DNA from: Aerococcus suis
GTDB lineage: Bacteria > Bacillota > Bacilli > Lactobacillales > Aerococcaceae
Direction: 5' to 3'
DNA length: 64,000 bases
NCBI RefSeq assembly: GCF_900176325.1
Contig: NZ_FWXK01000001.1
Span: forward strand, 217,770-281,769
Shown here: positions 1-64,000 of the stretch, one piece after another
Position numbering within the stretch: the stretch's first letter is position 1
Layout of the letters: the number at the start of each line of letters is the position of its first letter
Program-made: the position numbers and the translations under genes
Notes under the pieces: generated by a model
What the model was told of the DNA's origin: nothing
Database searches by the model: none
What the model saw: the letters and a program-made list of their open reading frames with translations, nothing else

Positions 1-257
1 AATAAATCAGGAGAATCTGGAACATAAGCTATCTTGGATTTCAATTCTAAGTCATTAACCGATAATGGCTTTCCATCAATGGTAATCGTTCCTGAAGTTG
101 GTTCTATCACGCTCACTAATGATTTGATAGTCGTCGACTTGCCGGCTCCATTATGGCCAATCAATCCGAAAACCTCACCATCTGCAATTTCAAATGAGAC
201 ATTATTTAAAGCTACCGTCGTTTCATATTCTTTTGTCACATGATCAAAAGTAATCAT
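1..257 (-). CDS. ABC transporter ATP-binding protein (partial, C-terminus outside the window)
   Basis: The first about 85 residues of an ABC ATPase are present; the rest lies off the left edge. The frame opens with MITFDHVTKEYE and has a textbook Walker A, GHNGAGKSTT, near residues 36-45, followed by the usual strand and turn (SGTITIDGK). A GGAGG sits 7 bases before the ATG. The style (VFGLIGHNGAGKST) resembles ATPases of the drug or multidrug exporter class (CcmA/NatA-like), but the substrate cannot be told without the membrane partner. A good promoter lies just upstream at 286-314, so the gene probably starts its own transcript. Confidence 0.9.
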   Translation of the reverse strand, partial: MITFDHVTKEYETTVALNNVSFEIADGEVFGLIGHNGAGKSTTIKSLVSVIEPTSGTITIDGKPLSVNDLELKSKIAYVPDSPDL

Positions 258-285
258 TGTATCGCCTCCAGAAAAGGTTTTCTTC

Positions 286-314
286 AGTTTAGCATAGATT
301 CTATATGTGACCAA
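286..314 (-). promoter_or_regulatory. Promoter of the left-edge ABC transporter gene
   Basis: On the minus strand TTGGTC, a 17-base spacer and TAAACT form a sigma-A type promoter whose -10 box lies about 30 bases before the ABC ATPase start codon. Confidence 0.6.
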
Positions 315-370
315 TAAATGATAAGTCATATTGAACTTATCTCAACAAAATGAGAAAAATGCATAATCAT

Positions 371-420
371 AAGACAAAATAACCCTATGTCTGTCATTTT
401 TGTCGACAAACATAGGGTTA
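371..420 (-). terminator. Rho-independent terminator after pyc-ylbG
   Basis: AACCCTATGT at 381-390 pairs with ACATAGGGTT at 410-419, and on the minus strand is followed by a T-rich stretch. It closes the pyc-ylbG transcript. Confidence 0.75.
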
Positions 421-425
421 TATAG

Positions 426-716
426 CTAGTTATTATCAGTAGAAGTTGCTCGAGCAGCAACAACTGATAACACATCATCAAAATTCATCGAAAGGTCTTG
501 TCTTGGTGATGGGTCAACTTGGCGAACACATTTTATTTTTTGTAATTTCTTAGTGAGTTCCTCCTGTTGATCCGCATCAATATACACGATAGCATATTTC
601 ATTCGTTTAGATACGTAATAAATATAACTATATTTCTTTAATTGATTAATTCCTTTCGTATGATGAAGCCAAACTACCAGCTCTTGACGTTCTGTTAATT
701 GAGGAGGAGTTGACAT
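426..716 (-). CDS. ylbG: YlbG family protein (UPF0298/DUF2129)
   Basis: A 96-residue cytoplasmic protein with no membrane segment. The pattern of an N-terminal strand (ELVVWLHHTK), a middle segment YVSKRMKYAIVYID and a later KCVRQVDPS matches the YlbG family (UPF0298) as I remember it. Its biochemical role is not established. It starts 15 bases after the pyc stop codon, with GGAAG before its ATG, so it is cotranscribed with pyc. In Bacillus ylbG also lies in the region downstream of pycA, which supports the name. The last 25 residues are low in hydrophobic content and probably flexible. Confidence 0.85.
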   Translation of the reverse strand: MSTPPQLTERQELVVWLHHTKGINQLKKYSYIYYVSKRMKYAIVYIDADQQEELTKKLQKIKCVRQVDPSPRQDLSMNFDDVLSVVAARATSTDNN

Positions 717-731
717 CTTTCTTCCAACTTT

Positions 732-3700
732 CTATTCTTTTTCAATTTCAATTAATAAATCTCCAGACTCTACTTGATCACCAGCAGCGACGAGAACTTC
801 TTTTACGACCCCACTTGTTGGTGATTTAATCGTCGTTTCCATTTTCATCGCTTCAGAAATTAATAGGACTTGTCCTGGTTTGACCACATCTCCTGTTTTA
901 ACTTGGACATCCAAAATATTTCCTGGCATGGTAGAGCCCACATGGTTTGGATTAGATTTATCTACTTTGCGTCGTGTGGCTTTTTTATTTGTCGCATGAG
1001 CATCTTGGACAATAATCTCTCGACGTTGTCCATTTAATTCGAAGAACATAATTCGATTACCGTTATGATCAGGTTCTCCAATTTCAATCAAACGAATAAA
1101 TAGGACTTTCCCTTTTTGAATTTCTATTGTTACTGATTCCCCTGGTTTCATACCATAGAAGAAGGTTGGTGTATCAATTAAACTTAAATCAGAGTATTTT
1201 TCGAGTTTTTGACGATAATCAATAAAGATATCTGGATACATCAAATAACTTAAGACATCTTTATCATCAACGTCATCATCATCTAATTTAGCAATGATTT
1301 CTTCACGAACAGCTTCGAAGTCGACGGGTTCAAGCAATGCCCCAGGTCTTTCAGTCGTAGATGGCGCATCTTTTAAGATAATATTTTTGACGTCTTCTGG
1401 GAATCCACCAACTGGTTGACCTAGTTTTCCTTGGAAGAAGTTAATCACTGATTCTGGGAAGTCAATTTGTTGCCCTTTTTCATAGAAATCTTTAATGGAT
1501 AAGTCATTTTGAACCATAAATAACGCCATATCCCCAACCACTTTTGAAGATGGTGTTACCTTGATGATATCACCAAATAACAAGTTCACTTCATGGTACA
1601 TGGCTTTAATTTCATTCCAACGATCACCTAAGTTAACGGCTTGAGCTTGTTGTTGTAAATTAGTATATTGTCCACCTGGCATCTCAGTTAAATAAATTTC
1701 GGTTTCGGGAACTTTTAATCCTGAACTGAAGGCATTGTAATATTCACGAATATCTGACCAATATTGGTTCAAACGTTGCGCATTTTTAGGGTTAAGTGCT
1801 GGTGTGCGTTCACCGTGTTCAAGTGCGTAGTATAAGCTAGTCATACTTGGCTGGCTAGTTGTTGAACTAAAGGCTGCTGTCGCCACATCAACAATATCGA
1901 CACCAGCTTCACTCGCTTTGACATACGTCATAATACCATTACCTGCCGTATCATGAGTATGTAAATGAATTGGCACGTCAACATGTGCTTTTAATTCAGA
2001 AATCAATTCATAAGCCGCTTGCGGTTTCAATAAACCTGCCATATCTTTTACAGCAATAATATCTGCACCAAGCGCTTGTAATTCTTTTGCCAAGTCTACA
2101 TAATATTTCAAAGTATATTTAGAACGGTCTGTATCTAAAATATCCCCTGTATAACACATTGTTGCCTCAGCGACTTTACCTGCATCTTTTACGGCACGAA
2201 TTGATTTTTCCATTTGTGCTGTCCAGTTTAAACTATCGAAAATCCGGAAAACATCGATACCTGATTTCGCTGCTTGCTTAATAAAGGCTTCTAGCACATT
2301 ATCTGGATAAGATGTGTATCCAACTGCATTTGAACCACGGAATAGCATTTGTAATAACGTATTTGGCATCGCTTCTCGCAATTGTTCTAATCGTTTCCAT
2401 GGATCTTCGGTTAGGAAGCGTAAGGCAGAATCAAATGTTGCCCCACCCCAAACTTCCATTGAGAAGAAGTTTGGATTCGCTTTTTCCATTACTTTAGCTG
2501 GTTTTAACATGTCACGTGTCCGCATCCGCGTAGCAATTAAACTTTGGTGCGCATCACGCATTGTGGTATCCGTTAATAATAAATCTTTACGTCCTAAAAT
2601 ATATTGACGTAATCCTTCCGTCCCCTCTGTTTCTAAAACTTGTTTAGCCGTTTTACCCATTGGTTCTTGCGGTTCAAAATTAGGAATCGTTGCCCGATTA
2701 AAGTAAGGTTTATCTGTATCTTTTAATCCTGGGAAACCATTTACTGTCGTATCAGCAATATATTGCAAAGCTTTATTTCCCCGGTCACGATTTCTATTTT
2801 TAGGGAAATCAAATAATTCATCGGTATTATCGATAAATGTTGTGGTTGCTTGTCCAGATTTAAACGTTGGATGATTAATCACATTACGAACAAATGGTAG
2901 GTTTGTTTCTACTCCTCGAATCCGATATTCACGTAATGACCGGTTCATTTTAGCAACGGTATCATCAAAAGTTCTCGCTTTTGTAATCAGTTTCGTTAAC
3001 ATTGAATCGAAATATGGTGTGATTACAGTGTTTGTAAAGCCATTACCAGCATCCAAACGAACCCCAAAACCACCTGGTGACCGATAAGTATTCACTTTAC
3101 CAGTCGCTGGGAAGAAATCATTATTAGGATCTTCTGTCGTAATTCGACATTGAATCGCATAGCCATTTAATGGTAGCTCTTCTTGGCTAGGAACTCCGGC
3201 TTCAGCTAACGTTTCGCCATTAGCAATTTTAATTTGGGTTTGAACAATATCGACTCCGGTAATTTCTTCGGTAATGGTATGTTCTACTTGAACCCGAGGA
3301 TTGACCTCAATAAAGTAGAAATCTTTACCATCTAATAAGAACTCAACCGTTCCTGCATTAGTATAACCTACTTGGTCTAAAAATTGACGGGCAGATTCAC
3401 AAACCGCATGGCGTGTTTCCATATCCATCGAAACAGTTGGTGCGACTTCAACAACTTTTTGATGACGCCGTTGGACGGAACAGTCACGTTCCCATAAGTG
3501 CATCGTATGTCCATGTTTATCAGCAATCACTTGCACTTCAATATGTTTTGGATTTTCAATGTATTTCTCAACATACATTTCATCAGAACCAAACGCTTTT
3601 AAGGCTTCGCTCTTAGCAGTGTTAAACATTTCTTCAACATCATCACGAGAACGAACAACGCGCATTCCGCGTCCTCCACCACCGAGAGCAGCTTTTACCA

Positions 3701-4169
3701 TAATGGGATAGCCCGCTTCTTCACCAAAAGCATATACTTCATCTAAACCACTGACTGGTCCATCTGATCCTGGAATTAATGGAATATCAGCATCCATTGC
3801 CGCTTGACGGGCTTTGACTTTATCGCCAAACATATCTAGGATATCACTTGACGGTCCAATAAATTGAATGCCTTCTTCTTCACAACGGCGGGCAAACTGA
3901 ACATTTTCAGATAAAAAACCATAACCCGGATGAATAGCATCAGCACCTGTATCTTTGGCGATAGCAATAATACCTTCAATATCAAGATAAGCTTCGACAG
4001 GCTTTTTACCCACTCCAACAACATAAGATTCATCCGCTTTAAACCGGTGAACAGAAGCTTCATCTTCTTTCGCAAAAATTGCAACGGTTTTAATGCCTAA
4101 TTCATAACACGCTCGAAAAACACGAATCGCAATTTCTCCACGATTAGCTACTAATACTTTTTTTATCAT
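732..4169 (-). CDS. pyc: Pyruvate carboxylase
   Basis: Converts pyruvate, bicarbonate and ATP to oxaloacetate, the anaplerotic feed for aspartate and partial TCA reactions. At 1145 residues it is the full single-chain form. In order: biotin carboxylase with the ATP-grasp glycine loop GGGGRGMRVV (near residue 165) and the NPRVQVEHT segment, the carboxyltransferase barrel beginning at DTTMRDAHQSL (about 530), and a C-terminal biotinyl domain with EAMKMET, the biotin lysine near residue 1109. The open frame extends 11 codons further upstream, but ATG 4169 is preferred: it gives the canonical MIKKVLVANRGEIA and has GGAAGG correctly spaced. It is followed by ylbG; ftsW upstream has its own terminator, so pyc has its own promoter. 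Confidence 0.97.
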   Translation of the reverse strand: MIKKVLVANRGEIAIRVFRACYELGIKTVAIFAKEDEASVHRFKADESYVVGVGKKPVEAYLDIEGIIAIAKDTGADAIHPGYGFLSENVQFARRCEEEGIQFIGPSSDILDMFGDKVKARQAAMDADIPLIPGSDGPVSGLDEVYAFGEEAGYPIMVKAALGGGGRGMRVVRSRDDVEEMFNTAKSEALKAFGSDEMYVEKYIENPKHIEVQVIADKHGHTMHLWERDCSVQRRHQKVVEVAPTVSMDMETRHAVCESARQFLDQVGYTNAGTVEFLLDGKDFYFIEVNPRVQVEHTITEEITGVDIVQTQIKIANGETLAEAGVPSQEELPLNGYAIQCRITTEDPNNDFFPATGKVNTYRSPGGFGVRLDAGNGFTNTVITPYFDSMLTKLITKARTFDDTVAKMNRSLREYRIRGVETNLPFVRNVINHPTFKSGQATTTFIDNTDELFDFPKNRNRDRGNKALQYIADTTVNGFPGLKDTDKPYFNRATIPNFEPQEPMGKTAKQVLETEGTEGLRQYILGRKDLLLTDTTMRDAHQSLIATRMRTRDMLKPAKVMEKANPNFFSMEVWGGATFDSALRFLTEDPWKRLEQLREAMPNTLLQMLFRGSNAVGYTSYPDNVLEAFIKQAAKSGIDVFRIFDSLNWTAQMEKSIRAVKDAGKVAEATMCYTGDILDTDRSKYTLKYYVDLAKELQALGADIIAVKDMAGLLKPQAAYELISELKAHVDVPIHLHTHDTAGNGIMTYVKASEAGVDIVDVATAAFSSTTSQPSMTSLYYALEHGERTPALNPKNAQRLNQYWSDIREYYNAFSSGLKVPETEIYLTEMPGGQYTNLQQQAQAVNLGDRWNEIKAMYHEVNLLFGDIIKVTPSSKVVGDMALFMVQNDLSIKDFYEKGQQIDFPESVINFFQGKLGQPVGGFPEDVKNIILKDAPSTTERPGALLEPVDFEAVREEIIAKLDDDDVDDKDVLSYLMYPDIFIDYRQKLEKYSDLSLIDTPTFFYGMKPGESVTIEIQKGKVLFIRLIEIGEPDHNGNRIMFFELNGQRREIIVQDAHATNKKATRRKVDKSNPNHVGSTMPGNILDVQVKTGDVVKPGQVLLISEAMKMETTIKSPTSGVVKEVLVAAGDQVESGDLLIEIEKE

Positions 4170-4280
4170 TATTGACTTCCTTCCACATAACTTTCTATCC
4201 ATTGTTGTACATCATTTTAGCACAAAAACCATTCGTTCACCATTTTTCAAGGCTATTTCTTAATATTAATCACATAAAAC

Positions 4281-4319
4281 GAAATAAAAAAGGCAAAACA
4301 CGCACGATGTCTTGCCTTT
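4281..4319 (-). terminator. Rho-independent terminator after ftsW
   Basis: AAAGGCAA at 4289-4296 pairs with TTGCCTTT at 4312-4319; minus-strand T run follows. It separates ftsW from pyc. Confidence 0.75.
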
Positions 4320-4323
4320 CTAA

Positions 4324-5583
4324 TTATTTGTTTGGATTTAAGGTTGGATTATAAGCGGTCATTACTGGACGCTTATGTTTCATTTGAAAATCACGTCTGA
4401 GGGCTGATAATGCTAACCCTAACATCATACTGGTCGCTAATAATGACGATCCACCATAACTTAGGAATGGCAGTGTAACACCAGTAATTGGAATCAAACC
4501 AGTAATTCCACCTAAGTTAATAAAGAGTTGCATAAAGAAATAGCTTGCCACACCAATTAGAATCATTTGATGATAAATCGAACGGGTTTTCGCGGCTTTT
4601 AAATATAAATAAACAATTAACGCAAAATACAACATTAAAATCAATAAGACAACAATAAAGCCAAATTCTTCACCTATAATCGCCATAATAAAGTCGTTGT
4701 GCGCTTCTGGTAAATAACCTGTCTTTTGGATACTATTGCCTGGTCCTTGACCAAAAAATCCTCCTACTGCTAACGCATAATAAGAGTTGACTAGTTGCAA
4801 CCCATCGCTTTGTGCATATGCAAATGGATTAGCAAATGACACAAACCGTCGAATTTGGTAATTATCAATATGAGATAAATCAATTAGATTTAACGTCACG
4901 AGCATAACAATATAACCAATCACAGCAATAAGTAAGAAGCGTTTAAACCATTTGGATGAAATGCCACTTCCCAAAATCATCAATAACATGATTGAGGCTA
5001 CTAACGTCATCCCCCCAAAGTCAGGAAACAAGAAAGTAATGATTAAAATGCCTAATAAACTAAAGACTAAAAAGCGTTCTTTTTTTATTAATGCTTTATA
5101 ACCATTCGCGGTAATTTCACGTTGATGCTGTGCAATTAACGTTGCCAATACAATAACCACTAATGGTTTAGCTAACTCAATGGGTTGCAGTGATACTGGT
5201 CCTAGTGATAGCCAACCTCTTGCCCCATTACGAGCTTCTCCAATAAACAATACAATAAGTAAGAGAATAAACATTATACTAACCATAATATTGATTGTTT
5301 TTCGCTTTTGTAGTTTATCAATATTCATAAAATAAAACCCAAAAAAGGGAAGAAATCCAATCAATACAAAAATAAATTGACGAATTAAGTAAGAGTTTGC
5401 TGGTAAATCTTGACTAATCGCTAAATAAGAACTTGCCGTATATACCATCATCAATCCGACAATAAGTAAAATAATGGTAATAATTAATACCGGTTTATCA
5501 ATAATTTTTAATTGCTGAATCGCTCGTTTCAATTGTCTTTTTCCGAACGATTCTGGCACTTTTTTATCTGTTTGAGTGCTCAT
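4324..5583 (-). CDS. ftsW: FtsW/RodA/SpoVE family peptidoglycan glycosyltransferase
   Basis: A SEDS-family polytopic membrane protein of 419 residues, expected to polymerise lipid II at the division septum together with a class B PBP. Repeated hydrophobic segments from about residue 30 onward give around ten membrane spans, with the family's conserved ARGWLSLGPVSLQPIELAK loop and the later QKTGYLPEAHNDFI and TGVTLPFLSYGGSS motifs. The conserved catalytic aspartate region of SEDS proteins is compatible. The start is ATG 5583 with GGAGG 7 bases upstream; a TTG 12 bases earlier overlaps the ribosome binding site and is less likely. Assignment to FtsW rather than RodA rests on the neighbour pyc, an arrangement known from Bacillus. 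Confidence 0.9.
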   Translation of the reverse strand: MSTQTDKKVPESFGKRQLKRAIQQLKIIDKPVLIITIILLIVGLMMVYTASSYLAISQDLPANSYLIRQFIFVLIGFLPFFGFYFMNIDKLQKRKTINIMVSIMFILLLIVLFIGEARNGARGWLSLGPVSLQPIELAKPLVVIVLATLIAQHQREITANGYKALIKKERFLVFSLLGILIITFLFPDFGGMTLVASIMLLMILGSGISSKWFKRFLLIAVIGYIVMLVTLNLIDLSHIDNYQIRRFVSFANPFAYAQSDGLQLVNSYYALAVGGFFGQGPGNSIQKTGYLPEAHNDFIMAIIGEEFGFIVVLLILMLYFALIVYLYLKAAKTRSIYHQMILIGVASYFFMQLFINLGGITGLIPITGVTLPFLSYGGSSLLATSMMLGLALSALRRDFQMKHKRPVMTAYNPTLNPNK

Positions 5584-5667
5584 AATAACCTCCAATAGCC
5601 ACTATAAAACAATCATTATTATAGCATAAACCCAAAGTTGAAGGAACGTGTCTTCCTTTGAAGAAAA

Positions 5668-5702
5668 GGTAAAGAAAAAGCCTTGAGCTTGACTCAAGGC
5701 TT
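5668..5702 (-). terminator. Rho-independent terminator after typA
   Basis: AAGCCTTGAG (5678-5687) pairs perfectly with CTCAAGGCTT (5693-5702); minus-strand T-rich tail follows. Confidence 0.9.
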
Positions 5703-5724
5703 AGGATATCAATCCACATTATCA

Positions 5725-7557
5725 TTAATGATTTTTGCGTTTATTCGCTTTTGCACGTTCGGCTTTATTTAAAATTTGTTTCCGTAAGCGAATGTTTTCT
5801 GGCGTTACTTCACAATATTCATCATCACCCATAAATTCTAAAGATTCTTCTAAGTTTAAAATTCTAGGTGCTTTAATAACCGCTGTTTGGTCTTTAGTTG
5901 CTGAACGAACGTTGGTTAAGTTTTTCGCTTTAACAATATTAACTGCTAAGTCTTCTGAACGAGAGTTTTCCCCAACAATCATTCCCTCATAAACTTCTGT
6001 ACCTGGTTCAATAAAGATTGTTCCCCGGTCTTCTAAGTTCATAATAGAATAAGTGGTTGCTTTCCCATTTTCCATTGAAACAAGTGCACCACGATTACGT
6101 GACCCAATTGTTTCTTGAATATATGGTTGGTAACTATCAAACATATGGTTAATAATACCGTAGCCACGAGTCATAGACATAAATTCAGTCGTGTAACCAA
6201 TCAATCCACGGGCAGGAACTAAATATTCTAAACGAGTGGTTCCTCGTCCAGTATTTTCCATATTTAACATTTGACCTTTACGTGTATTTAATGAGTCAAT
6301 AATCGTTCCTTGATACTCTTCTGGCGTATCTACTTGAACATGTTCAAATGGTTCGCATTTAACGCCATCAATTTCACGAATAATAACTTCAGGACGAGAA
6401 ACTTGTAGTTCATAGCCTTCACGACGCATGTTTTCAATCAAGATAGAAAGATGTAATTCGCCACGTCCAGAAACAATCCAAGCATCAGGCGAATCTGTAT
6501 CTTCTACACGTAAAGAAACATCGGTATGTAATTCATATTTTAACCGTTCTTCTAATTTACGTGCTGTTACATGTTGTCCTTCGCGTCCTGCTAACGGTGA
6601 ATTATTCGTTAAGAAAGTCATTTGTAATGTTGGCTCATCAATACGTAATGGTTCAAGTGCTTCTTGAACTTCCGTATCTGTAATTGTTTCACCAACATAA
6701 ATATCTTCCATACCAGAAATAGCAATTAAATCGCCGGCTTTAGCTTCATCAATTTCAACACGGTCTAACCCTAAGAAGCCAAATAATTTAGTCACGCGGA
6801 ATTTTTTCACGGTACCATCTAATTTATTTAATGCCACTTGGTCTCCAACTTTAATTTGACCACGGAAAATACGGCCAACTCCAATACGGCCAACGTAATC
6901 ATTATAGTCAAGCATTGAAACTTGGAATTGTAATGGTTCGTCAGAGTTATCTTGAGGAGCAGGAATATACTCTAGAATAGATTCAAAGACAGGATCCATT
7001 GTTTCGTCTTGTTTTTCTGGTTCAGGTGCATAACTTGATGTTCCATTAAGTGCTGAGGCATAAACCACTGGGAATTCTAATTGGTCTTCGTCTCCACCTA
7101 ATTCAATGATTAAGTCAATTACTTCATCAACAACTTCTAATGGACGTGCAGATGGTTTATCAATTTTATTAACGACTACGATTGGTACGACGCCTGCTTC
7201 TAATGCTTTTTTCAATACAAAACGCGTTTGTGGCATTGTTCCTTCATAGGCATCAACAACTAGTAATACTCCGTCAACCATTGACATAATCCGTTCAACT
7301 TCGCCACCAAAGTCCGCGTGTCCTGGAGTATCTAAAATATTAATCCGTTTACCTTTATAGTTGACAGCGGTATTTTTAGATAAAATCGTAATTCCGCGTT
7401 CTTTTTCAATGGCATTTGAATCCATTGCCCGCTCATCTAACTTGGCTCTTTCATCCAAAGTTTCTGATTGTTCTAATAATTGGTCAACTAGGGTTGTTTT
7501 CCCGTGGTCAACGTGAGCGATAATTGCAATGTTACGAATGTCGTCTCTTTTTGCCAT
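5725..7557 (-). CDS. typA: Translational GTPase TypA/BipA
   Basis: A 610-residue ribosome-associated GTPase of the EF-G superfamily, linked to 50S assembly and growth at low temperature or under stress. The G domain has AHVDHGKTT (about residues 13-21), [14 protein letters not shown] and NKIDKP. The C-terminal region has the TypA hallmarks [16 protein letters not shown] and the basic tail of the family. The start is ATG 7557 (MAKRDDIRN), where GGAGG lies 10 bases upstream; 15 further in-frame codons exist upstream but run through the ribosome binding site. It lies downstream of the inositol monophosphatase gene on the same strand with an own gap of about 100 bases, and is followed by a strong terminator. 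Confidence 0.97.
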
Positions 7558-7660
7558 TCTGCTAATTCCTCCATTTTTGTTTGATACTAGTTCAAAGGGC
7601 ATCCCCTTATAACATAAACTGCTGTTCTATTCTATCACTAAGATCAATGAATAGCTAGTT

Positions 7661-8452
7661 TTAATTCATTGTTTTATAAGTTTCATATTGCTTTCTAAAC
7701 CGTTTATAAACCGATGGATAACCAACAAATACAGGGTTAGGATTCATAAAGTCGATAGGCTCTCCTGACATTTGAGTCAAACATAATCCTAGTTCGTTAA
7801 TGGCCACACTACCCGCTGCAATATCCCATGGTTGTAAATGTGGTGACGTATACCCTAATGTTTCTCCTTTAACAACGGAAATCAGTTCTAATCCTGCTGA
7901 ACCATAAAGACGTAACCCCATGGCCTCTTGAACCATTTCCTGCATATGATAGGTATTGTCTAATAATAATGAACTATTAATGGCAATCAGTCCATCACTA
8001 ATTGGTTTATCTCTAAATGGTAAAGTATAAGATTGCCCATTTATTTTGACACCGTTATCTTTAATCGCTTCTAGCATAGTATCTGCCATCACATCATAAA
8101 CAAAACCGATTTGGCCCACACCATCTTCAAAATAAGCAATCATAATGGCAAAATGATTATGTTGCAAAACAAAGTTAGCTGTGCCATCAATCGGATCGAT
8201 AATCCAGACTGGGCCGTCTAAACTTGTAATGGTTTCTCCCATATGCTCCTCACCTAAGATTCCTTCACCAGGAAAATGGTGTTCGATTTGTTCACGGAAA
8301 AACATTTCAGTTTCTTTATCTAAATTGGTCACCAAATCTTTACGGTTAGATTTTTCTTCAACCGTCATTTGGGATGCCATATTTTCTTTTAAATGATTGG
8401 CAGCTGTATAAATCCAATCTTTAATGATTTCAGCACGTTTCTCTAATTGCAT
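7661..8452 (-). CDS. suhB: Inositol monophosphatase family protein
   Basis: A 263-residue Mg-dependent sugar phosphatase of the FIG superfamily. The metal-binding motifs are all present: GEEH at residues 67-70, DPIDGT at 86-91 and PWDIAAG near 210. The physiological substrate in Firmicutes is uncertain (inositol phosphate, related sugar phosphates or a nucleotide derivative). The ATG has AAAGGGG 7 bases upstream and lies just after the yktA stop codon, so the two genes form an operon. A yktA - yktC(suhB-like) pairing is also found in Bacillus. The symbol is by family, not proven function. Confidence 0.88.
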   Translation of the reverse strand: MQLEKRAEIIKDWIYTAANHLKENMASQMTVEEKSNRKDLVTNLDKETEMFFREQIEHHFPGEGILGEEHMGETITSLDGPVWIIDPIDGTANFVLQHNHFAIMIAYFEDGVGQIGFVYDVMADTMLEAIKDNGVKINGQSYTLPFRDKPISDGLIAINSSLLLDNTYHMQEMVQEAMGLRLYGSAGLELISVVKGETLGYTSPHLQPWDIAAGSVAINELGLCLTQMSGEPIDFMNPNPVFVGYPSVYKRFRKQYETYKTMN

Positions 8453-8468
8453 TAGTATTCCCCTTTAG

Positions 8469-8744
8469 TTATTTAGTCATTTTAATCGTTTTAGCTGTTT
8501 CTTCCTTTGCTTTTTTAATCGTTGGATAAATAGCATATCCAGAAACTTTACTAAATTGCTTATCAAGTTGTTTCTCTTCCATTTTACTAGGAACAATTTC
8601 TTTAAACTCGCGATAAGCAGCTAACAATGCTTCACGATTCACACCACGTTCATACGCTTGTTCAATTTTACTAAAAAAAGTGACGACAGTACTAATTTCT
8701 TCGGTTGTCCATGCCTCATCGATTGGGTAAGTGTAGTTTGGCAT
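8469..8744 (-). CDS. yktA: UPF0223 family protein (YktA-like)
   Basis: A small soluble protein of 91 residues, mostly helical, with the family features YPIDEAWTTEE at the N-terminus and the central YREFKEIVPSKMEEKQLDKQF. It matches the UPF0223 family as I recall it; no biochemical role is known to me. A strong AGGGGG ribosome binding site lies 7 bases from the ATG. It sits between the pdh operon terminator and the phosphatase gene, which starts 16 bases after its stop, and is therefore the first gene of a yktA-suhB transcript. Confidence 0.88.
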   Translation of the reverse strand: MPNYTYPIDEAWTTEEISTVVTFFSKIEQAYERGVNREALLAAYREFKEIVPSKMEEKQLDKQFSKVSGYAIYPTIKKAKEETAKTIKMTK

Positions 8745-8814
8745 AATAATCCCCCTAAAATTTACTTATTTTCATTATAACAAAACGACTGCTAAAGCGA
8801 TAAAATCTTCGATT

Positions 8815-8850
8815 ATGCCAAAAAAGAGGTCGGGCTTAACCCGACCTCTT
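8815..8850 (-). terminator. Rho-independent terminator of the pdhABCD operon
   Basis: AAGAGGTCGGG (8824-8834) pairs perfectly with CCCGACCTCTT (8840-8850), loop CTTAA, followed on the minus strand by six T. One of the strongest hairpins in the window. Confidence 0.93.
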
Positions 8851-8885
8851 CATCATCGTCTGAATACTAGAATTTTAGAGATTAA

Positions 8886-10298
8886 TTACATATGAATTGG
8901 TTGTCCAAGTAATGCTTCAGCTGTATCCATTACGGCTTCAGATAATGTTGGGTGACCATGAATTGTTAAGGCAATATCTTCAGCGTTCATACCAGCTTCA
9001 ATTGCTAAACCAACTTCAGCCATAACATCAGAAGCATTTGCTCCTACCATTTGAGCACCCACTAAAACATTGTCTTCTTTAGTAGCTACTAAACGTAAGA
9101 ATCCTTCTTTTTGGTCAAGAGATAATGCACGACCATTACCTGCTAATGGGAATTTAGAAGCGTGAACATCTAATCCTTGTTCTTTAGCTTCTTTTTGTGT
9201 TAATCCATATGAAGCTAATTCAGGATCTGTGTAAGCAACTGAAGGCATTACTTTATAGTCAACAGCTGCTGGTTCACCTGCGATGGCTTCAGCAGCAACT
9301 TTACCTTCGTAAGAAGCTTTATGTGCTAAAGCAGCACCAGGAACAATATCACCAATAGCAAAGAAGTTTTTAACATTCGTACGTCCTTGGTTATCTACTT
9401 CGATTAAACCGCGGTCGTTTGTTTTAATGCCAACACCTTCAAGACCAATTTCTTCAGTGTTTGGACGACGACCAACAGATACTAAAACATAATCAGCTTC
9501 GATTTCTTTAGCTTCTCCGTTAACTTCATATTTAACAGTTACAGAATCGCCGTTATCAACAGCTTCTTTAGCCATTGCTTTAGTATGAACTGTCATGCCA
9601 CGGTCTTTCATTTTTTTCTCAACAACTTTAACCATATCTTTTTCGAAAGTTGGTAAAATTTGTGGAGAACCTTCTAAAATAGTGACATCAGCACCTAGGT
9701 TAGCATAAGCCATACCTAATTCAGAACCAACAATACCGCCACCAATGACAACAAATTTTTTCGGAACTTCTTTTAAGTTTAATGCGCCTGTTGAGTCAAG
9801 TACGCGTCCGCCAAATTTGAAGCCTGGGATTTCAATTGGTGTAGATCCAGTCGCAATAATGGCATTATTGAATGAATACAATTGATGAGAATCATCTTCA
9901 CCAACCACTGTTAATTCGCGTTCGTTATTGAAGAAAGCTTCACCGCGGATAATTTCCACTTTATTTTTTTTCAATAACATTTCAACGCCGCCAGTTAATG
10001 TTTTAACGACTTCATTGTCTTTCCATTCTTGTGTTTTTTGGAAGTCTAATTCTGCGCCAGTTGATTTGACACCGAATACTTCACTACCACCTTTAGCATT
10101 ATGGTATGCATGTCCAGCAGAAATTAAGGCTTTTGATGGAATACATCCAACGTTTAAACAAACACCACCAATAAATTCACGTTCAATAACGGCTACTTTT
10201 TGGCCCATTTGTGCCGCCCGGATGGCAGCAACATAGCCACCAGGTCCAGAACCGACAACAACTGTATCTAATTCAACTGCGAAAGCTCCAACTACCAT
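8886..10298 (-). CDS. pdhD: Dihydrolipoyl dehydrogenase (E3 of pyruvate dehydrogenase)
   Basis: A 470-residue flavoprotein that reoxidises the lipoyl arms of the E2 core and passes electrons to NAD. The FAD-binding GSGPGG lies at residues 16-21, the redox-active disulfide at C47-x4-C52 in [13 protein letters not shown], a second Rossmann motif [10 protein letters not shown] near 180, and the C-terminal catalytic HGHPT motif near 449. ATG 10298 has GGAAGG upstream and gives the [11 protein letters not shown] start usual for Firmicute PdhD. It follows pdhC by 7 bases, the last gene of the operon before a strong terminator. Confidence 0.97.
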
Positions 10299-10305
10299 TC
10301 TTTTA

Positions 10306-11907
10306 TCATCCTTCCATTAATAACAATTCAGGGTCAGCTAATAGACGAGTAATTTCGTTTAAAGCACGTTGTCCAGTCGCACCATCGACAATACGGTGGT
10401 CGAAAGTTAATGAAAGTTTCAATACGCGACCAACAGTAACTTCACCTTCATCATTTACGATTGGTTGTTGAACGATAGCACCAAATCCTAAAATAGCGAC
10501 CTCTGGGTAGTTTAAGATTGGTGTAAAGAATTCGCCACCTACTGAACCAATGTTTGAGATTGAGATTGTACCATCAGCCATTTCAGATGCAGAAAGTTTT
10601 CCTTCATGTGCTTTTGCTGCTTTATCATTGATTTCGTCAGCAATATCAAACATAGATTTCATATTAGCATCTTTAATTGTTGGAACATATAATCCTTGGT
10701 CTGTATCAGTTGCGATACCTACATTGTAGTAATGTTTATGAATGAATTCATGAGCGTCTTCATCCACAGAAGCGTTAAGTGCTGGGTATTTTTTAACTGC
10801 AGCAACTAATGCTTTAACAACATAAGGTAAGAATGTTAATTTAGTATCGCGTTCAGCAGCAATTGCTTTGAATTTTTTACGGTGATCCCATAATTTAGAA
10901 ACTTCAACATCTTTGAATAATGTAACTTGTGGTGCAGTAAATTTAGATGTTGACATTGATTTAGCAATTGCTTTACGCATTGGTGTCATTTTAACGTGTT
11001 CTACGCGGTCATCATCTTGAGCGCTTGCTTGTTGTGCAGGTGCGTCATTTTGAGCAGCTGGTTGTTCGCTTGCTTGAGCAGTTGCTGCTTGACCATCGAA
11101 GTTATCAATATCTTCACGTAATACACGACCATTTTTACCAGTACCACTAACAGCAGAAATATCGACACCTTTTTCACGTGCATATTTACGTACGGAAGGC
11201 ATTGCTAAAACGCGTTTATTTGGATCAGAAATTTCTGGAACATTGCCACTAGCTGCTGAAGTATCAGTAGAAGCGTCTTGTGCAGGATCATCTGCTTTAG
11301 CTTCTTTTGCTGGTGAATCTGGCGTTGAGGCAGGTTCTTCACCTTCACCATTATGTTCTGGTGAGTCAATTTCAGCAAGTACGTCACCAACGTTAGCTAC
11401 TGTACCAGCTTCAACAACAATACGTTTAATAGTACCAGCAACTGGAGAAGCAACTTCTTCAACAGATTTATCGTTTTGAATTTCAACTAATGAATCTTCT
11501 TCATCAACAGTATCGCCTTCACTAACTAACCATGAAGCGATTTCTCCTTCTGCCATTCCTTCACCAACATCTGGTAAAGTGAATTTGTAATATGAAGTGC
11601 TTCCTGATGCAGCAGGTACTTCAGATTCAGCTGCTCCACTGTCAGTAGCACCTTCATTATCTTCAAGACCTTCCCCTTCAAAGGTAATTAATGGAGTACC
11701 AACTGTTGCAACGTCTCCTTCATCATAATGTAATTCTTTTACTGTACCATCGACTGGTGAAAAGATTTCTTCAACAGATTTATCGTTTTGGATTTCAACA
11801 ATTGGATCTTCTTCACTTACAGTGTCACCAACAGCAACTAACCAAGATACGATTTCTCCTTCTGCCATTCCTTCACCGACATCAGGTAAGTTAAATACGT
11901 ATGCCAT
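10306..11907 (-). CDS. pdhC: Dihydrolipoyl acetyltransferase (E2 of pyruvate dehydrogenase)
   Basis: The 533-residue E2 core transfers acetyl groups from lipoate to CoA. It has two lipoyl domains (about 1-80 and 107-183) with lipoyl lysines K43 and K147 in identical [10 protein letters not shown] contexts, Ala/Asp/Pro/Gln-rich linkers, a peripheral subunit-binding domain (about 233-268) and the catalytic domain with FDHRIVDG (H504, D508). The DNA of the two lipoyl domains is nearly identical over several stretches (for example 11533-11578 against 11850-11895), suggesting recent duplication or conversion. Its gap to pdhB contains a hairpin (11961-12000). The start ATG 11907 gives a canonical [13 protein letters not shown]. 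Confidence 0.97.
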
Positions 11908-11960
11908 TTACTTTTTCATCCCTTCTTTGTTTGAAATTAGTATCAATTGTTTATGTGTAT

Positions 11961-12000
11961 AAACTAGGCAAGAGCCCGGCATTTCGAGCTCTTCTAGTTT
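11961..12000 (-). promoter_or_regulatory. Intercistronic hairpin between pdhB and pdhC
   Basis: AAACTAG-GC-AAGAGC (11961-11975) can pair with GCTCTT-CTAGTTT (11988-12000) with a two-base bulge. On the minus strand no T run follows, so it is more likely an mRNA processing or stability element, or a weak attenuator, than a full terminator. It sits in the only large gap (104 bases) of the operon. Confidence 0.6.
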
Positions 12001-12011
12001 TAATTTATTTA

Positions 12012-12983
12012 TTATTTAATTTCGTTAACTGCGTCAACAATATCGTCTGCGCCTGGAATCCAGTCATTTTCAGCTAAACCGAATGGGAATACTGTGTCTG
12101 GAGCAGCAACGACTTTAATCGGTTCTTCTAATGATAAGATAGAACGTTGTGAAACTTCTGAAGCGACTTTATCAGCGACACCCGCTTGACGTTGTGCTTC
12201 TTGAACAACAACTAGACGACCTGTTTTTTCAACAGATGCTGTAATTGTTTCCATATCTAATGGAGAAACGGTACGTAAGTCAACGATTTCTACAGAAACA
12301 CCGTCTTTTTCAAGTTGATCAGCAGCTTTGATTGCTTCACGAACCATGTAACCATATGTTACGACTGTGACATCTGAACCTTCTTTAACGATATTAGCTT
12401 TACCTAATTCAATTTCGTACTGATCTTCAGGAACTTCTTCACGGAATGAACGATAAAGTTTCATATGTTCTAAGAAAACAACTGGGTCGTTATCACGAAT
12501 TGATGCTGTAAGTAATCCTTTAGCTTCTGAAGGACTTGAAGGAATAACCACTTTAAGTCCTGGAGTTTGAGCCATAAGACCTTCTAATGAGTCAGCATGC
12601 ATTTCTGGTGTATGAACCCCACCACCAAATGGTGAACGAACAGTAATTGGTAAGTGACGAGTTTGTCCCATACGGTAACGTGTACGACTCATTTGACCTG
12701 AAATAGAGTCCATTACTTCATATACGAAACCAAAGAATTGAATTTCCATTACAGGGCGGAAACCGTGTAAAGCCATACCAATGGCCATACCACCAATACC
12801 TGATTCAGAAAGTGGTGTATCGCTGATTCGTTCATCACCATATTTTGCATGTAAGCCTTTTGTCGCACGGAATACACCGCCGTTTTTACCGACATCTTCA
12901 CCAAAAATGACGACTTTTTCATCACGAGCTAATTCTTGGTCTAGAGCTTCTGTGATGGCTTGAATCATGGTTAAGTTAGCCAT
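12012..12983 (-). CDS. pdhB: Pyruvate dehydrogenase E1 component, beta subunit
   Basis: A 323-residue transketolase-like beta subunit that completes the thiamine diphosphate site of the E1 heterotetramer. Family landmarks are [18 protein letters not shown] (about 27-44), the [15 protein letters not shown] segment and the late [16 protein letters not shown] stretch. It begins 2 bases after the pdhA stop, so the two E1 subunits are translationally coupled. After it comes a 104-base gap with a hairpin before pdhC. Confidence 0.97.
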
Positions 12984-12985
12984 GC

Positions 12986-14456
<1,471 letters not shown>

Positions 14457-15014
14457 ATGATAACAATGAAAGATATTGTTCGTGAAGGTCATCCCGCATT
14501 ACGTGAAGAAGCCGATAAAGTTTCCTTCCCACTCGACGACGAGACACGCAAATTAGCAGATGACATGTTAGAATTCTTGATTAATAGTCAAGACCCCAAA
14601 AAAGCAGAAAAATATAACTTACGTGCTGGAGTTGGATTAGCAGCAACGCAATTGGCAGTTTCTAAACAAATGTTAGCTGTTCATATTCCCGGAGAATATG
14701 AAGATGATGACCCAGAATTAAGTGGTGTCTTCTTCAACCCTCGCATTATCAGCCATTCAGTTGAAAATGCTTGTCTACGGGGTGGTGAAGGCTGTCTATC
14801 TGTTGACCGTGAAGTTCCAGGTTATGTGCCTCGACATGCACGAATTACTTTACGTTATATGGATAGCGACGGCGAAACACATAAAAAACGTTTTTCTGGC
14901 TACCCTGCCATTGTATTACAACATGAGATTGATCATTTACATGGCATTCTCTTTTTTGATCATATCAACGAAAAAGATATTTTTGCTTTAGATGATAATA
15001 CAACATTACTATAG
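14457..15014 (+). CDS. def: Peptide deformylase
   Basis: Removes the formyl group from the initiator methionine of new proteins. All three motifs of the family are present: GVGLAATQ (58-65), EGCLSV (111-116, metal ligand C113) and QHEIDH (155-160, ligands H156 and H160 with catalytic E157). At 185 residues, with an insertion after residue 45 and a long acidic loop (YEDDDPE), it is a type 2 enzyme as in Bacillus and Staphylococcus. AAAAGGA lies 9 bases before the ATG. It runs opposite to the pdh operon, an adjacency shared with Bacillus. Confidence 0.97.
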
Positions 15015-15029
15015 AAAATACTGACAGCA

Positions 15030-15058
15030 AAAAGAAGCTCCTAGGAGCTTCTTTTTTA
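15030..15058. terminator. Bidirectional terminator between def and coaBC
   Basis: AAGAAGCTCC (15032-15041) pairs with GGAGCTTCTT (15044-15053), with T runs on both strands. It serves two convergent genes. Confidence 0.9.
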
Positions 15059-16270
15059 GTTATCCAATTGTTGTGCTACTTCATTCAAAATAGCTGCAGC
15101 AATTTTTATTTTACTTTGTTGTTCCACTAATCGATGTCCTGTTTCACTGACTAAATAAACCGCATTCTCATCGCTACCAAATCCAACTTCTTTCTGGCTC
15201 ACATCATTAGCCACAATCAAGTTAACGCCTTTACGTTTCCGTTTATCTTGAGCATATTCAAGGACATGTTGTGTTTCGGCAGCAAAACCAACAACATAAT
15301 GATTATCTTTTGGTAAGCCGGCCAAGATATCAGGATTTTCAATCAAATCAAGCGTTAAATGTCCATTGGCTTCTTTTGTTTTTTTCATTTTTTGATCAGA
15401 TGGCGTCGCAATCCGATAATCACTTACTGCCGCTGCCATAATAATAACATCAGCCTCCGCTTCATGAGCTAACATCTTTTGATTCAATTCAACGGCTGAT
15501 TGAACAACTGACTGTTTTATTTGTGGAAGCACAGGTAGTGACAAGGTACTTTCTGTCCGAATAAGATGGACATCCATTCCTAACAAGGCGGCCACATGGG
15601 CAATCGCAATCCCCATCTTCCCAGATGAACGATTCGTTAAATAACGTACCGGATCCAGTGGTTCAGCAGTACCACCAGCACTAATTAAGAGTTTCTTCTC
15701 AGCTAATGTTTTCGACCAGTCAGTCATTTCATTAATTGCAATCAATGCCCAAACTGCTTGTAAAATAGCATCTGGTGCTGGCATTCTTCCATCTCCTTCA
15801 TACCCTTCTGCTAAAAAGCCAGAATCCGGTGAAATAATGGTATACCCATCTAATTTCAAACGCTCAATATTACGTTGTGTGCTCGGTTTATGCCACATAT
15901 TATGGTTCATGGCTGGTACAAATAATATCGGAGAGTGACTAGCCATCAACATACTAACGGCTTCTTTATTTGCTTCACCATTTGCGAAACTAGCCAACGT
16001 ATTAGCTGTTGCTGGCATAACAACAATGATATCCGACCAATCCGCTAAAGCGACATGCCCAATCGCTTCTGGGTAAGTTTCCCCTTCAACCAACACAGGA
16101 TACTTAGTCAACACTTCTAACGTTTTCGTTGTTACAAACTCTTTAGCTCCAGGCGTCATTGCTACTCGAACATCAGCGCCTGCTTTAATTAATGACCGTA
16201 CAAAATCGGGAACTTTATACGCAGCAATCCCTCCTGTGATAACAACGGTAATATTGTGCTTGTTGCGCAT
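15056..16270 (-). CDS. coaBC: Bifunctional phosphopantothenoylcysteine decarboxylase / phosphopantothenate-cysteine ligase
   Basis: Performs two consecutive steps of coenzyme A synthesis. The N-terminal flavin-dependent decarboxylase (about 1-185) shows VVITGGIAAYK, the catalytic histidine H72 in IGHVALADW, PATAN at 86-90 (usually PASAN) and PAMNHNMW. The C-terminal ligase (about 190-400) starts at LISAGGTAEPLDPVR and continues with LTNRSSGKMG and AAAVSDYR. The length of 404 residues is typical. The ATG follows AAAGGAGAGAG. The gene is convergent with def and divergent from the L25 gene. Confidence 0.96.
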   Translation of the reverse strand: MRNKHNITVVITGGIAAYKVPDFVRSLIKAGADVRVAMTPGAKEFVTTKTLEVLTKYPVLVEGETYPEAIGHVALADWSDIIVVMPATANTLASFANGEANKEAVSMLMASHSPILFVPAMNHNMWHKPSTQRNIERLKLDGYTIISPDSGFLAEGYEGDGRMPAPDAILQAVWALIAINEMTDWSKTLAEKKLLISAGGTAEPLDPVRYLTNRSSGKMGIAIAHVAALLGMDVHLIRTESTLSLPVLPQIKQSVVQSAVELNQKMLAHEAEADVIIMAAAVSDYRIATPSDQKMKKTKEANGHLTLDLIENPDILAGLPKDNHYVVGFAAETQHVLEYAQDKRKRKGVNLIVANDVSQKEVGFGSDENAVYLVSETGHRLVEQQSKIKIAAAILNEVAQQLDN

Positions 16271-16406
16271 ACTCTCTCTCCTTTAACTCTTTTTATGATG
16301 TAACCGCTACATGATACGTTCATTATACCTTGATTCGTTAGACATGTGTAGTCAAGTCTTTCCCTGCATAGTTACCATAAGAAATCAACAATAGTGTCGG
16401 ATATAT

Positions 16407-16435
16407 TTGACAAATCAAGGGATTATAGGTATTAT
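16407..16435 (+). promoter_or_regulatory. Promoter of the L25 gene
   Basis: Consensus TTGACA, 17-base spacer, TATTAT, ending 50 bases before the ATG. One of the best sigma-A promoters in the window. Confidence 0.8.
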
Positions 16436-16485
16436 AAAGTGTATTTCTGAATAAATCAGGAAATGAATACTCAGGAGGTAGAATA

Positions 16486-17121
16486 ATGAAATTTACTGCA
16501 AATAAACGTGAAGCTGCAGGTACAAATGCTTCAAAACAATTGCGTAAACAAGATCTAGTGCCTGGTGTTGTGTACTCTAGTGACATGGAACCAGTTAATA
16601 TTACGATGAATCGAGCTGACGTTGATCAAATCAAACGTGAATTAGGGATTAACTCTGTTTTCACATTAGATTTAGATGGCGAAACAAAAACTGTTTTCGT
16701 ACGTGAAATCGACAGCGCTGCTATTAAACCAATTGTTTATAACATTAGCTTGCAAGCAATCAAAAAAGGTCAAAAACTTGAAATGCCAATTTCAATTACT
16801 GTTGTTAACGAAGAAGAATTGGGCGACGCTGATGGTGTAGCTGCAGTTAACACATTCGAAATTGATGTTGTTGCTGACCCTTCAGTAGCACCTGAAGTTA
16901 TCGAAATCGATGTTACTGGTATGCACATTGGGGATACAGTAACAGCTGGTGATATTAAATTACCAGAAGGCGTTGAATTAAACCAAGACGCTGAAGAATC
17001 TATCGTTTCTATCACGGTTCCAGATGAAGAACCTGAAGAAGACGCTAACGAAACTGAAGAAGAAGCAGAACCAGAAGTTATCAACGAAAAACCTGGTGAA
17101 ATTGTCGAAGAAGACGACTAA
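16486..17121 (+). CDS. rplY: 50S ribosomal protein L25 / general stress protein Ctc
   Basis: A 211-residue L25 of the long Ctc (TL5) type that binds 5S rRNA. The N-terminal 5S-binding domain (about 1-92) opens with KFTANKREAAGTNASKQLRK and has the family's VPGVVYS; the C-terminal beta domain follows, then a very acidic tail from about residue 180. AGGAGG sits 8 bases before the ATG. It has its own strong promoter and terminator, so it is monocistronic. In Bacillus ctc is a SigB stress gene; here only a sigma-A type promoter is visible. Confidence 0.94.
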   Translation: MKFTANKREAAGTNASKQLRKQDLVPGVVYSSDMEPVNITMNRADVDQIKRELGINSVFTLDLDGETKTVFVREIDSAAIKPIVYNISLQAIKKGQKLEMPISITVVNEEELGDADGVAAVNTFEIDVVADPSVAPEVIEIDVTGMHIGDTVTAGDIKLPEGVELNQDAEESIVSITVPDEEPEEDANETEEEAEPEVINEKPGEIVEEDD

Positions 17122-17143
17122 TTCATTTCTTAGCTAAACACAA

Positions 17144-17178
17144 AAAGACAGGGTGAGGAAAATTCACCCTGTCTTTTT
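17144..17178 (+). terminator. Rho-independent terminator of the L25 gene
   Basis: AAAGACAGGGTGA (17144-17156) pairs perfectly with TCACCCTGTCTTT (17164-17176), followed by T. A-rich DNA on the other side lets it also serve thiT on the minus strand. Confidence 0.93.
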
Positions 17179-17209
17179 TGATTCTTTTTTATTAGTTTAG
17201 CATTTCACT

Positions 17210-17776
17210 CTAAGCGCGTCGACTAGTGATTAATTGTGGAGCTACTTTAATTAATAAGAAAGTAATTAGCCATCCAAAAATCCATGTAGCAATCCCGCTT
17301 AAGCTATTCATAACAAAAGAATAATATACTGCACTCATGCCTTCAGGAGCAAATTGATTCCAGAAAAAAACACCCGCAATAAAATGAATAAAGTATTGAC
17401 ATAGCATTGCTATAAAGGTCCCTACCCCAGTATAAAGTAATAACTGAGCAGATTGATTGGCTTTAATCGCCGTTTTTACTTGATTTGCCCAAAAACCAGC
17501 TAAACCACCAAATCCGAATGCAAACATATATTCCAAAAATCCTTGAAACGGTGTTAAAACATCTGCCGTTCCCGTTAACAATTTTAATATTCCCCATAGA
17601 AATCCAGCCAATATCCCAGCTTTATAATCTCTACGAAAAGCAATAATAAAAATCCCAATAACCCCTAAGTTCACTCCAAAACTAGGTCCTAGCTCAATAG
17701 GGATAAACGAAACGAGTAAACTAACGACAGCTGCTAAAGCCGCCTCAATCCATACATATAGCCGTTTTTGCGTCAT
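17210..17776 (-). CDS. thiT: Energy-coupled thiamine transporter ThiT (ECF S component)
   Basis: A 188-residue integral membrane protein with about six hydrophobic segments, the substrate-binding S component that works with a shared ECF module encoded elsewhere. ThiT features visible are the basic N-terminus with an early helix (AALAAVVSLLVSFIPIELG), the acidic/aromatic thiamine region near QGFLEYMFAFGFGGLAG, and a C-terminal helix ending in positive charges. Regulation confirms the substrate: a TPP riboswitch with a terminator lies in its 5' leader (17864-18019). AAAGGAG lies 7 bases before the ATG. It is followed by a bidirectional-looking terminator shared with L25. Confidence 0.93.
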   Translation of the reverse strand: MTQKRLYVWIEAALAAVVSLLVSFIPIELGPSFGVNLGVIGIFIIAFRRDYKAGILAGFLWGILKLLTGTADVLTPFQGFLEYMFAFGFGGLAGFWANQVKTAIKANQSAQLLLYTGVGTFIAMLCQYFIHFIAGVFFWNQFAPEGMSAVYYSFVMNSLSGIATWIFGWLITFLLIKVAPQLITSRRA

Positions 17777-17863
17777 CCAATCGCTCCTTTAAAATATCTT
17801 TTTGTCAATATATACACATAAGGAGCTATTCAGCCTGGCATAAACGAGTCTTAAGATTATAAA

Positions 17864-17891
17864 TAAAAAAGGATGTAGATTGTCTACATCC
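17864..17891 (-). terminator. Terminator of the TPP riboswitch
   Basis: GGATGTAGA (17871-17879) pairs perfectly with TCTACATCC (17883-17891), loop TTG in plus orientation, with six T after it on the minus strand. It lies between the aptamer and thiT, so thiamine diphosphate binding would stop transcription before the gene. Confidence 0.9.
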
Positions 17892-17935
17892 TCAAAACAT
17901 GAACTGATTAGAAAATGACACAGTTAAACTGAGCC

Positions 17936-18019
17936 ACTGTCACTTCCTTACGCTAGCATTAACTAGTTCAAGTCTTGAGGGTCTGTTTGTTACATCTCAG
18001 CCGAATAGGCTCCCCTAGT
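17936..18019 (-). promoter_or_regulatory. TPP riboswitch (thi box) upstream of thiT
   Basis: On the minus strand the leader has the thi-box order: ACTAGGGGAGCC, then GGCTGAGATG, then GACCCTC..GAACTAGTTAATGCTAGCGTA and GGAAGTGACAG. These match the conserved blocks of the TPP aptamer (CTGAGA; GAACCTGA-like; GTTAATACCAGCGTAGGGAAG). A short complementary CACT/AGTG closes the element. A terminator hairpin 45 bases further on indicates control by premature termination, repressing thiT when thiamine diphosphate is plentiful. Confidence 0.94.
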
Positions 18020-18089
18020 GTATAAATTATCTGACAATTTATAGTATAGTCCTGAGACTTTTAAAAGTCAAAATCAAACGCTCAAAATT

Positions 18090-18623
18090 CTATTTACTTA
18101 ACATCACTAAATCCTGTCCATCGACTTCCTCTAATTGAACCGTTACTTTTTCGGTTTTTGCAGTTGGAATATTTTTCCCAATAATATCTGGTCTAATTGG
18201 TAATTCTCGATGGCCACGATCTACGAGCACAACTAATGAAATCCGATTGGGACGCCCACGATCCATTAAAGCATCCATCGCTGCACGGATAGTTCGCCCA
18301 GTATATAAAACATCATCAATTAAAAAGATATGTTTGCCTGTAATATCTACCGAACTCTTCGCCTGATTTAACTGAGGTTCACTAACCCCACTTTCGCGGT
18401 CATCACGATAATCGGCAGTATCCAATTCAATAAAAGGAACCGTTATCCCTTCCAATTCTTGTAATCGTTCCACCATTCGTTTTCCAATCACTGCTCCGCG
18501 AGTTTTAATGCCAACAATCACGACATCATCTAGTCCCTTATTACGTTCAATCAATTCATATGTCATACGCATTAATGCTCTACGCATCGCTTGAGCATCC
18601 ACAATTTCTACTTGATTTGCCAT
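18090..18623 (-). CDS. pyrR: Bifunctional pyr operon regulator / uracil phosphoribosyltransferase PyrR
   Basis: A 177-residue phosphoribosyltransferase-fold protein with the PRPP loop IDDVLYTGRT at about 102-111 and the early GIKTRGAVIGKR segment. In Firmicutes PyrR binds pyr mRNA in response to UMP and attenuates pyrimidine genes, and has a minor uracil phosphoribosyltransferase activity. AAGGAG lies 8 bases before the ATG. It stands alone here, with no pyr biosynthesis genes beside it and no clear terminator before the thiT leader, so it must act in trans. Confidence 0.95.
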   Translation of the reverse strand: MANQVEIVDAQAMRRALMRMTYELIERNKGLDDVVIVGIKTRGAVIGKRMVERLQELEGITVPFIELDTADYRDDRESGVSEPQLNQAKSSVDITGKHIFLIDDVLYTGRTIRAAMDALMDRGRPNRISLVVLVDRGHRELPIRPDIIGKNIPTAKTEKVTVQLEEVDGQDLVMLSK

Positions 18624-18724
18624 CGTTATTCTCCTTTTTTGATATTATTTTATTGAAATTCTAGCTCATTAGCAACTGTCTAGGTGAAATGTGGTATGAT
18701 TTTATAAAAGGAGAGAAACAATTT

Positions 18725-19063
18725 ATGAAACTTAGATTTAGCGAAAAGGCATTGGAGCAATTAAAAGCTAAAAACCAATGGACTAACCTATGCTTTAATA
18801 CGATTGAACGTTTAGGCTTAGATGATCGAGGCGTCAATCGTTTTATTATGCTAGCCAATGTCAAAAACATTTCGGATTACGATCATGCTATTGATACACC
18901 AATTGGTAAAGTACATTATCAAGAAGAAGTGAGTCGCATCCTGGATAAAGACAATGAAATCGACTATGATGACTATCGTCACGCCTTTATTTTATTAGTC
19001 AATGGTCAAGTCGTTGAAGATGATATTCCAGTGATGAACGAGCTCAAAAAAATCGACAAGTAA
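18725..19063 (+). CDS. Small soluble protein, possibly of the HesB/IscA-like iron-sulfur biosynthesis family
   Basis: A 112-residue protein starting MKLRFSEKALEQLK, which resembles the first strand and helix of the HesB/YqkB-like domain. ATG 18725 has GGAGAG 9 bases upstream; an in-frame start 36 bases earlier has no such site. Only one cysteine (about C20) is present, so the canonical three-cysteine cluster site of IscA is missing; the fold assignment is by resemblance only and function is open. The C-terminal half is rich in Asp, Glu and Tyr (NEIDYDDYRHAFIL). It is 27 bases upstream of mvaA on the same strand and probably cotranscribed with it. Confidence 0.6.
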   Translation: MKLRFSEKALEQLKAKNQWTNLCFNTIERLGLDDRGVNRFIMLANVKNISDYDHAIDTPIGKVHYQEEVSRILDKDNEIDYDDYRHAFILLVNGQVVEDDIPVMNELKKIDK

Positions 19064-19090
19064 GCAAATAGATGATAAGGGAGAGGAATC

Positions 19091-20413
19091 ATGTCAATTT
19101 GGAAGCAGTTTTATAAACAATCATTAACTGAGCGTCTGAACCGTTTAGTCAACGGGCGCTATCTCAATGAAAAAACCGCCACTTGGTTAGCAAATAATCA
19201 ATCACTTCCTCTCGAAATTGCTGATCATATGAGTGAAAATGTCATTGGTACCTATGGACTTCCTTTTGGAGTTGCCTTAAATTTTATGATTAATCAGAAA
19301 GATTACTTGATACCAATGGTCATCGAAGAACCCAGTGTCATTGCTGCTGCTAGCTATGGTGCAAAATTAGTTCGTAAAAATGGTGGCTTTACTGCTCACG
19401 TTTCCAAACGATTAATGACTGGTGAAATTGCCTTATTGAATGTTCAAACTCAAAATGAGGCTAATGAACTAACAACATGGATTAACGCTCATAAAAATGA
19501 TTTGCTAGATGTCGCAAGAAGTGCACATCCAAGTATTGTTAAGCGCGGTGGTGGCCCAATCGACATTCGTACGCATTATTATCCACAAACTGAGCAAACA
19601 GCTGCTTTCTTCGTTCTCTATCTTACAGTAGATACAAAAGAAGCTATGGGTGCCAATATGATGAATACCATGCTTGAAGCCATCGATCACTATTTGAATC
19701 ATTACTTTCATGAACACAATCTACCTTATGAAACATTATTAGCTATTCTCTCAAATTATACGACCGATTGTTTAGTCACCGTTTCAACGACAATTTCAGC
19801 TGATACGCTCACAAAGCAACACTTATCCGGTCAATGGGTAGCTAAGCGTATTGCGCTAGCCAGTCAATTCGCTAAAACCGATACTTATCGAGCAGCCACA
19901 CACAATAAGGGCATGATGAATGGTATCGATGCCATTGTTTTGGCTACAGGTAATGATTGGCGAGCCATCGAAGCAAGTATCCATGCTTATGCAACAAAAA
20001 CTGGACAATATCAAGGGCTTACGACATGGACTTACGATGAAACCAACCAACGACTACACGGGGAACTCACAATCTCTATGCCAATCGGAACCGTTGGGGG
20101 TTCAATCGGTATTCATCCTAGTGCCAAACTTGCTCATCAACTCTTAGGACATCCTGACGCCAAAACTTTAATGACAATCATTGCTAGTGTTGGGTTAGCT
20201 CAAAACTTTGCCGCACTTAGAGCGCTCGTTAGTGAAGGCATCCAAACGGGACATATGCGCTTACAGGCAAAATCGTTAGCCATTCAAGTTGGTGCTCAAA
20301 GTGATGAAGTGGAAAGTGTGACCGAAAAACTCCTACAACAACCTCAGTTAAATCAGGAAACGGCGAAACAAGTCCTCCTTAATTGGCGAAATAATCATTC
20401 CACACATAACTAA
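19091..20413 (+). CDS. mvaA: Hydroxymethylglutaryl-CoA reductase (class II)
   Basis: Reduces HMG-CoA to mevalonate for isoprenoid synthesis. The 440-residue protein has the class II motifs ENVIG (49-53), PMVIEEPSVIAAAS (75-88, catalytic Glu), HNKGMMNGIDAI with the catalytic Lys, and GNDW just after; a HQLLGHP stretch supplies a candidate histidine. Class II enzymes of Lactobacillales work in the biosynthetic direction although often labelled degradative. GGGAGAGG lies about 6 bases before the ATG. It is convergent with mvaS, the enzyme that makes its substrate, across a shared terminator. Confidence 0.96.
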   Translation: MSIWKQFYKQSLTERLNRLVNGRYLNEKTATWLANNQSLPLEIADHMSENVIGTYGLPFGVALNFMINQKDYLIPMVIEEPSVIAAASYGAKLVRKNGGFTAHVSKRLMTGEIALLNVQTQNEANELTTWINAHKNDLLDVARSAHPSIVKRGGGPIDIRTHYYPQTEQTAAFFVLYLTVDTKEAMGANMMNTMLEAIDHYLNHYFHEHNLPYETLLAILSNYTTDCLVTVSTTISADTLTKQHLSGQWVAKRIALASQFAKTDTYRAATHNKGMMNGIDAIVLATGNDWRAIEASIHAYATKTGQYQGLTTWTYDETNQRLHGELTISMPIGTVGGSIGIHPSAKLAHQLLGHPDAKTLMTIIASVGLAQNFAALRALVSEGIQTGHMRLQAKSLAIQVGAQSDEVESVTEKLLQQPQLNQETAKQVLLNWRNNHSTHN

Positions 20414-20418
20414 CAAAA

Positions 20419-20448
20419 AGCGAGTCTCGTTTTTTCACGGGACTCGCT
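20419..20448. terminator. Bidirectional terminator between mvaA and mvaS
   Basis: AGCGAGTC (20419-20426) pairs with GACTCGCT (20441-20448), with inner CGT/ACG pairing possible. Flanked by A and T rich ends on both sides. Confidence 0.8.
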
Positions 20449-20454
20449 CTATTA

Positions 20455-21621
20455 TTAATTATTTTTCTGATATAATCGTTTATGCTCTTCGATTCCACCA
20501 ACTTGATAAACGACATTTGGTTCTTCAGATAGATACTGTGAGCTACCGTCAGTCGGCAATGTTTCTTGGAACATCTCTTCATATGCTGATAAACTCAATG
20601 ATTGGCGATTTGTCAGTAATTTTTGCTGAATTTCTGGAAGTAACGCCTCTTTATAATTGGCTTGTAAGGTTAGTGAGAAGAATTCTCCAACAGCACCTGA
20701 GCCATAACTAAACATTCCAATACGATCCCCACTCGTTAAAGTCTCGTCTTGTTCTAACAGACTTAATAAGCTTAGATATAAGGACCCTGTATAAATATTA
20801 CCTACTTGTCGATTATATTCTCGACTATTCTCAAAATGTTCCAATAACTCGTTGGCTTTTGTTTCACTCACTTCAGGCAACAATTGACGTAACCCTTTTA
20901 AGCCCATCTTAGTATATGGGAGATGGAAACAGATTGCTTCAAAATCGTCTAATGTCAACTCGGTTCTTTCTTTATATTTAGACCACACTTGATCTAAAAA
21001 TTCCAAATATTTTTCTGTTGAATATTTTCCAACAACTTTTGCAGTATCAGAATAATTAGGGCGCCAAAAGTCCATGATATCTCCTGAGAAATATACGGAA
21101 TCATCATTGACAGTAGCAATACGTGGATTAGCCGTAATTAACATAGCGACTGAGCCAGCTCCCTGAGTGGCTTCGCCTGATGAAGCTAGACCATAACGCG
21201 CAATGTCAGCAGCTATTACTAACGCTTTACGTTCAGGATGACGGGTCACATGATCGACCGCTGCTTGTAAGCCAGCCGTAGCACCATAACAAGCTTCCTT
21301 AATTTCTATTGCCCGAGCAAATGGATTAATAGTTAACAAATCATGAACATAGACCGCCATTGCTTTTGATTGATCCACTCCACTTTCTGAACCAACAATC
21401 ACATAATCAATAGCTGCTCTATCTTCATCCGTTAAAATATTATTTGCCGCATTACAGGCTAAAGTCACAGGATCTTGAGTAATCGGAGCTACCGCCATTT
21501 TCGACTGTCCTAGACCTTTCAAAAATTTACCTGGTGCTTCATGACGGGCTTCAGCTAAATCCGCCATATCCATATAATATTGAGGAGTATAGAAACCTAA
21601 CTTATCAATACCTACTTCCAT
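20455..21621 (-). CDS. mvaS: Hydroxymethylglutaryl-CoA synthase
   Basis: Condenses acetoacetyl-CoA with acetyl-CoA to HMG-CoA. The 388-residue thiolase-fold protein has all catalytic residues of the family: E79 in VGSESG, C111 in IKEACYGATAG and H233 in CFHLPYTKMG. Length and start (MEVGIDKLGFYTP) match the Gram-positive enzymes. AGGAGG lies 7 bases before the ATG. It faces mvaA tail to tail; the preceding step, acetoacetyl-CoA thiolase, is 40 kb away at 61375-62622. Confidence 0.97.
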   Translation of the reverse strand: MEVGIDKLGFYTPQYYMDMADLAEARHEAPGKFLKGLGQSKMAVAPITQDPVTLACNAANNILTDEDRAAIDYVIVGSESGVDQSKAMAVYVHDLLTINPFARAIEIKEACYGATAGLQAAVDHVTRHPERKALVIAADIARYGLASSGEATQGAGSVAMLITANPRIATVNDDSVYFSGDIMDFWRPNYSDTAKVVGKYSTEKYLEFLDQVWSKYKERTELTLDDFEAICFHLPYTKMGLKGLRQLLPEVSETKANELLEHFENSREYNRQVGNIYTGSLYLSLLSLLEQDETLTSGDRIGMFSYGSGAVGEFFSLTLQANYKEALLPEIQQKLLTNRQSLSLSAYEEMFQETLPTDGSSQYLSEEPNVVYQVGGIEEHKRLYQKNN

Positions 21622-21876
21622 TAAAAAACCTCCTAGATAACATCTATTCTCTTTATTTTATCATAACTCATCCAACGACTCTATAAAGATACTATTAAGT
21701 TATGAATAATTAGTCTCTTCTTTCAATCGATTGCTACGATAACACCGCTTCTAAACATTAGCGCAATGAGTATAAATGAGATTCGTCGCTTTATATATGG
21801 TTCTATGTTATACTAATTGAGACTTTGACAAATTAGACAATTTAGATAACTGTATATTTTGATAGAAAGGATTTAT

Positions 21877-22554
21877 ATGAAACCCCAAGTCGTCTTTGAA
21901 GACAACCACCTACTCGTTGTTAATAAGCCTGTTAATATGCCAGTACAAGCAGACGCGTCAGGTGATTTAGATTTATTAACGATTTGTAAACAATATATAA
22001 AAGAAGAATATAACAAGCCTGGAAATGTTTATCTCGGTTTAGTTCATCGCCTTGACCGCCCTACTGGAGGCGCTTTGGTGTTTGCTCGAACATCAAAAGC
22101 AGCTTCTCGCCTCGCTAAACAACTTCAACGTCATAAAATGGATCGCGAATATATGGCAGTCGTTCATGGACATATTAAACAGATGTCAGGTAAATTGGAA
22201 AATTATTTGATTAAAGACCATCAAAAAAATATTGTTTCTGTCGTCGACAAGAAAACAAAAGGTGCTAAAAAAGCTATTTTAACTTATGAAGTGATTGGCT
22301 ATGCCGAGGAGTTTACGCTAGTTAATGTTCGCTTACATACTGGTCGCTCGCATCAAATCCGTGTACAATTTAGTCATCTAGGACATCCCCTTTATGGCGA
22401 CCAAAAATATGGGGCTAAAATCAACAAACCGGGACAACAGTTAGCCTTATGGGGATCTAAATTAGCTTTTAAACATCCCACACTAAAAGATTTAATGACC
22501 TTCCATTCAGAGCCACCTTTGACTTATCCTTGGTCATTATTTAATAACGAATAA
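21877..22554 (+). CDS. RluA/RluD-type RNA pseudouridine synthase
   Basis: A 225-residue pseudouridine synthase with the catalytic motif HRLDRPTGG at 57-65 (nucleophile D60) and the later RSHQIRVQFSHLGHPLYGD typical of the RluA family. There is no N-terminal S4 domain, so it is a short member; the rRNA or tRNA target cannot be told. ATG 21877 has AAAGG 7 bases upstream; a TTG six codons earlier overlaps the binding site and is rejected. The gene is divergent from mvaS and convergent with rpiA. Confidence 0.92.
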   Translation: MKPQVVFEDNHLLVVNKPVNMPVQADASGDLDLLTICKQYIKEEYNKPGNVYLGLVHRLDRPTGGALVFARTSKAASRLAKQLQRHKMDREYMAVVHGHIKQMSGKLENYLIKDHQKNIVSVVDKKTKGAKKAILTYEVIGYAEEFTLVNVRLHTGRSHQIRVQFSHLGHPLYGDQKYGAKINKPGQQLALWGSKLAFKHPTLKDLMTFHSEPPLTYPWSLFNNE

Positions 22555-22560
22555 ATAGAT

Positions 22561-22586
22561 AAACGTCAGGATTAATCCTGGCGTTT
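22561..22586. terminator. Bidirectional terminator between the pseudouridine synthase gene and rpiA
   Basis: AAACGTCAGGA (22561-22571) pairs with TCCTGGCGTTT (22576-22586), one G-T pair. Confidence 0.85.
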
Positions 22587-22589
22587 TGC

Positions 22590-23264
22590 TTATTTGGTGA
22601 TAATTTGAGCGGCATCATCTTCAGCGATAATGACTTTATTTGCTCGATTAAGGAATAATCCATGTTCAACAACACCGACTAAATGAATCAATTCTTCGGC
22701 TAGGTCATATGGATGTGTAATTTTTTCTAGATGTAAATCGATAATATAATGTTTATGATCCGTTACATAAGGATTTCCTTCTGAATCTAGTCGTAATGTT
22801 GGATGATAACCTTTTTCTTCAAAATAACGTAACAATTGTTGGCTACCTTCTGTTATTACTTCTACTGGTAGAGGGAAAGCGCCCAATTGGTCCACTTTCT
22901 TCGTATGGTCAGCAATCCAAATAATCTCTTGACTATTGTTAGCAACAATTTTTTCAATAAGCAAGGCGCCGCCACCACCTTTGATTCCATTTAAGTCATC
23001 ATCAAACTCATCTGTTCCATCCACTGTAATGTCTAATTGTTCAACCTCATCAATCGAGCGAATGGTGATTCCTTGTTCTTGTGCTAATTCAGCTGTCGCA
23101 ATTGATGTTGGCACTCCAACAATTTTAAGTCCTTCATTTTTTATCCGTTCAGCTAAAGCCAACACAAAATAATAAGCTGTTGACCCCGTTCCTAATCCGA
23201 CAGTCATCCCATCCTGAATAAACTCAGCTGCCTTTTCTCCTACTAATTGCTTCTCGTTAGTCAC
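22590..23264 (-). CDS. rpiA: Ribose-5-phosphate isomerase A
   Basis: Interconverts ribose 5-phosphate and ribulose 5-phosphate in the pentose phosphate pathway. The 224-residue protein shows GLGTGSTA (23-30), DGTDEFD and the KGGGGALLIEK motif with the conserved catalytic lysine and glutamate region. The start codon is GTG with AGGAGG 9 bases upstream. It is monocistronic, ending in the terminator shared with the pseudouridine synthase gene. Confidence 0.96.
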   Translation of the reverse strand: MTNEKQLVGEKAAEFIQDGMTVGLGTGSTAYYFVLALAERIKNEGLKIVGVPTSIATAELAQEQGITIRSIDEVEQLDITVDGTDEFDDDLNGIKGGGGALLIEKIVANNSQEIIWIADHTKKVDQLGAFPLPVEVITEGSQQLLRYFEEKGYHPTLRLDSEGNPYVTDHKHYIIDLHLEKITHPYDLAEELIHLVGVVEHGLFLNRANKVIIAEDDAAQIITK

Positions 23265-23458
23265 GTTAATCGTCCTCCTACTATCTTTAGTCCTTCACAA
23301 TACTGCCTTAATCATACGGAAGTTTTAATTTAAAGTCTAGTCAGTCTAGACATTTCCTCCAATAATAAGTAAGATTTAACCCGTGAGATTATTCGCAGCC
23401 CTTTTTTTACCGTATAATAGAATCAATCATAATAAAACTATCATTAAGGAGTCTTTTT

Positions 23459-24214
23459 ATGTCTAGATCAACACCAAATGTTACCTCTCATTTTCGAAAA
23501 GATATGATTATGGTCCCTGAAGCGATTAACGAAGCTTCAGGAATTCGCGTTTTCGGTCGTACGTTAAAATCGTTTGTTTTTACAACTGATGTCGCTACAA
23601 TTACTTATTGTAATGCCGATGCCGTTTTAGCGGTTTATCCCTTCTCTCCTCATCCATCGATTATCCAAGCTATCAGTTCACTAGCACAACGCCCCGTATT
23701 TGCAGGCGTTGGTGGGGGACAAACCCAAGGACGTCGGAGCGTTGATGTGTCTCTATTTGCTGAAGCTGCGGGTGTTTCTGGTATTGTCGTTAATGCCCCT
23801 ATGCCAACCGATCACATTTTAGAAATTGAAAAAACAGTCGATTCCCCTATTATTGGTACCGTCGTCTCTGCTTATAACGATATTTCCGCTCGCTTAGCTG
23901 CTGGTGTCGATATTGTTAACGTTTCTGGTGGAAAAGATACACCGGATATTGTCGCACGAATTAGAGAACAATATCCCGATTTACCGATTATTGCTACTGG
24001 AGGCAAAAGCGATGATACCATCCGTGCTGCCATAAAAGCTGGAGCAAATGCCATTTCATGGACGCCACCGACAACGGGGGACATTTTTAAAGAAAAAATG
24101 GCGACTTATCGTAAAGACAGAAGAAATGAATTCATAGAATCTCATGATGGTATGACGCTTAACGAGTATGAAGAGTTTCTTGAAGAGAAAACAGATAATC
24201 ATTCCTCATTATAG
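23459..24214 (+). CDS. Uncharacterised TIM-barrel protein
   Basis: A 251-residue soluble protein whose alternating strands and helices and late glycine-rich turns (VFAGVGGGQTQGRR, IVNVSGGKDTPDI, PIIATGGKSDDTIRAAIKAGANAIS) fit an alpha/beta barrel that binds a phosphate group, like the IMPDH/ThiG-type barrels. I do not recognise an enzyme signature and give no reaction; related proteins are, as I recall, labelled only as hydrolase. AAGGAG lies 7 bases before the ATG. The M24 peptidase gene begins 21 bases after its stop, so the two are probably cotranscribed. Confidence 0.8.
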   Translation: MSRSTPNVTSHFRKDMIMVPEAINEASGIRVFGRTLKSFVFTTDVATITYCNADAVLAVYPFSPHPSIIQAISSLAQRPVFAGVGGGQTQGRRSVDVSLFAEAAGVSGIVVNAPMPTDHILEIEKTVDSPIIGTVVSAYNDISARLAAGVDIVNVSGGKDTPDIVARIREQYPDLPIIATGGKSDDTIRAAIKAGANAISWTPPTTGDIFKEKMATYRKDRRNEFIESHDGMTLNEYEEFLEEKTDNHSSL

Positions 24215-24235
24215 AAAGGTTTAGGCCCATTAATT

Positions 24236-25351
24236 ATGACAGAATATACTCAACGTTTAACTCACTTGCAAAATACACTTAATCAACAGTCAATTGATGC
24301 GATGATTATTTCAAGTCCCGACGCAATTACCTATTATACCGGTGTTTCTAATGATCCAATGGAAAGACTTTGGTTATTAATTGTTCAACCTCAGCAACCT
24401 TCTCAATTAATTGCTAATACTCTGTTTTCCGTTCCTGATTCTGATGATTACGACATTATTTGGATTGATGATACAACCGAGATAACAGATGCTTTTAACC
24501 GATTAACCTATCCATTAGCTGATGAACAAGCCTTACATATTGGTATCGATAAGACGTGGTCTGTCGGTCAATTTTTCCCTATTGCTAAAGCTCATCCTAA
24601 TTGGCAATTTGATGTGACTAGTGACTTAGTCGACCAACAAATTGCTACGAAATCTCCTGCAGAACAAGAAGCGATGCGTGAAGCCTCAGCAATTAATGAC
24701 CGCGTAATGGCACGCATGATTTCTGAAGTGATTCCCTTAGGCATCTCTGAACTTGAGGCTATCGAACATTTAAAACGCCTTTATCTTGAAGAAGACGCTG
24801 ATGGAGGATTTAGTTTTGACCCTATTGTCGCTTATGGTGCTAATGGCGCTGATCCTCATCATGTCCCCGACAACACGCTTCCTCAAATTGGGGATGCTGT
24901 TGTCATCGATATTGGTTGCCGACACAATGGCTACTGTTCTGATATGACACGAACCGTTTATTATGGGGAGGTTTCTCAACTAAATCGTTCGCTTTACCAA
25001 ATTGTGAAAAGAGCCAACGAAAAAGGAATTTCTGCAGTTACAGAAGGCGACCCAATAGCTAATGTTGACCAGGCCAGTCGTGACTTTATTACAGAAGAAG
25101 GTTATGGTGAATATTTTACTCATCGTACCGGTCACTTTATTGGACAATCCGTTCACGAATCTGGAGATGTTAGCAGTTCAAATCATCAGCCAATAGCAGT
25201 CGGTAATATTTTCTCTGTAGAACCCGGTATCTATTTACCGAATCAAACCGCTGTACGAATTGAAGATTTAATTATTGTGACAGAAGATGGCCCAGAAGTT
25301 ATTAATCATTATTCTAAAGATCTACTCGTTATTGAGCCACTACATCGTTAG
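24236..25351 (+). CDS. pepQ: M24 family metallopeptidase, Xaa-Pro dipeptidase type
   Basis: A 371-residue creatinase/prolidase-type peptidase that cleaves Xaa-Pro peptides in the cytoplasm. The N-terminal domain (about 1-130) precedes a pita-bread catalytic domain with metal ligands in VVIDIGCRHNGYCSDMTRT, HRTGHFIGQSVHE, VEPGIY and RIEDLI. The ribosome binding site is weak (TTTAGG about 10 bases before the ATG), suggesting coupling to the TIM-barrel gene upstream. It ends in a strong terminator facing the ABC importer genes. It could instead be an aminopeptidase P-like enzyme; the exact specificity is inferred. Confidence 0.88.
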   Translation: MTEYTQRLTHLQNTLNQQSIDAMIISSPDAITYYTGVSNDPMERLWLLIVQPQQPSQLIANTLFSVPDSDDYDIIWIDDTTEITDAFNRLTYPLADEQALHIGIDKTWSVGQFFPIAKAHPNWQFDVTSDLVDQQIATKSPAEQEAMREASAINDRVMARMISEVIPLGISELEAIEHLKRLYLEEDADGGFSFDPIVAYGANGADPHHVPDNTLPQIGDAVVIDIGCRHNGYCSDMTRTVYYGEVSQLNRSLYQIVKRANEKGISAVTEGDPIANVDQASRDFITEEGYGEYFTHRTGHFIGQSVHESGDVSSSNHQPIAVGNIFSVEPGIYLPNQTAVRIEDLIIVTEDGPEVINHYSKDLLVIEPLHR

Positions 25352-25361
25352 TCACATTCAA

Positions 25362-25395
25362 AAAAGACCGTCAATTTTTATGACGGTCTTTTTAT
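25362..25395. terminator. Bidirectional terminator between pepQ and the ABC importer
   Basis: AAAAGACCGTCA (25362-25373) pairs perfectly with TGACGGTCTTTT (25381-25392), followed by T on the plus strand and by A-derived T on the minus strand. Confidence 0.92.
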
Positions 25396-26337
25396 TTACT
25401 CTTTAGCTAAAAAGTGTAAGATATCCTGCCGATTAATGCGACCAATATATTGGTCATGGTGGTAAACATTCACCTGTTCATTAGACGCTAATACCGAATA
25501 TAATTCCGATAATAACGTGTCTGTTTGAAGTGATGGATGACTGTCTTCAGCCACATCCTGATTATAATAGCCATTATCAATTAGTCGACTAACCGTTTGA
25601 TGATTTTGCTCAGGATTACTGAAAAACTGTTTCACAAAGGCTGTCTCAGGATTATTCACTAATGACTGCGGCGTTCCTACCTGTTCTAAGATGCCATCAT
25701 TAATAATACCGATTCGATCTCCAATACGTAATGCCTCTTTCATATCATGAGTGACAAAGACAATGGTCGTCTTAAATTCGTCATGTAAACTGACGACTAA
25801 GTCTTGCAACGATTCTCGAATAATCGGATCTAATGCACTAAATGGTTCATCCATTAGAATGATTTCTGGTTGGGCAATTATCGCACGTATAATACCAATT
25901 CGTTGTTGCTCGCCACCTGACAATTCACTTGGATATCGCGATAAATACGTTTCTGGATCCAAATCAACACGCTTTAATAATCGTTTCGTCTCCTTGACAA
26001 TTTTTTGTTTTGGCCAGCCAAGCATTTCCGGAATAACAGCGATATTTCGTTGGACAGTCATATTAGGAAATAAGGCAATTTGTTGTAGAACATACCCAAT
26101 TTTCCATCGCAGTTTTTGTAAATCGTACGATTGAATATTTTCCCCTTCAAAAAGAATATCACCTTCACTTTGTTGGATTAAACCATTAATCATTTTTAAG
26201 CTAGTCGATTTTCCGCTTCCCGACGGACCAACTAAAACAAAAATTTCACCGCGAGGAATCGTTAAATTAAAATCTTTTAACACCAATTGATCCCCAAATG
26301 CTTTTGAGACATGGTTAAATGTAATCATGGGTTCCAA
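25396..26337 (-). CDS. ABC importer ATP-binding protein, glycine betaine / ergothioneine type (OpuCA/EgtV-like)
   Basis: A 313-residue ATPase with Walker A GPSGSGKST, a Q-loop in GYVLQQIALFP, signature LSGGEQQR and Walker B IILMDEP, then a C-terminal extension of about 75 residues resembling a reduced CBS region. It pairs with the permease-binding protein fusion whose gene ends two bases upstream. The start is TTG 26337, because AGGAAGGGG lies 7 bases before it, whereas the ATG three codons later is 16 bases away. The substrate is either a compatible solute such as betaine or choline, or ergothioneine as in the pneumococcal EgtUV system; sequence alone does not decide. Confidence 0.88.
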   Translation of the reverse strand: MEPMITFNHVSKAFGDQLVLKDFNLTIPRGEIFVLVGPSGSGKSTSLKMINGLIQQSEGDILFEGENIQSYDLQKLRWKIGYVLQQIALFPNMTVQRNIAVIPEMLGWPKQKIVKETKRLLKRVDLDPETYLSRYPSELSGGEQQRIGIIRAIIAQPEIILMDEPFSALDPIIRESLQDLVVSLHDEFKTTIVFVTHDMKEALRIGDRIGIINDGILEQVGTPQSLVNNPETAFVKQFFSNPEQNHQTVSRLIDNGYYNQDVAEDSHPSLQTDTLLSELYSVLASNEQVNVYHHDQYIGRINRQDILHFLAKE

Positions 26338-26339
26338 TT

Positions 26340-27878
26340 TTAATCCCCTTCCTCTACTAATCCGTGCGCAACCAAGTAATCGTGAGCTACCTCTTGTGCA
26401 TCTTTTTCTTCTACATTTACAGCATAATTCATTTTGGCCATCTCTTCTTCAGTAATTTGACCGGCTAGTTGATTTAATGCTTCCACAATTTTAGGATGGT
26501 CATCATAAAATTCCTGACGCATTAATGGTGCTCCTTGATAAGAGGCAAATAGTTGTTGATCGTCCTCTAACAATTTTAAATGATACTCTTCTAACTGACT
26601 ATCAGTCGAATAAGCATCTGTAATATCAATATCACCGTTGCCAATGGCTTCATAACGGAGTGACGGTTCCATACTAGCAACGTCACCAAATTGTAAATCA
26701 TATAATGATTGAATACCTTTATACCCATCATCACGATCAATAAACTCTAAGGTAAAGCCTGCTTGCACTTGTTGGCTAATTGCCTTTAAATCTGAAATTG
26801 TTGTTAATTGATGATCTTTAGCATAATCGTCTCTCACAGCTAACGCATAAGTGTTTTGATAGGCCATTGGTTTTAACAATGTCATATCAAATTGCTCTTT
26901 TAATCGCTTGTCGGCTTCTTGGTATGTTTCTTCAGGTGATAGTTGGCTCGCATCTAACGATTCAGGAACGGACACCAAACTGTCTAGAACAGTTCCTGTG
27001 AATTCTGGGTAAATATCAACTTCATCACTTTTTAACGCATTAAACACAAAACTTGTTTTCCCAAAATTTGATTTTAATTCAACAGTCATATTGGGATCTG
27101 CCTCTTCAATTAATTCTTTATACATATTAATCAAGATATCTGGCTCAGACCCTAACTTACCAGCAATTCGAACCGTTTCTTCTCGGTTTTGATACTGTTC
27201 ATATATTGTTCCCCCTACAATCATTAAGCACAGCGTCAAAATAATCCCTAATGACCATTTGGGTTTCATATATTGCAGCATACGAATAAGTCCACTGAAA
27301 ATAACCGCCAATAATGCCGAAGCAATAGCTCCGATTAACGTAAGCGCTAAATTATTTCGGTCAATCCCTAATAAAATAAAGTTCCCGAGACCACCACCAC
27401 CTACCAAAGCAGCTAAGGTTGCGGTCCCAATAATCAATACAAGCGCACTACGAATACCAGAAATAATAATAGGCATCGCAATCGGTAAGTCAACTTTAAA
27501 TAGTCGCCGTAACCTTGACATTCCAAAGGCGGTAGCAGCTTCTTCTAAAGCGGGATCAATTTCCGACAGTCCCACATACGTATTTTGAAAAATGGGCAAC
27601 AGAGCATAAATAACTAACGCAATTAATGCTGGGGTTGACCCTATGCCAACAAAAGGAATTAATAATCCTAGTAACGCTAACGACGGAATCGTTTGTAACA
27701 CACTGGTTATTTGTAAAACCACTTCGCCAACTTTTCGATGATTAACTAACCAAATCGCTAACGGAACCGTAATCACAATCGCAATTAATAAAGCGGTCAG
27801 TGAAATACCGATATGTGTTAATGTCGCTGATAACAGTTCATCTTTACGTTCTATGAACGTTTCTAACAAGGCATTCAT
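26340..27878 (-). CDS. ABC importer permease fused to substrate-binding domain (EgtU / OpuC type)
   Basis: A 512-residue fusion. Residues about 1-210 are a ProW-like permease with five or six membrane spans and the EAA-like loop EEAATAFGMSRLRRLFKVDLPIAMP; a last span (about 212-232) anchors an OpuAC-type periplasmic-fold domain to about 505 with FGKTSFVFNAL, DIYPEFTGTVLDSL, KPMAYQNTYALAV and GDIDITDAYSTDSQL. This single-chain arrangement and these motifs are close to the pneumococcal ergothioneine receptor EgtU as I remember it, and also to older choline/betaine annotations. It is the first gene of a two-gene operon, its stop almost touching the ATPase start. Confidence 0.87.
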   Translation of the reverse strand: MNALLETFIERKDELLSATLTHIGISLTALLIAIVITVPLAIWLVNHRKVGEVVLQITSVLQTIPSLALLGLLIPFVGIGSTPALIALVIYALLPIFQNTYVGLSEIDPALEEAATAFGMSRLRRLFKVDLPIAMPIIISGIRSALVLIIGTATLAALVGGGGLGNFILLGIDRNNLALTLIGAIASALLAVIFSGLIRMLQYMKPKWSLGIILTLCLMIVGGTIYEQYQNREETVRIAGKLGSEPDILINMYKELIEEADPNMTVELKSNFGKTSFVFNALKSDEVDIYPEFTGTVLDSLVSVPESLDASQLSPEETYQEADKRLKEQFDMTLLKPMAYQNTYALAVRDDYAKDHQLTTISDLKAISQQVQAGFTLEFIDRDDGYKGIQSLYDLQFGDVASMEPSLRYEAIGNGDIDITDAYSTDSQLEEYHLKLLEDDQQLFASYQGAPLMRQEFYDDHPKIVEALNQLAGQITEEEMAKMNYAVNVEEKDAQEVAHDYLVAHGLVEEGD

Positions 27879-27982
27879 AATTTCCCCCTAGCTTACTTAT
27901 TTTCACACAAGGTATCTTAATCATATATTTTTGTGAATATTGGCGCAAGAAAAACGCTTGCGTAGTGAAAAAATAAATTTTA

Positions 27983-28020
27983 CAAAAAAAGCGTCCCATT
28001 CTCTAGAGAACAGAACGCTT
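27983..28020 (-). terminator. Terminator after the 103-residue membrane protein gene
   Basis: AAGCGT (27989-27994) pairs with ACGCTT (28015-28020), inside which TTCTCTAGAGAA is itself a palindrome; seven T follow on the minus strand. Confidence 0.8.
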
Positions 28021-28032
28021 ACACAAAACGAT

Positions 28033-28344
28033 TCAGCGTAAATATGTGATGACTGTATGTCCAAATACGACTAAAAGAATAATAGCAATGATAACTAAAA
28101 TGACACCTATAACTAATCGCCAAGGGTGTTTAGGGTTGGACCATTGCCACTGCTTATCTTTTTGCTCTTTAAAATAGATTTCATTGGTATCTAGTAAATT
28201 AATATTTTGGTTAACAGAATCGATGTCACGAAACTCAGCCTTAGAATACTCTGTGGTATCTTGATTTGCTAAATGTGAGGAAGTATGACGTTTGTCAGTT
28301 GCTTCCATATATTTTTTCCATTCACGATAGGTTCGTCGTTTCAT
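28033..28344 (-). CDS. Small tail-anchored membrane protein of unknown function
   Basis: A 103-residue protein with a charged, polar N-terminal part (about 1-75) and a single strongly hydrophobic segment near the C-terminus (VIGVILVIIAIILLVVFGHTVI, about 78-99), ending in YLR. I do not recognise the family. It is expressed alone: it has GGAGGCC upstream of its ATG and its own terminator, and lies between the ABC importer operon and metK, divergent from metK. A membrane-linked regulator or assembly factor is conceivable but not supported. Confidence 0.7.
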   Translation of the reverse strand: MKRRTYREWKKYMEATDKRHTSSHLANQDTTEYSKAEFRDIDSVNQNINLLDTNEIYFKEQKDKQWQWSNPKHPWRLVIGVILVIIAIILLVVFGHTVITYLR

Positions 28345-28509
28345 TCTAAGGCCTCCTTATGTTACTGATGACGTTATTTACAGTATAAAGGAATTTCATT
28401 TGGATTTGAACTAAAGTTCACATTTATCAACAAAATCCGTCGCTAGTTTGATATTTAAACTAAAATATTATTTTCTCATAACTTATTCTCTTTTTAAAGC
28501 AAAATTCAT

Positions 28510-28538
28510 TTGACACTCCTTAGAAAATAAGGGAAAAT
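28510..28538 (+). promoter_or_regulatory. Probable metK promoter with an internal inverted repeat
   Basis: Consensus TTGACA at 28510-28515 with a weak -10 box (GAAAAT) 17 bases on. Inside the spacer CCTTA-GAAAA-TAAGG (28518-28532) is an inverted repeat that could be an operator. The following leader has a small hairpin, TCCG..CGGA, before GGAGG. Confidence 0.45.
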
Positions 28539-28588
28539 TTACATAATACATCCGTGGCCACAAGCGGAAAATAAATGGAGGAAACTTA

Positions 28589-29797
28589 ATGGTAAGTGAA
28601 AAAATATTATTTACAAGTGAAAGTGTCACTGAAGGACATCCTGATAAAATTGCTGATCAAATTAGTGATGCCATTTTAGACGCTGCTTTGGCTCAGGATC
28701 CTTATAGTCGTGTGGCTTGTGAAACAGTAGTTAACACAGGTCTAGTGGTTCTTGTTGGAGAAATCTCTTCACAAGCGCAAATTGATTATCAAGATATTGT
28801 GAGAAAAACGGTAGACAACATTGGCTATAACCGTGGGAAATATGGCTTCGATGCTGAAAATTTAGCCGTTCTTGTTGCCTTAGACCAACAATCTCCCGAT
28901 ATTGCGCAAGGGGTTGACCACTCTTTAGAATCAAAATCCGCACCTGCCGATAATAATAGTGAACGGGATGCTGCATTAGGAGCTGGTGACCAAGGTTTAA
29001 TGTTCGGTTACGCAACTGACGAAACGCCTGAATATATGCCTTTACCACTCACATTAGCGCATCGTTTAACCAAACAATTAGCCACTTTACGTCATCAAAA
29101 TGTCTTACCTTATTTACGTCCAGATGGTAAAGCTCAAGTGACGATTGAATACAACAACGATAACGAGCCACAACGGGTGGATACAGTCGTTCTAAGTACT
29201 CAACATGACGATAATATTGATCAAGAAACGTTACATCATGACATCATTGAACATGTCATCAAACCAATGATTCCCGCTCATTTGTTAGATGACGACACAC
29301 ATTTTTTGATTAATCCTACCGGTCGCTTTGTTATCGGTGGACCAAAAGGCGATTCCGGTTTAACCGGTCGTAAAATTATTGTCGATACTTATGGTGGAAT
29401 GGCTCGTCATGGCGGTGGTGCTTTCTCTGGAAAAGATGCCTCAAAAGTTGACCGTAGCGCTAGTTACATGGCCCGCTATATCGCTAAAAATATTGTAGCG
29501 GCTGGTTTAGCCAAACGTTGTGAAGTCCAATTAGCTTACGCTATTGGAGTTGCCGAACCGGTCTCTATTCGTGTTGATACGTTTGAAACAGGAACCGTTG
29601 GCTATGAAGCGTTGATTGAAGCGGTACGAGACTTATTTGATCTTTCCCCAAGTGGTATTATCAATTCTTTAGAATTGCGTCGCCCAATCTATGAAGCCAC
29701 TGCTTCATATGGTCACTTTGGTCGCAAACCAGAGAACGGTATTTTCCCTTGGGAAGCAACTGACAAAGTAGACGCTTTAAAAGCTTACTTTAACTAA
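28589..29797 (+). CDS. metK: S-adenosylmethionine synthase
   Basis: Makes S-adenosylmethionine from methionine and ATP. The 402-residue enzyme has [20 protein letters not shown] at the N-terminus, [12 protein letters not shown] near 131, [19 protein letters not shown] and [16 protein letters not shown], all core motifs of the family. GGAGG lies 7 bases before the ATG. It is monocistronic, with a good terminator after it. I looked for a SAM-sensing leader (S box or SMK box) and did not find conserved bases of either. Confidence 0.97.
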
Positions 29798-29814
29798 TTA
29801 TACTAACGATTTAA

Positions 29815-29850
29815 TAAAAACAGCTAAGGTTAATCTTAGCTGTTTTATTA
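29815..29850 (+). terminator. Rho-independent terminator of metK
   Basis: AAAACAGCTAAG (29817-29828) pairs perfectly with CTTAGCTGTTTT (29835-29846). Confidence 0.92.
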
Positions 29851-29864
29851 TCTATTAAGCATTA

Positions 29865-29893
29865 TTGGTGAAAAGGGAAAATCGTGGTAAACT
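29865..29893 (+). promoter_or_regulatory. Promoter of alr
   Basis: TTGGTG, 17-base spacer, TAAACT, ending 36 bases before the alr ATG. Confidence 0.65.
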
Positions 29894-29929
29894 ATATGAT
29901 AACGAAAAAAAGATAGGATCTGATGATTT

Positions 29930-31069
29930 ATGGTAAGTGGTACACATCGCCCTTCATATATACATATTTCAACACAAGCAATTGTCAATAATTACTTAAA
30001 AATTAAAGGGCAACTACCTAAAGGAACCCAAGTTCATGCAGTGATTAAGGCCAACGCTTACGGTCACGGTGCATTACCTGTTGCCAAAGCACTCTGCGAA
30101 GCCGATGTGGACGGTTTTTGTGTCGCTATTTCAGATGAAGCATTAGAATTACGCGCAAATGATATTTCTCGTCCCATTCTAATACTCGGTGTCACGCCGG
30201 TTGAGGACGCCCCATTACTTGCTCAAAAGCAAGTATCGGTCACTGTTTCCTCCCTACACTATCTCAAAGAAGCTTATAATCGACTAGGTGATTCACCTAC
30301 TCACCCGTTAAACGTCCACTTAAAAGTCGATACGGGAATGGGACGAATTGGTCTTCGCCATGCAGAAGATTTACAGCCATTGGTTAATTTCATTGCTAGT
30401 CACCCGTCTGCCTTTAAATTAGAAGGTATCTTTACTCATTTTGCAACGGCAGACAATCTCTCTAATTGGGAAACAGATGTTTTTGAAAGTCAGGCTCATC
30501 GTTTCCAAAATATTGTGACAGCCCTTGACTTTAGTCAATTGCCAAATCAACCTGTTTGTCATTATTCAAACTCAGCCATGTGCTTATGGCATCCCGAAAT
30601 GACATTAGATTGGGCACGATTAGGAATCGCCATGTATGGTTTAAATACGACGAATGATGCCATGGCATTACCTTACGATCTAGAACCTGCACTAAGTTTA
30701 ACATCAACGATTATCTACGTTAAAAAACTTTCTGCCCATGAAACAATTAGTTATGGTGCAACATACACAACTTCTCAAGAAGAATGGATTGCAACATTAC
30801 CTATTGGTTATGCTGATGGCTGTCCACGCCAATTAACAGGATACACAGTCCTTGTTGACGGTCACGAGTGTCCTATTGTCGGTCGTGTTTGCATGGATCA
30901 ATTGATGATTCGCTTACCTAAATATTATCCTGAGGGAACACCTGTCACTTTTATTGGCCGTAGCAAAGATAAAGTGAACCGAGTAGAAGATATGGCAAAA
31001 CATTGCGATACTATTCCGCATGAAATAACATGTGGTTTCTCTAATCGTTTACCCCTTTACTATTACTAA
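29930..31069 (+). CDS. alr: Alanine racemase
   Basis: PLP enzyme that supplies D-alanine for peptidoglycan and teichoic acids. The 379-residue protein has the PLP lysine K40 in HAVIKANAYGHG, the KVDTGMGRIG strand, and the second catalytic residue, the tyrosine in ISYGATYT, near residue 275. The start ATG is preceded by AGGATCTGATGATTT. An AraC-type regulator gene lies 30 bases downstream on the same strand with its own GGAGG, so a bicistronic transcript is likely; no terminator separates them. Confidence 0.96.
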   Translation: MVSGTHRPSYIHISTQAIVNNYLKIKGQLPKGTQVHAVIKANAYGHGALPVAKALCEADVDGFCVAISDEALELRANDISRPILILGVTPVEDAPLLAQKQVSVTVSSLHYLKEAYNRLGDSPTHPLNVHLKVDTGMGRIGLRHAEDLQPLVNFIASHPSAFKLEGIFTHFATADNLSNWETDVFESQAHRFQNIVTALDFSQLPNQPVCHYSNSAMCLWHPEMTLDWARLGIAMYGLNTTNDAMALPYDLEPALSLTSTIIYVKKLSAHETISYGATYTTSQEEWIATLPIGYADGCPRQLTGYTVLVDGHECPIVGRVCMDQLMIRLPKYYPEGTPVTFIGRSKDKVNRVEDMAKHCDTIPHEITCGFSNRLPLYYY

Positions 31070-31099
31070 AAATGAACTTAATACTGGAGGTCAAGACGC

Positions 31100-31936
31100 A
31101 TGTTGTCTTCAATCCCATTTCGAATTAAAGTCCGTCCGATTACTGCCCAAGCGATTGGGCAATATAATCAAACATCATTTCATCGCCATGAATTAGTCTT
31201 TGCTAAGAAGCCGATTCAACTCTTATTTGATGATGATGCCAAGGTCCCATTAAATATGTACCATATTGCTGTCCTACCTAGTTCAGTAGCGCGTCGGTTA
31301 GAATTACCTAAAGCTAAAAATAATCAACCAGCTGGAGACTATGGTTTTTTCGTTTCAATTAGTGATAACTTTTTAAAATCAATTTCTGAAAGTTTTATTG
31401 ACACACCTGAAACCCTATCCTTATTTAATGAACCCCACATTTTACATTATTCATTTAAAACGTGGCGGCATCTCTTACATATTGTCGATAAATTAGACTA
31501 TCGTTTGAATGAAGAACCAACAGATATCTCACGGAAAATTTCCTTTGCCCTAGCTTCCCAATTATTTTTGGAAATTTATGAATTATTAAAAAATCCAAAT
31601 GCCGAAAAACTCAAGGTTGATGAGCGGGAACAATTAGCTTTTCAAATAAAAACTTACGTAGAAGCACATTATTCAGAAGACATTACGATTACAGAAATTG
31701 CTGATTTATTCCAAGTGAGCACTTCAACTATTAATCGCTTTTTCCATGATTATTTCGAATCGACTCTCTATCGATTTATTTTATTCCTTCGCCTACAAGC
31801 TGCCCATGACTATATCGAACAAGGGTATTCGGTCACAGAAAGTTGGCAAAAAGCTGGTTTTAATGATTATAGTAATTTCTATCGTGCTTTTATGAAACAC
31901 TTTCACTATCGCCCTCATGAAACTGTAAAAAAATAA
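31100..31936 (+). CDS. AraC family transcriptional regulator
   Basis: A 278-residue regulator. The C-terminal about 100 residues form the double helix-turn-helix of AraC/XylS, with ITITEIADLFQVSTSTINRFFHDYF and SVTESWQKAGFNDYSNFYRAFMKHFHYRPHE. The N-terminal 180 residues are an effector domain without a clear cupin HxH pattern. It follows alr by 30 bases and ends at a terminator shared with galT. Its target is unknown; neighbours alr and galT give two candidates. It is distinct from the cupin-type AraC regulator at 44831. Confidence 0.88.
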   Translation: MLSSIPFRIKVRPITAQAIGQYNQTSFHRHELVFAKKPIQLLFDDDAKVPLNMYHIAVLPSSVARRLELPKAKNNQPAGDYGFFVSISDNFLKSISESFIDTPETLSLFNEPHILHYSFKTWRHLLHIVDKLDYRLNEEPTDISRKISFALASQLFLEIYELLKNPNAEKLKVDEREQLAFQIKTYVEAHYSEDITITEIADLFQVSTSTINRFFHDYFESTLYRFILFLRLQAAHDYIEQGYSVTESWQKAGFNDYSNFYRAFMKHFHYRPHETVKK

Positions 31937-31965
31937 AGTGGACTGATAAAATCAGCCCACTTTTT
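31935..31965. terminator. Bidirectional terminator between the AraC gene and galT
   Basis: AAAGTGGACTGA (31935-31946) pairs with TCAGCCCACTTT (31952-31963), one mismatch, with T run after. Confidence 0.85.
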
Positions 31966-31967
31966 AG

Positions 31968-33473
31968 TTATTGTTGATTAAAGTAAGAAATAAATTGTTC
32001 GAATCCTGTACGTCCATCGTCATCTGTTTTGAAGACACCCGCATCTTCAAGAATCCGAGTAAAGATATCTCCTAAACTTTTTTCGACAATTTCTTGTGCT
32101 TCTGTTTCAGTTGTTGGGTGATAATTGGCTTTTAAATCCTCCGCCCAAGCTTGATGCATCGTTTCTACTTGAGATAATTCTTCTTTATCAAGTAAGAAAG
32201 CTCTAACATCAGCTAATTCTGTTTTTAGACGTGGCGGTAAAATCGCCAATCCCATCACTTCAATCAATCCAATATTTTCTTTCTTAATATGTTGGACATC
32301 AGCATGAGGATGGAAAATACCATCTGGATGTTCTTCATTTGCACGATTATTCCGTAAGACTAGGTCCATTTCATATTGTCCATCTTTCATACGTGCAATT
32401 GGCGTAATCGTGTTATGCCGTTCATCGTCAGTATAAGCTAAAATATCACGCGCTTCATCAGAATAACCAATCCATGCTTGTAATATATCATCAGCACATT
32501 GAACTAACTGTTCTTTATCACTCGTACGTAAACGAATGACTGACATTGGCCAGTCGACTAAACCGGCTTCAATCATTGGATAGTTATCCAGTGAAATGTG
32601 TTGATAAATAGGGGCTTTTTCCATTGGGAAAGTATGGTGGCCACCTTGATAATGATCATGGCTTAATACAGACCCACCCACTCCAGGTAAGTCAGCATTT
32701 GATCCCACAAAATAATGTGGTAAATGATCAATAATCGCTAATAAGTTTTTAAACGTTTGTTTATGCACTTTCATTGGTTCATGATGTTCATTAATAAAGA
32801 TAGAATGTTCATTATAGTAAACGTATGGAGAATATTGGAAACCATATGTTTTGCCATCTAAATCTAATCGAACAATCCGATGATTTTGACGTGCCGCATG
32901 AGATTTATCGCCTTTAAATCCTTCATTTTCGAAGCATAGCGCACATAATGGATAGTTGCTACTTGGATTATTTTTAGCAGCTGCGATTTCTTTCGGTGAT
33001 TTTTCTGGTTTAGACAGATTAATGGTAATTTCCATTTCACCGTATTGACTTTGACTAGTAAATAAAATATTTTTGGCAATATTACGTGTTTTAATATAAT
33101 CATTTTGTTGGGCTAAATGATAGAAGTAATCCGTTGCTGCTTCAGGACTCTCATTATGGTATTTATCCCAGAAAATATGATTAACGACTGATGGCTGTGG
33201 AGTTATTAAATCCATCAACTTCGCTTCAAAAATTTCTTGATCAGCGTGTGACTCATCAATCATTCCTTTTTCGCGTGCGAATTCTACCAATTGGTCCATG
33301 GCACTCAATAAATCACCTGATTGATTGGTATCCTCTAATTCGTCGATACTGTTCAAATCAAAGATTGCCAATAGCCGGTTCGTCACATAGTTTTTATCAA
33401 TTGCCGAGATGGCTTCTGATTCAATAGCAGCATGAACAAATTGTTGAATAGCTGCTTCGATTGTTCCTTTCAT
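31968..33473 (-). CDS. galT: UDP-glucose--hexose-1-phosphate uridylyltransferase (class II GalT)
   Basis: Leloir pathway enzyme exchanging UMP between UDP-glucose and galactose 1-phosphate. At 501 residues it is the Gram-positive class II form, with LCFENEGFKGDKSHAARQNHR, SVLSHDHYQGGHHTFPMEKAP (active-site histidine in the GHH stretch) and a long C-terminal domain. It begins 18 bases after galK, with AAAGGGAG before its ATG, and together they handle galactose freed by BgaC. No galE is present in the window; it must be elsewhere. Confidence 0.95.
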   Translation of the reverse strand: MKGTIEAAIQQFVHAAIESEAISAIDKNYVTNRLLAIFDLNSIDELEDTNQSGDLLSAMDQLVEFAREKGMIDESHADQEIFEAKLMDLITPQPSVVNHIFWDKYHNESPEAATDYFYHLAQQNDYIKTRNIAKNILFTSQSQYGEMEITINLSKPEKSPKEIAAAKNNPSSNYPLCALCFENEGFKGDKSHAARQNHRIVRLDLDGKTYGFQYSPYVYYNEHSIFINEHHEPMKVHKQTFKNLLAIIDHLPHYFVGSNADLPGVGGSVLSHDHYQGGHHTFPMEKAPIYQHISLDNYPMIEAGLVDWPMSVIRLRTSDKEQLVQCADDILQAWIGYSDEARDILAYTDDERHNTITPIARMKDGQYEMDLVLRNNRANEEHPDGIFHPHADVQHIKKENIGLIEVMGLAILPPRLKTELADVRAFLLDKEELSQVETMHQAWAEDLKANYHPTTETEAQEIVEKSLGDIFTRILEDAGVFKTDDDGRTGFEQFISYFNQQ

Positions 33474-33491
33474 TATTTCTCCCTTTCCTTA

Positions 33492-34673
33492 TTAATCTGA
33501 AACTTTTTCAGCACCTGGTCCAATTTCAGCAACATAGAAGCTAGCAGCATAACCAATTTTTTCTTTGTATGCCTTATTAATGACATCAATAACGTGATCT
33601 ACGTTATCTTTATTGACTAAAGCAATAGCGCAACCGCCCATACCTGCTCCTGTCATACGAGCACCTAGGACACCGTCACATTCCCAAGCTTCTTGAACCA
33701 ACGTATCTAATTCAACACCAGTCACTTCATAATCATCACGTAAACTAATATGTGATTCATTTAGTAATTGACCGAATTTTTCTAAGTCACCGGCTGCTAA
33801 TACCTCTTTAGCTGCTTTGGTCCGATTATTTTCAGATACAGCATGTTTTGCTCGTTTATACAAAATAGGATCAGTTAATAAATCACTATTAGCTTCAAAT
33901 GTTTCGTTCGTTAAATCACCTAACGTTTGAATATCTAATTTCTCTTGTAAGCGTGCTAACGCTGCATCACTTTCTTGGCGACGTTGGTTATATTTAGAAT
34001 CTGCCAATTCGCGACGTTTATTCGTATTCATGATTAAAATGACATTGTCTTTAAAATCAACTGGAACTTTTTCGTAGTCTAGTGTATTAACATCTAAATA
34101 TAATGCCGTGTCAGTTTCACCAAAACCAACAGCAAATTGGTCCATAATTCCTGAATTAACACCAATAAAATGATTTTCCACTTGTTGGCCAATTTTCACT
34201 AAGTCTAAACGAGAAATATTCAATTGGTCCAAATCATCAACAATAACACCAATCAATAATTCTAATGAAGCTGAAGAGGATAAACCTGCACCATTAGGGA
34301 TATCACCGTAAATCAATAAATCGAACCCTTGAGTCACCTCATGACCTGCTTTTTTGATAAAGTGAACGACACCTTTCACAAAGTTAACCCATTCATCATC
34401 GTCATCGTAGGTCAAGTCATCATCAATATTAAAAACTTTAGTGCCTAAATCAGCAAAGTTTTCAGAGTAAGCGTGAACTTCCTTATCATCACGCAACCCC
34501 ACTAATGCCATTGTTCCTTTTGTAATAGCACAAGGGAAAACATGTCCTCCACTATAATCGATATGTTCACCGATTAAATTCACACGACCAGGTGAAAAAT
34601 ACGTTTTATCGTGTTTATAACCAAAAATATCGTTAAATTTAGCAGCTAATTCTTCTGTATGTTTTAAATCCAT
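33492..34673 (-). CDS. galK: Galactokinase
   Basis: Phosphorylates galactose to galactose 1-phosphate. The 393-residue GHMP kinase shows PGRVNLIGEHIDYSGGHVFPCAI-type galactose signature (split here as PGRVNLIGEHIDY, 28-40, and the following SGGHVFP), the ATP loop NGAGLSSSASLE and the third motif GARMTGAGMGGC. ATG 34673 is chosen because GAGGTGA lies 6 bases upstream; a GTG three codons before overlaps that site. It heads a galK-galT unit placed after the PTS operon; a hairpin at 34715-34747 between them may reduce read-through from that operon. Confidence 0.96.
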   Translation of the reverse strand: MDLKHTEELAAKFNDIFGYKHDKTYFSPGRVNLIGEHIDYSGGHVFPCAITKGTMALVGLRDDKEVHAYSENFADLGTKVFNIDDDLTYDDDDEWVNFVKGVVHFIKKAGHEVTQGFDLLIYGDIPNGAGLSSSASLELLIGVIVDDLDQLNISRLDLVKIGQQVENHFIGVNSGIMDQFAVGFGETDTALYLDVNTLDYEKVPVDFKDNVILIMNTNKRRELADSKYNQRRQESDAALARLQEKLDIQTLGDLTNETFEANSDLLTDPILYKRAKHAVSENNRTKAAKEVLAAGDLEKFGQLLNESHISLRDDYEVTGVELDTLVQEAWECDGVLGARMTGAGMGGCAIALVNKDNVDHVIDVINKAYKEKIGYAASFYVAEIGPGAEKVSD

Positions 34674-34714
34674 AATTGTCACCTCTTCTATCTCTAATTA
34701 ATAAATGTCTAGAT

Positions 34715-34747
34715 AGATAGAAAGGCTGGGACACATGTCCCAGCCTC
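34715..34747 (-). terminator. Terminator after the bgaC-PTS operon
   Basis: GGCTGGGACA (34724-34733) pairs perfectly with TGTCCCAGCC (34736-34745); the minus-strand tail CTTTCTATC is only moderately T-rich, so partial read-through into galK is possible. Confidence 0.8.
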
Positions 34748-34778
34748 CTATCGCTTATTAGCTGGAAAGCTTTACAAC

Positions 34779-35183
34779 TTATTCGTCATCGTCATCATTC
34801 ATCATTGCTTGTAATTTTTCATTAACGTTAGCAATGTTTTCTTGACTTGATGCCACATAGTCTTCGTCTGTACCAACTAGCTCTCCATTAATAAATGATA
34901 TGATCATTGGTAAGTTCATACCTGCATATAATTCAATGTTTTTACCAGCAAGAACTAATTTAGAAACCACATTACATGGTGTTCCACCCATTAAATCCGC
35001 AAAGACAACCATTTCATCCATAGATTCAGTTGTTTCTAAGAATTTTTTTTGGAAATCTTCAGGACCTTCTTCTGGTTCTAAAATGACTGTATGAATGTTT
35101 TCTTGTTCTCCCATAATCATTTCAGCACTTTGTTTAATACCTTCTGCAAAATGACCATGACTAACTAAAACCAATGTTTTCAC
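34779..35183 (-). CDS. PTS mannose-family IIA component
   Basis: A 134-residue cytoplasmic phosphocarrier. The phosphorylated histidine is H9 in VLVSHGHFAEG, followed by the family's FADLMGGTPCNVV. It takes phosphate from HPr and passes it to the IIB protein at 36912-37394. The start codon is GTG with AAGGAG upstream. The C-terminus is a short run of aspartates. It is the last gene of the operon bgaC-IIB-IIC-IID-IIA, the order found in the pneumococcal bgaC locus. Confidence 0.94.
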   Translation of the reverse strand: MKTLVLVSHGHFAEGIKQSAEMIMGEQENIHTVILEPEEGPEDFQKKFLETTESMDEMVVFADLMGGTPCNVVSKLVLAGKNIELYAGMNLPMIISFINGELVGTDEDYVASSQENIANVNEKLQAMMNDDDDE

Positions 35184-35199
35184 TCTTTAAAATCTCCTT

Positions 35200-36006
35200 C
35201 TATTGAATAACTCCTAATGCTGAAAGTGCAACACAGACAACTAATACAATAAAGATTGCTTTTGTAGATGTCATACGTTTTCTACCTAGTAACCAGTAAA
35301 CACCACCAACGATTGCTGCTGGTAATAATCCTGGCATAATTTGGTCAGCAATGTTTTGAACGTCAACAGTAACATCACCAAAGTGTGGTGTAATCGCAAA
35401 TTGAACACGTACCATTGTCGCACATAGGGCACCTACCATGAATACCCCCATTAAAGTAGCAGCATCAGTTAAAGCTGTTAATTTGTCTGACATTGTTGTA
35501 ACGAATGCTGAACCTTCACGGTAAGCAACATCAATAGATTTCCAACGGAAGAACATAACGAAGATGTTCGCTACAATCCAAATAAATAGACCAGTTGGGT
35601 TACCTTGGCTTGCCATGTTTGCTGCAATCGCACCGAAGATGGTTGGTAATAACGCACCAAAGATTGAGTCACCAATCGCAGCGAATGGTCCCATTAAACC
35701 AGCTTTTAAACCAGCAACCGTTTCTTTAGCTGCGTAACCTTCTTCTTCTTCGACCGCTAAGTCAATACCTGTAACAATCGTATTTAAGAAGTTTGACGTA
35801 TTGAAGAATTGTGCATGAGTTTTCATCATGTCTTTTAATTCATCAGTATTGTCTCCGTACATTTTACGTAATTGTGGAAGGATAGTATATAGATATCCTG
35901 ATCCTTGCATTCTTTCATAGTTCCAACCAGATTGGAAACCGAATAAGCTACGACGGTTAATTTGATTGAAGTCTTTTTTCGTTAATTTATAATTAGATTT
36001 CGTCAT
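35200..36006 (-). CDS. PTS mannose-family IID component
   Basis: A 268-residue membrane subunit. It opens with the polar KKDFNQINRRSLFGFQSGWNYERMQGSGY stretch of IID proteins, then GPFAAIGDSIFGALLPTIFG and several hydrophobic segments toward the C-terminus. With IIC it forms the sugar channel. ATG 36006 is 9 bases after GGAG and overlaps the end of the IIC gene by 14 bases, so translation is coupled; the TTG two codons upstream is less likely. Confidence 0.94.
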   Translation of the reverse strand: MTKSNYKLTKKDFNQINRRSLFGFQSGWNYERMQGSGYLYTILPQLRKMYGDNTDELKDMMKTHAQFFNTSNFLNTIVTGIDLAVEEEEGYAAKETVAGLKAGLMGPFAAIGDSIFGALLPTIFGAIAANMASQGNPTGLFIWIVANIFVMFFRWKSIDVAYREGSAFVTTMSDKLTALTDAATLMGVFMVGALCATMVRVQFAITPHFGDVTVDVQNIADQIMPGLLPAAIVGGVYWLLGRKRMTSTKAIFIVLVVCVALSALGVIQ

Positions 36007-36892
36007 CCTCAATTTCTCCTTCCATATCTGCGTCTACTTGGTTAGCGTTATTAACCGGTTGTTGTTGTGGTTTGGCATTGTTGTTTTTGAATGAAATAGC
36101 TGCTAGAGCAAAACCAATTAATGCAATTGTTAACATTGGTAGGCCATTGAATGTTGCACCAAGATCTTCAACAACAGATGCTACGCCTGTTCCTAATACT
36201 TGAACATTTGAGAATAGAGTTGAGAATAATACAGTAATAATGAAACCTAAGATTAAGTAAGGGAAGTGTTTTTTCACTGGTAAATATCTTAATAAAATTG
36301 CAAAACCTACAGCAGGTAATACTGCACCAGCAACTGTTAATCCGTTACCTAACCATGCTAATTGATTATTTAAAACATCAACAACTGCTTCAACAACGCC
36401 ACTACCAAATACTAATGCTAAAAATACTGGAAGTGCACGAGAAAGTGTCCATGATAAGTTACCTAATAAGAAGTTACGTTCGATTCCTTTGTAGTTATGA
36501 TTTTCAATATTTGTATCTACACGGTGTGCAAAGAAAGTATTTGCGAAACGTGCAAGAACGTCTAATTGAATCATTAAGGCTGCTACCGGAACCGCTAAAA
36601 CTGCGATTGCTTGTTGTGGGTCCATGTCAATTGCGATTGAGAATGCTGTTGCTAAAACTGAACCTGAGTTAGCATCGATACGTGAAGCACCACCGAAAGT
36701 ACCAACACCTAAAATCGTTAATTGCATACCACCACCGATAATTAAACCAGTTGTTACATCACCCATTACTAACCCAGTGAAGAATCCTGCGAATACAGCA
36801 GAACCTGCTGATGAATAGATATGTAATTCATCCCAGATTTGGTACCCTGCATATAAGGTTAGTAGTAAAATTTGCCACCATTGAAATTCCAT
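35993..36892 (-). CDS. PTS mannose-family IIC component
   Basis: A 299-residue integral membrane subunit with about seven to eight hydrophobic segments and the IIC motifs FAGFFTGLVMGDVTTGLIIGG-like N-terminal repeats and GTFGGASRIDANSG. It carries the sugar across the membrane. The acidic tail after about residue 275 is polar and probably cytoplasmic. GGAGG lies 8 bases before the ATG. It is followed by the overlapping IID gene. Confidence 0.94.
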   Translation of the reverse strand: MEFQWWQILLLTLYAGYQIWDELHIYSSAGSAVFAGFFTGLVMGDVTTGLIIGGGMQLTILGVGTFGGASRIDANSGSVLATAFSIAIDMDPQQAIAVLAVPVAALMIQLDVLARFANTFFAHRVDTNIENHNYKGIERNFLLGNLSWTLSRALPVFLALVFGSGVVEAVVDVLNNQLAWLGNGLTVAGAVLPAVGFAILLRYLPVKKHFPYLILGFIITVLFSTLFSNVQVLGTGVASVVEDLGATFNGLPMLTIALIGFALAAISFKNNNAKPQQQPVNNANQVDADMEGEIEDDEI

Positions 36893-36911
36893 TATTCTTC
36901 CTCCACAATAA

Positions 36912-37394
36912 TTATGCTTCTTTTAAAAGTTTCATTAAGTCTTGTTCTGGATCATTAGGTACCATTTGTGCTTTTAAGTAGACACCTTTGTTATCCAATT
37001 CTTTAAAGACTTCAACGTCTTCGTCAACCACATTGATTGAGTTTGTAATTGAACGTGTTTCGTCTGTTTGTGACATGTTACCAACGTTAATAGTATCTAA
37101 TGGCACACCTGCTTCAATTAAGCGTAAGTATGTTTTTGGACGACGAGCCACAATGAAGACACGTTGTGAATCATATTTACCAGCTAAAATGTTTTTAGCG
37201 GCTTTTTCAACAGGTAGTACACTTAATTTAACACCTGCTGGAGTAGCAAGTTTCAATCCAGATTTTTCAATTGGATCTTCACTTACTCTATCGTCCACTA
37301 CCATGATACGACTAACATTTAATTTAGTACTCCATAAGTTAGCGACTTGTCCGTGAATTAAACGACCGTCAATACGTGCTGCAACAATTGTCAT
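36912..37394 (-). CDS. PTS mannose-family IIB component
   Basis: A 160-residue soluble or membrane-associated protein that phosphorylates the incoming sugar. The phosphorylated histidine is H14 in ARIDGRLIHGQVANLW, a hallmark of the family. Later segments (RVFIVARRPKTYLRLIEAG, TINVGNMSQTDETRSITNSINV) are typical. It follows bgaC by 22 bases with GAGGGAG upstream. The position directly after a GH35 gene suggests uptake of a galactosyl-hexosamine disaccharide. Confidence 0.94.
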   Translation of the reverse strand: MTIVAARIDGRLIHGQVANLWSTKLNVSRIMVVDDRVSEDPIEKSGLKLATPAGVKLSVLPVEKAAKNILAGKYDSQRVFIVARRPKTYLRLIEAGVPLDTINVGNMSQTDETRSITNSINVVDEDVEVFKELDNKGVYLKAQMVPNDPEQDLMKLLKEA

Positions 37395-37416
37395 AAATAA
37401 CTCCCTCTTTCTTTTT

Positions 37417-39195
37417 TTATTCTTTTATATCCATTACTTTTGGCGAATCAACTAGGTTGATATGGTCTTGATATTTGCCTTCAGTTTCAAATACAACGAT
37501 TTCATTTTCGCCACTATGTAAGAAACCTTTAGCCACATATAATGTTAAGTAAGGACCCACTTCCCAGTAACGTCCAACATTGTGGTTATTAACGAAGACC
37601 ACACCTTTACCAAATCCTTCCATATCAATGAAAGTATCTTTCGGTTGATCAATATCCACAGTAAATTTATAAAAGCCTGGTTGATTATTATGATGGTCTT
37701 TAGTGTAGTCAATTGCAGAAACATCTTCTAAACTCAATGGATATTGAACCCAATCAGTCGCAAAGTGTAAGTCAATTGCTACGCCATTACGAATTCCTTT
37801 TCGTTGTGTCGGAGCGACAAATTTATGTCCATAATTGACACGTCCCATGTTTTCAACAAGTACTGTCAAGTCAGTAACTTCAGTATTTAACTTCACATTA
37901 ATGTCTTCCCCAATTTCTTCTTGATATTGGGTTTTAACATGATTGCCATTGGTGTAGACGTGTACTCGGTCACGAGCGTCAACCACACGAATTCGTTCTG
38001 GATCATCTGTATCTTTTTCAATTTGTGTTTGGTAAAGTGTATATCCTGTATTTTGTCCTAAAGCTTCCATTGTTTTTGGATATTTAGTCCGTTGTGGGGT
38101 TACTAAATCATCCGCCACTTCAAATAATGAAACTTTATCTGTTAATGGGATATCACTAACTGCCATACTTTCTTTAACTAACGGTTCTTTGGTTTCGTAT
38201 TCTGGGAAATATTCATTCATCATTTTTTGTAATGCATAATATTTCTCAGTTGGATTACCTTGCTCATCTAACGGAGCTCCATAATCATAAGACGTCACTT
38301 GTGGTAGATCATGTTGCAACCGTGCAGAACATCCATTCATAAATCCAAAGTTTGTTCCTCCGTGGAACATATAAAGGTTAATTGATCCTAATTCCATAGC
38401 TTCTTTAACGGCATCTACTAATTCATCAGTTTCCCGAGTTACAATTGGTTCATTATAACGATTAAACCAACCATCCCAGAATTCCATTGTCATTAGTGGC
38501 CATTTTTTACCATGTTCATCGAAGAATGATTGCATAGAATCAAAGTTTTTCTTCGCTTTAGAACCGAAGTTTCCGGTTGTAAAAATATCTTCATCAATTA
38601 ATGAACCGGCTCTTAAAGTTGCACGCCATGGGCCATCTGATGTAAATAGTGGTTGTTTAATTCCACGTTCAAGCATCATATGACTTAATTGTTTTAAGTA
38701 TTCTTTATCTTCGCCATATGAGCCATATTCATTTTCTACTTGGAACATTAAGACGTTGCCACCTTCACTTAATTGGTGAGGTAATAGTTTAGGAATTAAG
38801 TGATCGTAGTAACGGCCAACATATTCTAAGTAGCGAGAATCTGAAGAACGTAAGCGCACATCTTTCTCAAGTAACCACGCTGGCATGCCACCAAATTCCC
38901 ATTCTGCACAAATATATGGCGATGGTCGAACAATTGCATATAAACCTAGTTCTTGAGCGATATTTAAAAATCGTTCAATATCTAGCATACCATCAAAATG
39001 ATACTCGCCTTCATAAGGCTCATGCATATTCCAAGGAACATATGTCTCTACTGTATTAAATCCTAATGCTTTTAAGTTATACAAAGAATGGTACCAATCA
39101 TCTGGATGTACACGGAAATAATGAATAGCTCCTGACAGAATTTTCATTGGTTCGCCATTTAGTATAAAATCTTCTTTTATTTCAAACTGTGCCAT
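37417..39195 (-). CDS. bgaC: Beta-galactosidase, GH35 family (BgaC-like)
   Basis: A 592-residue GH35 enzyme without signal peptide or anchor motif, therefore probably cytoplasmic. The barrel opens with LSGAIHYFRVHPDDW; the acid/base is E156 in QVENEYGSYG and the nucleophile E238 in MTMEFWDGWF. C-terminal beta domains follow from about residue 370. Length and operon partners match the pneumococcal BgaC, which is specific for beta-1,3-linked galactose; that specificity is inference here. It is the first gene of an operon with four PTS genes. Its promoter at 39211-39238 lies next to a palindromic candidate operator shared with agaS and galM. Confidence 0.95.
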   Translation of the reverse strand: MAQFEIKEDFILNGEPMKILSGAIHYFRVHPDDWYHSLYNLKALGFNTVETYVPWNMHEPYEGEYHFDGMLDIERFLNIAQELGLYAIVRPSPYICAEWEFGGMPAWLLEKDVRLRSSDSRYLEYVGRYYDHLIPKLLPHQLSEGGNVLMFQVENEYGSYGEDKEYLKQLSHMMLERGIKQPLFTSDGPWRATLRAGSLIDEDIFTTGNFGSKAKKNFDSMQSFFDEHGKKWPLMTMEFWDGWFNRYNEPIVTRETDELVDAVKEAMELGSINLYMFHGGTNFGFMNGCSARLQHDLPQVTSYDYGAPLDEQGNPTEKYYALQKMMNEYFPEYETKEPLVKESMAVSDIPLTDKVSLFEVADDLVTPQRTKYPKTMEALGQNTGYTLYQTQIEKDTDDPERIRVVDARDRVHVYTNGNHVKTQYQEEIGEDINVKLNTEVTDLTVLVENMGRVNYGHKFVAPTQRKGIRNGVAIDLHFATDWVQYPLSLEDVSAIDYTKDHHNNQPGFYKFTVDIDQPKDTFIDMEGFGKGVVFVNNHNVGRYWEVGPYLTLYVAKGFLHSGENEIVVFETEGKYQDHINLVDSPKVMDIKE

Positions 39196-39210
39196 GCTTT
39201 CCTCCCTTTC

Positions 39211-39238
39211 ATCATAGTGTTTATCGATTTAGTTGCAA
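39211..39238 (-). promoter_or_regulatory. Promoter of bgaC
   Basis: On the minus strand TTGCAA, a 16-base spacer and TATGAT, followed by a short leader with GGGAGG. It is the only promoter needed for the five-gene operon. Confidence 0.6.
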
Positions 39239-39244
39239 AAAATA

Positions 39245-39260
39245 ATTTAATATATTAATA
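39245..39260. promoter_or_regulatory. Candidate operator in the bgaC-bgaR intergenic region
   Basis: ATTTAATATATTAATA, a near-perfect 16-bp palindrome six bases upstream of the bgaC -35 box, in the divergent gap to the GntR gene. Similar copies lie at 42320, 42342 and 43484. It is a likely site for the GntR regulator encoded next to it. Confidence 0.6.
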
Positions 39261-39306
39261 TAAGGTTTCAAAATAGTTATCAATTGAAAGGCAGGCCGTT
39301 AGAATT

Positions 39307-40023
39307 ATGAAAAAACCAAAATACGAAATGATTAAAGATGCATTACGTAAAGAAATCACGTCAAGTCATCATTTTAATCCCGGAGATAAATTTTACACAG
39401 AAGCTGAACTCGCTAAGAAATTTAACGTGTCTTCCATTACTGTTATCCGGTCTTTAAACGAACTTGTTAACGAAGGTTATCTCGTTCGCTTTCAAGGAAA
39501 AGGAACATTTATCTCTCGTGCTCGTAAAGATCAGCCCATTAAATTCTCCGATGAAGAAGTATTCCCCATCAAAAATGATCACGTCAAAGTGTTAACCTTA
39601 GAACCAGGAAACAATCCTGAAATCCTTAAAAAGTTAAACTTAGCAAAAGATGATACCTATTACATCATCGAACGTGTCCGCTATAATGTAGACGATCCCT
39701 ATATTTTCCAAAAATCATATATCCCAAGCGCTTACATTGACAAGAGCGATTTAAATCCAGTGTACTACACCTCAATCTATCGGCGCTTCCATGAAGATTT
39801 TAATATCGATATGTCCCAACAATATTTTCGGGAAACTAACGATGTTCGTTTAGACATTCCTGAGAAAGTCCATCAAGAACTAGAACTTAACCCTCATGAA
39901 CCCTGTGTCTATCAAAACCGGCTAACGGTTGGTAGAGATAGCGGGAATACGCTGGAAATTGTTCACTCTTACAAAAAATGGAACTATTTTAAAATTAAAA
40001 TACAGTCCAATGATTGGGAATAA
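39307..40023 (+). CDS. bgaR: GntR family regulator (HutC/UTRA type), probable bgaC regulator
   Basis: A 238-residue regulator. The N-terminal winged helix (about 3-72) has KYEMIKDALRKEI, AELAKKFNVSSITVIRSLNELVNEGYL and RFQGKGTFIS; the rest (about 85-235) is a UTRA ligand domain of the HutC subfamily. It is divergent from bgaC and lies centrally between the bgaC-PTS operon and lacD-agaS-galM, all of whose promoters carry a common palindrome, so it probably represses or activates the whole locus. The pneumococcal bgaC locus also has such a gene. The ribosome binding site (AAAGGCAGG) is unusually far from the ATG. Confidence 0.9.
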   Translation: MKKPKYEMIKDALRKEITSSHHFNPGDKFYTEAELAKKFNVSSITVIRSLNELVNEGYLVRFQGKGTFISRARKDQPIKFSDEEVFPIKNDHVKVLTLEPGNNPEILKKLNLAKDDTYYIIERVRYNVDDPYIFQKSYIPSAYIDKSDLNPVYYTSIYRRFHEDFNIDMSQQYFRETNDVRLDIPEKVHQELELNPHEPCVYQNRLTVGRDSGNTLEIVHSYKKWNYFKIKIQSNDWE

Positions 40024-40060
40024 GGGGGGAAGCCCCCTCGCTACCCTTTCATTAATAACT

Positions 40061-40097
40061 ATCGATTGTTTAGGTCAACTAATTAATCGATTTTTTT
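40061..40097 (+). terminator. Terminator of bgaR
   Basis: ATCGATT (40061-40067) pairs with AATCGAT (40085-40091), followed by seven T. It overlaps the last codons of lacD on the opposite strand. A second small G/C hairpin (GGGGG..CCCCC, 40023-40036) lies just before it and may serve lacD. Confidence 0.65.
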
Positions 40098-41075
40098 GTT
40101 CCAAGGAGTTGCTGTTTCTTTTAAGACAGCATTTAATGCTTCAATATTTGCTTTACCTTCTGTACGTAACCATTCTAATGTTGTTTCTTCGCGGTCACCT
40201 TCAGCAGTTGCGTAAACTTCTACACTATTTTTCCATGTAGACCGTCCACATAATACACCATTAAATGTTGAACCTGCTTCTTTAGCAAATTTCAATGTGT
40301 CTTTGAATAAGTCCATTGAAACACCTGCACTTAAGAAGATGTATGGTAAATTAGTTGCTTCAGCTTGTTCTTTGAATGCTTGTTTTGCTTCTTCTTGTGT
40401 ATAAACAACTTCACCATCGCCGTAACCTTCAACAAAGTTCATATTAACAGGAACTTCCATTTTTAGTACGTCAACTTGGTAACGTGGGTCTGAGAAGACT
40501 TTCATCATTTCGTTAACTTTGTGAGGTTTTACTTTAGCAAATTCAGCAGATTTAGCATCTTCAATATTAGCGTCGTAAGAAACTAATTCTAGGAAGAATG
40601 GAATATCTTCAGCTGCTGCTTCACTACCTACACGTTCAACGAAAGCTTTTTTCTGATCGTTAATTTCGTCGCCTTCATCAACATCATAGTAAACTAAGAT
40701 TTTAACAGCGTCGGCACCAGCTTCTTTAATACGTTTAGCTGACCACACATTTAATAAGTCTGGTAAACGTCCAGGTGTATCAGCGTCATAACCTGTTTTT
40801 TCATAAGCTAGTAATAAACCAGCTGAGTCATCTCTTACTTTAGTTGCTGGTAAACCATATTCTGGGTCTAATAAAATTGAAGAGGCATATTTTGTCAATT
40901 CTTTAGACACAAGGCTTTTGAATTCTTCAATTGTTTCTTGGTCTGTGTCAGCACCAAAACCATCTAACATACGGCGTAATGCACCACGTTGGTCAATCGC
41001 TAATGCAGCGATGACATCATCTTCATTAGATAATTGTTTTAAAGCAGCTTTTTTGTTTTCTGATAAATGTAACAT
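40083..41075 (-). CDS. lacD: Tagatose 1,6-bisphosphate aldolase
   Basis: Cleaves tagatose 1,6-bisphosphate to dihydroxyacetone phosphate and glyceraldehyde 3-phosphate. The 330-residue class I aldolase has [16 protein letters not shown] near the N-terminus, [10 protein letters not shown], and the Schiff-base lysine in [10 protein letters not shown] near residue 205, with FLSAGVS and [11 protein letters not shown] later. AAGGAAGG lies 8 bases before the ATG. It follows agaS by 49 bases on the same strand and would take the product of AgaS after a kinase step. A tagatose 6-phosphate kinase gene is not in the window. Confidence 0.95.
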
Positions 41076-41124
41076 AACATTTTCCTTCCTTTTTATTTTT
41101 TATAATTTTGAAACCATTATGAAA

Positions 41125-42303
41125 TTAAAATTCGTGGATAGTAACGCCTTTAACCACCCGATTGACTGTACCTGTTGCTGAAGGAGTATCTGGTGTGTTA
41201 TCCACTTTTACTGAGGTTAATAGTGCAAATGTTTGTGCCACCATAATATAAGGTAAGGCTAAGTATCCTGCTGGTAATAGAATAGCATCACTTGAGAAAG
41301 TGAAGCGAGAACCTTCAAACTCTTTACCTGAGTCTTGAGATTGTTGTTCGATACCTACAGTTGCTTGCGCAATATCATCAGTAGCTACTTCAGTTAAAAT
41401 ATCGTAATCATATTGACTTGTATATGTATCGTTAGCGACAAAGTCAAACACGATTGTTTTCTCGTTGATAAATGATTTTGGTCCATGACGGAAGCCCATA
41501 GAAGAATCAAACACTGTAGCAACTTGGCCAGCTGTTAATTCTAATAATTTTAATTGTGCTTCACGAGCTAGTCCAGATAAAGCACCTGAACCTAGATAAA
41601 CCACACGATCATAATCTAAGTCGACCCATTTTTGAATATCTTCTTCACGGCTAACAACTTCTTCACCTAAAGTAGCAGCTGCTTTAACATATTCTGCTTT
41701 TTCACTATCAGCTGTTGTATCAAATACTAACATGGCAGATAATGTCATACATGTGAATGATCCTGTCATAGCAAAACCAGCATCGTTAGATTTTTCAGGC
41801 ATTGATAATAGAAATTCATTCTCTTTGCCTTCACTTTCAGTTGCTAATTTTCCTTCTGGTGCACATGTAATCAACAAGTGATAAATATTGTTAACATATT
41901 TATTCGCAATTTCTTTGGCTGCTAAGCTTTCAGGACTATTCCCGCTACGTGCGAATGAAACTAAAATCGTTGTTTCATCTGGGAATAAGTAAGATTGCGG
42001 ATGTGCCACAATATCAGTTGTAGCATAAGATTCAAAAACGAATTGGCTTGTATCCCCTGTTTGGTTTAAATGTGGGGTAACCGTATCACCAACATATTGA
42101 GAGGTTCCAGCACCAGTAAAAATCACACGTACGCGTTTGCCTTGACTATCTGCGGTAACTTTAGCTAAGAAATCTTTAATTTCTTGTTTTTTACCTTCAT
42201 AAATATCAAGCGCTTCTTGCCATAATTTTGGCTGTTGCTTAATTTCTTCAGTTGTTATGCGAGCCCCTAATGTGTCTAATTTTTCTTCACTATAGGTAAA
42301 CAT
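41125..42303 (-). CDS. agaS: Galactosamine 6-phosphate deaminase/isomerase AgaS (SIS domain)
   Basis: A 392-residue protein with two SIS domains (about 45-190 and 215-375) like GlmS without its glutaminase part. Motifs include FTGAGTSQYVGDT, LVSFARSGNSPES and STVFDSSMGFRHGPKSFI (as ATVFDSSMGFRHGPKS). The family converts galactosamine 6-phosphate to tagatose 6-phosphate and ammonia. AAGGAGG lies 6 bases before the ATG. It is upstream of lacD and downstream of galM, with a promoter and two copies of the palindromic operator in the gap to galM. Confidence 0.93.
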   Translation of the reverse strand: MFTYSEEKLDTLGARITTEEIKQQPKLWQEALDIYEGKKQEIKDFLAKVTADSQGKRVRVIFTGAGTSQYVGDTVTPHLNQTGDTSQFVFESYATTDIVAHPQSYLFPDETTILVSFARSGNSPESLAAKEIANKYVNNIYHLLITCAPEGKLATESEGKENEFLLSMPEKSNDAGFAMTGSFTCMTLSAMLVFDTTADSEKAEYVKAAATLGEEVVSREEDIQKWVDLDYDRVVYLGSGALSGLAREAQLKLLELTAGQVATVFDSSMGFRHGPKSFINEKTIVFDFVANDTYTSQYDYDILTEVATDDIAQATVGIEQQSQDSGKEFEGSRFTFSSDAILLPAGYLALPYIMVAQTFALLTSVKVDNTPDTPSATGTVNRVVKGVTIHEF

Positions 42304-42319
42304 AAGTGCCTCCTTATAA

Positions 42320-42335
42320 ATTTAATATATCAACT
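42320..42335. promoter_or_regulatory. Candidate operator, agaS leader copy
   Basis: ATTTAATATATCAACT, matching the bgaC copy over the first 11 bases, between the agaS -10 box and start codon. Confidence 0.5.
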
Positions 42336-42341
42336 TTTCAA

Positions 42342-42357
42342 ATTTAGCATATTAAAT
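42342..42357. promoter_or_regulatory. Candidate operator overlapping the agaS -10 box
   Basis: ATTTAGCATATTAAAT is a palindrome with only the centre imperfect; it covers the proposed -10 box of agaS and would block RNA polymerase when bound. Confidence 0.6.
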
Positions 42358-42374
42358 TTCGACGAAAAAGTCAA
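42346..42374 (-). promoter_or_regulatory. Promoter of agaS-lacD
   Basis: On the minus strand TTGACT (complement of 42369-42374), a 17-base spacer and TATGCT (complement of 42346-42351), upstream of agaS and just after the galM stop codon. Confidence 0.6.
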
Positions 42375-42379
42375 GCGCT

Positions 42380-43423
42380 TCAGATATTTTCATCATTTAA
42401 TTGGTAAACAGTACGGCTATGAAAGGCCTTTCCTGGATTAATTATCAACTCTTCAGGAACATTTGAAAAATTCATAGCATTCGGTAAAAATTGTGTTTCA
42501 ATCGCAATCGCTTGATGAGGTTGACGTTCGCGGTCATTAGGATCATTCCCATTCATCGTATAAATAATCACACTAGGAGCAGTCGTATAAATATCAACGG
42601 CTAGTTTGTTATCCGGTTGTGATAAAGATAAGGAAGGGGCTTGATTGTCATCTAAGATAAATGGATGATCTAATCCGCCTTTTGCTTTTATCTGCTCATC
42701 ATCACTATTAATGATATCTGTTAATAAACGTCCGTTTCTTAAATCAAAAATAGAGTTCGTCACATCTTTTCCTTCCTCATTGATAGGAAGACCTGAATCA
42801 TCGACAGGCATATAGCGAGACGCTTGAATTTGTAATTGATGATTTAAAATGGTTTCATGGTTAGCATTTAAATTAAAGTATACATGGTTGGTTGGATTGA
42901 CGATGGTTTCCTTATCCGTCTCAACATCGTAATCAATTATCCAAGCATTATTATTTGTTAAACGATGCGTTACCTTAAATGTTACATTGCCAGGATAACC
43001 ATTACGTCCATCAGGATCTGTCCATTCAAATGTCACAAAGACACTCTCGTCATCTTCTCCAATAGTATAATTCCATTGGTCCAAGTCTATTGAAATCTCA
43101 CCGCCATGTAGGTGATTTTTTCCTTCATTTTGGTCCAAGTAAACAGTTTCTCCATTTAATGAAAATTGTCCATCAGCAATACGACCAGCTACTCGTCCGA
43201 CAGTTGCTCCTAAATAATAACTATGTAAATCAAAAACTTCTTTGGCATCTTGATGCCCTTCGACGATATTTACCATTTCCCCTGATGCCAACGGGACATT
43301 GAATCCAACTATTCGTGCACCTAAGTCTGTCACTTCGATACTCACTTGATGATCATTTTCTAAAATTATTTTATGATAGGTCATTTCTTGATATTGACCA
43401 AATATCGTTTCCTCTATATTCAT
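42380..43423 (-). CDS. galM: Aldose 1-epimerase (galactose mutarotase)
   Basis: Interconverts alpha and beta anomers of galactose so that GalK can use what BgaC releases. The 347-residue beta-sandwich protein has the catalytic histidine in NPTNHVYFNLN, a second histidine in LHGG (NHLHGGEIS), GGLDHPF and the catalytic glutamate in AIETQFLPNAMNF. AGGTGAAAG lies before the ATG. Its promoter (43462-43489) carries both a cre-like site and the palindromic operator. Transcription could continue into agaS, which also has its own promoter. Confidence 0.95.
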   Translation of the reverse strand: MNIEETIFGQYQEMTYHKIILENDHQVSIEVTDLGARIVGFNVPLASGEMVNIVEGHQDAKEVFDLHSYYLGATVGRVAGRIADGQFSLNGETVYLDQNEGKNHLHGGEISIDLDQWNYTIGEDDESVFVTFEWTDPDGRNGYPGNVTFKVTHRLTNNNAWIIDYDVETDKETIVNPTNHVYFNLNANHETILNHQLQIQASRYMPVDDSGLPINEEGKDVTNSIFDLRNGRLLTDIINSDDEQIKAKGGLDHPFILDDNQAPSLSLSQPDNKLAVDIYTTAPSVIIYTMNGNDPNDRERQPHQAIAIETQFLPNAMNFSNVPEELIINPGKAFHSRTVYQLNDENI

Positions 43424-43461
43424 TCTTTCACCTACTTAAAAAATCTCTTCTTTATTTTACC

Positions 43462-43489
43462 ATACTATGTAACCGTTTCCTACATTCAA
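43462..43489 (-). promoter_or_regulatory. Promoter of galM
   Basis: TTGAAT, 16-base spacer, TAGTAT on the minus strand; the -35 lies within the candidate operator and the spacer holds a cre-like site. Boxes are only fair matches. Confidence 0.5.
43468..43481 (-). promoter_or_regulatory. Probable catabolite responsive element (cre) at galM
   Basis: On the minus strand AGGAAACGGTTACA fits the CcpA consensus TGWAANCGNTNWCA at all but positions 1 and 3. It lies between the -35 and -10 boxes of galM, where CcpA binding would repress. Confidence 0.6.
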
Positions 43490-43499
43490 TATATTAAAT
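43484..43499. promoter_or_regulatory. Candidate operator at galM promoter
   Basis: ATTCAATATATTAAAT, one substitution from a perfect 16-bp palindrome, overlapping the galM -35 box. Confidence 0.6.
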
Positions 43500-43505
43500 C
43501 TAATC

Positions 43506-43541
43506 CTAAAAAAGGAGAATGATGCTACCATCACTCTCCTT
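43506..43541 (-). terminator. Terminator after the TPR protein gene
   Basis: AAGGAGAATGAT (43512-43523) pairs with ATCACTCTCCTT (43530-43541), one mismatch; six T follow on the minus strand. Confidence 0.85.
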
Positions 43542-43548
43542 ATCTTAT

Positions 43549-44535
43549 TTATTTCATTTTTGATAATTCACCAATAATATGTTGATAAGTCTCTATCAAT
43601 TTTTCTTTATCTTCATCAGACAACTCTGCCTCATTGATATAATTTTCTAAAGCTGCTAATTTTTCCGCATCAGGATACATCGATAAGTTAACAGCAGCTA
43701 ACACTTCTGGCGCTGTCAAATCCACTCGCATCTGTTCAGGCATTTGTTCCATCAGCTCGTAAAAGGCTTTTTTTGCCTCTTCTGATTCATCCCATAATAA
43801 ACTTAAGTGGAATAACTCATAAGCTGACATTGTGTCGCCTTTAGATAAATAAAATTGACCTAATAGATAGAAACCTTGCGCTAAACAATGTGGGAAGTAA
43901 GCATGTTTCAATCCCGATAAAATCGTTGGATATGACATCCCATATTGCCCCATATTTTGATAAAGTTCAGCCAATTCTAAATAAGCTGGCGCATCATATG
44001 GGTTCCACAAAGTCGCCTGTTGATACATTTCAGTGGCCTCACGCCATTCATTACTTGTGACTAAGATTCTAGCATAATCTTTATATAAATTCGCATAATC
44101 TCTTTTTGTTGGCTTCAAGATCATTTCACTACCATTTTCCAACCAAGATTCAAATTGATCAATCGGACTATAGATACTTAAATTTTTCTCATACATTCGA
44201 GGGCGAATTTCTGAAAAATCTTCTTCCATTTTCCGAATAAATAAGGACGTTTCAAATTGTGCTCGGGTAGGATTATCTTGTGACATTTTCTTCATATTGC
44301 TCATAAACTCTTCATCATCTGTCTGTTTAATATCTGTTAAGATGGTTTCAAGACTATCTGCTTTATCAGTATAAGCCTCAACTAAATATTGGTCCAACGC
44401 TTTAATAAACGCTTCATCCTCAATATAATCGAAGTTGTCTCGAAGGTTTTGAGCAATGTGTCGTAAATCTGTCTCAAAATCTCCTGTTTTTTGAATAACA
44501 ATCTGGTTTAACAAGTCCTCTTTTTTCTCACTCAT
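43549..44535 (-). CDS. TPR-like repeat protein of unknown function
   Basis: A 328-residue, acidic, helix-rich soluble protein. The middle part (about 145-265) contains tandem repeats of helix pairs with the TPR spacing, for example ANLYKDYARILVTSNEWREAT, APAYLELAELYQNMGQYG and AQGFYLLGQFYLSKGDTMSAYELF. No enzyme motif is visible. Such proteins mediate protein contacts; the partner is unknown. It lies alone between the galactoside locus and a divergent AraC regulator, with AAGGAG 8 bases before the ATG. Confidence 0.78.
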   Translation of the reverse strand: MSEKKEDLLNQIVIQKTGDFETDLRHIAQNLRDNFDYIEDEAFIKALDQYLVEAYTDKADSLETILTDIKQTDDEEFMSNMKKMSQDNPTRAQFETSLFIRKMEEDFSEIRPRMYEKNLSIYSPIDQFESWLENGSEMILKPTKRDYANLYKDYARILVTSNEWREATEMYQQATLWNPYDAPAYLELAELYQNMGQYGMSYPTILSGLKHAYFPHCLAQGFYLLGQFYLSKGDTMSAYELFHLSLLWDESEEAKKAFYELMEQMPEQMRVDLTAPEVLAAVNLSMYPDAEKLAALENYINEAELSDEDKEKLIETYQHIIGELSKMK

Positions 44536-44830
44536 AATTTCCGCTCCTTAAGCGTTAAACGATTTTAACACTAATATAGCTATTTCTATCTTATCTACTC
44601 GTTTGCAAAACGACAGCATAACATACCATTGTTTATTTTACCGATATTTATCTGTTTATCAAGTGATTTGACCATTTAACATCGTTAGCTATCGCTTATT
44701 TTCTCTACATTGCACCTATTTATTTTACCATAGAAATCATCAATAATTATTAAGAAAGTGCTATTATCATCTCGCCCATTTTGTTATATACTAGATGGGG
44801 CTGTGAGCTAATTTATTAACTAAGGAGCCT

Positions 44831-45727
44831 ATGATGATGACAACTGCTCAATTTAATCTTACTCCAAGCTTGTTTCATTTTGCTTATTATGACACATTAA
44901 AACAATCCTTAAATGATAAGCCACACTCAATAACTACTGATTTGCCTGATGCTTCATGGCATACTCATGATGAGATAGAATGCATCCTCTACTTGGGAAA
45001 CTTATGTCACTATAAAATTGATAATCAAACATTCACATTATATAAAGGCGATGTGCTAGTAATCCCTGCCCATACCCCGCATCAAGCGATTTATGAGGAA
45101 AAAATTAATCATGCTCGTTACGTCATTCGTCTATCTTCTGAACTATACCAACAGTTTGTATTGTCTAACCCTACATATACCCAAGGCCTTAACGATTTAA
45201 TCACTAAAGCTAAAATTTATCGATTGAACACTGGCGATTTAGATTACATTCTACAAGAATTCCAATGCATCGTTCCGCTCGTTTCCAAGGCAAATGACAT
45301 TTATCCATTTGCCATCGCTTATCACTTATTCCAAGCGATGATTCATTTAGTCCAAAGTTCACAATCAAATCGTTTACCTGGCAACTATCACGAAGACCAT
45401 CACTTTAGTCATATTATCTATTATATTGACCATCATTTTCGTGACCCCAATCTTCAATTACAGCGGATAACGGAAGAATTTGGTCTATCACCCTATTATT
45501 TTTCGAAATTGTTTCGCCGTGAAATGAATTTAAATTTCCATGACTATTTAATTCAAAAACGAGCAAATTATGCAGCAAATTTAATGCGGAGTTTCCCGCA
45601 ACACTCATTATCTCTACAAGAGGTTGCTAGTCAATCTGGATTTGGAGATTATTCAACCTTCTATCGTAGTTTTAAAAAAACATTTACACAATCACCCAAA
45701 GACTTTATGCGTTCACTCGCAAAATAA
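44831..45727 (+). CDS. AraC family regulator with N-terminal cupin domain
   Basis: A 298-residue regulator. The N-terminal cupin (about 30-115) has WHTHDEIECILYLGNLCHYKID and KGDVLVIPAHTPHQ, typical of sugar-sensing AraC proteins such as MsmR or RafR. The C-terminal double helix-turn-helix (about 190-295) has LQLQRITEEFGLSPYYFSKLFRRE and SLQEVASQSGFGDYSTFYRSFKKTFTQSPKDF. Three consecutive ATG codons follow AAGGAG; the second or third gives the best spacing. Its closeness to the galactoside genes suggests, but does not show, a role in sugar control. Confidence 0.9.
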   Translation: MMMTTAQFNLTPSLFHFAYYDTLKQSLNDKPHSITTDLPDASWHTHDEIECILYLGNLCHYKIDNQTFTLYKGDVLVIPAHTPHQAIYEEKINHARYVIRLSSELYQQFVLSNPTYTQGLNDLITKAKIYRLNTGDLDYILQEFQCIVPLVSKANDIYPFAIAYHLFQAMIHLVQSSQSNRLPGNYHEDHHFSHIIYYIDHHFRDPNLQLQRITEEFGLSPYYFSKLFRREMNLNFHDYLIQKRANYAANLMRSFPQHSLSLQEVASQSGFGDYSTFYRSFKKTFTQSPKDFMRSLAK

Positions 45728-45763
45728 AAAAACTCAATGTGGAATATCACATTGAGTTTTTTA
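45727..45763. terminator. Bidirectional terminator after the cupin AraC gene
   Basis: AAAACTCAATGTG (45729-45741) pairs perfectly with CACATTGAGTTTT (45748-45760). Confidence 0.92.
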
Positions 45764-46366
45764 TTAATCATCATTTTTCGATTCATCGTCTGCTTGTAAC
45801 GACAAATCCACGATTTCTTCATCATTATTCGATTGAAAACGATCGTACAAGTCTTGGCGAAACTCCTCAATTGGCGTCACCTTAACAAACGAATCAGGAG
45901 TAAAGCGTGGGCGATAATCGGCAGGAAAATCTTCAAATTCTGTCGACGTAAACAAATATTTTTCCATCTGTTCATCTGACATCGTTGAAAAATATGCGAA
46001 CGGAATCATATCATCTGTTAACCGGCGATTTCGCAACCGTTTGATAAAATGCGGAATATTATTTAAATCGTAATAATAAGCAAAGTACATCTCACTTCGC
46101 CGTTTTTCAACTGGTGTTCGACTATATTCAATTAAAATCTTTAATAATGCTTGCTGCTCAAGGATATTACGATGCTCAAAGCCACTATAAGTTGTTCTTA
46201 ACATATAAGGCGTATCAATATTAACCTCAGCTAACTTGGCATCATCATCATAAATTTTTAAGGTACGATACTGTTCTTCTGTTTCCGAAGCTTTCGAACG
46301 TGCAACATAATAATTTTCGACGAAAGATAATTGATTTAATTGACTATACAGTTCTTCTGTCCGCAT
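45764..46366 (-). CDS. Hypothetical protein
   Basis: A 200-residue soluble protein I do not recognise. It is rich in Tyr, Phe, Arg and acidic residues, has no signal or membrane segment, and ends in a very acidic, probably disordered tail (about 180-200). The N-terminal half looks like mixed strand and helix (FVENYYVARSKASETEEQYRTLKIYDDDAKLAEVNID). AGAGGGGA lies 10 bases before the ATG, so it is a real gene. It is convergent with the AraC gene and downstream of yitT without a terminator between. Confidence 0.7.
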   Translation of the reverse strand: MRTEELYSQLNQLSFVENYYVARSKASETEEQYRTLKIYDDDAKLAEVNIDTPYMLRTTYSGFEHRNILEQQALLKILIEYSRTPVEKRRSEMYFAYYYDLNNIPHFIKRLRNRRLTDDMIPFAYFSTMSDEQMEKYLFTSTEFEDFPADYRPRFTPDSFVKVTPIEEFRQDLYDRFQSNNDEEIVDLSLQADDESKNDD

Positions 46367-46410
46367 AGATTACAGTCCCCTCTTTGCTTTTCTTCAGTAT
46401 ACCTTACCTC

Positions 46411-47349
46411 TTAAGAGTTTGCACTTGATTCATCTGTAGAGACTGTTTTCGTTGATATTTTTTTCTTTGGTTTTTTCAAAATAGGTTTTTGTTTCACATT
46501 AAATGTGAAGCCTTCCCCACTAACCTCAGAGACAGTGGAAATATATAGGAAAGCTCTCGTATCGACTTCATGTAAATGGCGTTTCAATGCAATCATATCT
46601 GAACGGTTAATAACAGTTATAATCACGACGCGTGGTGTTTTCGTATATCCACCTTTAGCATTATAAATCGTTGTTGCCCGGTGTAAATCATTTAAGATAA
46701 AGTCATTAATTGCACTACCATGTTCCGATATAATCGTAACTTGGAATTTTACATTACCCCCAGACATAATTTTATCAACAATCTGAGAGTTTAATAAAAT
46801 ACCGATGCTTGCATACAGACCACGATCAATTCCAAACATCAACATCACAAACATCAGAACAATTAAATCGACAATCATGACAGACATTGCGAATGGAATT
46901 GGGGTATACATATTAATAATTTTACCGAGAATATCTGTACCACCAGTTGAAGCTCCGGCATTATACACGGTTCCCATGCCAACAGCCATAATTGTAATTC
47001 CTAATATTAGGTTCACAATACTATCTTCAGCTACCGGACCATCAATAGGAATTAATCGTTCATACATTCCATAAAAAATGGAATATAAAAAGATAGATAC
47101 TAATGTTGTCCCACCAAAGTCTTTCCCAACAAAAATGATTCCTAATGCTAGCAACGTCATGTTAACAATAAATAAAATAACTGAGTAAGGTAGTCCAATA
47201 AGTGCATCTAAAACAATTGTAATTCCTGCAGTACCTCCCCCAGCTAATTCGTCAGGTACAATAAAGAAATATAAACCTGTTGTCATTAAAAATGTTCCTA
47301 ACGCCACAAGTAATAATTGTCTTACATTAATGTTTTTTAAGCTTTCCAT
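46411..47349 (-). CDS. YitT family membrane protein (DUF2179)
   Basis: A 312-residue protein with about five or six membrane spans (about 8-205) containing GGGTAGITIVLDALIGLPYS and GASTGGTDILGKIIN, and a C-terminal soluble domain (about 225-300, DUF2179) with SGGNVKFQVTIISEHGSAINDFIL and VVIITVINRSDMIALKRHLHEVD. Role unknown; transport has been suggested for the family. ATG 47349 follows AAAAGGAGTGGGAAA; upstream in-frame codons (22) are not supported by a binding site. The tail is Lys/Ser-rich. Confidence 0.9.
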   Translation of the reverse strand: MESLKNINVRQLLLVALGTFLMTTGLYFFIVPDELAGGGTAGITIVLDALIGLPYSVILFIVNMTLLALGIIFVGKDFGGTTLVSIFLYSIFYGMYERLIPIDGPVAEDSIVNLILGITIMAVGMGTVYNAGASTGGTDILGKIINMYTPIPFAMSVMIVDLIVLMFVMLMFGIDRGLYASIGILLNSQIVDKIMSGGNVKFQVTIISEHGSAINDFILNDLHRATTIYNAKGGYTKTPRVVIITVINRSDMIALKRHLHEVDTRAFLYISTVSEVSGEGFTFNVKQKPILKKPKKKISTKTVSTDESSANS

Positions 47350-47538
47350 TTTCCCACTCCTTTTTCTTGAATTTTGAACACACTTGACTATAGCAAATAT
47401 ACGGTATAGACGCAATCAGTTATTTGAAAAAATCTGGCTTTTTATAAGCTTTCATTACTGTTTTCATGTTTATAATTGAGCAAAGTTAAACCATCTATAA
47501 TAAAGGAAAATGTATCCGATTCCACCTCGTAGTGAATC

Positions 47539-47567
47539 TTGAATAGGTAGCCATAATTCGCTATAAT
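47539..47567 (+). promoter_or_regulatory. Promoter of trhO
   Basis: TTGAAT, 17-base spacer, TATAAT, ending 53 bases before the ATG. Confidence 0.75.
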
Positions 47568-47620
47568 TAAGGGACGTAGTGTTAAAAACAAACGACTAAC
47601 TTTACTTTGGAGGTAATGAT

Positions 47621-48595
47621 ATGTCAAAAGATTACGAAGTATTACTTTATTATAAATATGTTCCGATTGAAGATCCTGAACAATTTACGAAAGATGAACT
47701 GATGTATTGTAAATCAATTGGTTTACGTGGTCGTATCTTAATTAGTTCAGAAGGAATTAACGGAACCGTTAGTGGTCCTAAAGAAGTCACTAAAAAATAT
47801 ATGGATCATATGCACAGTATGGATAAATTCTCTGACTTATGGTTTAAAATTGATGAAGCAGATGACTACGCACATAAAAAAATGTTCGTTCGTCACCGTG
47901 ATGAAATCGTGTCATTAAAACTTGAAGATGATGTTGACCCATTAGAAACAACTGGTCATCATCTTGAACCTGAACAATTCCGTGAAGCAATGCAAGATGA
48001 CGATACCGTCATCATTGATACTCGTAACGACTATGAATATGAACTAGGACATTTCAAAAATGCTATCAATCCAGATATTCATGCTTTCCGCGAATTACCA
48101 CAATGGTTACAAGATAATAAAGAAAAATTCATGGATAAAAAAGTTCTTGTCTATTGTACTGGTGGTGTTCGTTGCGAAAAACTTTCTGGCTACTTAGTCC
48201 GTGAAGGTATCGGTAAAGAAATCGGCCAACTATATGGTGGAATTGAAAACTATAGCCAAAATGAAGAAACAAAAGGCGACTTATGGGAAGGAAAAATGTA
48301 TGTCTTTGACGAACGGATTTCTGTCCCAATCAATCGCGTAAACCCTACAGTTATTGGTGTTGATCATTTCGATGGTACGCCATGCGAACGTTACATTAAT
48401 TGTGGTAACCCAGAATGTAACCGTCAAATTTTAGCATCTGAAGAAAACCAAGAAAAATACTTAGGCGGCTGCTGTCACGAATGCCGTGTTCATCCACGTA
48501 ATCGTTACGTTAAAGCACGTGGTTGGTCTACTGAAGAAGTTAAAGAACGCTTAGCTGCTATCGGTGAAGAATTACCAGATGGCGTTGAAGCATAA
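47621..48595 (+). CDS. trhO: tRNA uridine(34) hydroxylase TrhO (rhodanese family, YceA/UPF0176)
   Basis: A 324-residue protein. After an N-terminal alpha/beta domain ([31 protein letters not shown]) comes a rhodanese domain with the active-site loop [14 protein letters not shown] near residue 180, then a Cys-rich C-terminal region ([30 protein letters not shown]) that probably binds zinc. Members of this family hydroxylate U34 of tRNAs using prephenate-independent oxygen. GGAGG lies 7 bases before the ATG. It is monocistronic with a strong promoter and terminator. Confidence 0.93.
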
Positions 48596-48614
48596 TAGTT
48601 TATAGTAGTAAGTT

Positions 48615-48645
48615 AGCGGAAGAGGCGTGCCTCTTCCGCTTTTTG
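48615..48645 (+). terminator. Rho-independent terminator of trhO
   Basis: AGCGGAAGAGGC (48615-48626) pairs perfectly with GCCTCTTCCGCT (48629-48640), followed by five T. Confidence 0.95.
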
Positions 48646-48666
48646 CTGCCATTTTTTAATTCTTCC

Positions 48667-48694
48667 TTTGTTTCATAGTTCACTATGCTATAAT
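48667..48694 (+). promoter_or_regulatory. Probable promoter of proBA
   Basis: TTTGTT, 16-base spacer, TATAAT; the -10 is perfect, the -35 weak. Confidence 0.5.
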
Positions 48695-48748
48695 ACACTC
48701 TAAGTTCTTACGCTAAACGATTAAAGATTAAAGATTGGAGTGTCATTT

Positions 48749-49564
48749 GTGTCACGTCAAACAATTAAACAATCAAAACGGATTGTCGTCAAAATTGGAA
48801 CCAACTCCCTTCTTGATGACAATAACCAATTAAATTATCGACGAATTGATCGCCTAGCCTATGTTTTAAGTACGCTAGTGCAATATAAAAAAGAAGTGAT
48901 TCTCGTCACTTCGGGAGCTATCGGAGTTGGATGTGCCCAATTAAATATTGCTGAACGCCCTGTTGCAATTCCTAAACAACAAGCCATCGCTTCAGTTGGA
49001 CAGGTCGCTTTGATGACAGTTTACGATCGGTTCTTTGGTTACTACAATCAACCTGTTGGTCAAGTCCTATTAACAAAAGACATTATTGATTTCCCTGAAA
49101 GTTATATTAACTATCAGAATAGTATGAATGCCTTACTAAATAATCAAATTATTCCAATTATTAATGAAAATGACGCCGTAGCAGTTGAAGAAATGGACCA
49201 CCATACTCGCTTTGGAGATAATGATACTTTATCCGGAATGGTTGCACGAACAACAGCGGCTGACTTACTTATTTTATTAACCGATGTTGATGGTTTTTAT
49301 TCAGGGAATCCTCAATCAGATGCTTCGGCCAAACGTTTCAAAGTTCTGTATGAAGTAACTGACGAATTAATGGAAATGGCTGGAGATAAAGGATCAACCT
49401 TTAGTACTGGGGGTATGCAAACCAAATTAAGAGCGGCTAAGCAATTACTTATTGATCAAATCTCAACCGCTATTATGAGTTCACATGACCCTAGTGATAT
49501 TTTCTCTTTATTAGATGGATATGATATTGGAACTGTATTTATTCCAGAAACGAAGGAGGACTAA
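48749..49564 (+). CDS. proB: Glutamate 5-kinase
   Basis: First step of proline synthesis, phosphorylating glutamate. The 271-residue amino acid kinase domain shows VVKIGTNSLLDD, VTSGAIGVGCAQL, ENDAVAVEEMDHHTRFGDND and STGGMQTKLRAAKQL. The C-terminal PUA domain of the longer E. coli form is absent, as in many Lactobacillales. The start is GTG 48749, 8 bases after TTGGAG; another GTG three codons earlier overlaps that site. It is followed after two bases by proA. No proC is in the window. Confidence 0.94.
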   Translation: MSRQTIKQSKRIVVKIGTNSLLDDNNQLNYRRIDRLAYVLSTLVQYKKEVILVTSGAIGVGCAQLNIAERPVAIPKQQAIASVGQVALMTVYDRFFGYYNQPVGQVLLTKDIIDFPESYINYQNSMNALLNNQIIPIINENDAVAVEEMDHHTRFGDNDTLSGMVARTTAADLLILLTDVDGFYSGNPQSDASAKRFKVLYEVTDELMEMAGDKGSTFSTGGMQTKLRAAKQLLIDQISTAIMSSHDPSDIFSLLDGYDIGTVFIPETKED

Positions 49565-49566
49565 TA

Positions 49567-50823
49567 ATGATTAATGAAAAATCTCTCATTACCTTAGCTA
49601 AAAATGCTAAGAAGACAGCCCATCATTTAGCACAATTAACGACTACAGAAAAAAATATGGCGTTACGTACCATGGCAAAACATCTTAGATCAGCAGCAGC
49701 CGATATTTTAGCTGTTAATGCTAAAGATATCAGTGAAGCTAAGCAAAATGGGCGCTCAGATAGCTTTATAGAACGTCTGACTTTAACACCAGAACGTGTC
49801 GAAGCGATGGCAAATGGTCTCGAACAAGTGGCTACTTTACCAGATATTATTGGCCAAACGGATTCTCAATGGTTAACTGACACCGACTTACAAATCAGTA
49901 AAGTTCGAGTGCCTTTAGGCGTTATCGGTATCATCTACGAATCTCGTCCTAATGTCACAACTGATGCCTCAGCCTTAGCTTTCAAATCAGGGAATGCGGT
50001 TATTCTTCGTGGTGGCAAAGAAACGATTCATAGCAATACAGAAATTGTTCAAGTGTTACAAGCAGCCCTTAAAGAAGTGAACTTGCCAATAACAGCAATT
50101 AACTATATTGATAATCCAGACCGTGAGCTTGCAAAACAGTTCATGCATTTGAATGAATATGTTGATTGTTTAATCCCTCGTGGTAGTGCTGGCTTAATTC
50201 AAAACGTGATTCAACAAGCAACAATTCCAACTATAGAGACTGGAACCGGTAATAATCATTTGTATATTCATAAAGATGCTGATATCGAAAAAGCATTAGC
50301 CATCTTAGAAAATGCTAAAACACAACGCGTATCTGTCTGCAATGCCATTGAAACTTTATTGGTCGATAAAGAGATTGCTGAGGAATTTCTCTCTCTAGCA
50401 GCCTCACTACTCGCAAAATATCATGTTAAAATTCATGCTGACAATATCGCAAGCAACTATTTTCAAAATAGCATCGCTATTACTCCTGACGATGATGCGA
50501 CGGAATATTTAGATTATGAATTAGCGATTCGGGTTGTTGAAGACGTCAACACTGCTATTGAACACATTATGACCTATTCTACACATCATACGGAAACAAT
50601 TGTTACCGAAAATTATTCTACCGCTCGTTTATTTACCCAAGCTATCGATTCAGCTGTCGTTATGGTTAATGCCTCATCTCGCTTTTCTGATGGTGAACAA
50701 TTTGGTTTTGGTGGCGAAATTGGGATTAGTACTCAAAAATTACACGCACGTGGTCCAATGGGATTAGCCGCGTTAACTTCTTATAAATACATCGTTTTAG
50801 GTGATGGACAAACTCGTGATTAG
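49567..50823 (+). CDS. proA: Glutamate-5-semialdehyde dehydrogenase (gamma-glutamyl phosphate reductase)
   Basis: Second step of proline synthesis, reducing gamma-glutamyl phosphate with NADPH. The 418-residue ALDH-superfamily enzyme has PLGVIGIIYESRPNVTTDA, SGNAVILRGGKE, the IPRGSAGL region and the catalytic cysteine in AKTQRVSVCNAIETLLV near residue 258. The binding site GGAGG lies inside the end of proB, so translation is coupled. It ends in a terminator shared with cpsD on the opposite strand. Confidence 0.96.
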   Translation: MINEKSLITLAKNAKKTAHHLAQLTTTEKNMALRTMAKHLRSAAADILAVNAKDISEAKQNGRSDSFIERLTLTPERVEAMANGLEQVATLPDIIGQTDSQWLTDTDLQISKVRVPLGVIGIIYESRPNVTTDASALAFKSGNAVILRGGKETIHSNTEIVQVLQAALKEVNLPITAINYIDNPDRELAKQFMHLNEYVDCLIPRGSAGLIQNVIQQATIPTIETGTGNNHLYIHKDADIEKALAILENAKTQRVSVCNAIETLLVDKEIAEEFLSLAASLLAKYHVKIHADNIASNYFQNSIAITPDDDATEYLDYELAIRVVEDVNTAIEHIMTYSTHHTETIVTENYSTARLFTQAIDSAVVMVNASSRFSDGEQFGFGGEIGISTQKLHARGPMGLAALTSYKYIVLGDGQTRD

Positions 50824-50835
50824 ATGACTTCATTA

Positions 50836-50867
50836 AAAAAGGTCGTTGGCTATGCCAGCGACCTTTT
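50836..50867. terminator. Bidirectional terminator between proA and the cps module
   Basis: AAAAGGTCGTTGGC (50837-50850) pairs with GCCAGCGACCTTTT (50854-50867), one G-T pair, with T and A rich flanks. Confidence 0.93.
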
Positions 50868-50884
50868 TCGATATTAATTACTTT

Positions 50885-51601
50885 TTATTTAATAGCTTTA
50901 GATTCTTTTTTGTCTTCTGAACCATTATAAATAGCCCCAATGACATTCGCATTAACAGCATCTAGTCGTTCTTTAGCTTGATAAATACTATTTTTTTCAG
51001 TAACTCCTTCACGAATCGTAATGATGATACCATCTACTTTAGTAGCCATCACTTGAGCATCATCACCTGTTAATAATGCAGAGGAATCAAAAATAACTGT
51101 ATCAAAAACATCATTGAATTCTTCAATAAGAGCTTCCATTCGTTTAGAATCTAATAATTCTGAAGGATTAGGAGGCATTGGCCCAGCTGATAATACATAA
51201 AGATTAGCGTCTTTAACTTTGATAATAGCATCCATAATAGTCAAACTATCATCTGTCAATAATGTCGTTAACCCTGGATGATGTTCGTTTAAATTAAATG
51301 TTTTATAAATAGAAGGTTTACGCAAATTGGTATCAACTAACAAAACCCGTTTCCCTTGTTCAGCCATTACCGCAGCTAAATTGGCTGCCATTGTCGATTT
51401 TCCTTCTGAATCATCGGCTGAAGTCACCAACAACGTTTGAATTTTTTTATCTGCAGCAGAAAATTGAATATTTTCCTTTATAGATCGAAATTGTTCCGCA
51501 ACCGTATCACTTGGTCGTGTCACTGTTACTAAGCTTGCCCCTAATTGCTGTTCTTGATTATCTTTATCACTTTTTTTTCGCTTATTTGTTTTAAACACCA
51601 T
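50885..51601 (-). CDS. cpsD: BY-kinase-like CpsD/CapB family ATPase without tyrosine tail
   Basis: A 238-residue cytoplasmic P-loop protein of the bacterial tyrosine kinase (CpsD/EpsB) type. Walker A is SADDSEGKST (usually xxPGEGKST), Walker A' VLLVDTNLRKPSIY and Walker B VIFDSSALL (usually IDTPP). Its C-terminus ends YNGSEDKKESKAIK and lacks the tyrosine cluster whose phosphorylation cycle controls capsule length in pneumococcus. It follows cpsC by 14 bases, the partner that activates such kinases. The altered loops and the missing tail suggest a reduced or differently regulated protein. Function as a kinase is uncertain. Confidence 0.85.
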   Translation of the reverse strand: MVFKTNKRKKSDKDNQEQQLGASLVTVTRPSDTVAEQFRSIKENIQFSAADKKIQTLLVTSADDSEGKSTMAANLAAVMAEQGKRVLLVDTNLRKPSIYKTFNLNEHHPGLTTLLTDDSLTIMDAIIKVKDANLYVLSAGPMPPNPSELLDSKRMEALIEEFNDVFDTVIFDSSALLTGDDAQVMATKVDGIIITIREGVTEKNSIYQAKERLDAVNANVIGAIYNGSEDKKESKAIK

Positions 51602-51615
51602 TACAATCCTCCTTA

Positions 51616-52359
51616 TTAAACTCGACGACGACGATTAACAGTTTCTCCAGACAATGTTTTTTTGAAGCGCGTGTCTTTAACATCATCGCGTGACATCTGT
51701 GAAACAGCTCCTAATGGTGTCCAACCGATTTCTTTAATAATCTCTTGAGAATGGATTGTCCGATCAAAAACTGAATGTAATAACACCCAAAGAAAACCAA
51801 CTAGAGCCCCTATTACTGTCCCAACTACTAAATTTACCGCAATATGTGGAGATGAAGGCGTTTCGTTTGGTTTTGCTTCAGTTACCACTGATACTTTTTG
51901 GACATGTAAGATATCTGTTGCTTGATTAGAAAACTGATTGACAACTGCATTAGCAATATCTGCTGCTTGGTAAGGAGAATTATCTTCAACATTAATTGAT
52001 AAAATTAATGAATCCGATTCATTATCAATTGTAATCTTATCCGCCAGTTCGTCCACAGATTGATTTAAATCTAAGTCATTAATGACTGGATCTAACACTG
52101 CAGGTTTTTTAATCAATGATTGATAGGTATTTAATAAAATTTCATTTCCTTCTGACGTTAATTGTTGACTATTTTCAACAGAATCTTGTTCTCTATTTAC
52201 TACAATATCTGCAGTTGATGAGTAAGTCGGTTTAATCAGTACAAAAGTAATTAACGCCGATAAAACTAACCCAATAATCGTTGTCAATATTATTTTCCCA
52301 CTATTATCTTTTATTGCTCTACTGATATTGGTTGATGATCTTTTTTGTTTACTTTTCAT
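51616..52359 (-). CDS. cpsC: Wzz/CpsC-type polysaccharide co-polymerase and kinase activator
   Basis: A 247-residue membrane protein with two spans, IILTTIIGLVLSALITFVLI (about 19-38) and the C-terminal VNLVVGTVIGALVGFLWVLL (about 172-192), bracketing an extracellular domain, as in CpsC/YwqC. The C-terminal cytoplasmic stretch (about 193-247), ending in NRRRRV, would contact CpsD. Its role is to set polysaccharide chain length and activate the kinase. It starts ATG with AGGAGG 4 bases before and follows the CapD-like gene by 69 bases. Confidence 0.88.
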   Translation of the reverse strand: MKSKQKRSSTNISRAIKDNSGKIILTTIIGLVLSALITFVLIKPTYSSTADIVVNREQDSVENSQQLTSEGNEILLNTYQSLIKKPAVLDPVINDLDLNQSVDELADKITIDNESDSLILSINVEDNSPYQAADIANAVVNQFSNQATDILHVQKVSVVTEAKPNETPSSPHIAVNLVVGTVIGALVGFLWVLLHSVFDRTIHSQEIIKEIGWTPLGAVSQMSRDDVKDTRFKKTLSGETVNRRRRV

Positions 52360-52428
52360 ATTTCCTCCTAAAGCATTAGCTACTCACACATTTTACCACA
52401 AAATATTAGGAAACTATGATGATTCAAA

Positions 52429-53811
52429 TTAAGAATCTTGAAGGTTACGGTGAACATATTCAACCAAACGTTTTCTTAGTTCACTATTATTAGTTCCTGA
52501 TATATCTAAACGATTAATAAATGATAAAATATTTTCTAATGGCATATTTTGAATACGACCAACAAAAATTTTATCATCAACTTTCTCCCCAATCGTTTCA
52601 TCGGTTAATAACAATTCTTCATAAAGTTTTTCACCTGGACGAATTCCCATTTCTTTAATCTCAATTTCATCTTCAGTAAATCCACTTAATTTAATCATTT
52701 TTTTAGCTAAATCTACAATATAAACTTCTTCTCCCATATCTAAAATAAAGATTTCGCCACCTTTGGCATAAGCTCCAGCTTGAATAACTAAACGACTAGC
52801 TTCTGGAATCGTCATAAAGAAACGTCGCATATTAAAATCCGTCACTGTCACTGGCCCGCCAGCTTGAATTTGGCGTTTAAATAGTGGAATAACTGAGCCG
52901 CGACTCCCTAAAACATTACCAAAACGAACAGCAGTAAAAATCGTATGACCTTCTTCATTCAGTCCCGTAACAATCATCTCAGCAATTCGTTTGGTAGCCC
53001 CCATAACACCAGAAGGATTATTTGCCTTATCTGTTGATAACATAACAAATACACCAACATTAGCTTTTTTAGCTGCCATAGCCACATTTAAAGTACCAAA
53101 CACATTATTTTTTACTGCTTCAGTGGGATTTGCTTCCATTAATGGAACATGCTTATGCGCCGCTGCATGATAAACAATATCTGGTTGATATTTTAGCATT
53201 AATGTTTCAATATATTCTTTATTTTGCACATCAGCAATGACAGGAATAATCTCAGTATGTTGCAAATTTAAATTCCGCAACTCTTGATAAATAAGATAGA
53301 TTGAATTCTCACCATGTCCCAATAAATAAAGATACCTTGGAGAAAATTTAATAATCTGACGGCATATCTCAGAACCAATAGAACCTCCAGCTCCCGTCAC
53401 TAATACGCTCTGGTCGCTAATTTGATTTAATGCTTTCTCATCATCTAATTCAACTTCCTCTCGACCTAATAAATCAGCAATATCGATTTCATGTGAGATT
53501 TGTTTTGAATTAAATGAATAATTTTCAGTAAATATCCCTTCACCTGGTGACATTTGCGTCATTTTTATTCCCATTGAATGACCAAAATCTAATATCCATT
53601 CCATTTTATCAATCGATAAAAACGGTGCTATAAAGAAAAAGCCTAACATAATATGAACGATAAAATAAATACTTGGTATCCCTATCATTGTTTGAACGGG
53701 CAAACTAATAGAATCGTTTAACAAGAGGTAAACCATCGGGATTCCAATAACCATACTTACTAAATCAGCTAATATAATAGCTTCCCATTTGAAATGTTTT
53801 GAAATTTTCAC
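52429..53811 (-). CDS. CapD/EpsC-type nucleotide-sugar dehydratase/epimerase, shortened N-terminus
   Basis: A 460-residue membrane-linked SDR enzyme, probably a UDP-GlcNAc 4,6-dehydratase or epimerase for polysaccharide sugars. Residues about 135-460 are the Rossmann domain with VTGAGGSIGSE (138-148), LSTDKANNPSGVMGATKR and a late RPGEKLYEELL. Proteins of this family usually have about 600 residues with four membrane spans and an extra N-terminal Rossmann-like domain; here only two spans (about 10-32 and 42-66) and the end of that domain (DIADLLGREEVELD) remain, so about 130-150 residues are missing. The frame is otherwise intact. GTG start after GGAGGAAGG. Confidence 0.87.
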   Translation of the reverse strand: MKISKHFKWEAIILADLVSMVIGIPMVYLLLNDSISLPVQTMIGIPSIYFIVHIMLGFFFIAPFLSIDKMEWILDFGHSMGIKMTQMSPGEGIFTENYSFNSKQISHEIDIADLLGREEVELDDEKALNQISDQSVLVTGAGGSIGSEICRQIIKFSPRYLYLLGHGENSIYLIYQELRNLNLQHTEIIPVIADVQNKEYIETLMLKYQPDIVYHAAAHKHVPLMEANPTEAVKNNVFGTLNVAMAAKKANVGVFVMLSTDKANNPSGVMGATKRIAEMIVTGLNEEGHTIFTAVRFGNVLGSRGSVIPLFKRQIQAGGPVTVTDFNMRRFFMTIPEASRLVIQAGAYAKGGEIFILDMGEEVYIVDLAKKMIKLSGFTEDEIEIKEMGIRPGEKLYEELLLTDETIGEKVDDKIFVGRIQNMPLENILSFINRLDISGTNNSELRKRLVEYVHRNLQDS

Positions 53812-53828
53812 TACCTTCCTCCATCATT

Positions 53829-54599
53829 CTAAAATAACCGCCACCGTTTTTGGCGTTTTTTCTCTACGTGAAAATCAGTAATTAAGGGATCGCCATTGAT
53901 TAAACTTTTGGCATTTTGTTTTAAATCAAAAACCGTCGTTTCCCCGTATTTTTTTTCAACCTTTTTCAAAGCTTCGGTCATTAAATACCTCTGGTTTCCT
54001 TCAGGCCGATGCGCATCAGAAGCTATTAAATGCACAAGCCCTTGATCTAGCATCTGCTCAGCAGCATGCTGTACTTCTTCCCCAAATTTACCGAGATAAC
54101 TCGCTGCTGTTAACTGTCCATAACAGCCACGTTTAATATATTCTGCTAATAATGACGGATTTTTCATTAATATTTCATGACGCTCGGGGTGAACAATGAC
54201 TGGTTGAATATCGTTTACTCGCAAATCAAAAAGCAACTGATCAAAATAAATAGGAATACTATCAGAAGGAAGTTCAAGTAGTAAATATGTTTGATTTAAA
54301 TCAGCAAATAAAATCTCGCCTTTTTTTATATGATCTAATAAATCGATATGAACGCGTACTTCTTGTGACGGAAAAAGAATGACATTAATTCCTCTTCTAT
54401 CAAGTTCCTCTTGTACAATAGCCACTTGTTGTTCGATGTCACTTGCATAGTTTAAGTATCTACCATCATAATGATGGGGAGTTGCTAAGATATGGGTAAT
54501 TCCATCACTTTTTGCTTGATTAACCATATCTATGGTCATCTCTAAACTTTCTGATCCATCATCAATTTCTGGTAATATATGGCAATGACTATCAATCAT
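53829..54599 (-). CDS. cpsB: CpsB/YwqE-type PHP-fold tyrosine-protein phosphatase
   Basis: A 256-residue Mn-dependent PHP phosphatase that, in related systems, dephosphorylates the CpsD kinase. Metal ligands are visible in MIDSHCHILPEIDDGS (H5, H7), ILATPHHYDG, LELPSD and VIVHPERHE, LIASDAHRP. It is the first cps gene, 17 bases ahead of the CapD-like gene, with GGGGGAGG before its ATG. Since the kinase lacks a tyrosine tail, its target here is an open question. Confidence 0.92.
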   Translation of the reverse strand: MIDSHCHILPEIDDGSESLEMTIDMVNQAKSDGITHILATPHHYDGRYLNYASDIEQQVAIVQEELDRRGINVILFPSQEVRVHIDLLDHIKKGEILFADLNQTYLLLELPSDSIPIYFDQLLFDLRVNDIQPVIVHPERHEILMKNPSLLAEYIKRGCYGQLTAASYLGKFGEEVQHAAEQMLDQGLVHLIASDAHRPEGNQRYLMTEALKKVEKKYGETTVFDLKQNAKSLINGDPLITDFHVEKKRQKRWRLF

Positions 54600-54642
54600 T
54601 GACTCTCACCTCCCCCAATTTAAGGTAAGAACAGCTAGCAGA

Positions 54643-55107
54643 TTAGTTTTTACTACGATCTTCTACTTTCACCAATTCTCTTTGAGCGTTATAGTAAAAT
54701 TTTAAATCAAATAATCCTTCTTGTTCTAAAATTGCAGTAATAAATAAACGATCGCCTTCCCATAACTCCAAATCTAATACTCGTGATTTAGGAATCCAGT
54801 GCATTTCGCCTTCGTCATTCGGTCTAACTTCTCGGTTTGCAATCGTTCCCGTATAAACAATAATTAAAATTGGTTCAGATTGAGTATAATGAAAAGTGAC
54901 AAATCCTTGAAATTGCGCATTTTTTAATGGCTGTCCAGTTTCTTCATATACTTCGCGTGCTGCACATTCCAAAGGGGATTCACCAAATTCAAATTTTCCA
55001 CCCACACCTAACCATTTATCATGATTAATATCTTGAGATTTTTTATTTCTCAAAAGCATTAACCAATCTTCTTGATCTTCTAAATAAATTAATGTGGTTA
55101 ATTTCAA
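54643..55107 (-). CDS. Nudix hydrolase, MutT/8-oxo-dGTPase type
   Basis: A 154-residue Nudix protein with a full Nudix box, GGKFEFGESPLECAAREVYEETG (split: GGKFEFGESPLE, then REVYEETG), at about 37-59. Cleaves nucleoside diphosphate derivatives; the close similarity in size and motif to MutT-type 8-oxo-dGTPases of Lactobacillales makes that a likely role. The start is TTG 55107, 10 bases after the degV stop, with TAGGTGA upstream. Together with degV and the cps genes it may form one transcript. Confidence 0.88.
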   Translation of the reverse strand: MKLTTLIYLEDQEDWLMLLRNKKSQDINHDKWLGVGGKFEFGESPLECAAREVYEETGQPLKNAQFQGFVTFHYTQSEPILIIVYTGTIANREVRPNDEGEMHWIPKSRVLDLELWEGDRLFITAILEQEGLFDLKFYYNAQRELVKVEDRSKN

Positions 55108-55117
55108 ATAAGTTCAC

Positions 55118-55990
55118 CTAGATTCTCGCTTTAACGGCTGTTGCCATCCCGATACAACCTTTTCCACCATGTACACCAATCACTGGTGTTAAATAACGCA
55201 TCCAAGAAGACACATCTGAATAATCAGCGAGTATCTGGTCACGAATTTTAATTGTCTCTTCTTCAGCATCTCCATGGGCAAAGAGAATAAGCGACTGATC
55301 TTCACCATATTTTGCAATATGGTCATCAGCAATTTTCTTATATGCCCGTTGTACTTTTTTCAAGGAACGGACTTTATCATAAATCCCTAATCCACCATCT
55401 TGTTTAAAATATAAAATAGGCCATACTTTAAGCATTGTACCAATAAATGCTTGTCTATTATTCAAGCGTCCACCTTTAACAAGATTATTTAAGTCTTTAA
55501 TCGCTACATAAATGGTCGAATGATCGATAATCCAGCGACTTTCTGCAGCAATATCTTCTGCTGACATACCTGCCTCAATCATTCTTAAGGCTTCTAAAAC
55601 AACATGTTCGGTATAAATAGAAACTCCTTTTGAATCGATAGGAAAAATTGATAGTTTTTCATCATATTCACTAGCTGCTAATACTGCCGTTTGATAGGTT
55701 CCACTTAATTGACTGGACATCAAAAACATAAACACAGTATCAAAATCAGCTTCAATAATTTGATCAAAAATTTTCATATATTCGCCAAGTTCAGGCTGAG
55801 AAGTCGTTGGTAACTCATCACTCTCAACTAATTTTTTATAGAATTTCTTGGTAGGTTCTGGCTCATTAGTATCCGTAATGATTTCTCCATCTTTAAAATT
55901 AATTGTTAAATCGACCTGAAAAATGTTAGGTTGCTCGAGTAAAGCGGGATCGATTCCTGCTGTACTATCGACAACAATTGCTGAACGCAT
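55118..55990 (-). CDS. DegV family fatty acid-binding protein
   Basis: A 290-residue EDD-fold protein that binds fatty acids and hands them to the FakA kinase for phosphorylation (FakB role). Motifs: AIVVDSTAGID, TSQPELGEYMKIFD (the family's TSQPS-like signature), SQLSGTYQTA and a late HGGKGCIGMA. ATG 55990 follows AAAGGATG at a good distance; an ATG three codons earlier lies on the binding site. FakA is not in the window. The next gene is Nudix, 10 bases after. Confidence 0.9.
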   Translation of the reverse strand: MRSAIVVDSTAGIDPALLEQPNIFQVDLTINFKDGEIITDTNEPEPTKKFYKKLVESDELPTTSQPELGEYMKIFDQIIEADFDTVFMFLMSSQLSGTYQTAVLAASEYDEKLSIFPIDSKGVSIYTEHVVLEALRMIEAGMSAEDIAAESRWIIDHSTIYVAIKDLNNLVKGGRLNNRQAFIGTMLKVWPILYFKQDGGLGIYDKVRSLKKVQRAYKKIADDHIAKYGEDQSLILFAHGDAEEETIKIRDQILADYSDVSSWMRYLTPVIGVHGGKGCIGMATAVKARI

Positions 55991-56154
55991 ATATAACATC
56001 CTTTCTCTTTATTTTTTTCACTACTAATCTTTTGATAACTATTATTTTTATTAGTAGTTACGAATGCTATAACGCATTACTTTAATTACTATTAAGTTTA
56101 TCATAATTTTCCTATTTTGGGATGACTTCCTACTATTTAATTTGAAGTCTTCTC

Positions 56155-56186
56155 ATCAAAAAAGTCAAGTCTTCACTTGGCTTCTT
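56155..56186 (-). terminator. Terminator of brnQ
   Basis: AAGTCAAGT (56162-56170) pairs with ACTTGGCTT (56175-56183), one mismatch, with six T following on the minus strand. Just before it lies AT-rich DNA without other features. Confidence 0.7.
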
Positions 56187-56208
56187 CTAATATATTTAAA
56201 ATTATTAT

Positions 56209-57546
56209 TTATTTTTGCTTAGTCATGAATAATCCGACTATTAATCCAATGATAGCTGGTAAAATCCAACCAAATCCATAGGTAAAAAATGGGAAAATTG
56301 TCTCTCCAACAGCGACCCAACCATTACCACCTAGCCATGAATAGACCGGTTCAGGTAGTGATTTAACAAAATCAAATATTGCTGGAACGAAAGTAAATAT
56401 TGTCACCCATTTATATAACCGTTTATCTTTGATGTAACTATCAAATAATGCTAATAAAATAAGCACAATCGCTAGTGGATATAATAGCATGAGGACAGGT
56501 TGTGAATAAGCGATAATATTATTTAATCCAATGTTTGCGGCCAAAAAGGCAATAACCGTTGAAACGATTGTCCATGTTTTTACCGAAATTTTATGTTGAC
56601 TAAGAGATTCAAACGTTTCTGCACAAGCAACTATTAAACCAACTGCTGTTTTTAAACATGCAATAAACATAATGATAGCTAACAATACTGTTCCGAATGC
56701 TCCAAAGTAATGCGTCGTAATTTGTGAGATAGCAATACCACCATTTTCAGCAATAGCAAAGCCACCTCGACTTTGAGCACCTAATAAAGTTAGACAGAAG
56801 TAAATCAACGCCATCGCTAATAAAGCAAATAGCCCACTTTTAACAGTTTCCATACCAATACGTTTTGGTTCATCAACCCCTAATTGCCGTACGGATTGGA
56901 CCACAATAATACCAAACGCTAGACTGGCTAACGCATCCATCGTATCGTATCCGGCTAACAACCCACCAAAAATTGGAGCACTAGCATATTCCCCAGTTGG
57001 TGTCACATCTTTAACCGCGGACAAAGGAGAGATAAATGCTACTATGAAAATGATAGCTAACATAATGAGAAAAGCAGGATTTAAATATTTGCCCACATAA
57101 TCTAAAATTTTCCCAGGTTTTAGCGCAAGAATTAAGGCTAAGCCAAAAAAGATAAAGGAATAAATCCATAATCCAAAACCTAAATGTGTCTCACTCATAA
57201 AGTTAGCTAATCCAACTTCAAACGATACACTAGCTGTTCTGGGAATTGCAAAAAATGGACCAATTGTTAGATATAATGCTAGTGTAAAGAAATAGCTATA
57301 GCCTTTTGAAACATGGCGACTCATATCTTGTACACCATCACTATGAGAGACACCCATAGCTGCGACTCCAAGTAATGGTAATCCAATAGCGGTTAACACA
57401 AACCCTAATCCTGCCAACCACATATTGGCACCTGCCATTTGCCCCATCGATACCGGGAAAATAATGTTACCGGCACCAAAAAATAGCCCAAATAATGTGG
57501 AGGCTACTAGAAATAATTCGCTGACGGTTAACTGTTGTTTTTTCAT
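56209..57546 (-). CDS. brnQ: Branched-chain amino acid transport system II carrier protein
   Basis: A 445-residue membrane protein with about twelve spans, importing leucine, isoleucine and valine by cation symport. The N-terminal LFGLFFGAGNIIFPVSMGQMAG is characteristic of the LivCS/BrnQ family, and the length fits. ATG 57546 (MKKQQLT) follows AAGAGGATGACT; an ATG two codons earlier lies on the ribosome binding site. It is divergent from the flavoprotein gene and ends in its own terminator. Confidence 0.94.
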   Translation of the reverse strand: MKKQQLTVSELFLVASTLFGLFFGAGNIIFPVSMGQMAGANMWLAGLGFVLTAIGLPLLGVAAMGVSHSDGVQDMSRHVSKGYSYFFTLALYLTIGPFFAIPRTASVSFEVGLANFMSETHLGFGLWIYSFIFFGLALILALKPGKILDYVGKYLNPAFLIMLAIIFIVAFISPLSAVKDVTPTGEYASAPIFGGLLAGYDTMDALASLAFGIIVVQSVRQLGVDEPKRIGMETVKSGLFALLAMALIYFCLTLLGAQSRGGFAIAENGGIAISQITTHYFGAFGTVLLAIIMFIACLKTAVGLIVACAETFESLSQHKISVKTWTIVSTVIAFLAANIGLNNIIAYSQPVLMLLYPLAIVLILLALFDSYIKDKRLYKWVTIFTFVPAIFDFVKSLPEPVYSWLGGNGWVAVGETIFPFFTYGFGWILPAIIGLIVGLFMTKQK

Positions 57547-57645
57547 AGTCATCCTCTTTTCCTTTTTATCCGAATTTTCTGAACAATTAGAAAATCATTA
57601 AATTGTTATATAATTTATCATACTTTTCTTAAAATCGCTACTCGA

Positions 57646-57674
57646 TTGGCTATTTTTTTTAAATATGATATAAT
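57646..57674 (+). promoter_or_regulatory. Promoter of the flavoprotein gene
   Basis: TTGGCT, 17-base spacer, TATAAT; the -10 ends 29 bases before the ATG. Confidence 0.8.
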
Positions 57675-57703
57675 TGACGCAAATTTTAGTAGGAGGTTCT
57701 ATT

Positions 57704-59206
57704 ATGCGTATTGCAATCGTGGGACTCGGGCTGACAGGAAGTGGCGCTCTACATCGTCTACTTGAAGCCAACCATGACTCCCCTCTCCAAATTGATATTT
57801 TCGAATCCAAACGACATCTGGCCCATGGTTTTCCGTATACTCCAGATGCCCACGAAATTTTGATGAACTCCTCACCTCAAGATTTAAGTATCAATCCGGA
57901 GAACCCTAATGAATTTATTGAATGGGTAGAAACTCATCATCCAGACATTGCTAAAACTCACCGTTTTATGCCACGACCTATTTATGGTGAATATTTGACT
58001 GCTAAAATTAGCCCTGACTTAGACGCTAATAATGTTCAAGTGATCCATAAACAAGTCGTACGCGTATTACCCAAACAATACGAATCCAATATTCCAGCTA
58101 GTTATCCTGCAAATGCGCCTTTTCAATATCAAATTGTAACGGATGACGATAATAAATATGGAAAATATGATGCCGTTATTCTAGCCATTGGTCATCCCCC
58201 TTACGCTGATCACTATAATTTATTAGGAAACAAAGGATATATTCATAATCCTTATCCAGTCCTAGATAAGTTAACTGATTTAGATCAAAGCAAAAAGGTT
58301 GGTATTATTGGCAGTGGGTTATCAAGTATTGATGTGATGCGGTTCTTACAACTACACTATCCAAACGATTGGCAGCAACCCATTACATTTTATATTCGAA
58401 ACTTGCCTTTTACCGTCGTTCGCAAGCCAAACTTTAATCGGGAAAGTCCTTTCTCATTATCGACAGAATGGATTGCTAATGAAAAACAACACCATAATGG
58501 TTACCTCCCTTTAGATCATTTAATAAAACAAATTCAAGATGACTTTAAAGCTGGCGATATCGATTGGCATAAAATGTTAGATCAATATGGTAAAGGAACT
58601 GTCGAAGAAATTCGGTACGAAGTTTCACATGATGATATGATGCTGGAAAGATTACAAGGTTATATCGATCGTATGAAGCCATTATTAGCTGAAATCAATG
58701 TTTCTCTATCTCGTCAAGATAAAGAAAGACTACAACGTGATTATTTAGACGATTTTGAACATTTCCGGAATCAATTAGCCGAACCAGCAATGAAAGATAT
58801 TTTATCTTGGTTGGATGAAGGTAAAGCAACGATTGTTTCTGGTTTAACCGACATTTCTGCTACAGAAAGTGGTTTTGATCTCACGGTAAATGGTGAAACT
58901 GAGCATGTCGATATTTTAATTAACACAGCTGGTTTTGAAAAACACCCTAAAAAAGCTTTAGCACAAAATCCATTAATCGCTAATTTATATAATGATAATT
59001 TAATCACTTTAGATGATGGTGACCGTTTTATTCAAGTCACTTGGCCAACTAGTCAACTATTTAATCAATATTATGGCGTCTTTGATCATCTCTATCTACT
59101 AGGTTATTGGATATTTAATACCCAATTTGGTAATAATAATGCCGGAATATCTTATCGTTCTGGGCAAAAAGTTGCTCAACATATTTTAGATACATTAGTC
59201 CAATAA
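57704..59206 (+). CDS. FAD/NAD(P)-binding protein of unknown substrate
   Basis: A 500-residue flavoprotein with MRIAIVGLGLTGSGALHRLL (FAD-binding GxGxxG) at the N-terminus and a second nucleotide loop VGIIGSGLSSIDVM near residue 200, plus ESKRHLAHGFPYT, ILMNSSPQDLSINP and the late NNAGISYRSGQKVA. It belongs to the FAD-NAD(P)-binding family related to lysine/ornithine N-monooxygenases; I cannot name the substrate. ATG 57704 has AGGAGG 7 bases upstream and a near-consensus promoter. It is monocistronic and has no biosynthetic neighbour to hint at a role. Confidence 0.88.
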   Translation: MRIAIVGLGLTGSGALHRLLEANHDSPLQIDIFESKRHLAHGFPYTPDAHEILMNSSPQDLSINPENPNEFIEWVETHHPDIAKTHRFMPRPIYGEYLTAKISPDLDANNVQVIHKQVVRVLPKQYESNIPASYPANAPFQYQIVTDDDNKYGKYDAVILAIGHPPYADHYNLLGNKGYIHNPYPVLDKLTDLDQSKKVGIIGSGLSSIDVMRFLQLHYPNDWQQPITFYIRNLPFTVVRKPNFNRESPFSLSTEWIANEKQHHNGYLPLDHLIKQIQDDFKAGDIDWHKMLDQYGKGTVEEIRYEVSHDDMMLERLQGYIDRMKPLLAEINVSLSRQDKERLQRDYLDDFEHFRNQLAEPAMKDILSWLDEGKATIVSGLTDISATESGFDLTVNGETEHVDILINTAGFEKHPKKALAQNPLIANLYNDNLITLDDGDRFIQVTWPTSQLFNQYYGVFDHLYLLGYWIFNTQFGNNNAGISYRSGQKVAQHILDTLVQ

Positions 59207-59240
59207 AAAAAATGCGGAGAGTAATCTTCCGCATTTTTAT
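59206..59240. terminator. Bidirectional terminator between the flavoprotein and nuclease genes
   Basis: AATGCGGA (59211-59218) pairs with TCCGCATT (59228-59235), extended by A/T pairs, with T run. Confidence 0.88.
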
Positions 59241-59287
59241 TTTGGACTATTTTTATAATAATCACTCTTCTTGGCCTTAAAAAATTG

Positions 59288-60184
59288 TTAACTAGCCTTT
59301 TTACTACTACCATCTTGATAATCAATGTCGATATCAGGTTGTTTATTGGGCACAAAAATATGAAAGGCTAATTTACCATCATCTTCAATAGAATATCCTT
59401 CCATAAATACCCCTCGAGCTAGTTTTTCATTTTTTAAAAATAAGGGGGTTATCCGATATCTTACATGAACGTCATGATTTTCAATGTAATTCGCCACATA
59501 GTTTTCGAATGGCAACATCCCTTCGACATTAAGGAATCGCGTTCCAGTCATTAAATTTAACACATTATCTTGTTGTCCCGTTAATTGATAACCAATTAAG
59601 TGCGAACGATTATATAACCAAGAACCATCAACCAATCCTGTGTACCGTTTTTGTTGCCAGCCTGTGGGTTTCACATGCGATAAACTCTCTCTCTCATCGA
59701 CTTCACTTGGCATCATATCACGATATAACATCGCATTTGCTTCTCCAACCCGATTTTTATCATCTAACGGAGAATATTCTTCCCATTCACCAACGTCTTC
59801 TAAATCTGCATTGGAAAACATCGGGATATTATCATTAATTTCAACATATGCCTCATCTTTAGGAACATCTGGTAATTGCTGATGAATATTACGAGCTTGC
59901 TTCTCAACCTCTTCATCCGCTAATGATGGCTTTGGAGTCGTTTTGTTTGGATCTTTTTGTGTCGGCTTATCGGTATAGGGAACGTCATTGGTTTTATCGA
60001 AATCAAACGGTAATTTCGCAATAATGTCATCATATGCTTTATTAATCGCTTGTTGATTAGAATATGGCTCGTCCTCTGGATACATATTTGCTAACGTAGA
60101 TCCAACTGCTATAAATAAAAAGACACCAATTGCCACAATCGTTGCGCTTATTTTTTTCGCTGGATGCGCCTTTTTCTTTGCCAT
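59288..60184 (-). CDS. Membrane-anchored DNA/RNA non-specific endonuclease (EndA-like)
   Basis: A 298-residue protein with an N-terminal anchor or signal (about 11-33, ISATIVAIGVFLFIAVGSTLA), a Pro/Thr/Lys-rich linker (about 60-85), and a beta-beta-alpha metal nuclease domain (about 110-280). The active-site motif reads YNRSHLIGYQL, where the histidine is the usual general base of the DRGH motif, followed by NVLNLMTGTRFLN with the metal-binding asparagine. Members of this family degrade extracellular DNA or process DNA during competence. ATG 60184 follows GGAAAGGGA. No competence genes lie beside it. Confidence 0.88.
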   Translation of the reverse strand: MAKKKAHPAKKISATIVAIGVFLFIAVGSTLANMYPEDEPYSNQQAINKAYDDIIAKLPFDFDKTNDVPYTDKPTQKDPNKTTPKPSLADEEVEKQARNIHQQLPDVPKDEAYVEINDNIPMFSNADLEDVGEWEEYSPLDDKNRVGEANAMLYRDMMPSEVDERESLSHVKPTGWQQKRYTGLVDGSWLYNRSHLIGYQLTGQQDNVLNLMTGTRFLNVEGMLPFENYVANYIENHDVHVRYRITPLFLKNEKLARGVFMEGYSIEDDGKLAFHIFVPNKQPDIDIDYQDGSSKKAS

Positions 60185-60202
60185 AATAACGTCCCTTTCC
60201 AT

Positions 60203-60231
60203 CAAAAAAAGGCTGAAAAATTTTAGCCTTT
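60203..60231 (-). terminator. Terminator of guaC
   Basis: AAAGGCT (60208-60214) pairs with AGCCTTT (60225-60231), T run follows on the minus strand; inner A/T pairs extend it. Confidence 0.75.
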
Positions 60232-60293
60232 AGTATTTATTTCTATTTTAGCGTGTCAGACACCATTTGTGAAGCGATTTTCAACTTCAATTC

Positions 60294-61265
60294 TTAACGA
60301 TCACCATTAAAAATGCTTGGAACGACCATATAGTCTACTGTTCGAATGGCTTTTAAATCCTTACCGCCAGCATACGAAATACTACTTTGTAAATCTTCTT
60401 TCATTTCATTTAAGGTATCAAAAACACTGCCTCGACTTTCAATTAGCATTTTTTTACCTTCAACATTTTTATGGATGCCTTTTTGATATTCACTAGCAGA
60501 ACCAAAGTATTCTTTAAATGTGACACCGTCTTCATCGACTTGTTCACCAGGCGATTCTTCATGGGCTGCAAGTAATGATCCAATCATTACCATAGAAGCC
60601 CCAAAGCGAATACTTTTTGCGATATCGCCATTAGTACGAATACCACCGTCTGCAATAATTGGTTTTCTAGCTGCTTTGGCACATAAACGAATCGCATCTA
60701 ATTGCCAACCCGCTGTTCCAAATCCTGTTTTAATTTTAGTAATGCATACCCGGCCAGGTCCTACGCCAACTTTAGTGGCATCTGCTCCAGCATTTTCTAA
60801 ATCACGAACGGCTTCTGGAGTTGCGATATTACCAGCAATAACAAAAGTTTCAGGGAGAGCTTCTTTAATATATTTAATCATTTGAATCACGGATTCTGCA
60901 TGTCCGTGTGCAATATCAATCGTAATATACTCTACTTTTTCTCCGCTTGCTTTTAGTTCATCAATAAAATCATATTCTTCTGGTTTTACACCAACAGAAA
61001 TAGAAGCATATAAGCCTCGTTGATTCATATCCTTCACAAAATCAAGTCGTTTTTCTGGATTAAAACGATGCATAATGTAGAAGTAGCCATTTTCAGCTAA
61101 TTGAATCGCTAATGCTTCATTTAGCACAGTCTGCATATTCGCAGGAACAACAGGAATATTGAACTCACGGGGTCCAAATTTAATGGTCGTGTCACATTCA
61201 CTCCGACTATTAACGACACATTTTGCTGGAATTAATTGGACTTGTTCATAATCAAACGTTTGCAC
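60294..61265 (-). CDS. guaC: GMP reductase
   Basis: Reduces GMP to IMP with NADPH for purine salvage balance. The 323-residue barrel lacks the CBS insertion of IMP dehydrogenase and has the catalytic cysteine in [18 protein letters not shown] near residue 175 plus the [17 protein letters not shown] loop. The start is taken as GTG 61265 ([16 protein letters not shown]), which fits the family's usual N-terminus and has AAAGG upstream; a further 16 in-frame codons upstream are unlikely. It is preceded by the thiolase gene, with a weak hairpin between. Confidence 0.93.
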
Positions 61266-61299
61266 TGACAACTCGCCTTTCTGTAATTCAAACTTATTT

Positions 61300-61331
61300 G
61301 TAAAAAACACCAAGCTCTATTCTAAGGTGTT
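61300..61331 (-). terminator. Possible terminator or attenuator between thiolase gene and guaC
   Basis: AACACC (61306-61311) pairs with GGTGTT (61326-61331) with a 14-base loop and T run on the minus strand. Weak; it could terminate thiolase transcription or attenuate guaC. Confidence 0.5.
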
Positions 61332-61374
61332 CGGAATACTTTTGCAATCTTTTTCAATCGTTAATTGTATGCAT

Positions 61375-62622
61375 TTATTCTTTCTTATAATGAGGATTTT
61401 CAAGTAAGACAGCAATGCCTTGGCCACCACCAATACAAGCACTTGCTACAGCATAACGTTTATTTGGATATTTTTTAAACTCATACAGAACAGAAGTAAT
61501 GATTCTAGCACCTGTCATTCCCAATGGATGACCTATCGCAATTGCTCCGCCATTAGGATTGAAGCGTTCATGATAATATTTTGAGTCTGTTGAAATCCCT
61601 AATTCTCTAAGACAACCTAAAACTTGACCCGCAAACGCTTCATTAATTTCTAAAACATCTAAATCTTCGAGAGAAAGGTTCGTTTTATTAAGAACTGATT
61701 GAATCGCTTGAACGGGGCCTAATCCCATCGTTCGAGGGTCACATCCCGTAATCGCATATGCTTTTAAAATACCTAGTGGTGTTAATTGATGCTTCATCGC
61801 GTAATCTTGTGTCGTCATGACTTCAAAGGCAGCTCCATCATTGAAACCTGATGCATTTCCAGGAGTCACGGAGCCTTTACCATCAAAACGGAAAGCCGGT
61901 TTTAAATGCTGCAATTTTTCCATAGTAATTTGTGGTCTTGGATGTTCATCTTTATCAACAATTGTTTGGCGTCCTTTTCTATCTGTAATCGTTACTGGCG
62001 TGATTTCTTCTGCCATTCGACCGGATTGTTGAGCAATCGCCATTTTTTGTTGGCTCGTATAAGCAAATTCATCCTGTTCTTCACGGGTAATATGAAACTT
62101 AGAAACGATATTTTCCGCAGTTAGTCCCATATTTAATAAATCATCATTCTTTTGTCCAGAAGCACTGTGTAATCCAGCAGCATTCGCATCAATTAAATTT
62201 AAATCGCGAGGACTAAGTCCTTCATACCGAGCAGACTCCGGTAAATAAAACGGCGCTCGCGACATTGATTCCATTCCACCAGCTACGACGACATCAGCAT
62301 CTCCTAAAAGTAAGGATTGTGCACCTGAAATAGCTGACTGCATTCCTGAACCACAAATGCGATTAATAGTCATTCCTGTTGTCGAATTTGGGAATCCAGC
62401 ATCAATACCAATCACCCGACCTAAGTTATTACTCGTTTGACTGCCAATAACGTTACCGACAATAATCTCATCAACGACTTCTTTATCGAGACCACTTCTT
62501 TGCATGGCTGCCTCGATAGCGGTAATCCCTAATTGTTCCACAGGGACTGTTTTCAAACTTCCTAGGTAAGTACCTACAGGCGTTCTAGCAGCTCCAACAA
62601 AAACAATCTGATTTTCTTGCAT
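61375..62622 (-). CDS. Acetyl-CoA C-acetyltransferase (thiolase)
   Basis: Condenses two acetyl-CoA to acetoacetyl-CoA, the entry to the mevalonate pathway (substrate for MvaS at 20455). The 415-residue enzyme has the acyl-accepting cysteine C90 in NRICGSGMQSA, the histidine in NGGAIAIGHPLGMTGAR and the second catalytic cysteine in ASACIGGGQGIAV. It is slightly longer than the usual about 393 residues. GAGGAG lies about 8 bases before the ATG. In this organism mvaA and mvaS are 40 kb away. Confidence 0.95.
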   Translation of the reverse strand: MQENQIVFVGAARTPVGTYLGSLKTVPVEQLGITAIEAAMQRSGLDKEVVDEIIVGNVIGSQTSNNLGRVIGIDAGFPNSTTGMTINRICGSGMQSAISGAQSLLLGDADVVVAGGMESMSRAPFYLPESARYEGLSPRDLNLIDANAAGLHSASGQKNDDLLNMGLTAENIVSKFHITREEQDEFAYTSQQKMAIAQQSGRMAEEITPVTITDRKGRQTIVDKDEHPRPQITMEKLQHLKPAFRFDGKGSVTPGNASGFNDGAAFEVMTTQDYAMKHQLTPLGILKAYAITGCDPRTMGLGPVQAIQSVLNKTNLSLEDLDVLEINEAFAGQVLGCLRELGISTDSKYYHERFNPNGGAIAIGHPLGMTGARIITSVLYEFKKYPNKRYAVASACIGGGQGIAVLLENPHYKKE

Positions 62623-62737
62623 ACTTAATCTCCTCTTCTTTTATTACTCGCTTATTAAGTATAACTAAAAAGATAATTTAGAACTAGATTTTCCCCTTTT
62701 CTTTACTAATTATTAAGCGGTTAGCTCGCTTACAGAA

Positions 62738-62773
62738 TCAAAAAAGAGGATTGATCATCTTATCAATCCTCTT
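62738..62773 (-). terminator. Terminator of the LCP gene
   Basis: AAGAGGATTGAT (62744-62755) pairs perfectly with ATCAATCCTCTT (62762-62773); six T follow on the minus strand. Confidence 0.93.
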
Positions 62774-62781
62774 AGTTAAAA

Positions 62782-63720
62782 TTAATTATTGATTTCTAAG
62801 TTTTCTCTTAACGCTTGAGAAACATTATTGATTTGTTCATCACTAACAAAGTTTAAAGATGCCCCACTAACACCCGTACCGGCTTGACCAGCTAAATCTA
62901 GAGCCTCGACATCATCGCTACTTAAACGATAATGTAAGCCTAATTGAACCATCTCATCACCAGTAATATTCGTATTGACATAATTTTGAACCGTATCAAA
63001 TAAAGTTCCTGCTTGCATGATAGCAGTTGGTGAACTAAATTTATCTAATATCGCTAATAGTAAAATACGTTGTCGGCGATTGCGTCCAAAGTCTCCTTCA
63101 GGGTCATTTTTACGATTTCGAACAAATGCTAAAGCTTGTTCCCCAGTCGTAATTTCAGTCGTTCCTTGTGGAAAATCATAGCCATCTTGACTAAAAGCAA
63201 GTGGACTATCGACAGTGACTCCTCCAAGACTATCAACCACTCCAATTAGTCCTTCCATATCCACAGTGGCGTAATAATCAATTGGGACATTTAATAAATC
63301 TTGCACAGCATTAATTGCTCCAGATGTCCCATTATTTGCATAGGCTGAATTAATTTTGGTCTCTGTTCCAGGAAGTGGCGTATCACGTGGAATACTTACC
63401 ATTTTAGCTTCTTTTGTGTCAGGATTAACGGTTACTAAAATCATGACATCTGAATTTTGTTCTGTTCGTTCTGAATTATGATCGACTCCTAATAATAAAA
63501 TAGAAACCGGATCTTTATCCTCAATTTTTGCACTATCTCTACGTACTTGTTCCACTTGATTGTTATCAACTGGTTGATAAATAGCCTTTTGAGTTTGATG
63601 TACTTTTGAATAACCCCAAACTCCTAAGCCAGCAACAATAATTAATAAGATAACAACAATAATTGGCCAAACACGCCGTTTTTTATGACGATTTTTAGCA
63701 CGTCGTGAGTTTTCTTCCAT
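62782..63720 (-). CDS. LytR-CpsA-Psr (LCP) family protein
   Basis: A 312-residue type II membrane protein: a basic cytoplasmic start (RRAKNRHKKRR), one span (about 18-38) and an extracellular LCP domain with ILLLGVDHNSERTEQNSDVMILV, KMVSIPRDTPLPG, KINSAYANNG and the conserved arginines in FVRNRKNDPEGDFGRNRRQR. LCP proteins attach teichoic acids or capsular polymers from lipid carriers to peptidoglycan. GGAGG lies 6 bases before the ATG. It is separate from the cps module, so its polymer could be teichoic acid or the cps product. The C-terminal region (about 230-312) is less conserved. Confidence 0.92.
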   Translation of the reverse strand: MEENSRRAKNRHKKRRVWPIIVVILLIIVAGLGVWGYSKVHQTQKAIYQPVDNNQVEQVRRDSAKIEDKDPVSILLLGVDHNSERTEQNSDVMILVTVNPDTKEAKMVSIPRDTPLPGTETKINSAYANNGTSGAINAVQDLLNVPIDYYATVDMEGLIGVVDSLGGVTVDSPLAFSQDGYDFPQGTTEITTGEQALAFVRNRKNDPEGDFGRNRRQRILLLAILDKFSSPTAIMQAGTLFDTVQNYVNTNITGDEMVQLGLHYRLSSDDVEALDLAGQAGTGVSGASLNFVSDEQINNVSQALRENLEINN

Positions 63721-63768
63721 TTTTTTCCTCCATCACTATAGTTAAACATTTCCCCAGCTTATCATTTT

Positions 63769-64000
63769 CTAATAGCCATTTATGATCTGATTTTCACTTG
63801 GTTGCTGATATGGCATATTAGGAGGAATTAACGCATTTCCCTCATTATTAGAGAAACCTGGGCCCTCTGTTTGAGGAATTTCTTGAATACCTGATTGTTG
63901 ATTAACTTCATTTTCTGACGGAGTCTCATTGACTTGGCTGGATGACTGACTAGAATTTTTGCCATTTTTCTGTTCCCATTTCATCAATTGGGAATCTAAA
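63769..64000 (-). CDS. C-terminal end of an unidentified protein with a Gln/Asn/Ser/Pro-rich tail (partial)
   Basis: The frame runs off the right edge and stays open to the last base, so the visible part is the C-terminus of a longer protein; an internal ATG at 63987 need not be its start. The about 77 residues are low-complexity and hydrophilic (SSQSSSQVNETPSENEVNQQ, PNMPYQQPSENQ) and probably disordered. It lies 48 bases upstream of the LCP gene on the same strand, so it may be part of one envelope-related transcript. I cannot name it. Confidence 0.6.
   Translation of the reverse strand, partial: LDSQLMKWEQKNGKNSSQSSSQVNETPSENEVNQQSGIQEIPQTEGPGFSNNEGNALIPPNMPYQQPSENQIINGY

Follow-up and report, generated by a model that had tools for sequence, protein, structure and literature searches.

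A probable galacto-N-biose utilisation locus in Aerococcus suis with a putative GntR operator at three promoters

Gene content of the locus

We analysed a stretch of 64,000 nucleotides of the Aerococcus suis genome (hereafter the window, from whose first base all positions are counted). Between positions 31968 and 43423, it carries three gene stretches: galM-agaS-lacD on the minus strand, gntR on the plus strand, and bgaC-IIB-IIC-IID-IIA-galK-galT again on the minus strand (Table 1). The ten genes that an earlier sequence-only reading had named here are all open frames without internal stops, and each has family matches. The span also contains an eleventh gene, which that reading did not name among the genes of the window: a regulator with GntR and UTRA domains, divergent from bgaC and sharing with it a gap that contains a palindromic motif. 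Reading the start codons by eye, we find that galK probably starts at the ATG at 34673, rather than at the listed GTG, and IID at the ATG at 36006. The matches of IID and IIC to mannose/AGA-class models span most of each protein, with scores below the curated cut-offs, and the TIGR02815 match covers AgaS almost end to end despite its sub-cut-off score.

Table 1. Genes and putative regulatory features of the locus (window positions).
Feature	Position	Strand	Evidence
galT (type 2), UDP-glucose--hexose-1-phosphate uridylyltransferase	31968..33473	-	NF003633 728.5 bits, TIGR01239 722.7 bits, both above cut-off
galK, galactokinase	33492..34682	-	NF003705 598.1 bits, above cut-off
Terminator-like hairpin between IIA and galK	~34725..34747 (approximate)	-	RNA fold of the gap
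PTS EIIA, mannose class	34779..35183	-	PF03610 (EIIA-man) 81.2 bits, above cut-off; AgaF 77.4 bits, below cut-off of 130
PTS EIID, mannose/AGA class	35200..36012	-	TIGR00828 181.5 bits, below cut-off of 292.75
PTS EIIC, mannose/AGA class	35993..36892	-	AgaW 129.5 bits, below cut-off of 300
PTS EIIB, sorbose/mannose class	36912..37394	-	PF03830 171.6 bits, above cut-off
bgaC, GH35 beta-galactosidase	37417..39195	-	PF01301 401.1 bits, above cut-off; PDB 4e8c 893.5 bits over 1-591
Putative operator motif TTTAATATATTAATATA, gntR/bgaC gap	39246..39262	+	17-mer pattern match
gntR, GntR/UTRA regulator, divergent from bgaC	39307..40023	+	PF00392 53 bits, PF07702 54.8 bits
lacD, tagatose 1,6-bisphosphate aldolase	40083..41075	-	NF009065 546.3 bits, TIGR01232 493.6 bits, above cut-off
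agaS, galactosamine-6-phosphate isomerising deaminase	41125..42303	-	TIGR02815 415.4 bits, below cut-off of 529.2; PDB 3i0z 399.8 bits
Operator-like site upstream of agaS, 1 mismatch	42321..42333	+	Motif scan
galM, aldose 1-epimerase	42380..43423	-	PF01263 (Aldose_epim) 231.5 bits, above cut-off
cre-like site (CcpA)	43467..43481	+	Exact match to the cre consensus
Putative operator motif TTTAATATATTGA upstream of galM	43486..43498	-	Exact core match

According to Pfam, BgaC has a GH35 catalytic domain and two additional beta-galactosidase domains at its C-terminus. Aligned to PDB 4e8c, it retains the stretches QVENEYGSYG and MEFWDGWF, which we take to contain the catalytic glutamates. No signal peptide was seen by eye, and the enzyme is thus presumably cytoplasmic; the gene of this intracellular-type GH35 adjoins those of a mannose-class PTS. 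Its identity to the proteins of 80 related loci (61-66%) suggests that it would prefer beta-1,3 over beta-1,4 linkages; a search of literature titles for specificity residues gave nothing usable. In 79 of the 80 loci (the exception is L043), bgaC is followed by IIB, and it comes first in the PTS unit of the window, indicating that hydrolase and PTS travel together.

Steps encoded outside the locus

The deacetylase, the tagatose 6-phosphate kinase and the UDP-galactose epimerase had been listed as missing, which is right for the locus and wrong for the genome. The genome search suggested at the time, which we ran over 1.38 Mb, gave one candidate for each, all outside the locus. GalE (442.1 bits) and NagA (301.7 bits) score above their cut-offs. 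The LacC-like kinase has LacC as its best family, scores 383.2 bits against a cut-off of 409.55, and adjoins lacA and lacB on contig C9, where a second LacD is also encoded. The genome therefore encodes the complete Leloir set (GalM, GalK, GalT, GalE), as well as the LacC-like (below cut-off) and LacD enzymes of the tagatose-6-phosphate pathway. NagA may act on GlcNAc-6-P, and its ten best solved-structure matches are all named GlcNAc-6-P deacetylases. PF01979 has two more matches in the genome, which are dihydroorotase-like and imidazolonepropionase-like. A NagB-like gene, also outside the locus, scores 229.8 bits, below its cut-off of 236.9.

Enzymes of family GH101 release galacto-N-biose (GNB, Gal-beta-1,3-GalNAc) from core-1 O-glycans. 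Elsewhere in the genome, we found a GH101 endo-alpha-N-acetylgalactosaminidase of 1912 aa, with an LPXTG motif and six GH101-associated Pfam domains; the family occurs in none of 14 control genomes. Among 100 genomes, our own included, a full-length BgaC relative is present in 12 of the 20 that encode GH101 (odds ratio 4.5, p = 0.004, uncorrected for kinship) and absent from the other 8, and 20 of the 32 genomes with a full-length BgaC lack GH101. One relative (G079) carries agaS-nagA-lacD-IIB-bgaC-IIA-GH101 in an unbroken row, although its BgaC and AgaS are just 48% and 36% identical to those of the window. We found no PF13088 sialidase in the genome, so sialylated core 1 would need the help of others. 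A search of mainly non-subscription literature returned no paper on endo-alpha-N-acetylgalactosaminidase in Aerococcus, nor was the subject among the titles listed by a broader search, and we make no claim to a first report.

Comparison with known systems

In the accessible text of PMC5018945, the pneumococcal aga operon consists of bgaC-gadVWEF-agaS-galM, with GalNAc as inducer and a GntR regulator as repressor. This bears out the content that the sequence-only reading had given for the locus (regulator, BgaC, PTS, AgaS and GalM). The window resembles the Streptococcus pneumoniae locus (L025, BgaC 64% identical) in having gntR divergent from bgaC-IIB-IIC-IID-IIA, and in the presence of agaS and galM. 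It differs in that agaS, galM and a lacD lie on the opposite side of gntR, in that galK and galT come after IIA, and in the letters of the operator. In the gnb operon of Lactobacillus (Lacticaseibacillus) casei, as far as the accessible part of PMC6109692 describes it, a mannose-class PTS imports and phosphorylates both GNB and lacto-N-biose (LNB), and the other products include the GH35 enzyme GnbG, a GalNAc-6-P deacetylase and an isomerising deaminase; GNB and GalNAc are strong inducers of these genes, while LNB induces them hardly at all. The window shares with it a mannose-class PTS, a GH35 enzyme presumably for beta-1,3 galactosyl-hexosamines and the isomerising deaminase, and the genome has a candidate for the deacetylase step. 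Unlike the gnb operon described there, the window has lacD, galM and galK-galT close by, and its cluster lacks the deacetylase.

Among the loci compared, the closest by identity are from Enterococcus (BgaC 66%, IIC 73%). In the Enterococcus avium group, and on the E. faecium plasmid pSRR24, the cluster reads gntR-agaS-lacD-kinase / gntR-bgaC-IIB-IIC-IID-IIA. The order agaS-lacD-(gntR)-bgaC-IIB-IIC-IID-IIA is that of the window, and the operator core described below precedes bgaC there too (loci L011-L020). In contrast to the window, the enterococci have a kinase gene behind lacD and a second GntR ahead of agaS, a place taken in the window by galM with a bgaC-type operator motif. For BgaC (37 rows) and for IIC (36 rows), we built trees from the window and 36 loci picked by hand out of about 100. 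The window is in no starred group of the BgaC tree and, in the IIC tree, is in a starred set of 19 rows with a congener (G001) and streptococci. These trees do not settle whether the cluster was transferred horizontally.

A putative operator at three promoters

Upstream of bgaC, galM and agaS, we find a motif of the GntR operator type. We built the motif from the bgaC promoters of relatives, having chosen it after the gaps of the window were seen. Its 17-mer pattern has a single match without mismatches in the 1.38 Mb, which is TTTAATATATTAATATA in the gntR/bgaC gap, and its core precedes bgaC, with at most one mismatch, in 36 of the 80 related loci. Three of the four upstream gaps of the locus contain the core, the galK gap being the one without the motif; in 3000 shuffles it never occurred in more than one gap, a result not adjusted for the post hoc choice of the motif. 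The copy upstream of galM, TTTAATATATTGA, is one of only five exact cores in the genome, none of which is near nagA, lacC, galE or GH101. Upstream of agaS, a weaker copy at 42343-42356 lies, by eye, over a promoter-like -10. We rejected the published 20-bp pneumococcal AgaR operator as the operator of the window: it is not found in the bgaC gap, where even the best match differs at 6 positions and is not at the site of the motif. GntR probably represses bgaC-PTS, galM and agaS-lacD through a shared operator. At galM, catabolite control by CcpA may come in addition: no other site of the window matches the cre consensus exactly. When up to one mismatch is allowed, the number of cre matches (42) is about that expected by chance (39.3). 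Consensus scans for promoters and terminators gave results near shuffle level. Two other exact cores, at C2:182092 and C4:129753, adjoin genes that by eye have no plain link to sugar use, and a further one is at C7:94656.

The sequence-only reading had counted lacD, galK and galT as additions to a pneumococcal-type locus. The first is a common component, present in 29 of the 80 related loci, and the label fits only galK-galT, found beside bgaC in just two congeners (G007 and G011). The pair could be a housekeeping Leloir module that merely lies downstream of a functional unit made of galM, agaS, lacD, gntR, bgaC and the PTS, a possibility to which we give a little less than an even chance. A hairpin separates IIA from galK (101 nt folded, -32.1 kcal/mol, a value without shuffle control, and not listed by the terminator scan). 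Since, in addition, the galK gap lacks the operator motif, galK-galT may be outside the GntR regulon. Moreover, the two genes are paired in relatives without bgaC (e.g., G003 and G008), and the genome has a single GalT. Against this, the pair is directly 3' of IIA on the same strand, and in G007 and G011 galM, galK and galT also adjoin the bgaC cluster, in an arrangement different from that of the window. A housekeeping role would be compatible with the use of GNB, since the genome has no second galT and galactose would pass through this one all the same.

Proposed route and its substrate

The locus is very likely, given its gene content and its analogy with published systems, a GNB cluster of the known gnb/aga kind, which would import and ferment this disaccharide. 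From the genes, their families, the motif and the co-occurrence with GH101, all observed directly, we infer every substrate, phosphorylated intermediate and regulatory effect of the following route. The LPXTG-bearing GH101 would release GNB from unmodified core-1 O-glycans, and the mannose-class PTS would take it in while phosphorylating the reducing GalNAc at C6. In the cytoplasm, BgaC would hydrolyse GNB-6-P to GalNAc-6-P and free galactose, and the latter would be converted to glucose-1-P by GalM, GalK, GalT and the distant GalE. The distant NagA would deacetylate GalNAc-6-P, AgaS would convert galactosamine-6-P into tagatose-6-P and ammonia, the distant LacC would phosphorylate tagatose-6-P, and LacD would cleave the bisphosphate into DHAP and glyceraldehyde-3-P. 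An inducer derived from GNB or GalNAc would lift the repression by GntR of bgaC-PTS, galM and agaS-lacD. Several points count against this reading: NagA is outside the cluster and may act on GlcNAc-6-P; AgaS, IIA, IIC and IID all score below the curated cut-offs of GalNAc-type NCBIfam models; the exact operator cores are all away from nagA, lacC, galE and GH101; the bgaC gap lacks the pneumococcal operator; a number of genomes have GH101 or a full-length BgaC without the other; and the search for a PF13088 sialidase found none. We infer GNB as the PTS substrate from context, as it cannot be read from sequence alone.

The earlier proposal of a route for a galactosyl-beta-1,3-hexosamine agrees with the gnb and aga systems in the accessible parts of PMC6109692 and PMC5018945. 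It had left the source open between mucin core 1 and milk-type disaccharides, and the former appears better supported because AgaS, LacD and GH101 all concern GalNAc. That milk-type LNB (Gal-beta-1,3-GlcNAc) is the substrate of the locus seems improbable to us, even if the genome encodes NagA and a NagB-like protein, the Gnb PTS also carries LNB (PMC6109692, accessible part), and pneumococcal BgaC is reported to be active on Gal-beta-1,3-GlcNAc (as cited in the accessible part of PMC5018945). LNB would not yield the galactosamine and tagatose phosphates on which AgaS and LacD act, the product of GH101 is GNB, and LNB hardly induces the gnb genes of L. casei. It is equally unlikely that this is a monosaccharide PTS operon for GalNAc or galactosamine, with free GalNAc as the main substrate and GH35 in a side role: GalNAc does induce the pneumococcal operon and is carried by the Gnb PTS, but bgaC heads the PTS unit of the window, with the same neighbour in nearly all related loci.

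The chemistry of the GNB route is already known, as is this kind of cluster in lactobacilli and streptococci. What the analysis adds is a prediction that a little-studied Aerococcus species can release core-1 mucin O-glycans and carry them through to glycolysis, together with a complete list of candidate genes and a putative three-promoter regulon. The core-1 O-glycan regulon may even have been re-wired in Aerococcus, a single GntR holding the three promoters (bgaC-PTS, galM, agaS-lacD), which are divided between two GntR regulators in relatives with this layout, with Leloir genes alongside and the LPXTG-bearing GH101 as the source of sugar; we see the chances for and against this scenario as balanced.

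A known kind of system with eleven genes

The system belongs to an already known kind. The locus that the sequence-only reading had described as a route for a galactosyl-beta-1,3-hexosamine is real: it has eleven genes with open frames, all assigned to families, within 31968-43423 (see table). AgaS, IIA, IIB, IIC and IID score under the cut-offs of the curated NCBIfam models; IIA and IIB pass those of Pfam. We take PDB 4e8c and 3i0z to be pneumococcal BgaC and AgaS, and the positions of the catalytic Glu and of the PTS His residues are likewise our assumption. AraC-type regulators flank the locus on both sides (31100-31936 and 44831-45727).

Genes of the probable galacto-N-biose locus, in window coordinates
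Gene	Position	Strand	Remark
galM	42380-43423	minus	
agaS	41125-42303	minus	
lacD	40083-41075	minus	
GntR/UTRA regulator	39307-40023	plus	between lacD and bgaC, divergent from bgaC
bgaC	37417-39195	minus	
PTS IIB, IIC, IID, IIA	34779-37394	minus	
galK	33492-34682	minus	
galT	31968-33473	minus	

The earlier interpretation was mostly right. The biochemical pattern is supplied by the published gnb and aga systems (PMC6109692, PMC5018945). By analogy with the L. casei case, the PTS of the window would phosphorylate galacto-N-biose (GNB).

Neighbours of bgaC in related loci

One scan gave 419 BgaC relatives, and we used the loci of the best 80, 61 of which span at least 17 kb. Neighbours were counted when at least 30% of the query was covered. 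Among these best 80 of 419, IIB and IIC occur in all 80 loci, IID and IIA in 79, agaS in 61, galM in 61, lacD in 29, lacC in 10, nagA in 5, and galK and galT in none, truncated loci being scored absent throughout; some weaker matches, for instance those of galM at 32-39% identity, may be paralogues. Ten stretches of relatives, including longer views (L115, L116) of the bgaC loci L070 and L071 of the congeners G007 and G011, contain lacD in 7, nagA in 6, galK in 2 and galT in none. At the galK loci of G007 and G011, galT adjoins galK and galM, and thus all three adjoin the bgaC cluster there, just outside the flank examined for L070 and L071. In the window, by contrast, that cluster separates galM from galK-galT. 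Pairs of galK and galT are also present in genomes without bgaC.

These counts therefore make lacD a usual companion of the bgaC cluster; galK-galT accompanies it rarely, in our comparison in members of this genus. Grouped galM, galK and galT were seen in three congeners (L127, L128 and L130, from G007, G011 and G004), beside the bgaC cluster in two. Another congener (G001, L113) has nagA, agaS, bgaC, the PTS and lacABCD in one stretch; its genome gave no galK match at E 0.001.

Candidate genes for the remaining steps

Three steps had been noted as missing at the locus. We searched the A. suis genome (1,382,195 bases, 13 contigs, 97.94% complete) for nagA, a lacC or pfkB-type kinase and galE, and the matches provide a candidate gene for each, outside the locus. 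PF01979 has three matches: NagA, a dihydroorotase-like and an imidazolonepropionase-like protein. NagA reaches 301.7 bits with TIGR00221 (cut-off 225.65), and its best solved-structure matches are GlcNAc-6-P deacetylases. Four proteins match PfkB, one under the cut-off. The putative LacC-like PfkB kinase, on contig C9, scores 399.7 bits with PRK13508 (cut-off 469) and 383.2 with TIGR01231 (cut-off 409.55), and lacA and lacB precede its gene. GalE, on C8, is above its cut-off with 442.1 bits. A NagB-like gene on C9 scores 229.8 bits with TIGR00502 (cut-off 236.9).

The kinase gene is part of a second tagatose-phosphate locus on C9 (L091:13398-19537 and L092:672-2141), where a DeoR-like regulator, lacA, lacB and the kinase are divergent from another lacD, which shares 67% identity with that of the window. 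Also encoded in this locus are a PTS whose IIC is of the galactitol type and a GH1 protein resembling 6-phospho-beta-glucosidases. A GH2-family protein of 1534 aa with an LPXTG motif is encoded next to the LacC-like gene (L091:8674-13278).

Predicted regulation

The palindromic 17-mer TTTAATATATTRAWRTA has a single exact match in the genome, in the gntR-bgaC gap; with up to two mismatches on both strands it has 20, versus 10 for the backward control. Its 13-base core TTTAATATATTRA occurs exactly at five places, including the bgaC and galM gaps, and the backward control of this core has no exact match in the genome. With up to one mismatch, the core is found at four places in the window, three of them the bgaC, galM and agaS gaps; it is absent from the galK gap. 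Three of the four tested gaps thus have it, and each of 3000 shuffles gave at most one. From these findings we expect bgaC-PTS, galM and agaS-lacD to be co-regulated, as a prediction from sequence; galK-galT may lie outside this set.

Among relatives, the core TTAATATATTAA, with up to one mismatch, lies within 250 bases before bgaC in 36 of the best 80 of 419 loci. The other 44 include most pneumococcus/mitis-group loci, many with the published operator letters instead. Upstream of agaS, the core was found in none of the 61 loci with agaS above 45% identity. In 17 loci agaS is not located downstream of bgaC; among the genes searched for, the one closest upstream of agaS is another GntR in 16 of them. 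The sole exact cre consensus match within the window sits in the galM gap, and a hairpin of strong predicted stability separates IIA from galK.

GH101 and the probable source of the disaccharide

GNB is released from core-1 structures by GH101 enzymes, according to PMC6109692. The A. suis genome encodes a GH101 endo-alpha-N-acetylgalactosaminidase of 1912 aa with an LPXTG motif (contig C3, L124:4127-9865), composed of a catalytic domain, five further GH101-associated domains and an F5/8 type C domain. Read by eye, its gene adjoins those of ribosomal proteins L21/L27. The PF13088 sialidase has no match in this genome, which counts against a full mucin diet.

The GH101 family is found in 20 of the 100 genomes compared, A. 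suis included (the match of G004 is partial, at a contig end), and in none of 14 control genomes. BgaC matches 34 of the 100, again with A. suis, or 32 once the weak or partial matches of G037 and G059 are left out; two of these 32, G025 and G064, have one in-frame stop each. Both families co-occur in 12 genomes (odds ratio 4.5, Fisher p = 0.0039), or in 11 with A. suis excluded (p = 0.0074); within the taxonomic family, BgaC is present in 9 of 17 GH101 genomes (p = 0.0032), all three tests ignoring kinship. Eight GH101 genomes lack a full-length BgaC.

In the relative G079, the GH101 gene directly follows bgaC and IIA, with agaS, nagA, lacD and IIB in the same cluster; identity to the proteins of the window is 48% for BgaC and 36% for AgaS. 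The order there (L123, 1435-16367) is agaS-nagA-lacD-IIB-bgaC-IIA-GH101, and then comes a gene for a protein of 1267 aa that has internalin-type domains and a weak match to a mucin-binding domain.

Plasmid-borne relatives

A BgaC relative of some kind is present in 76 of 72,556 plasmid records, 20 of them from Enterococcus. On the E. faecium plasmid pSRR24 (L151), next to a transposase, the core gene order is that of the window, but a kinase gene and another GntR gene are present as well. A conjugative E. faecalis plasmid (L152) has a bgaC-PTS cluster in which a gene for a parallel beta-helix protein lies among those of the PTS and an arylsulfatase gene follows them; this may be a variant that serves a different, sulfated glycan.
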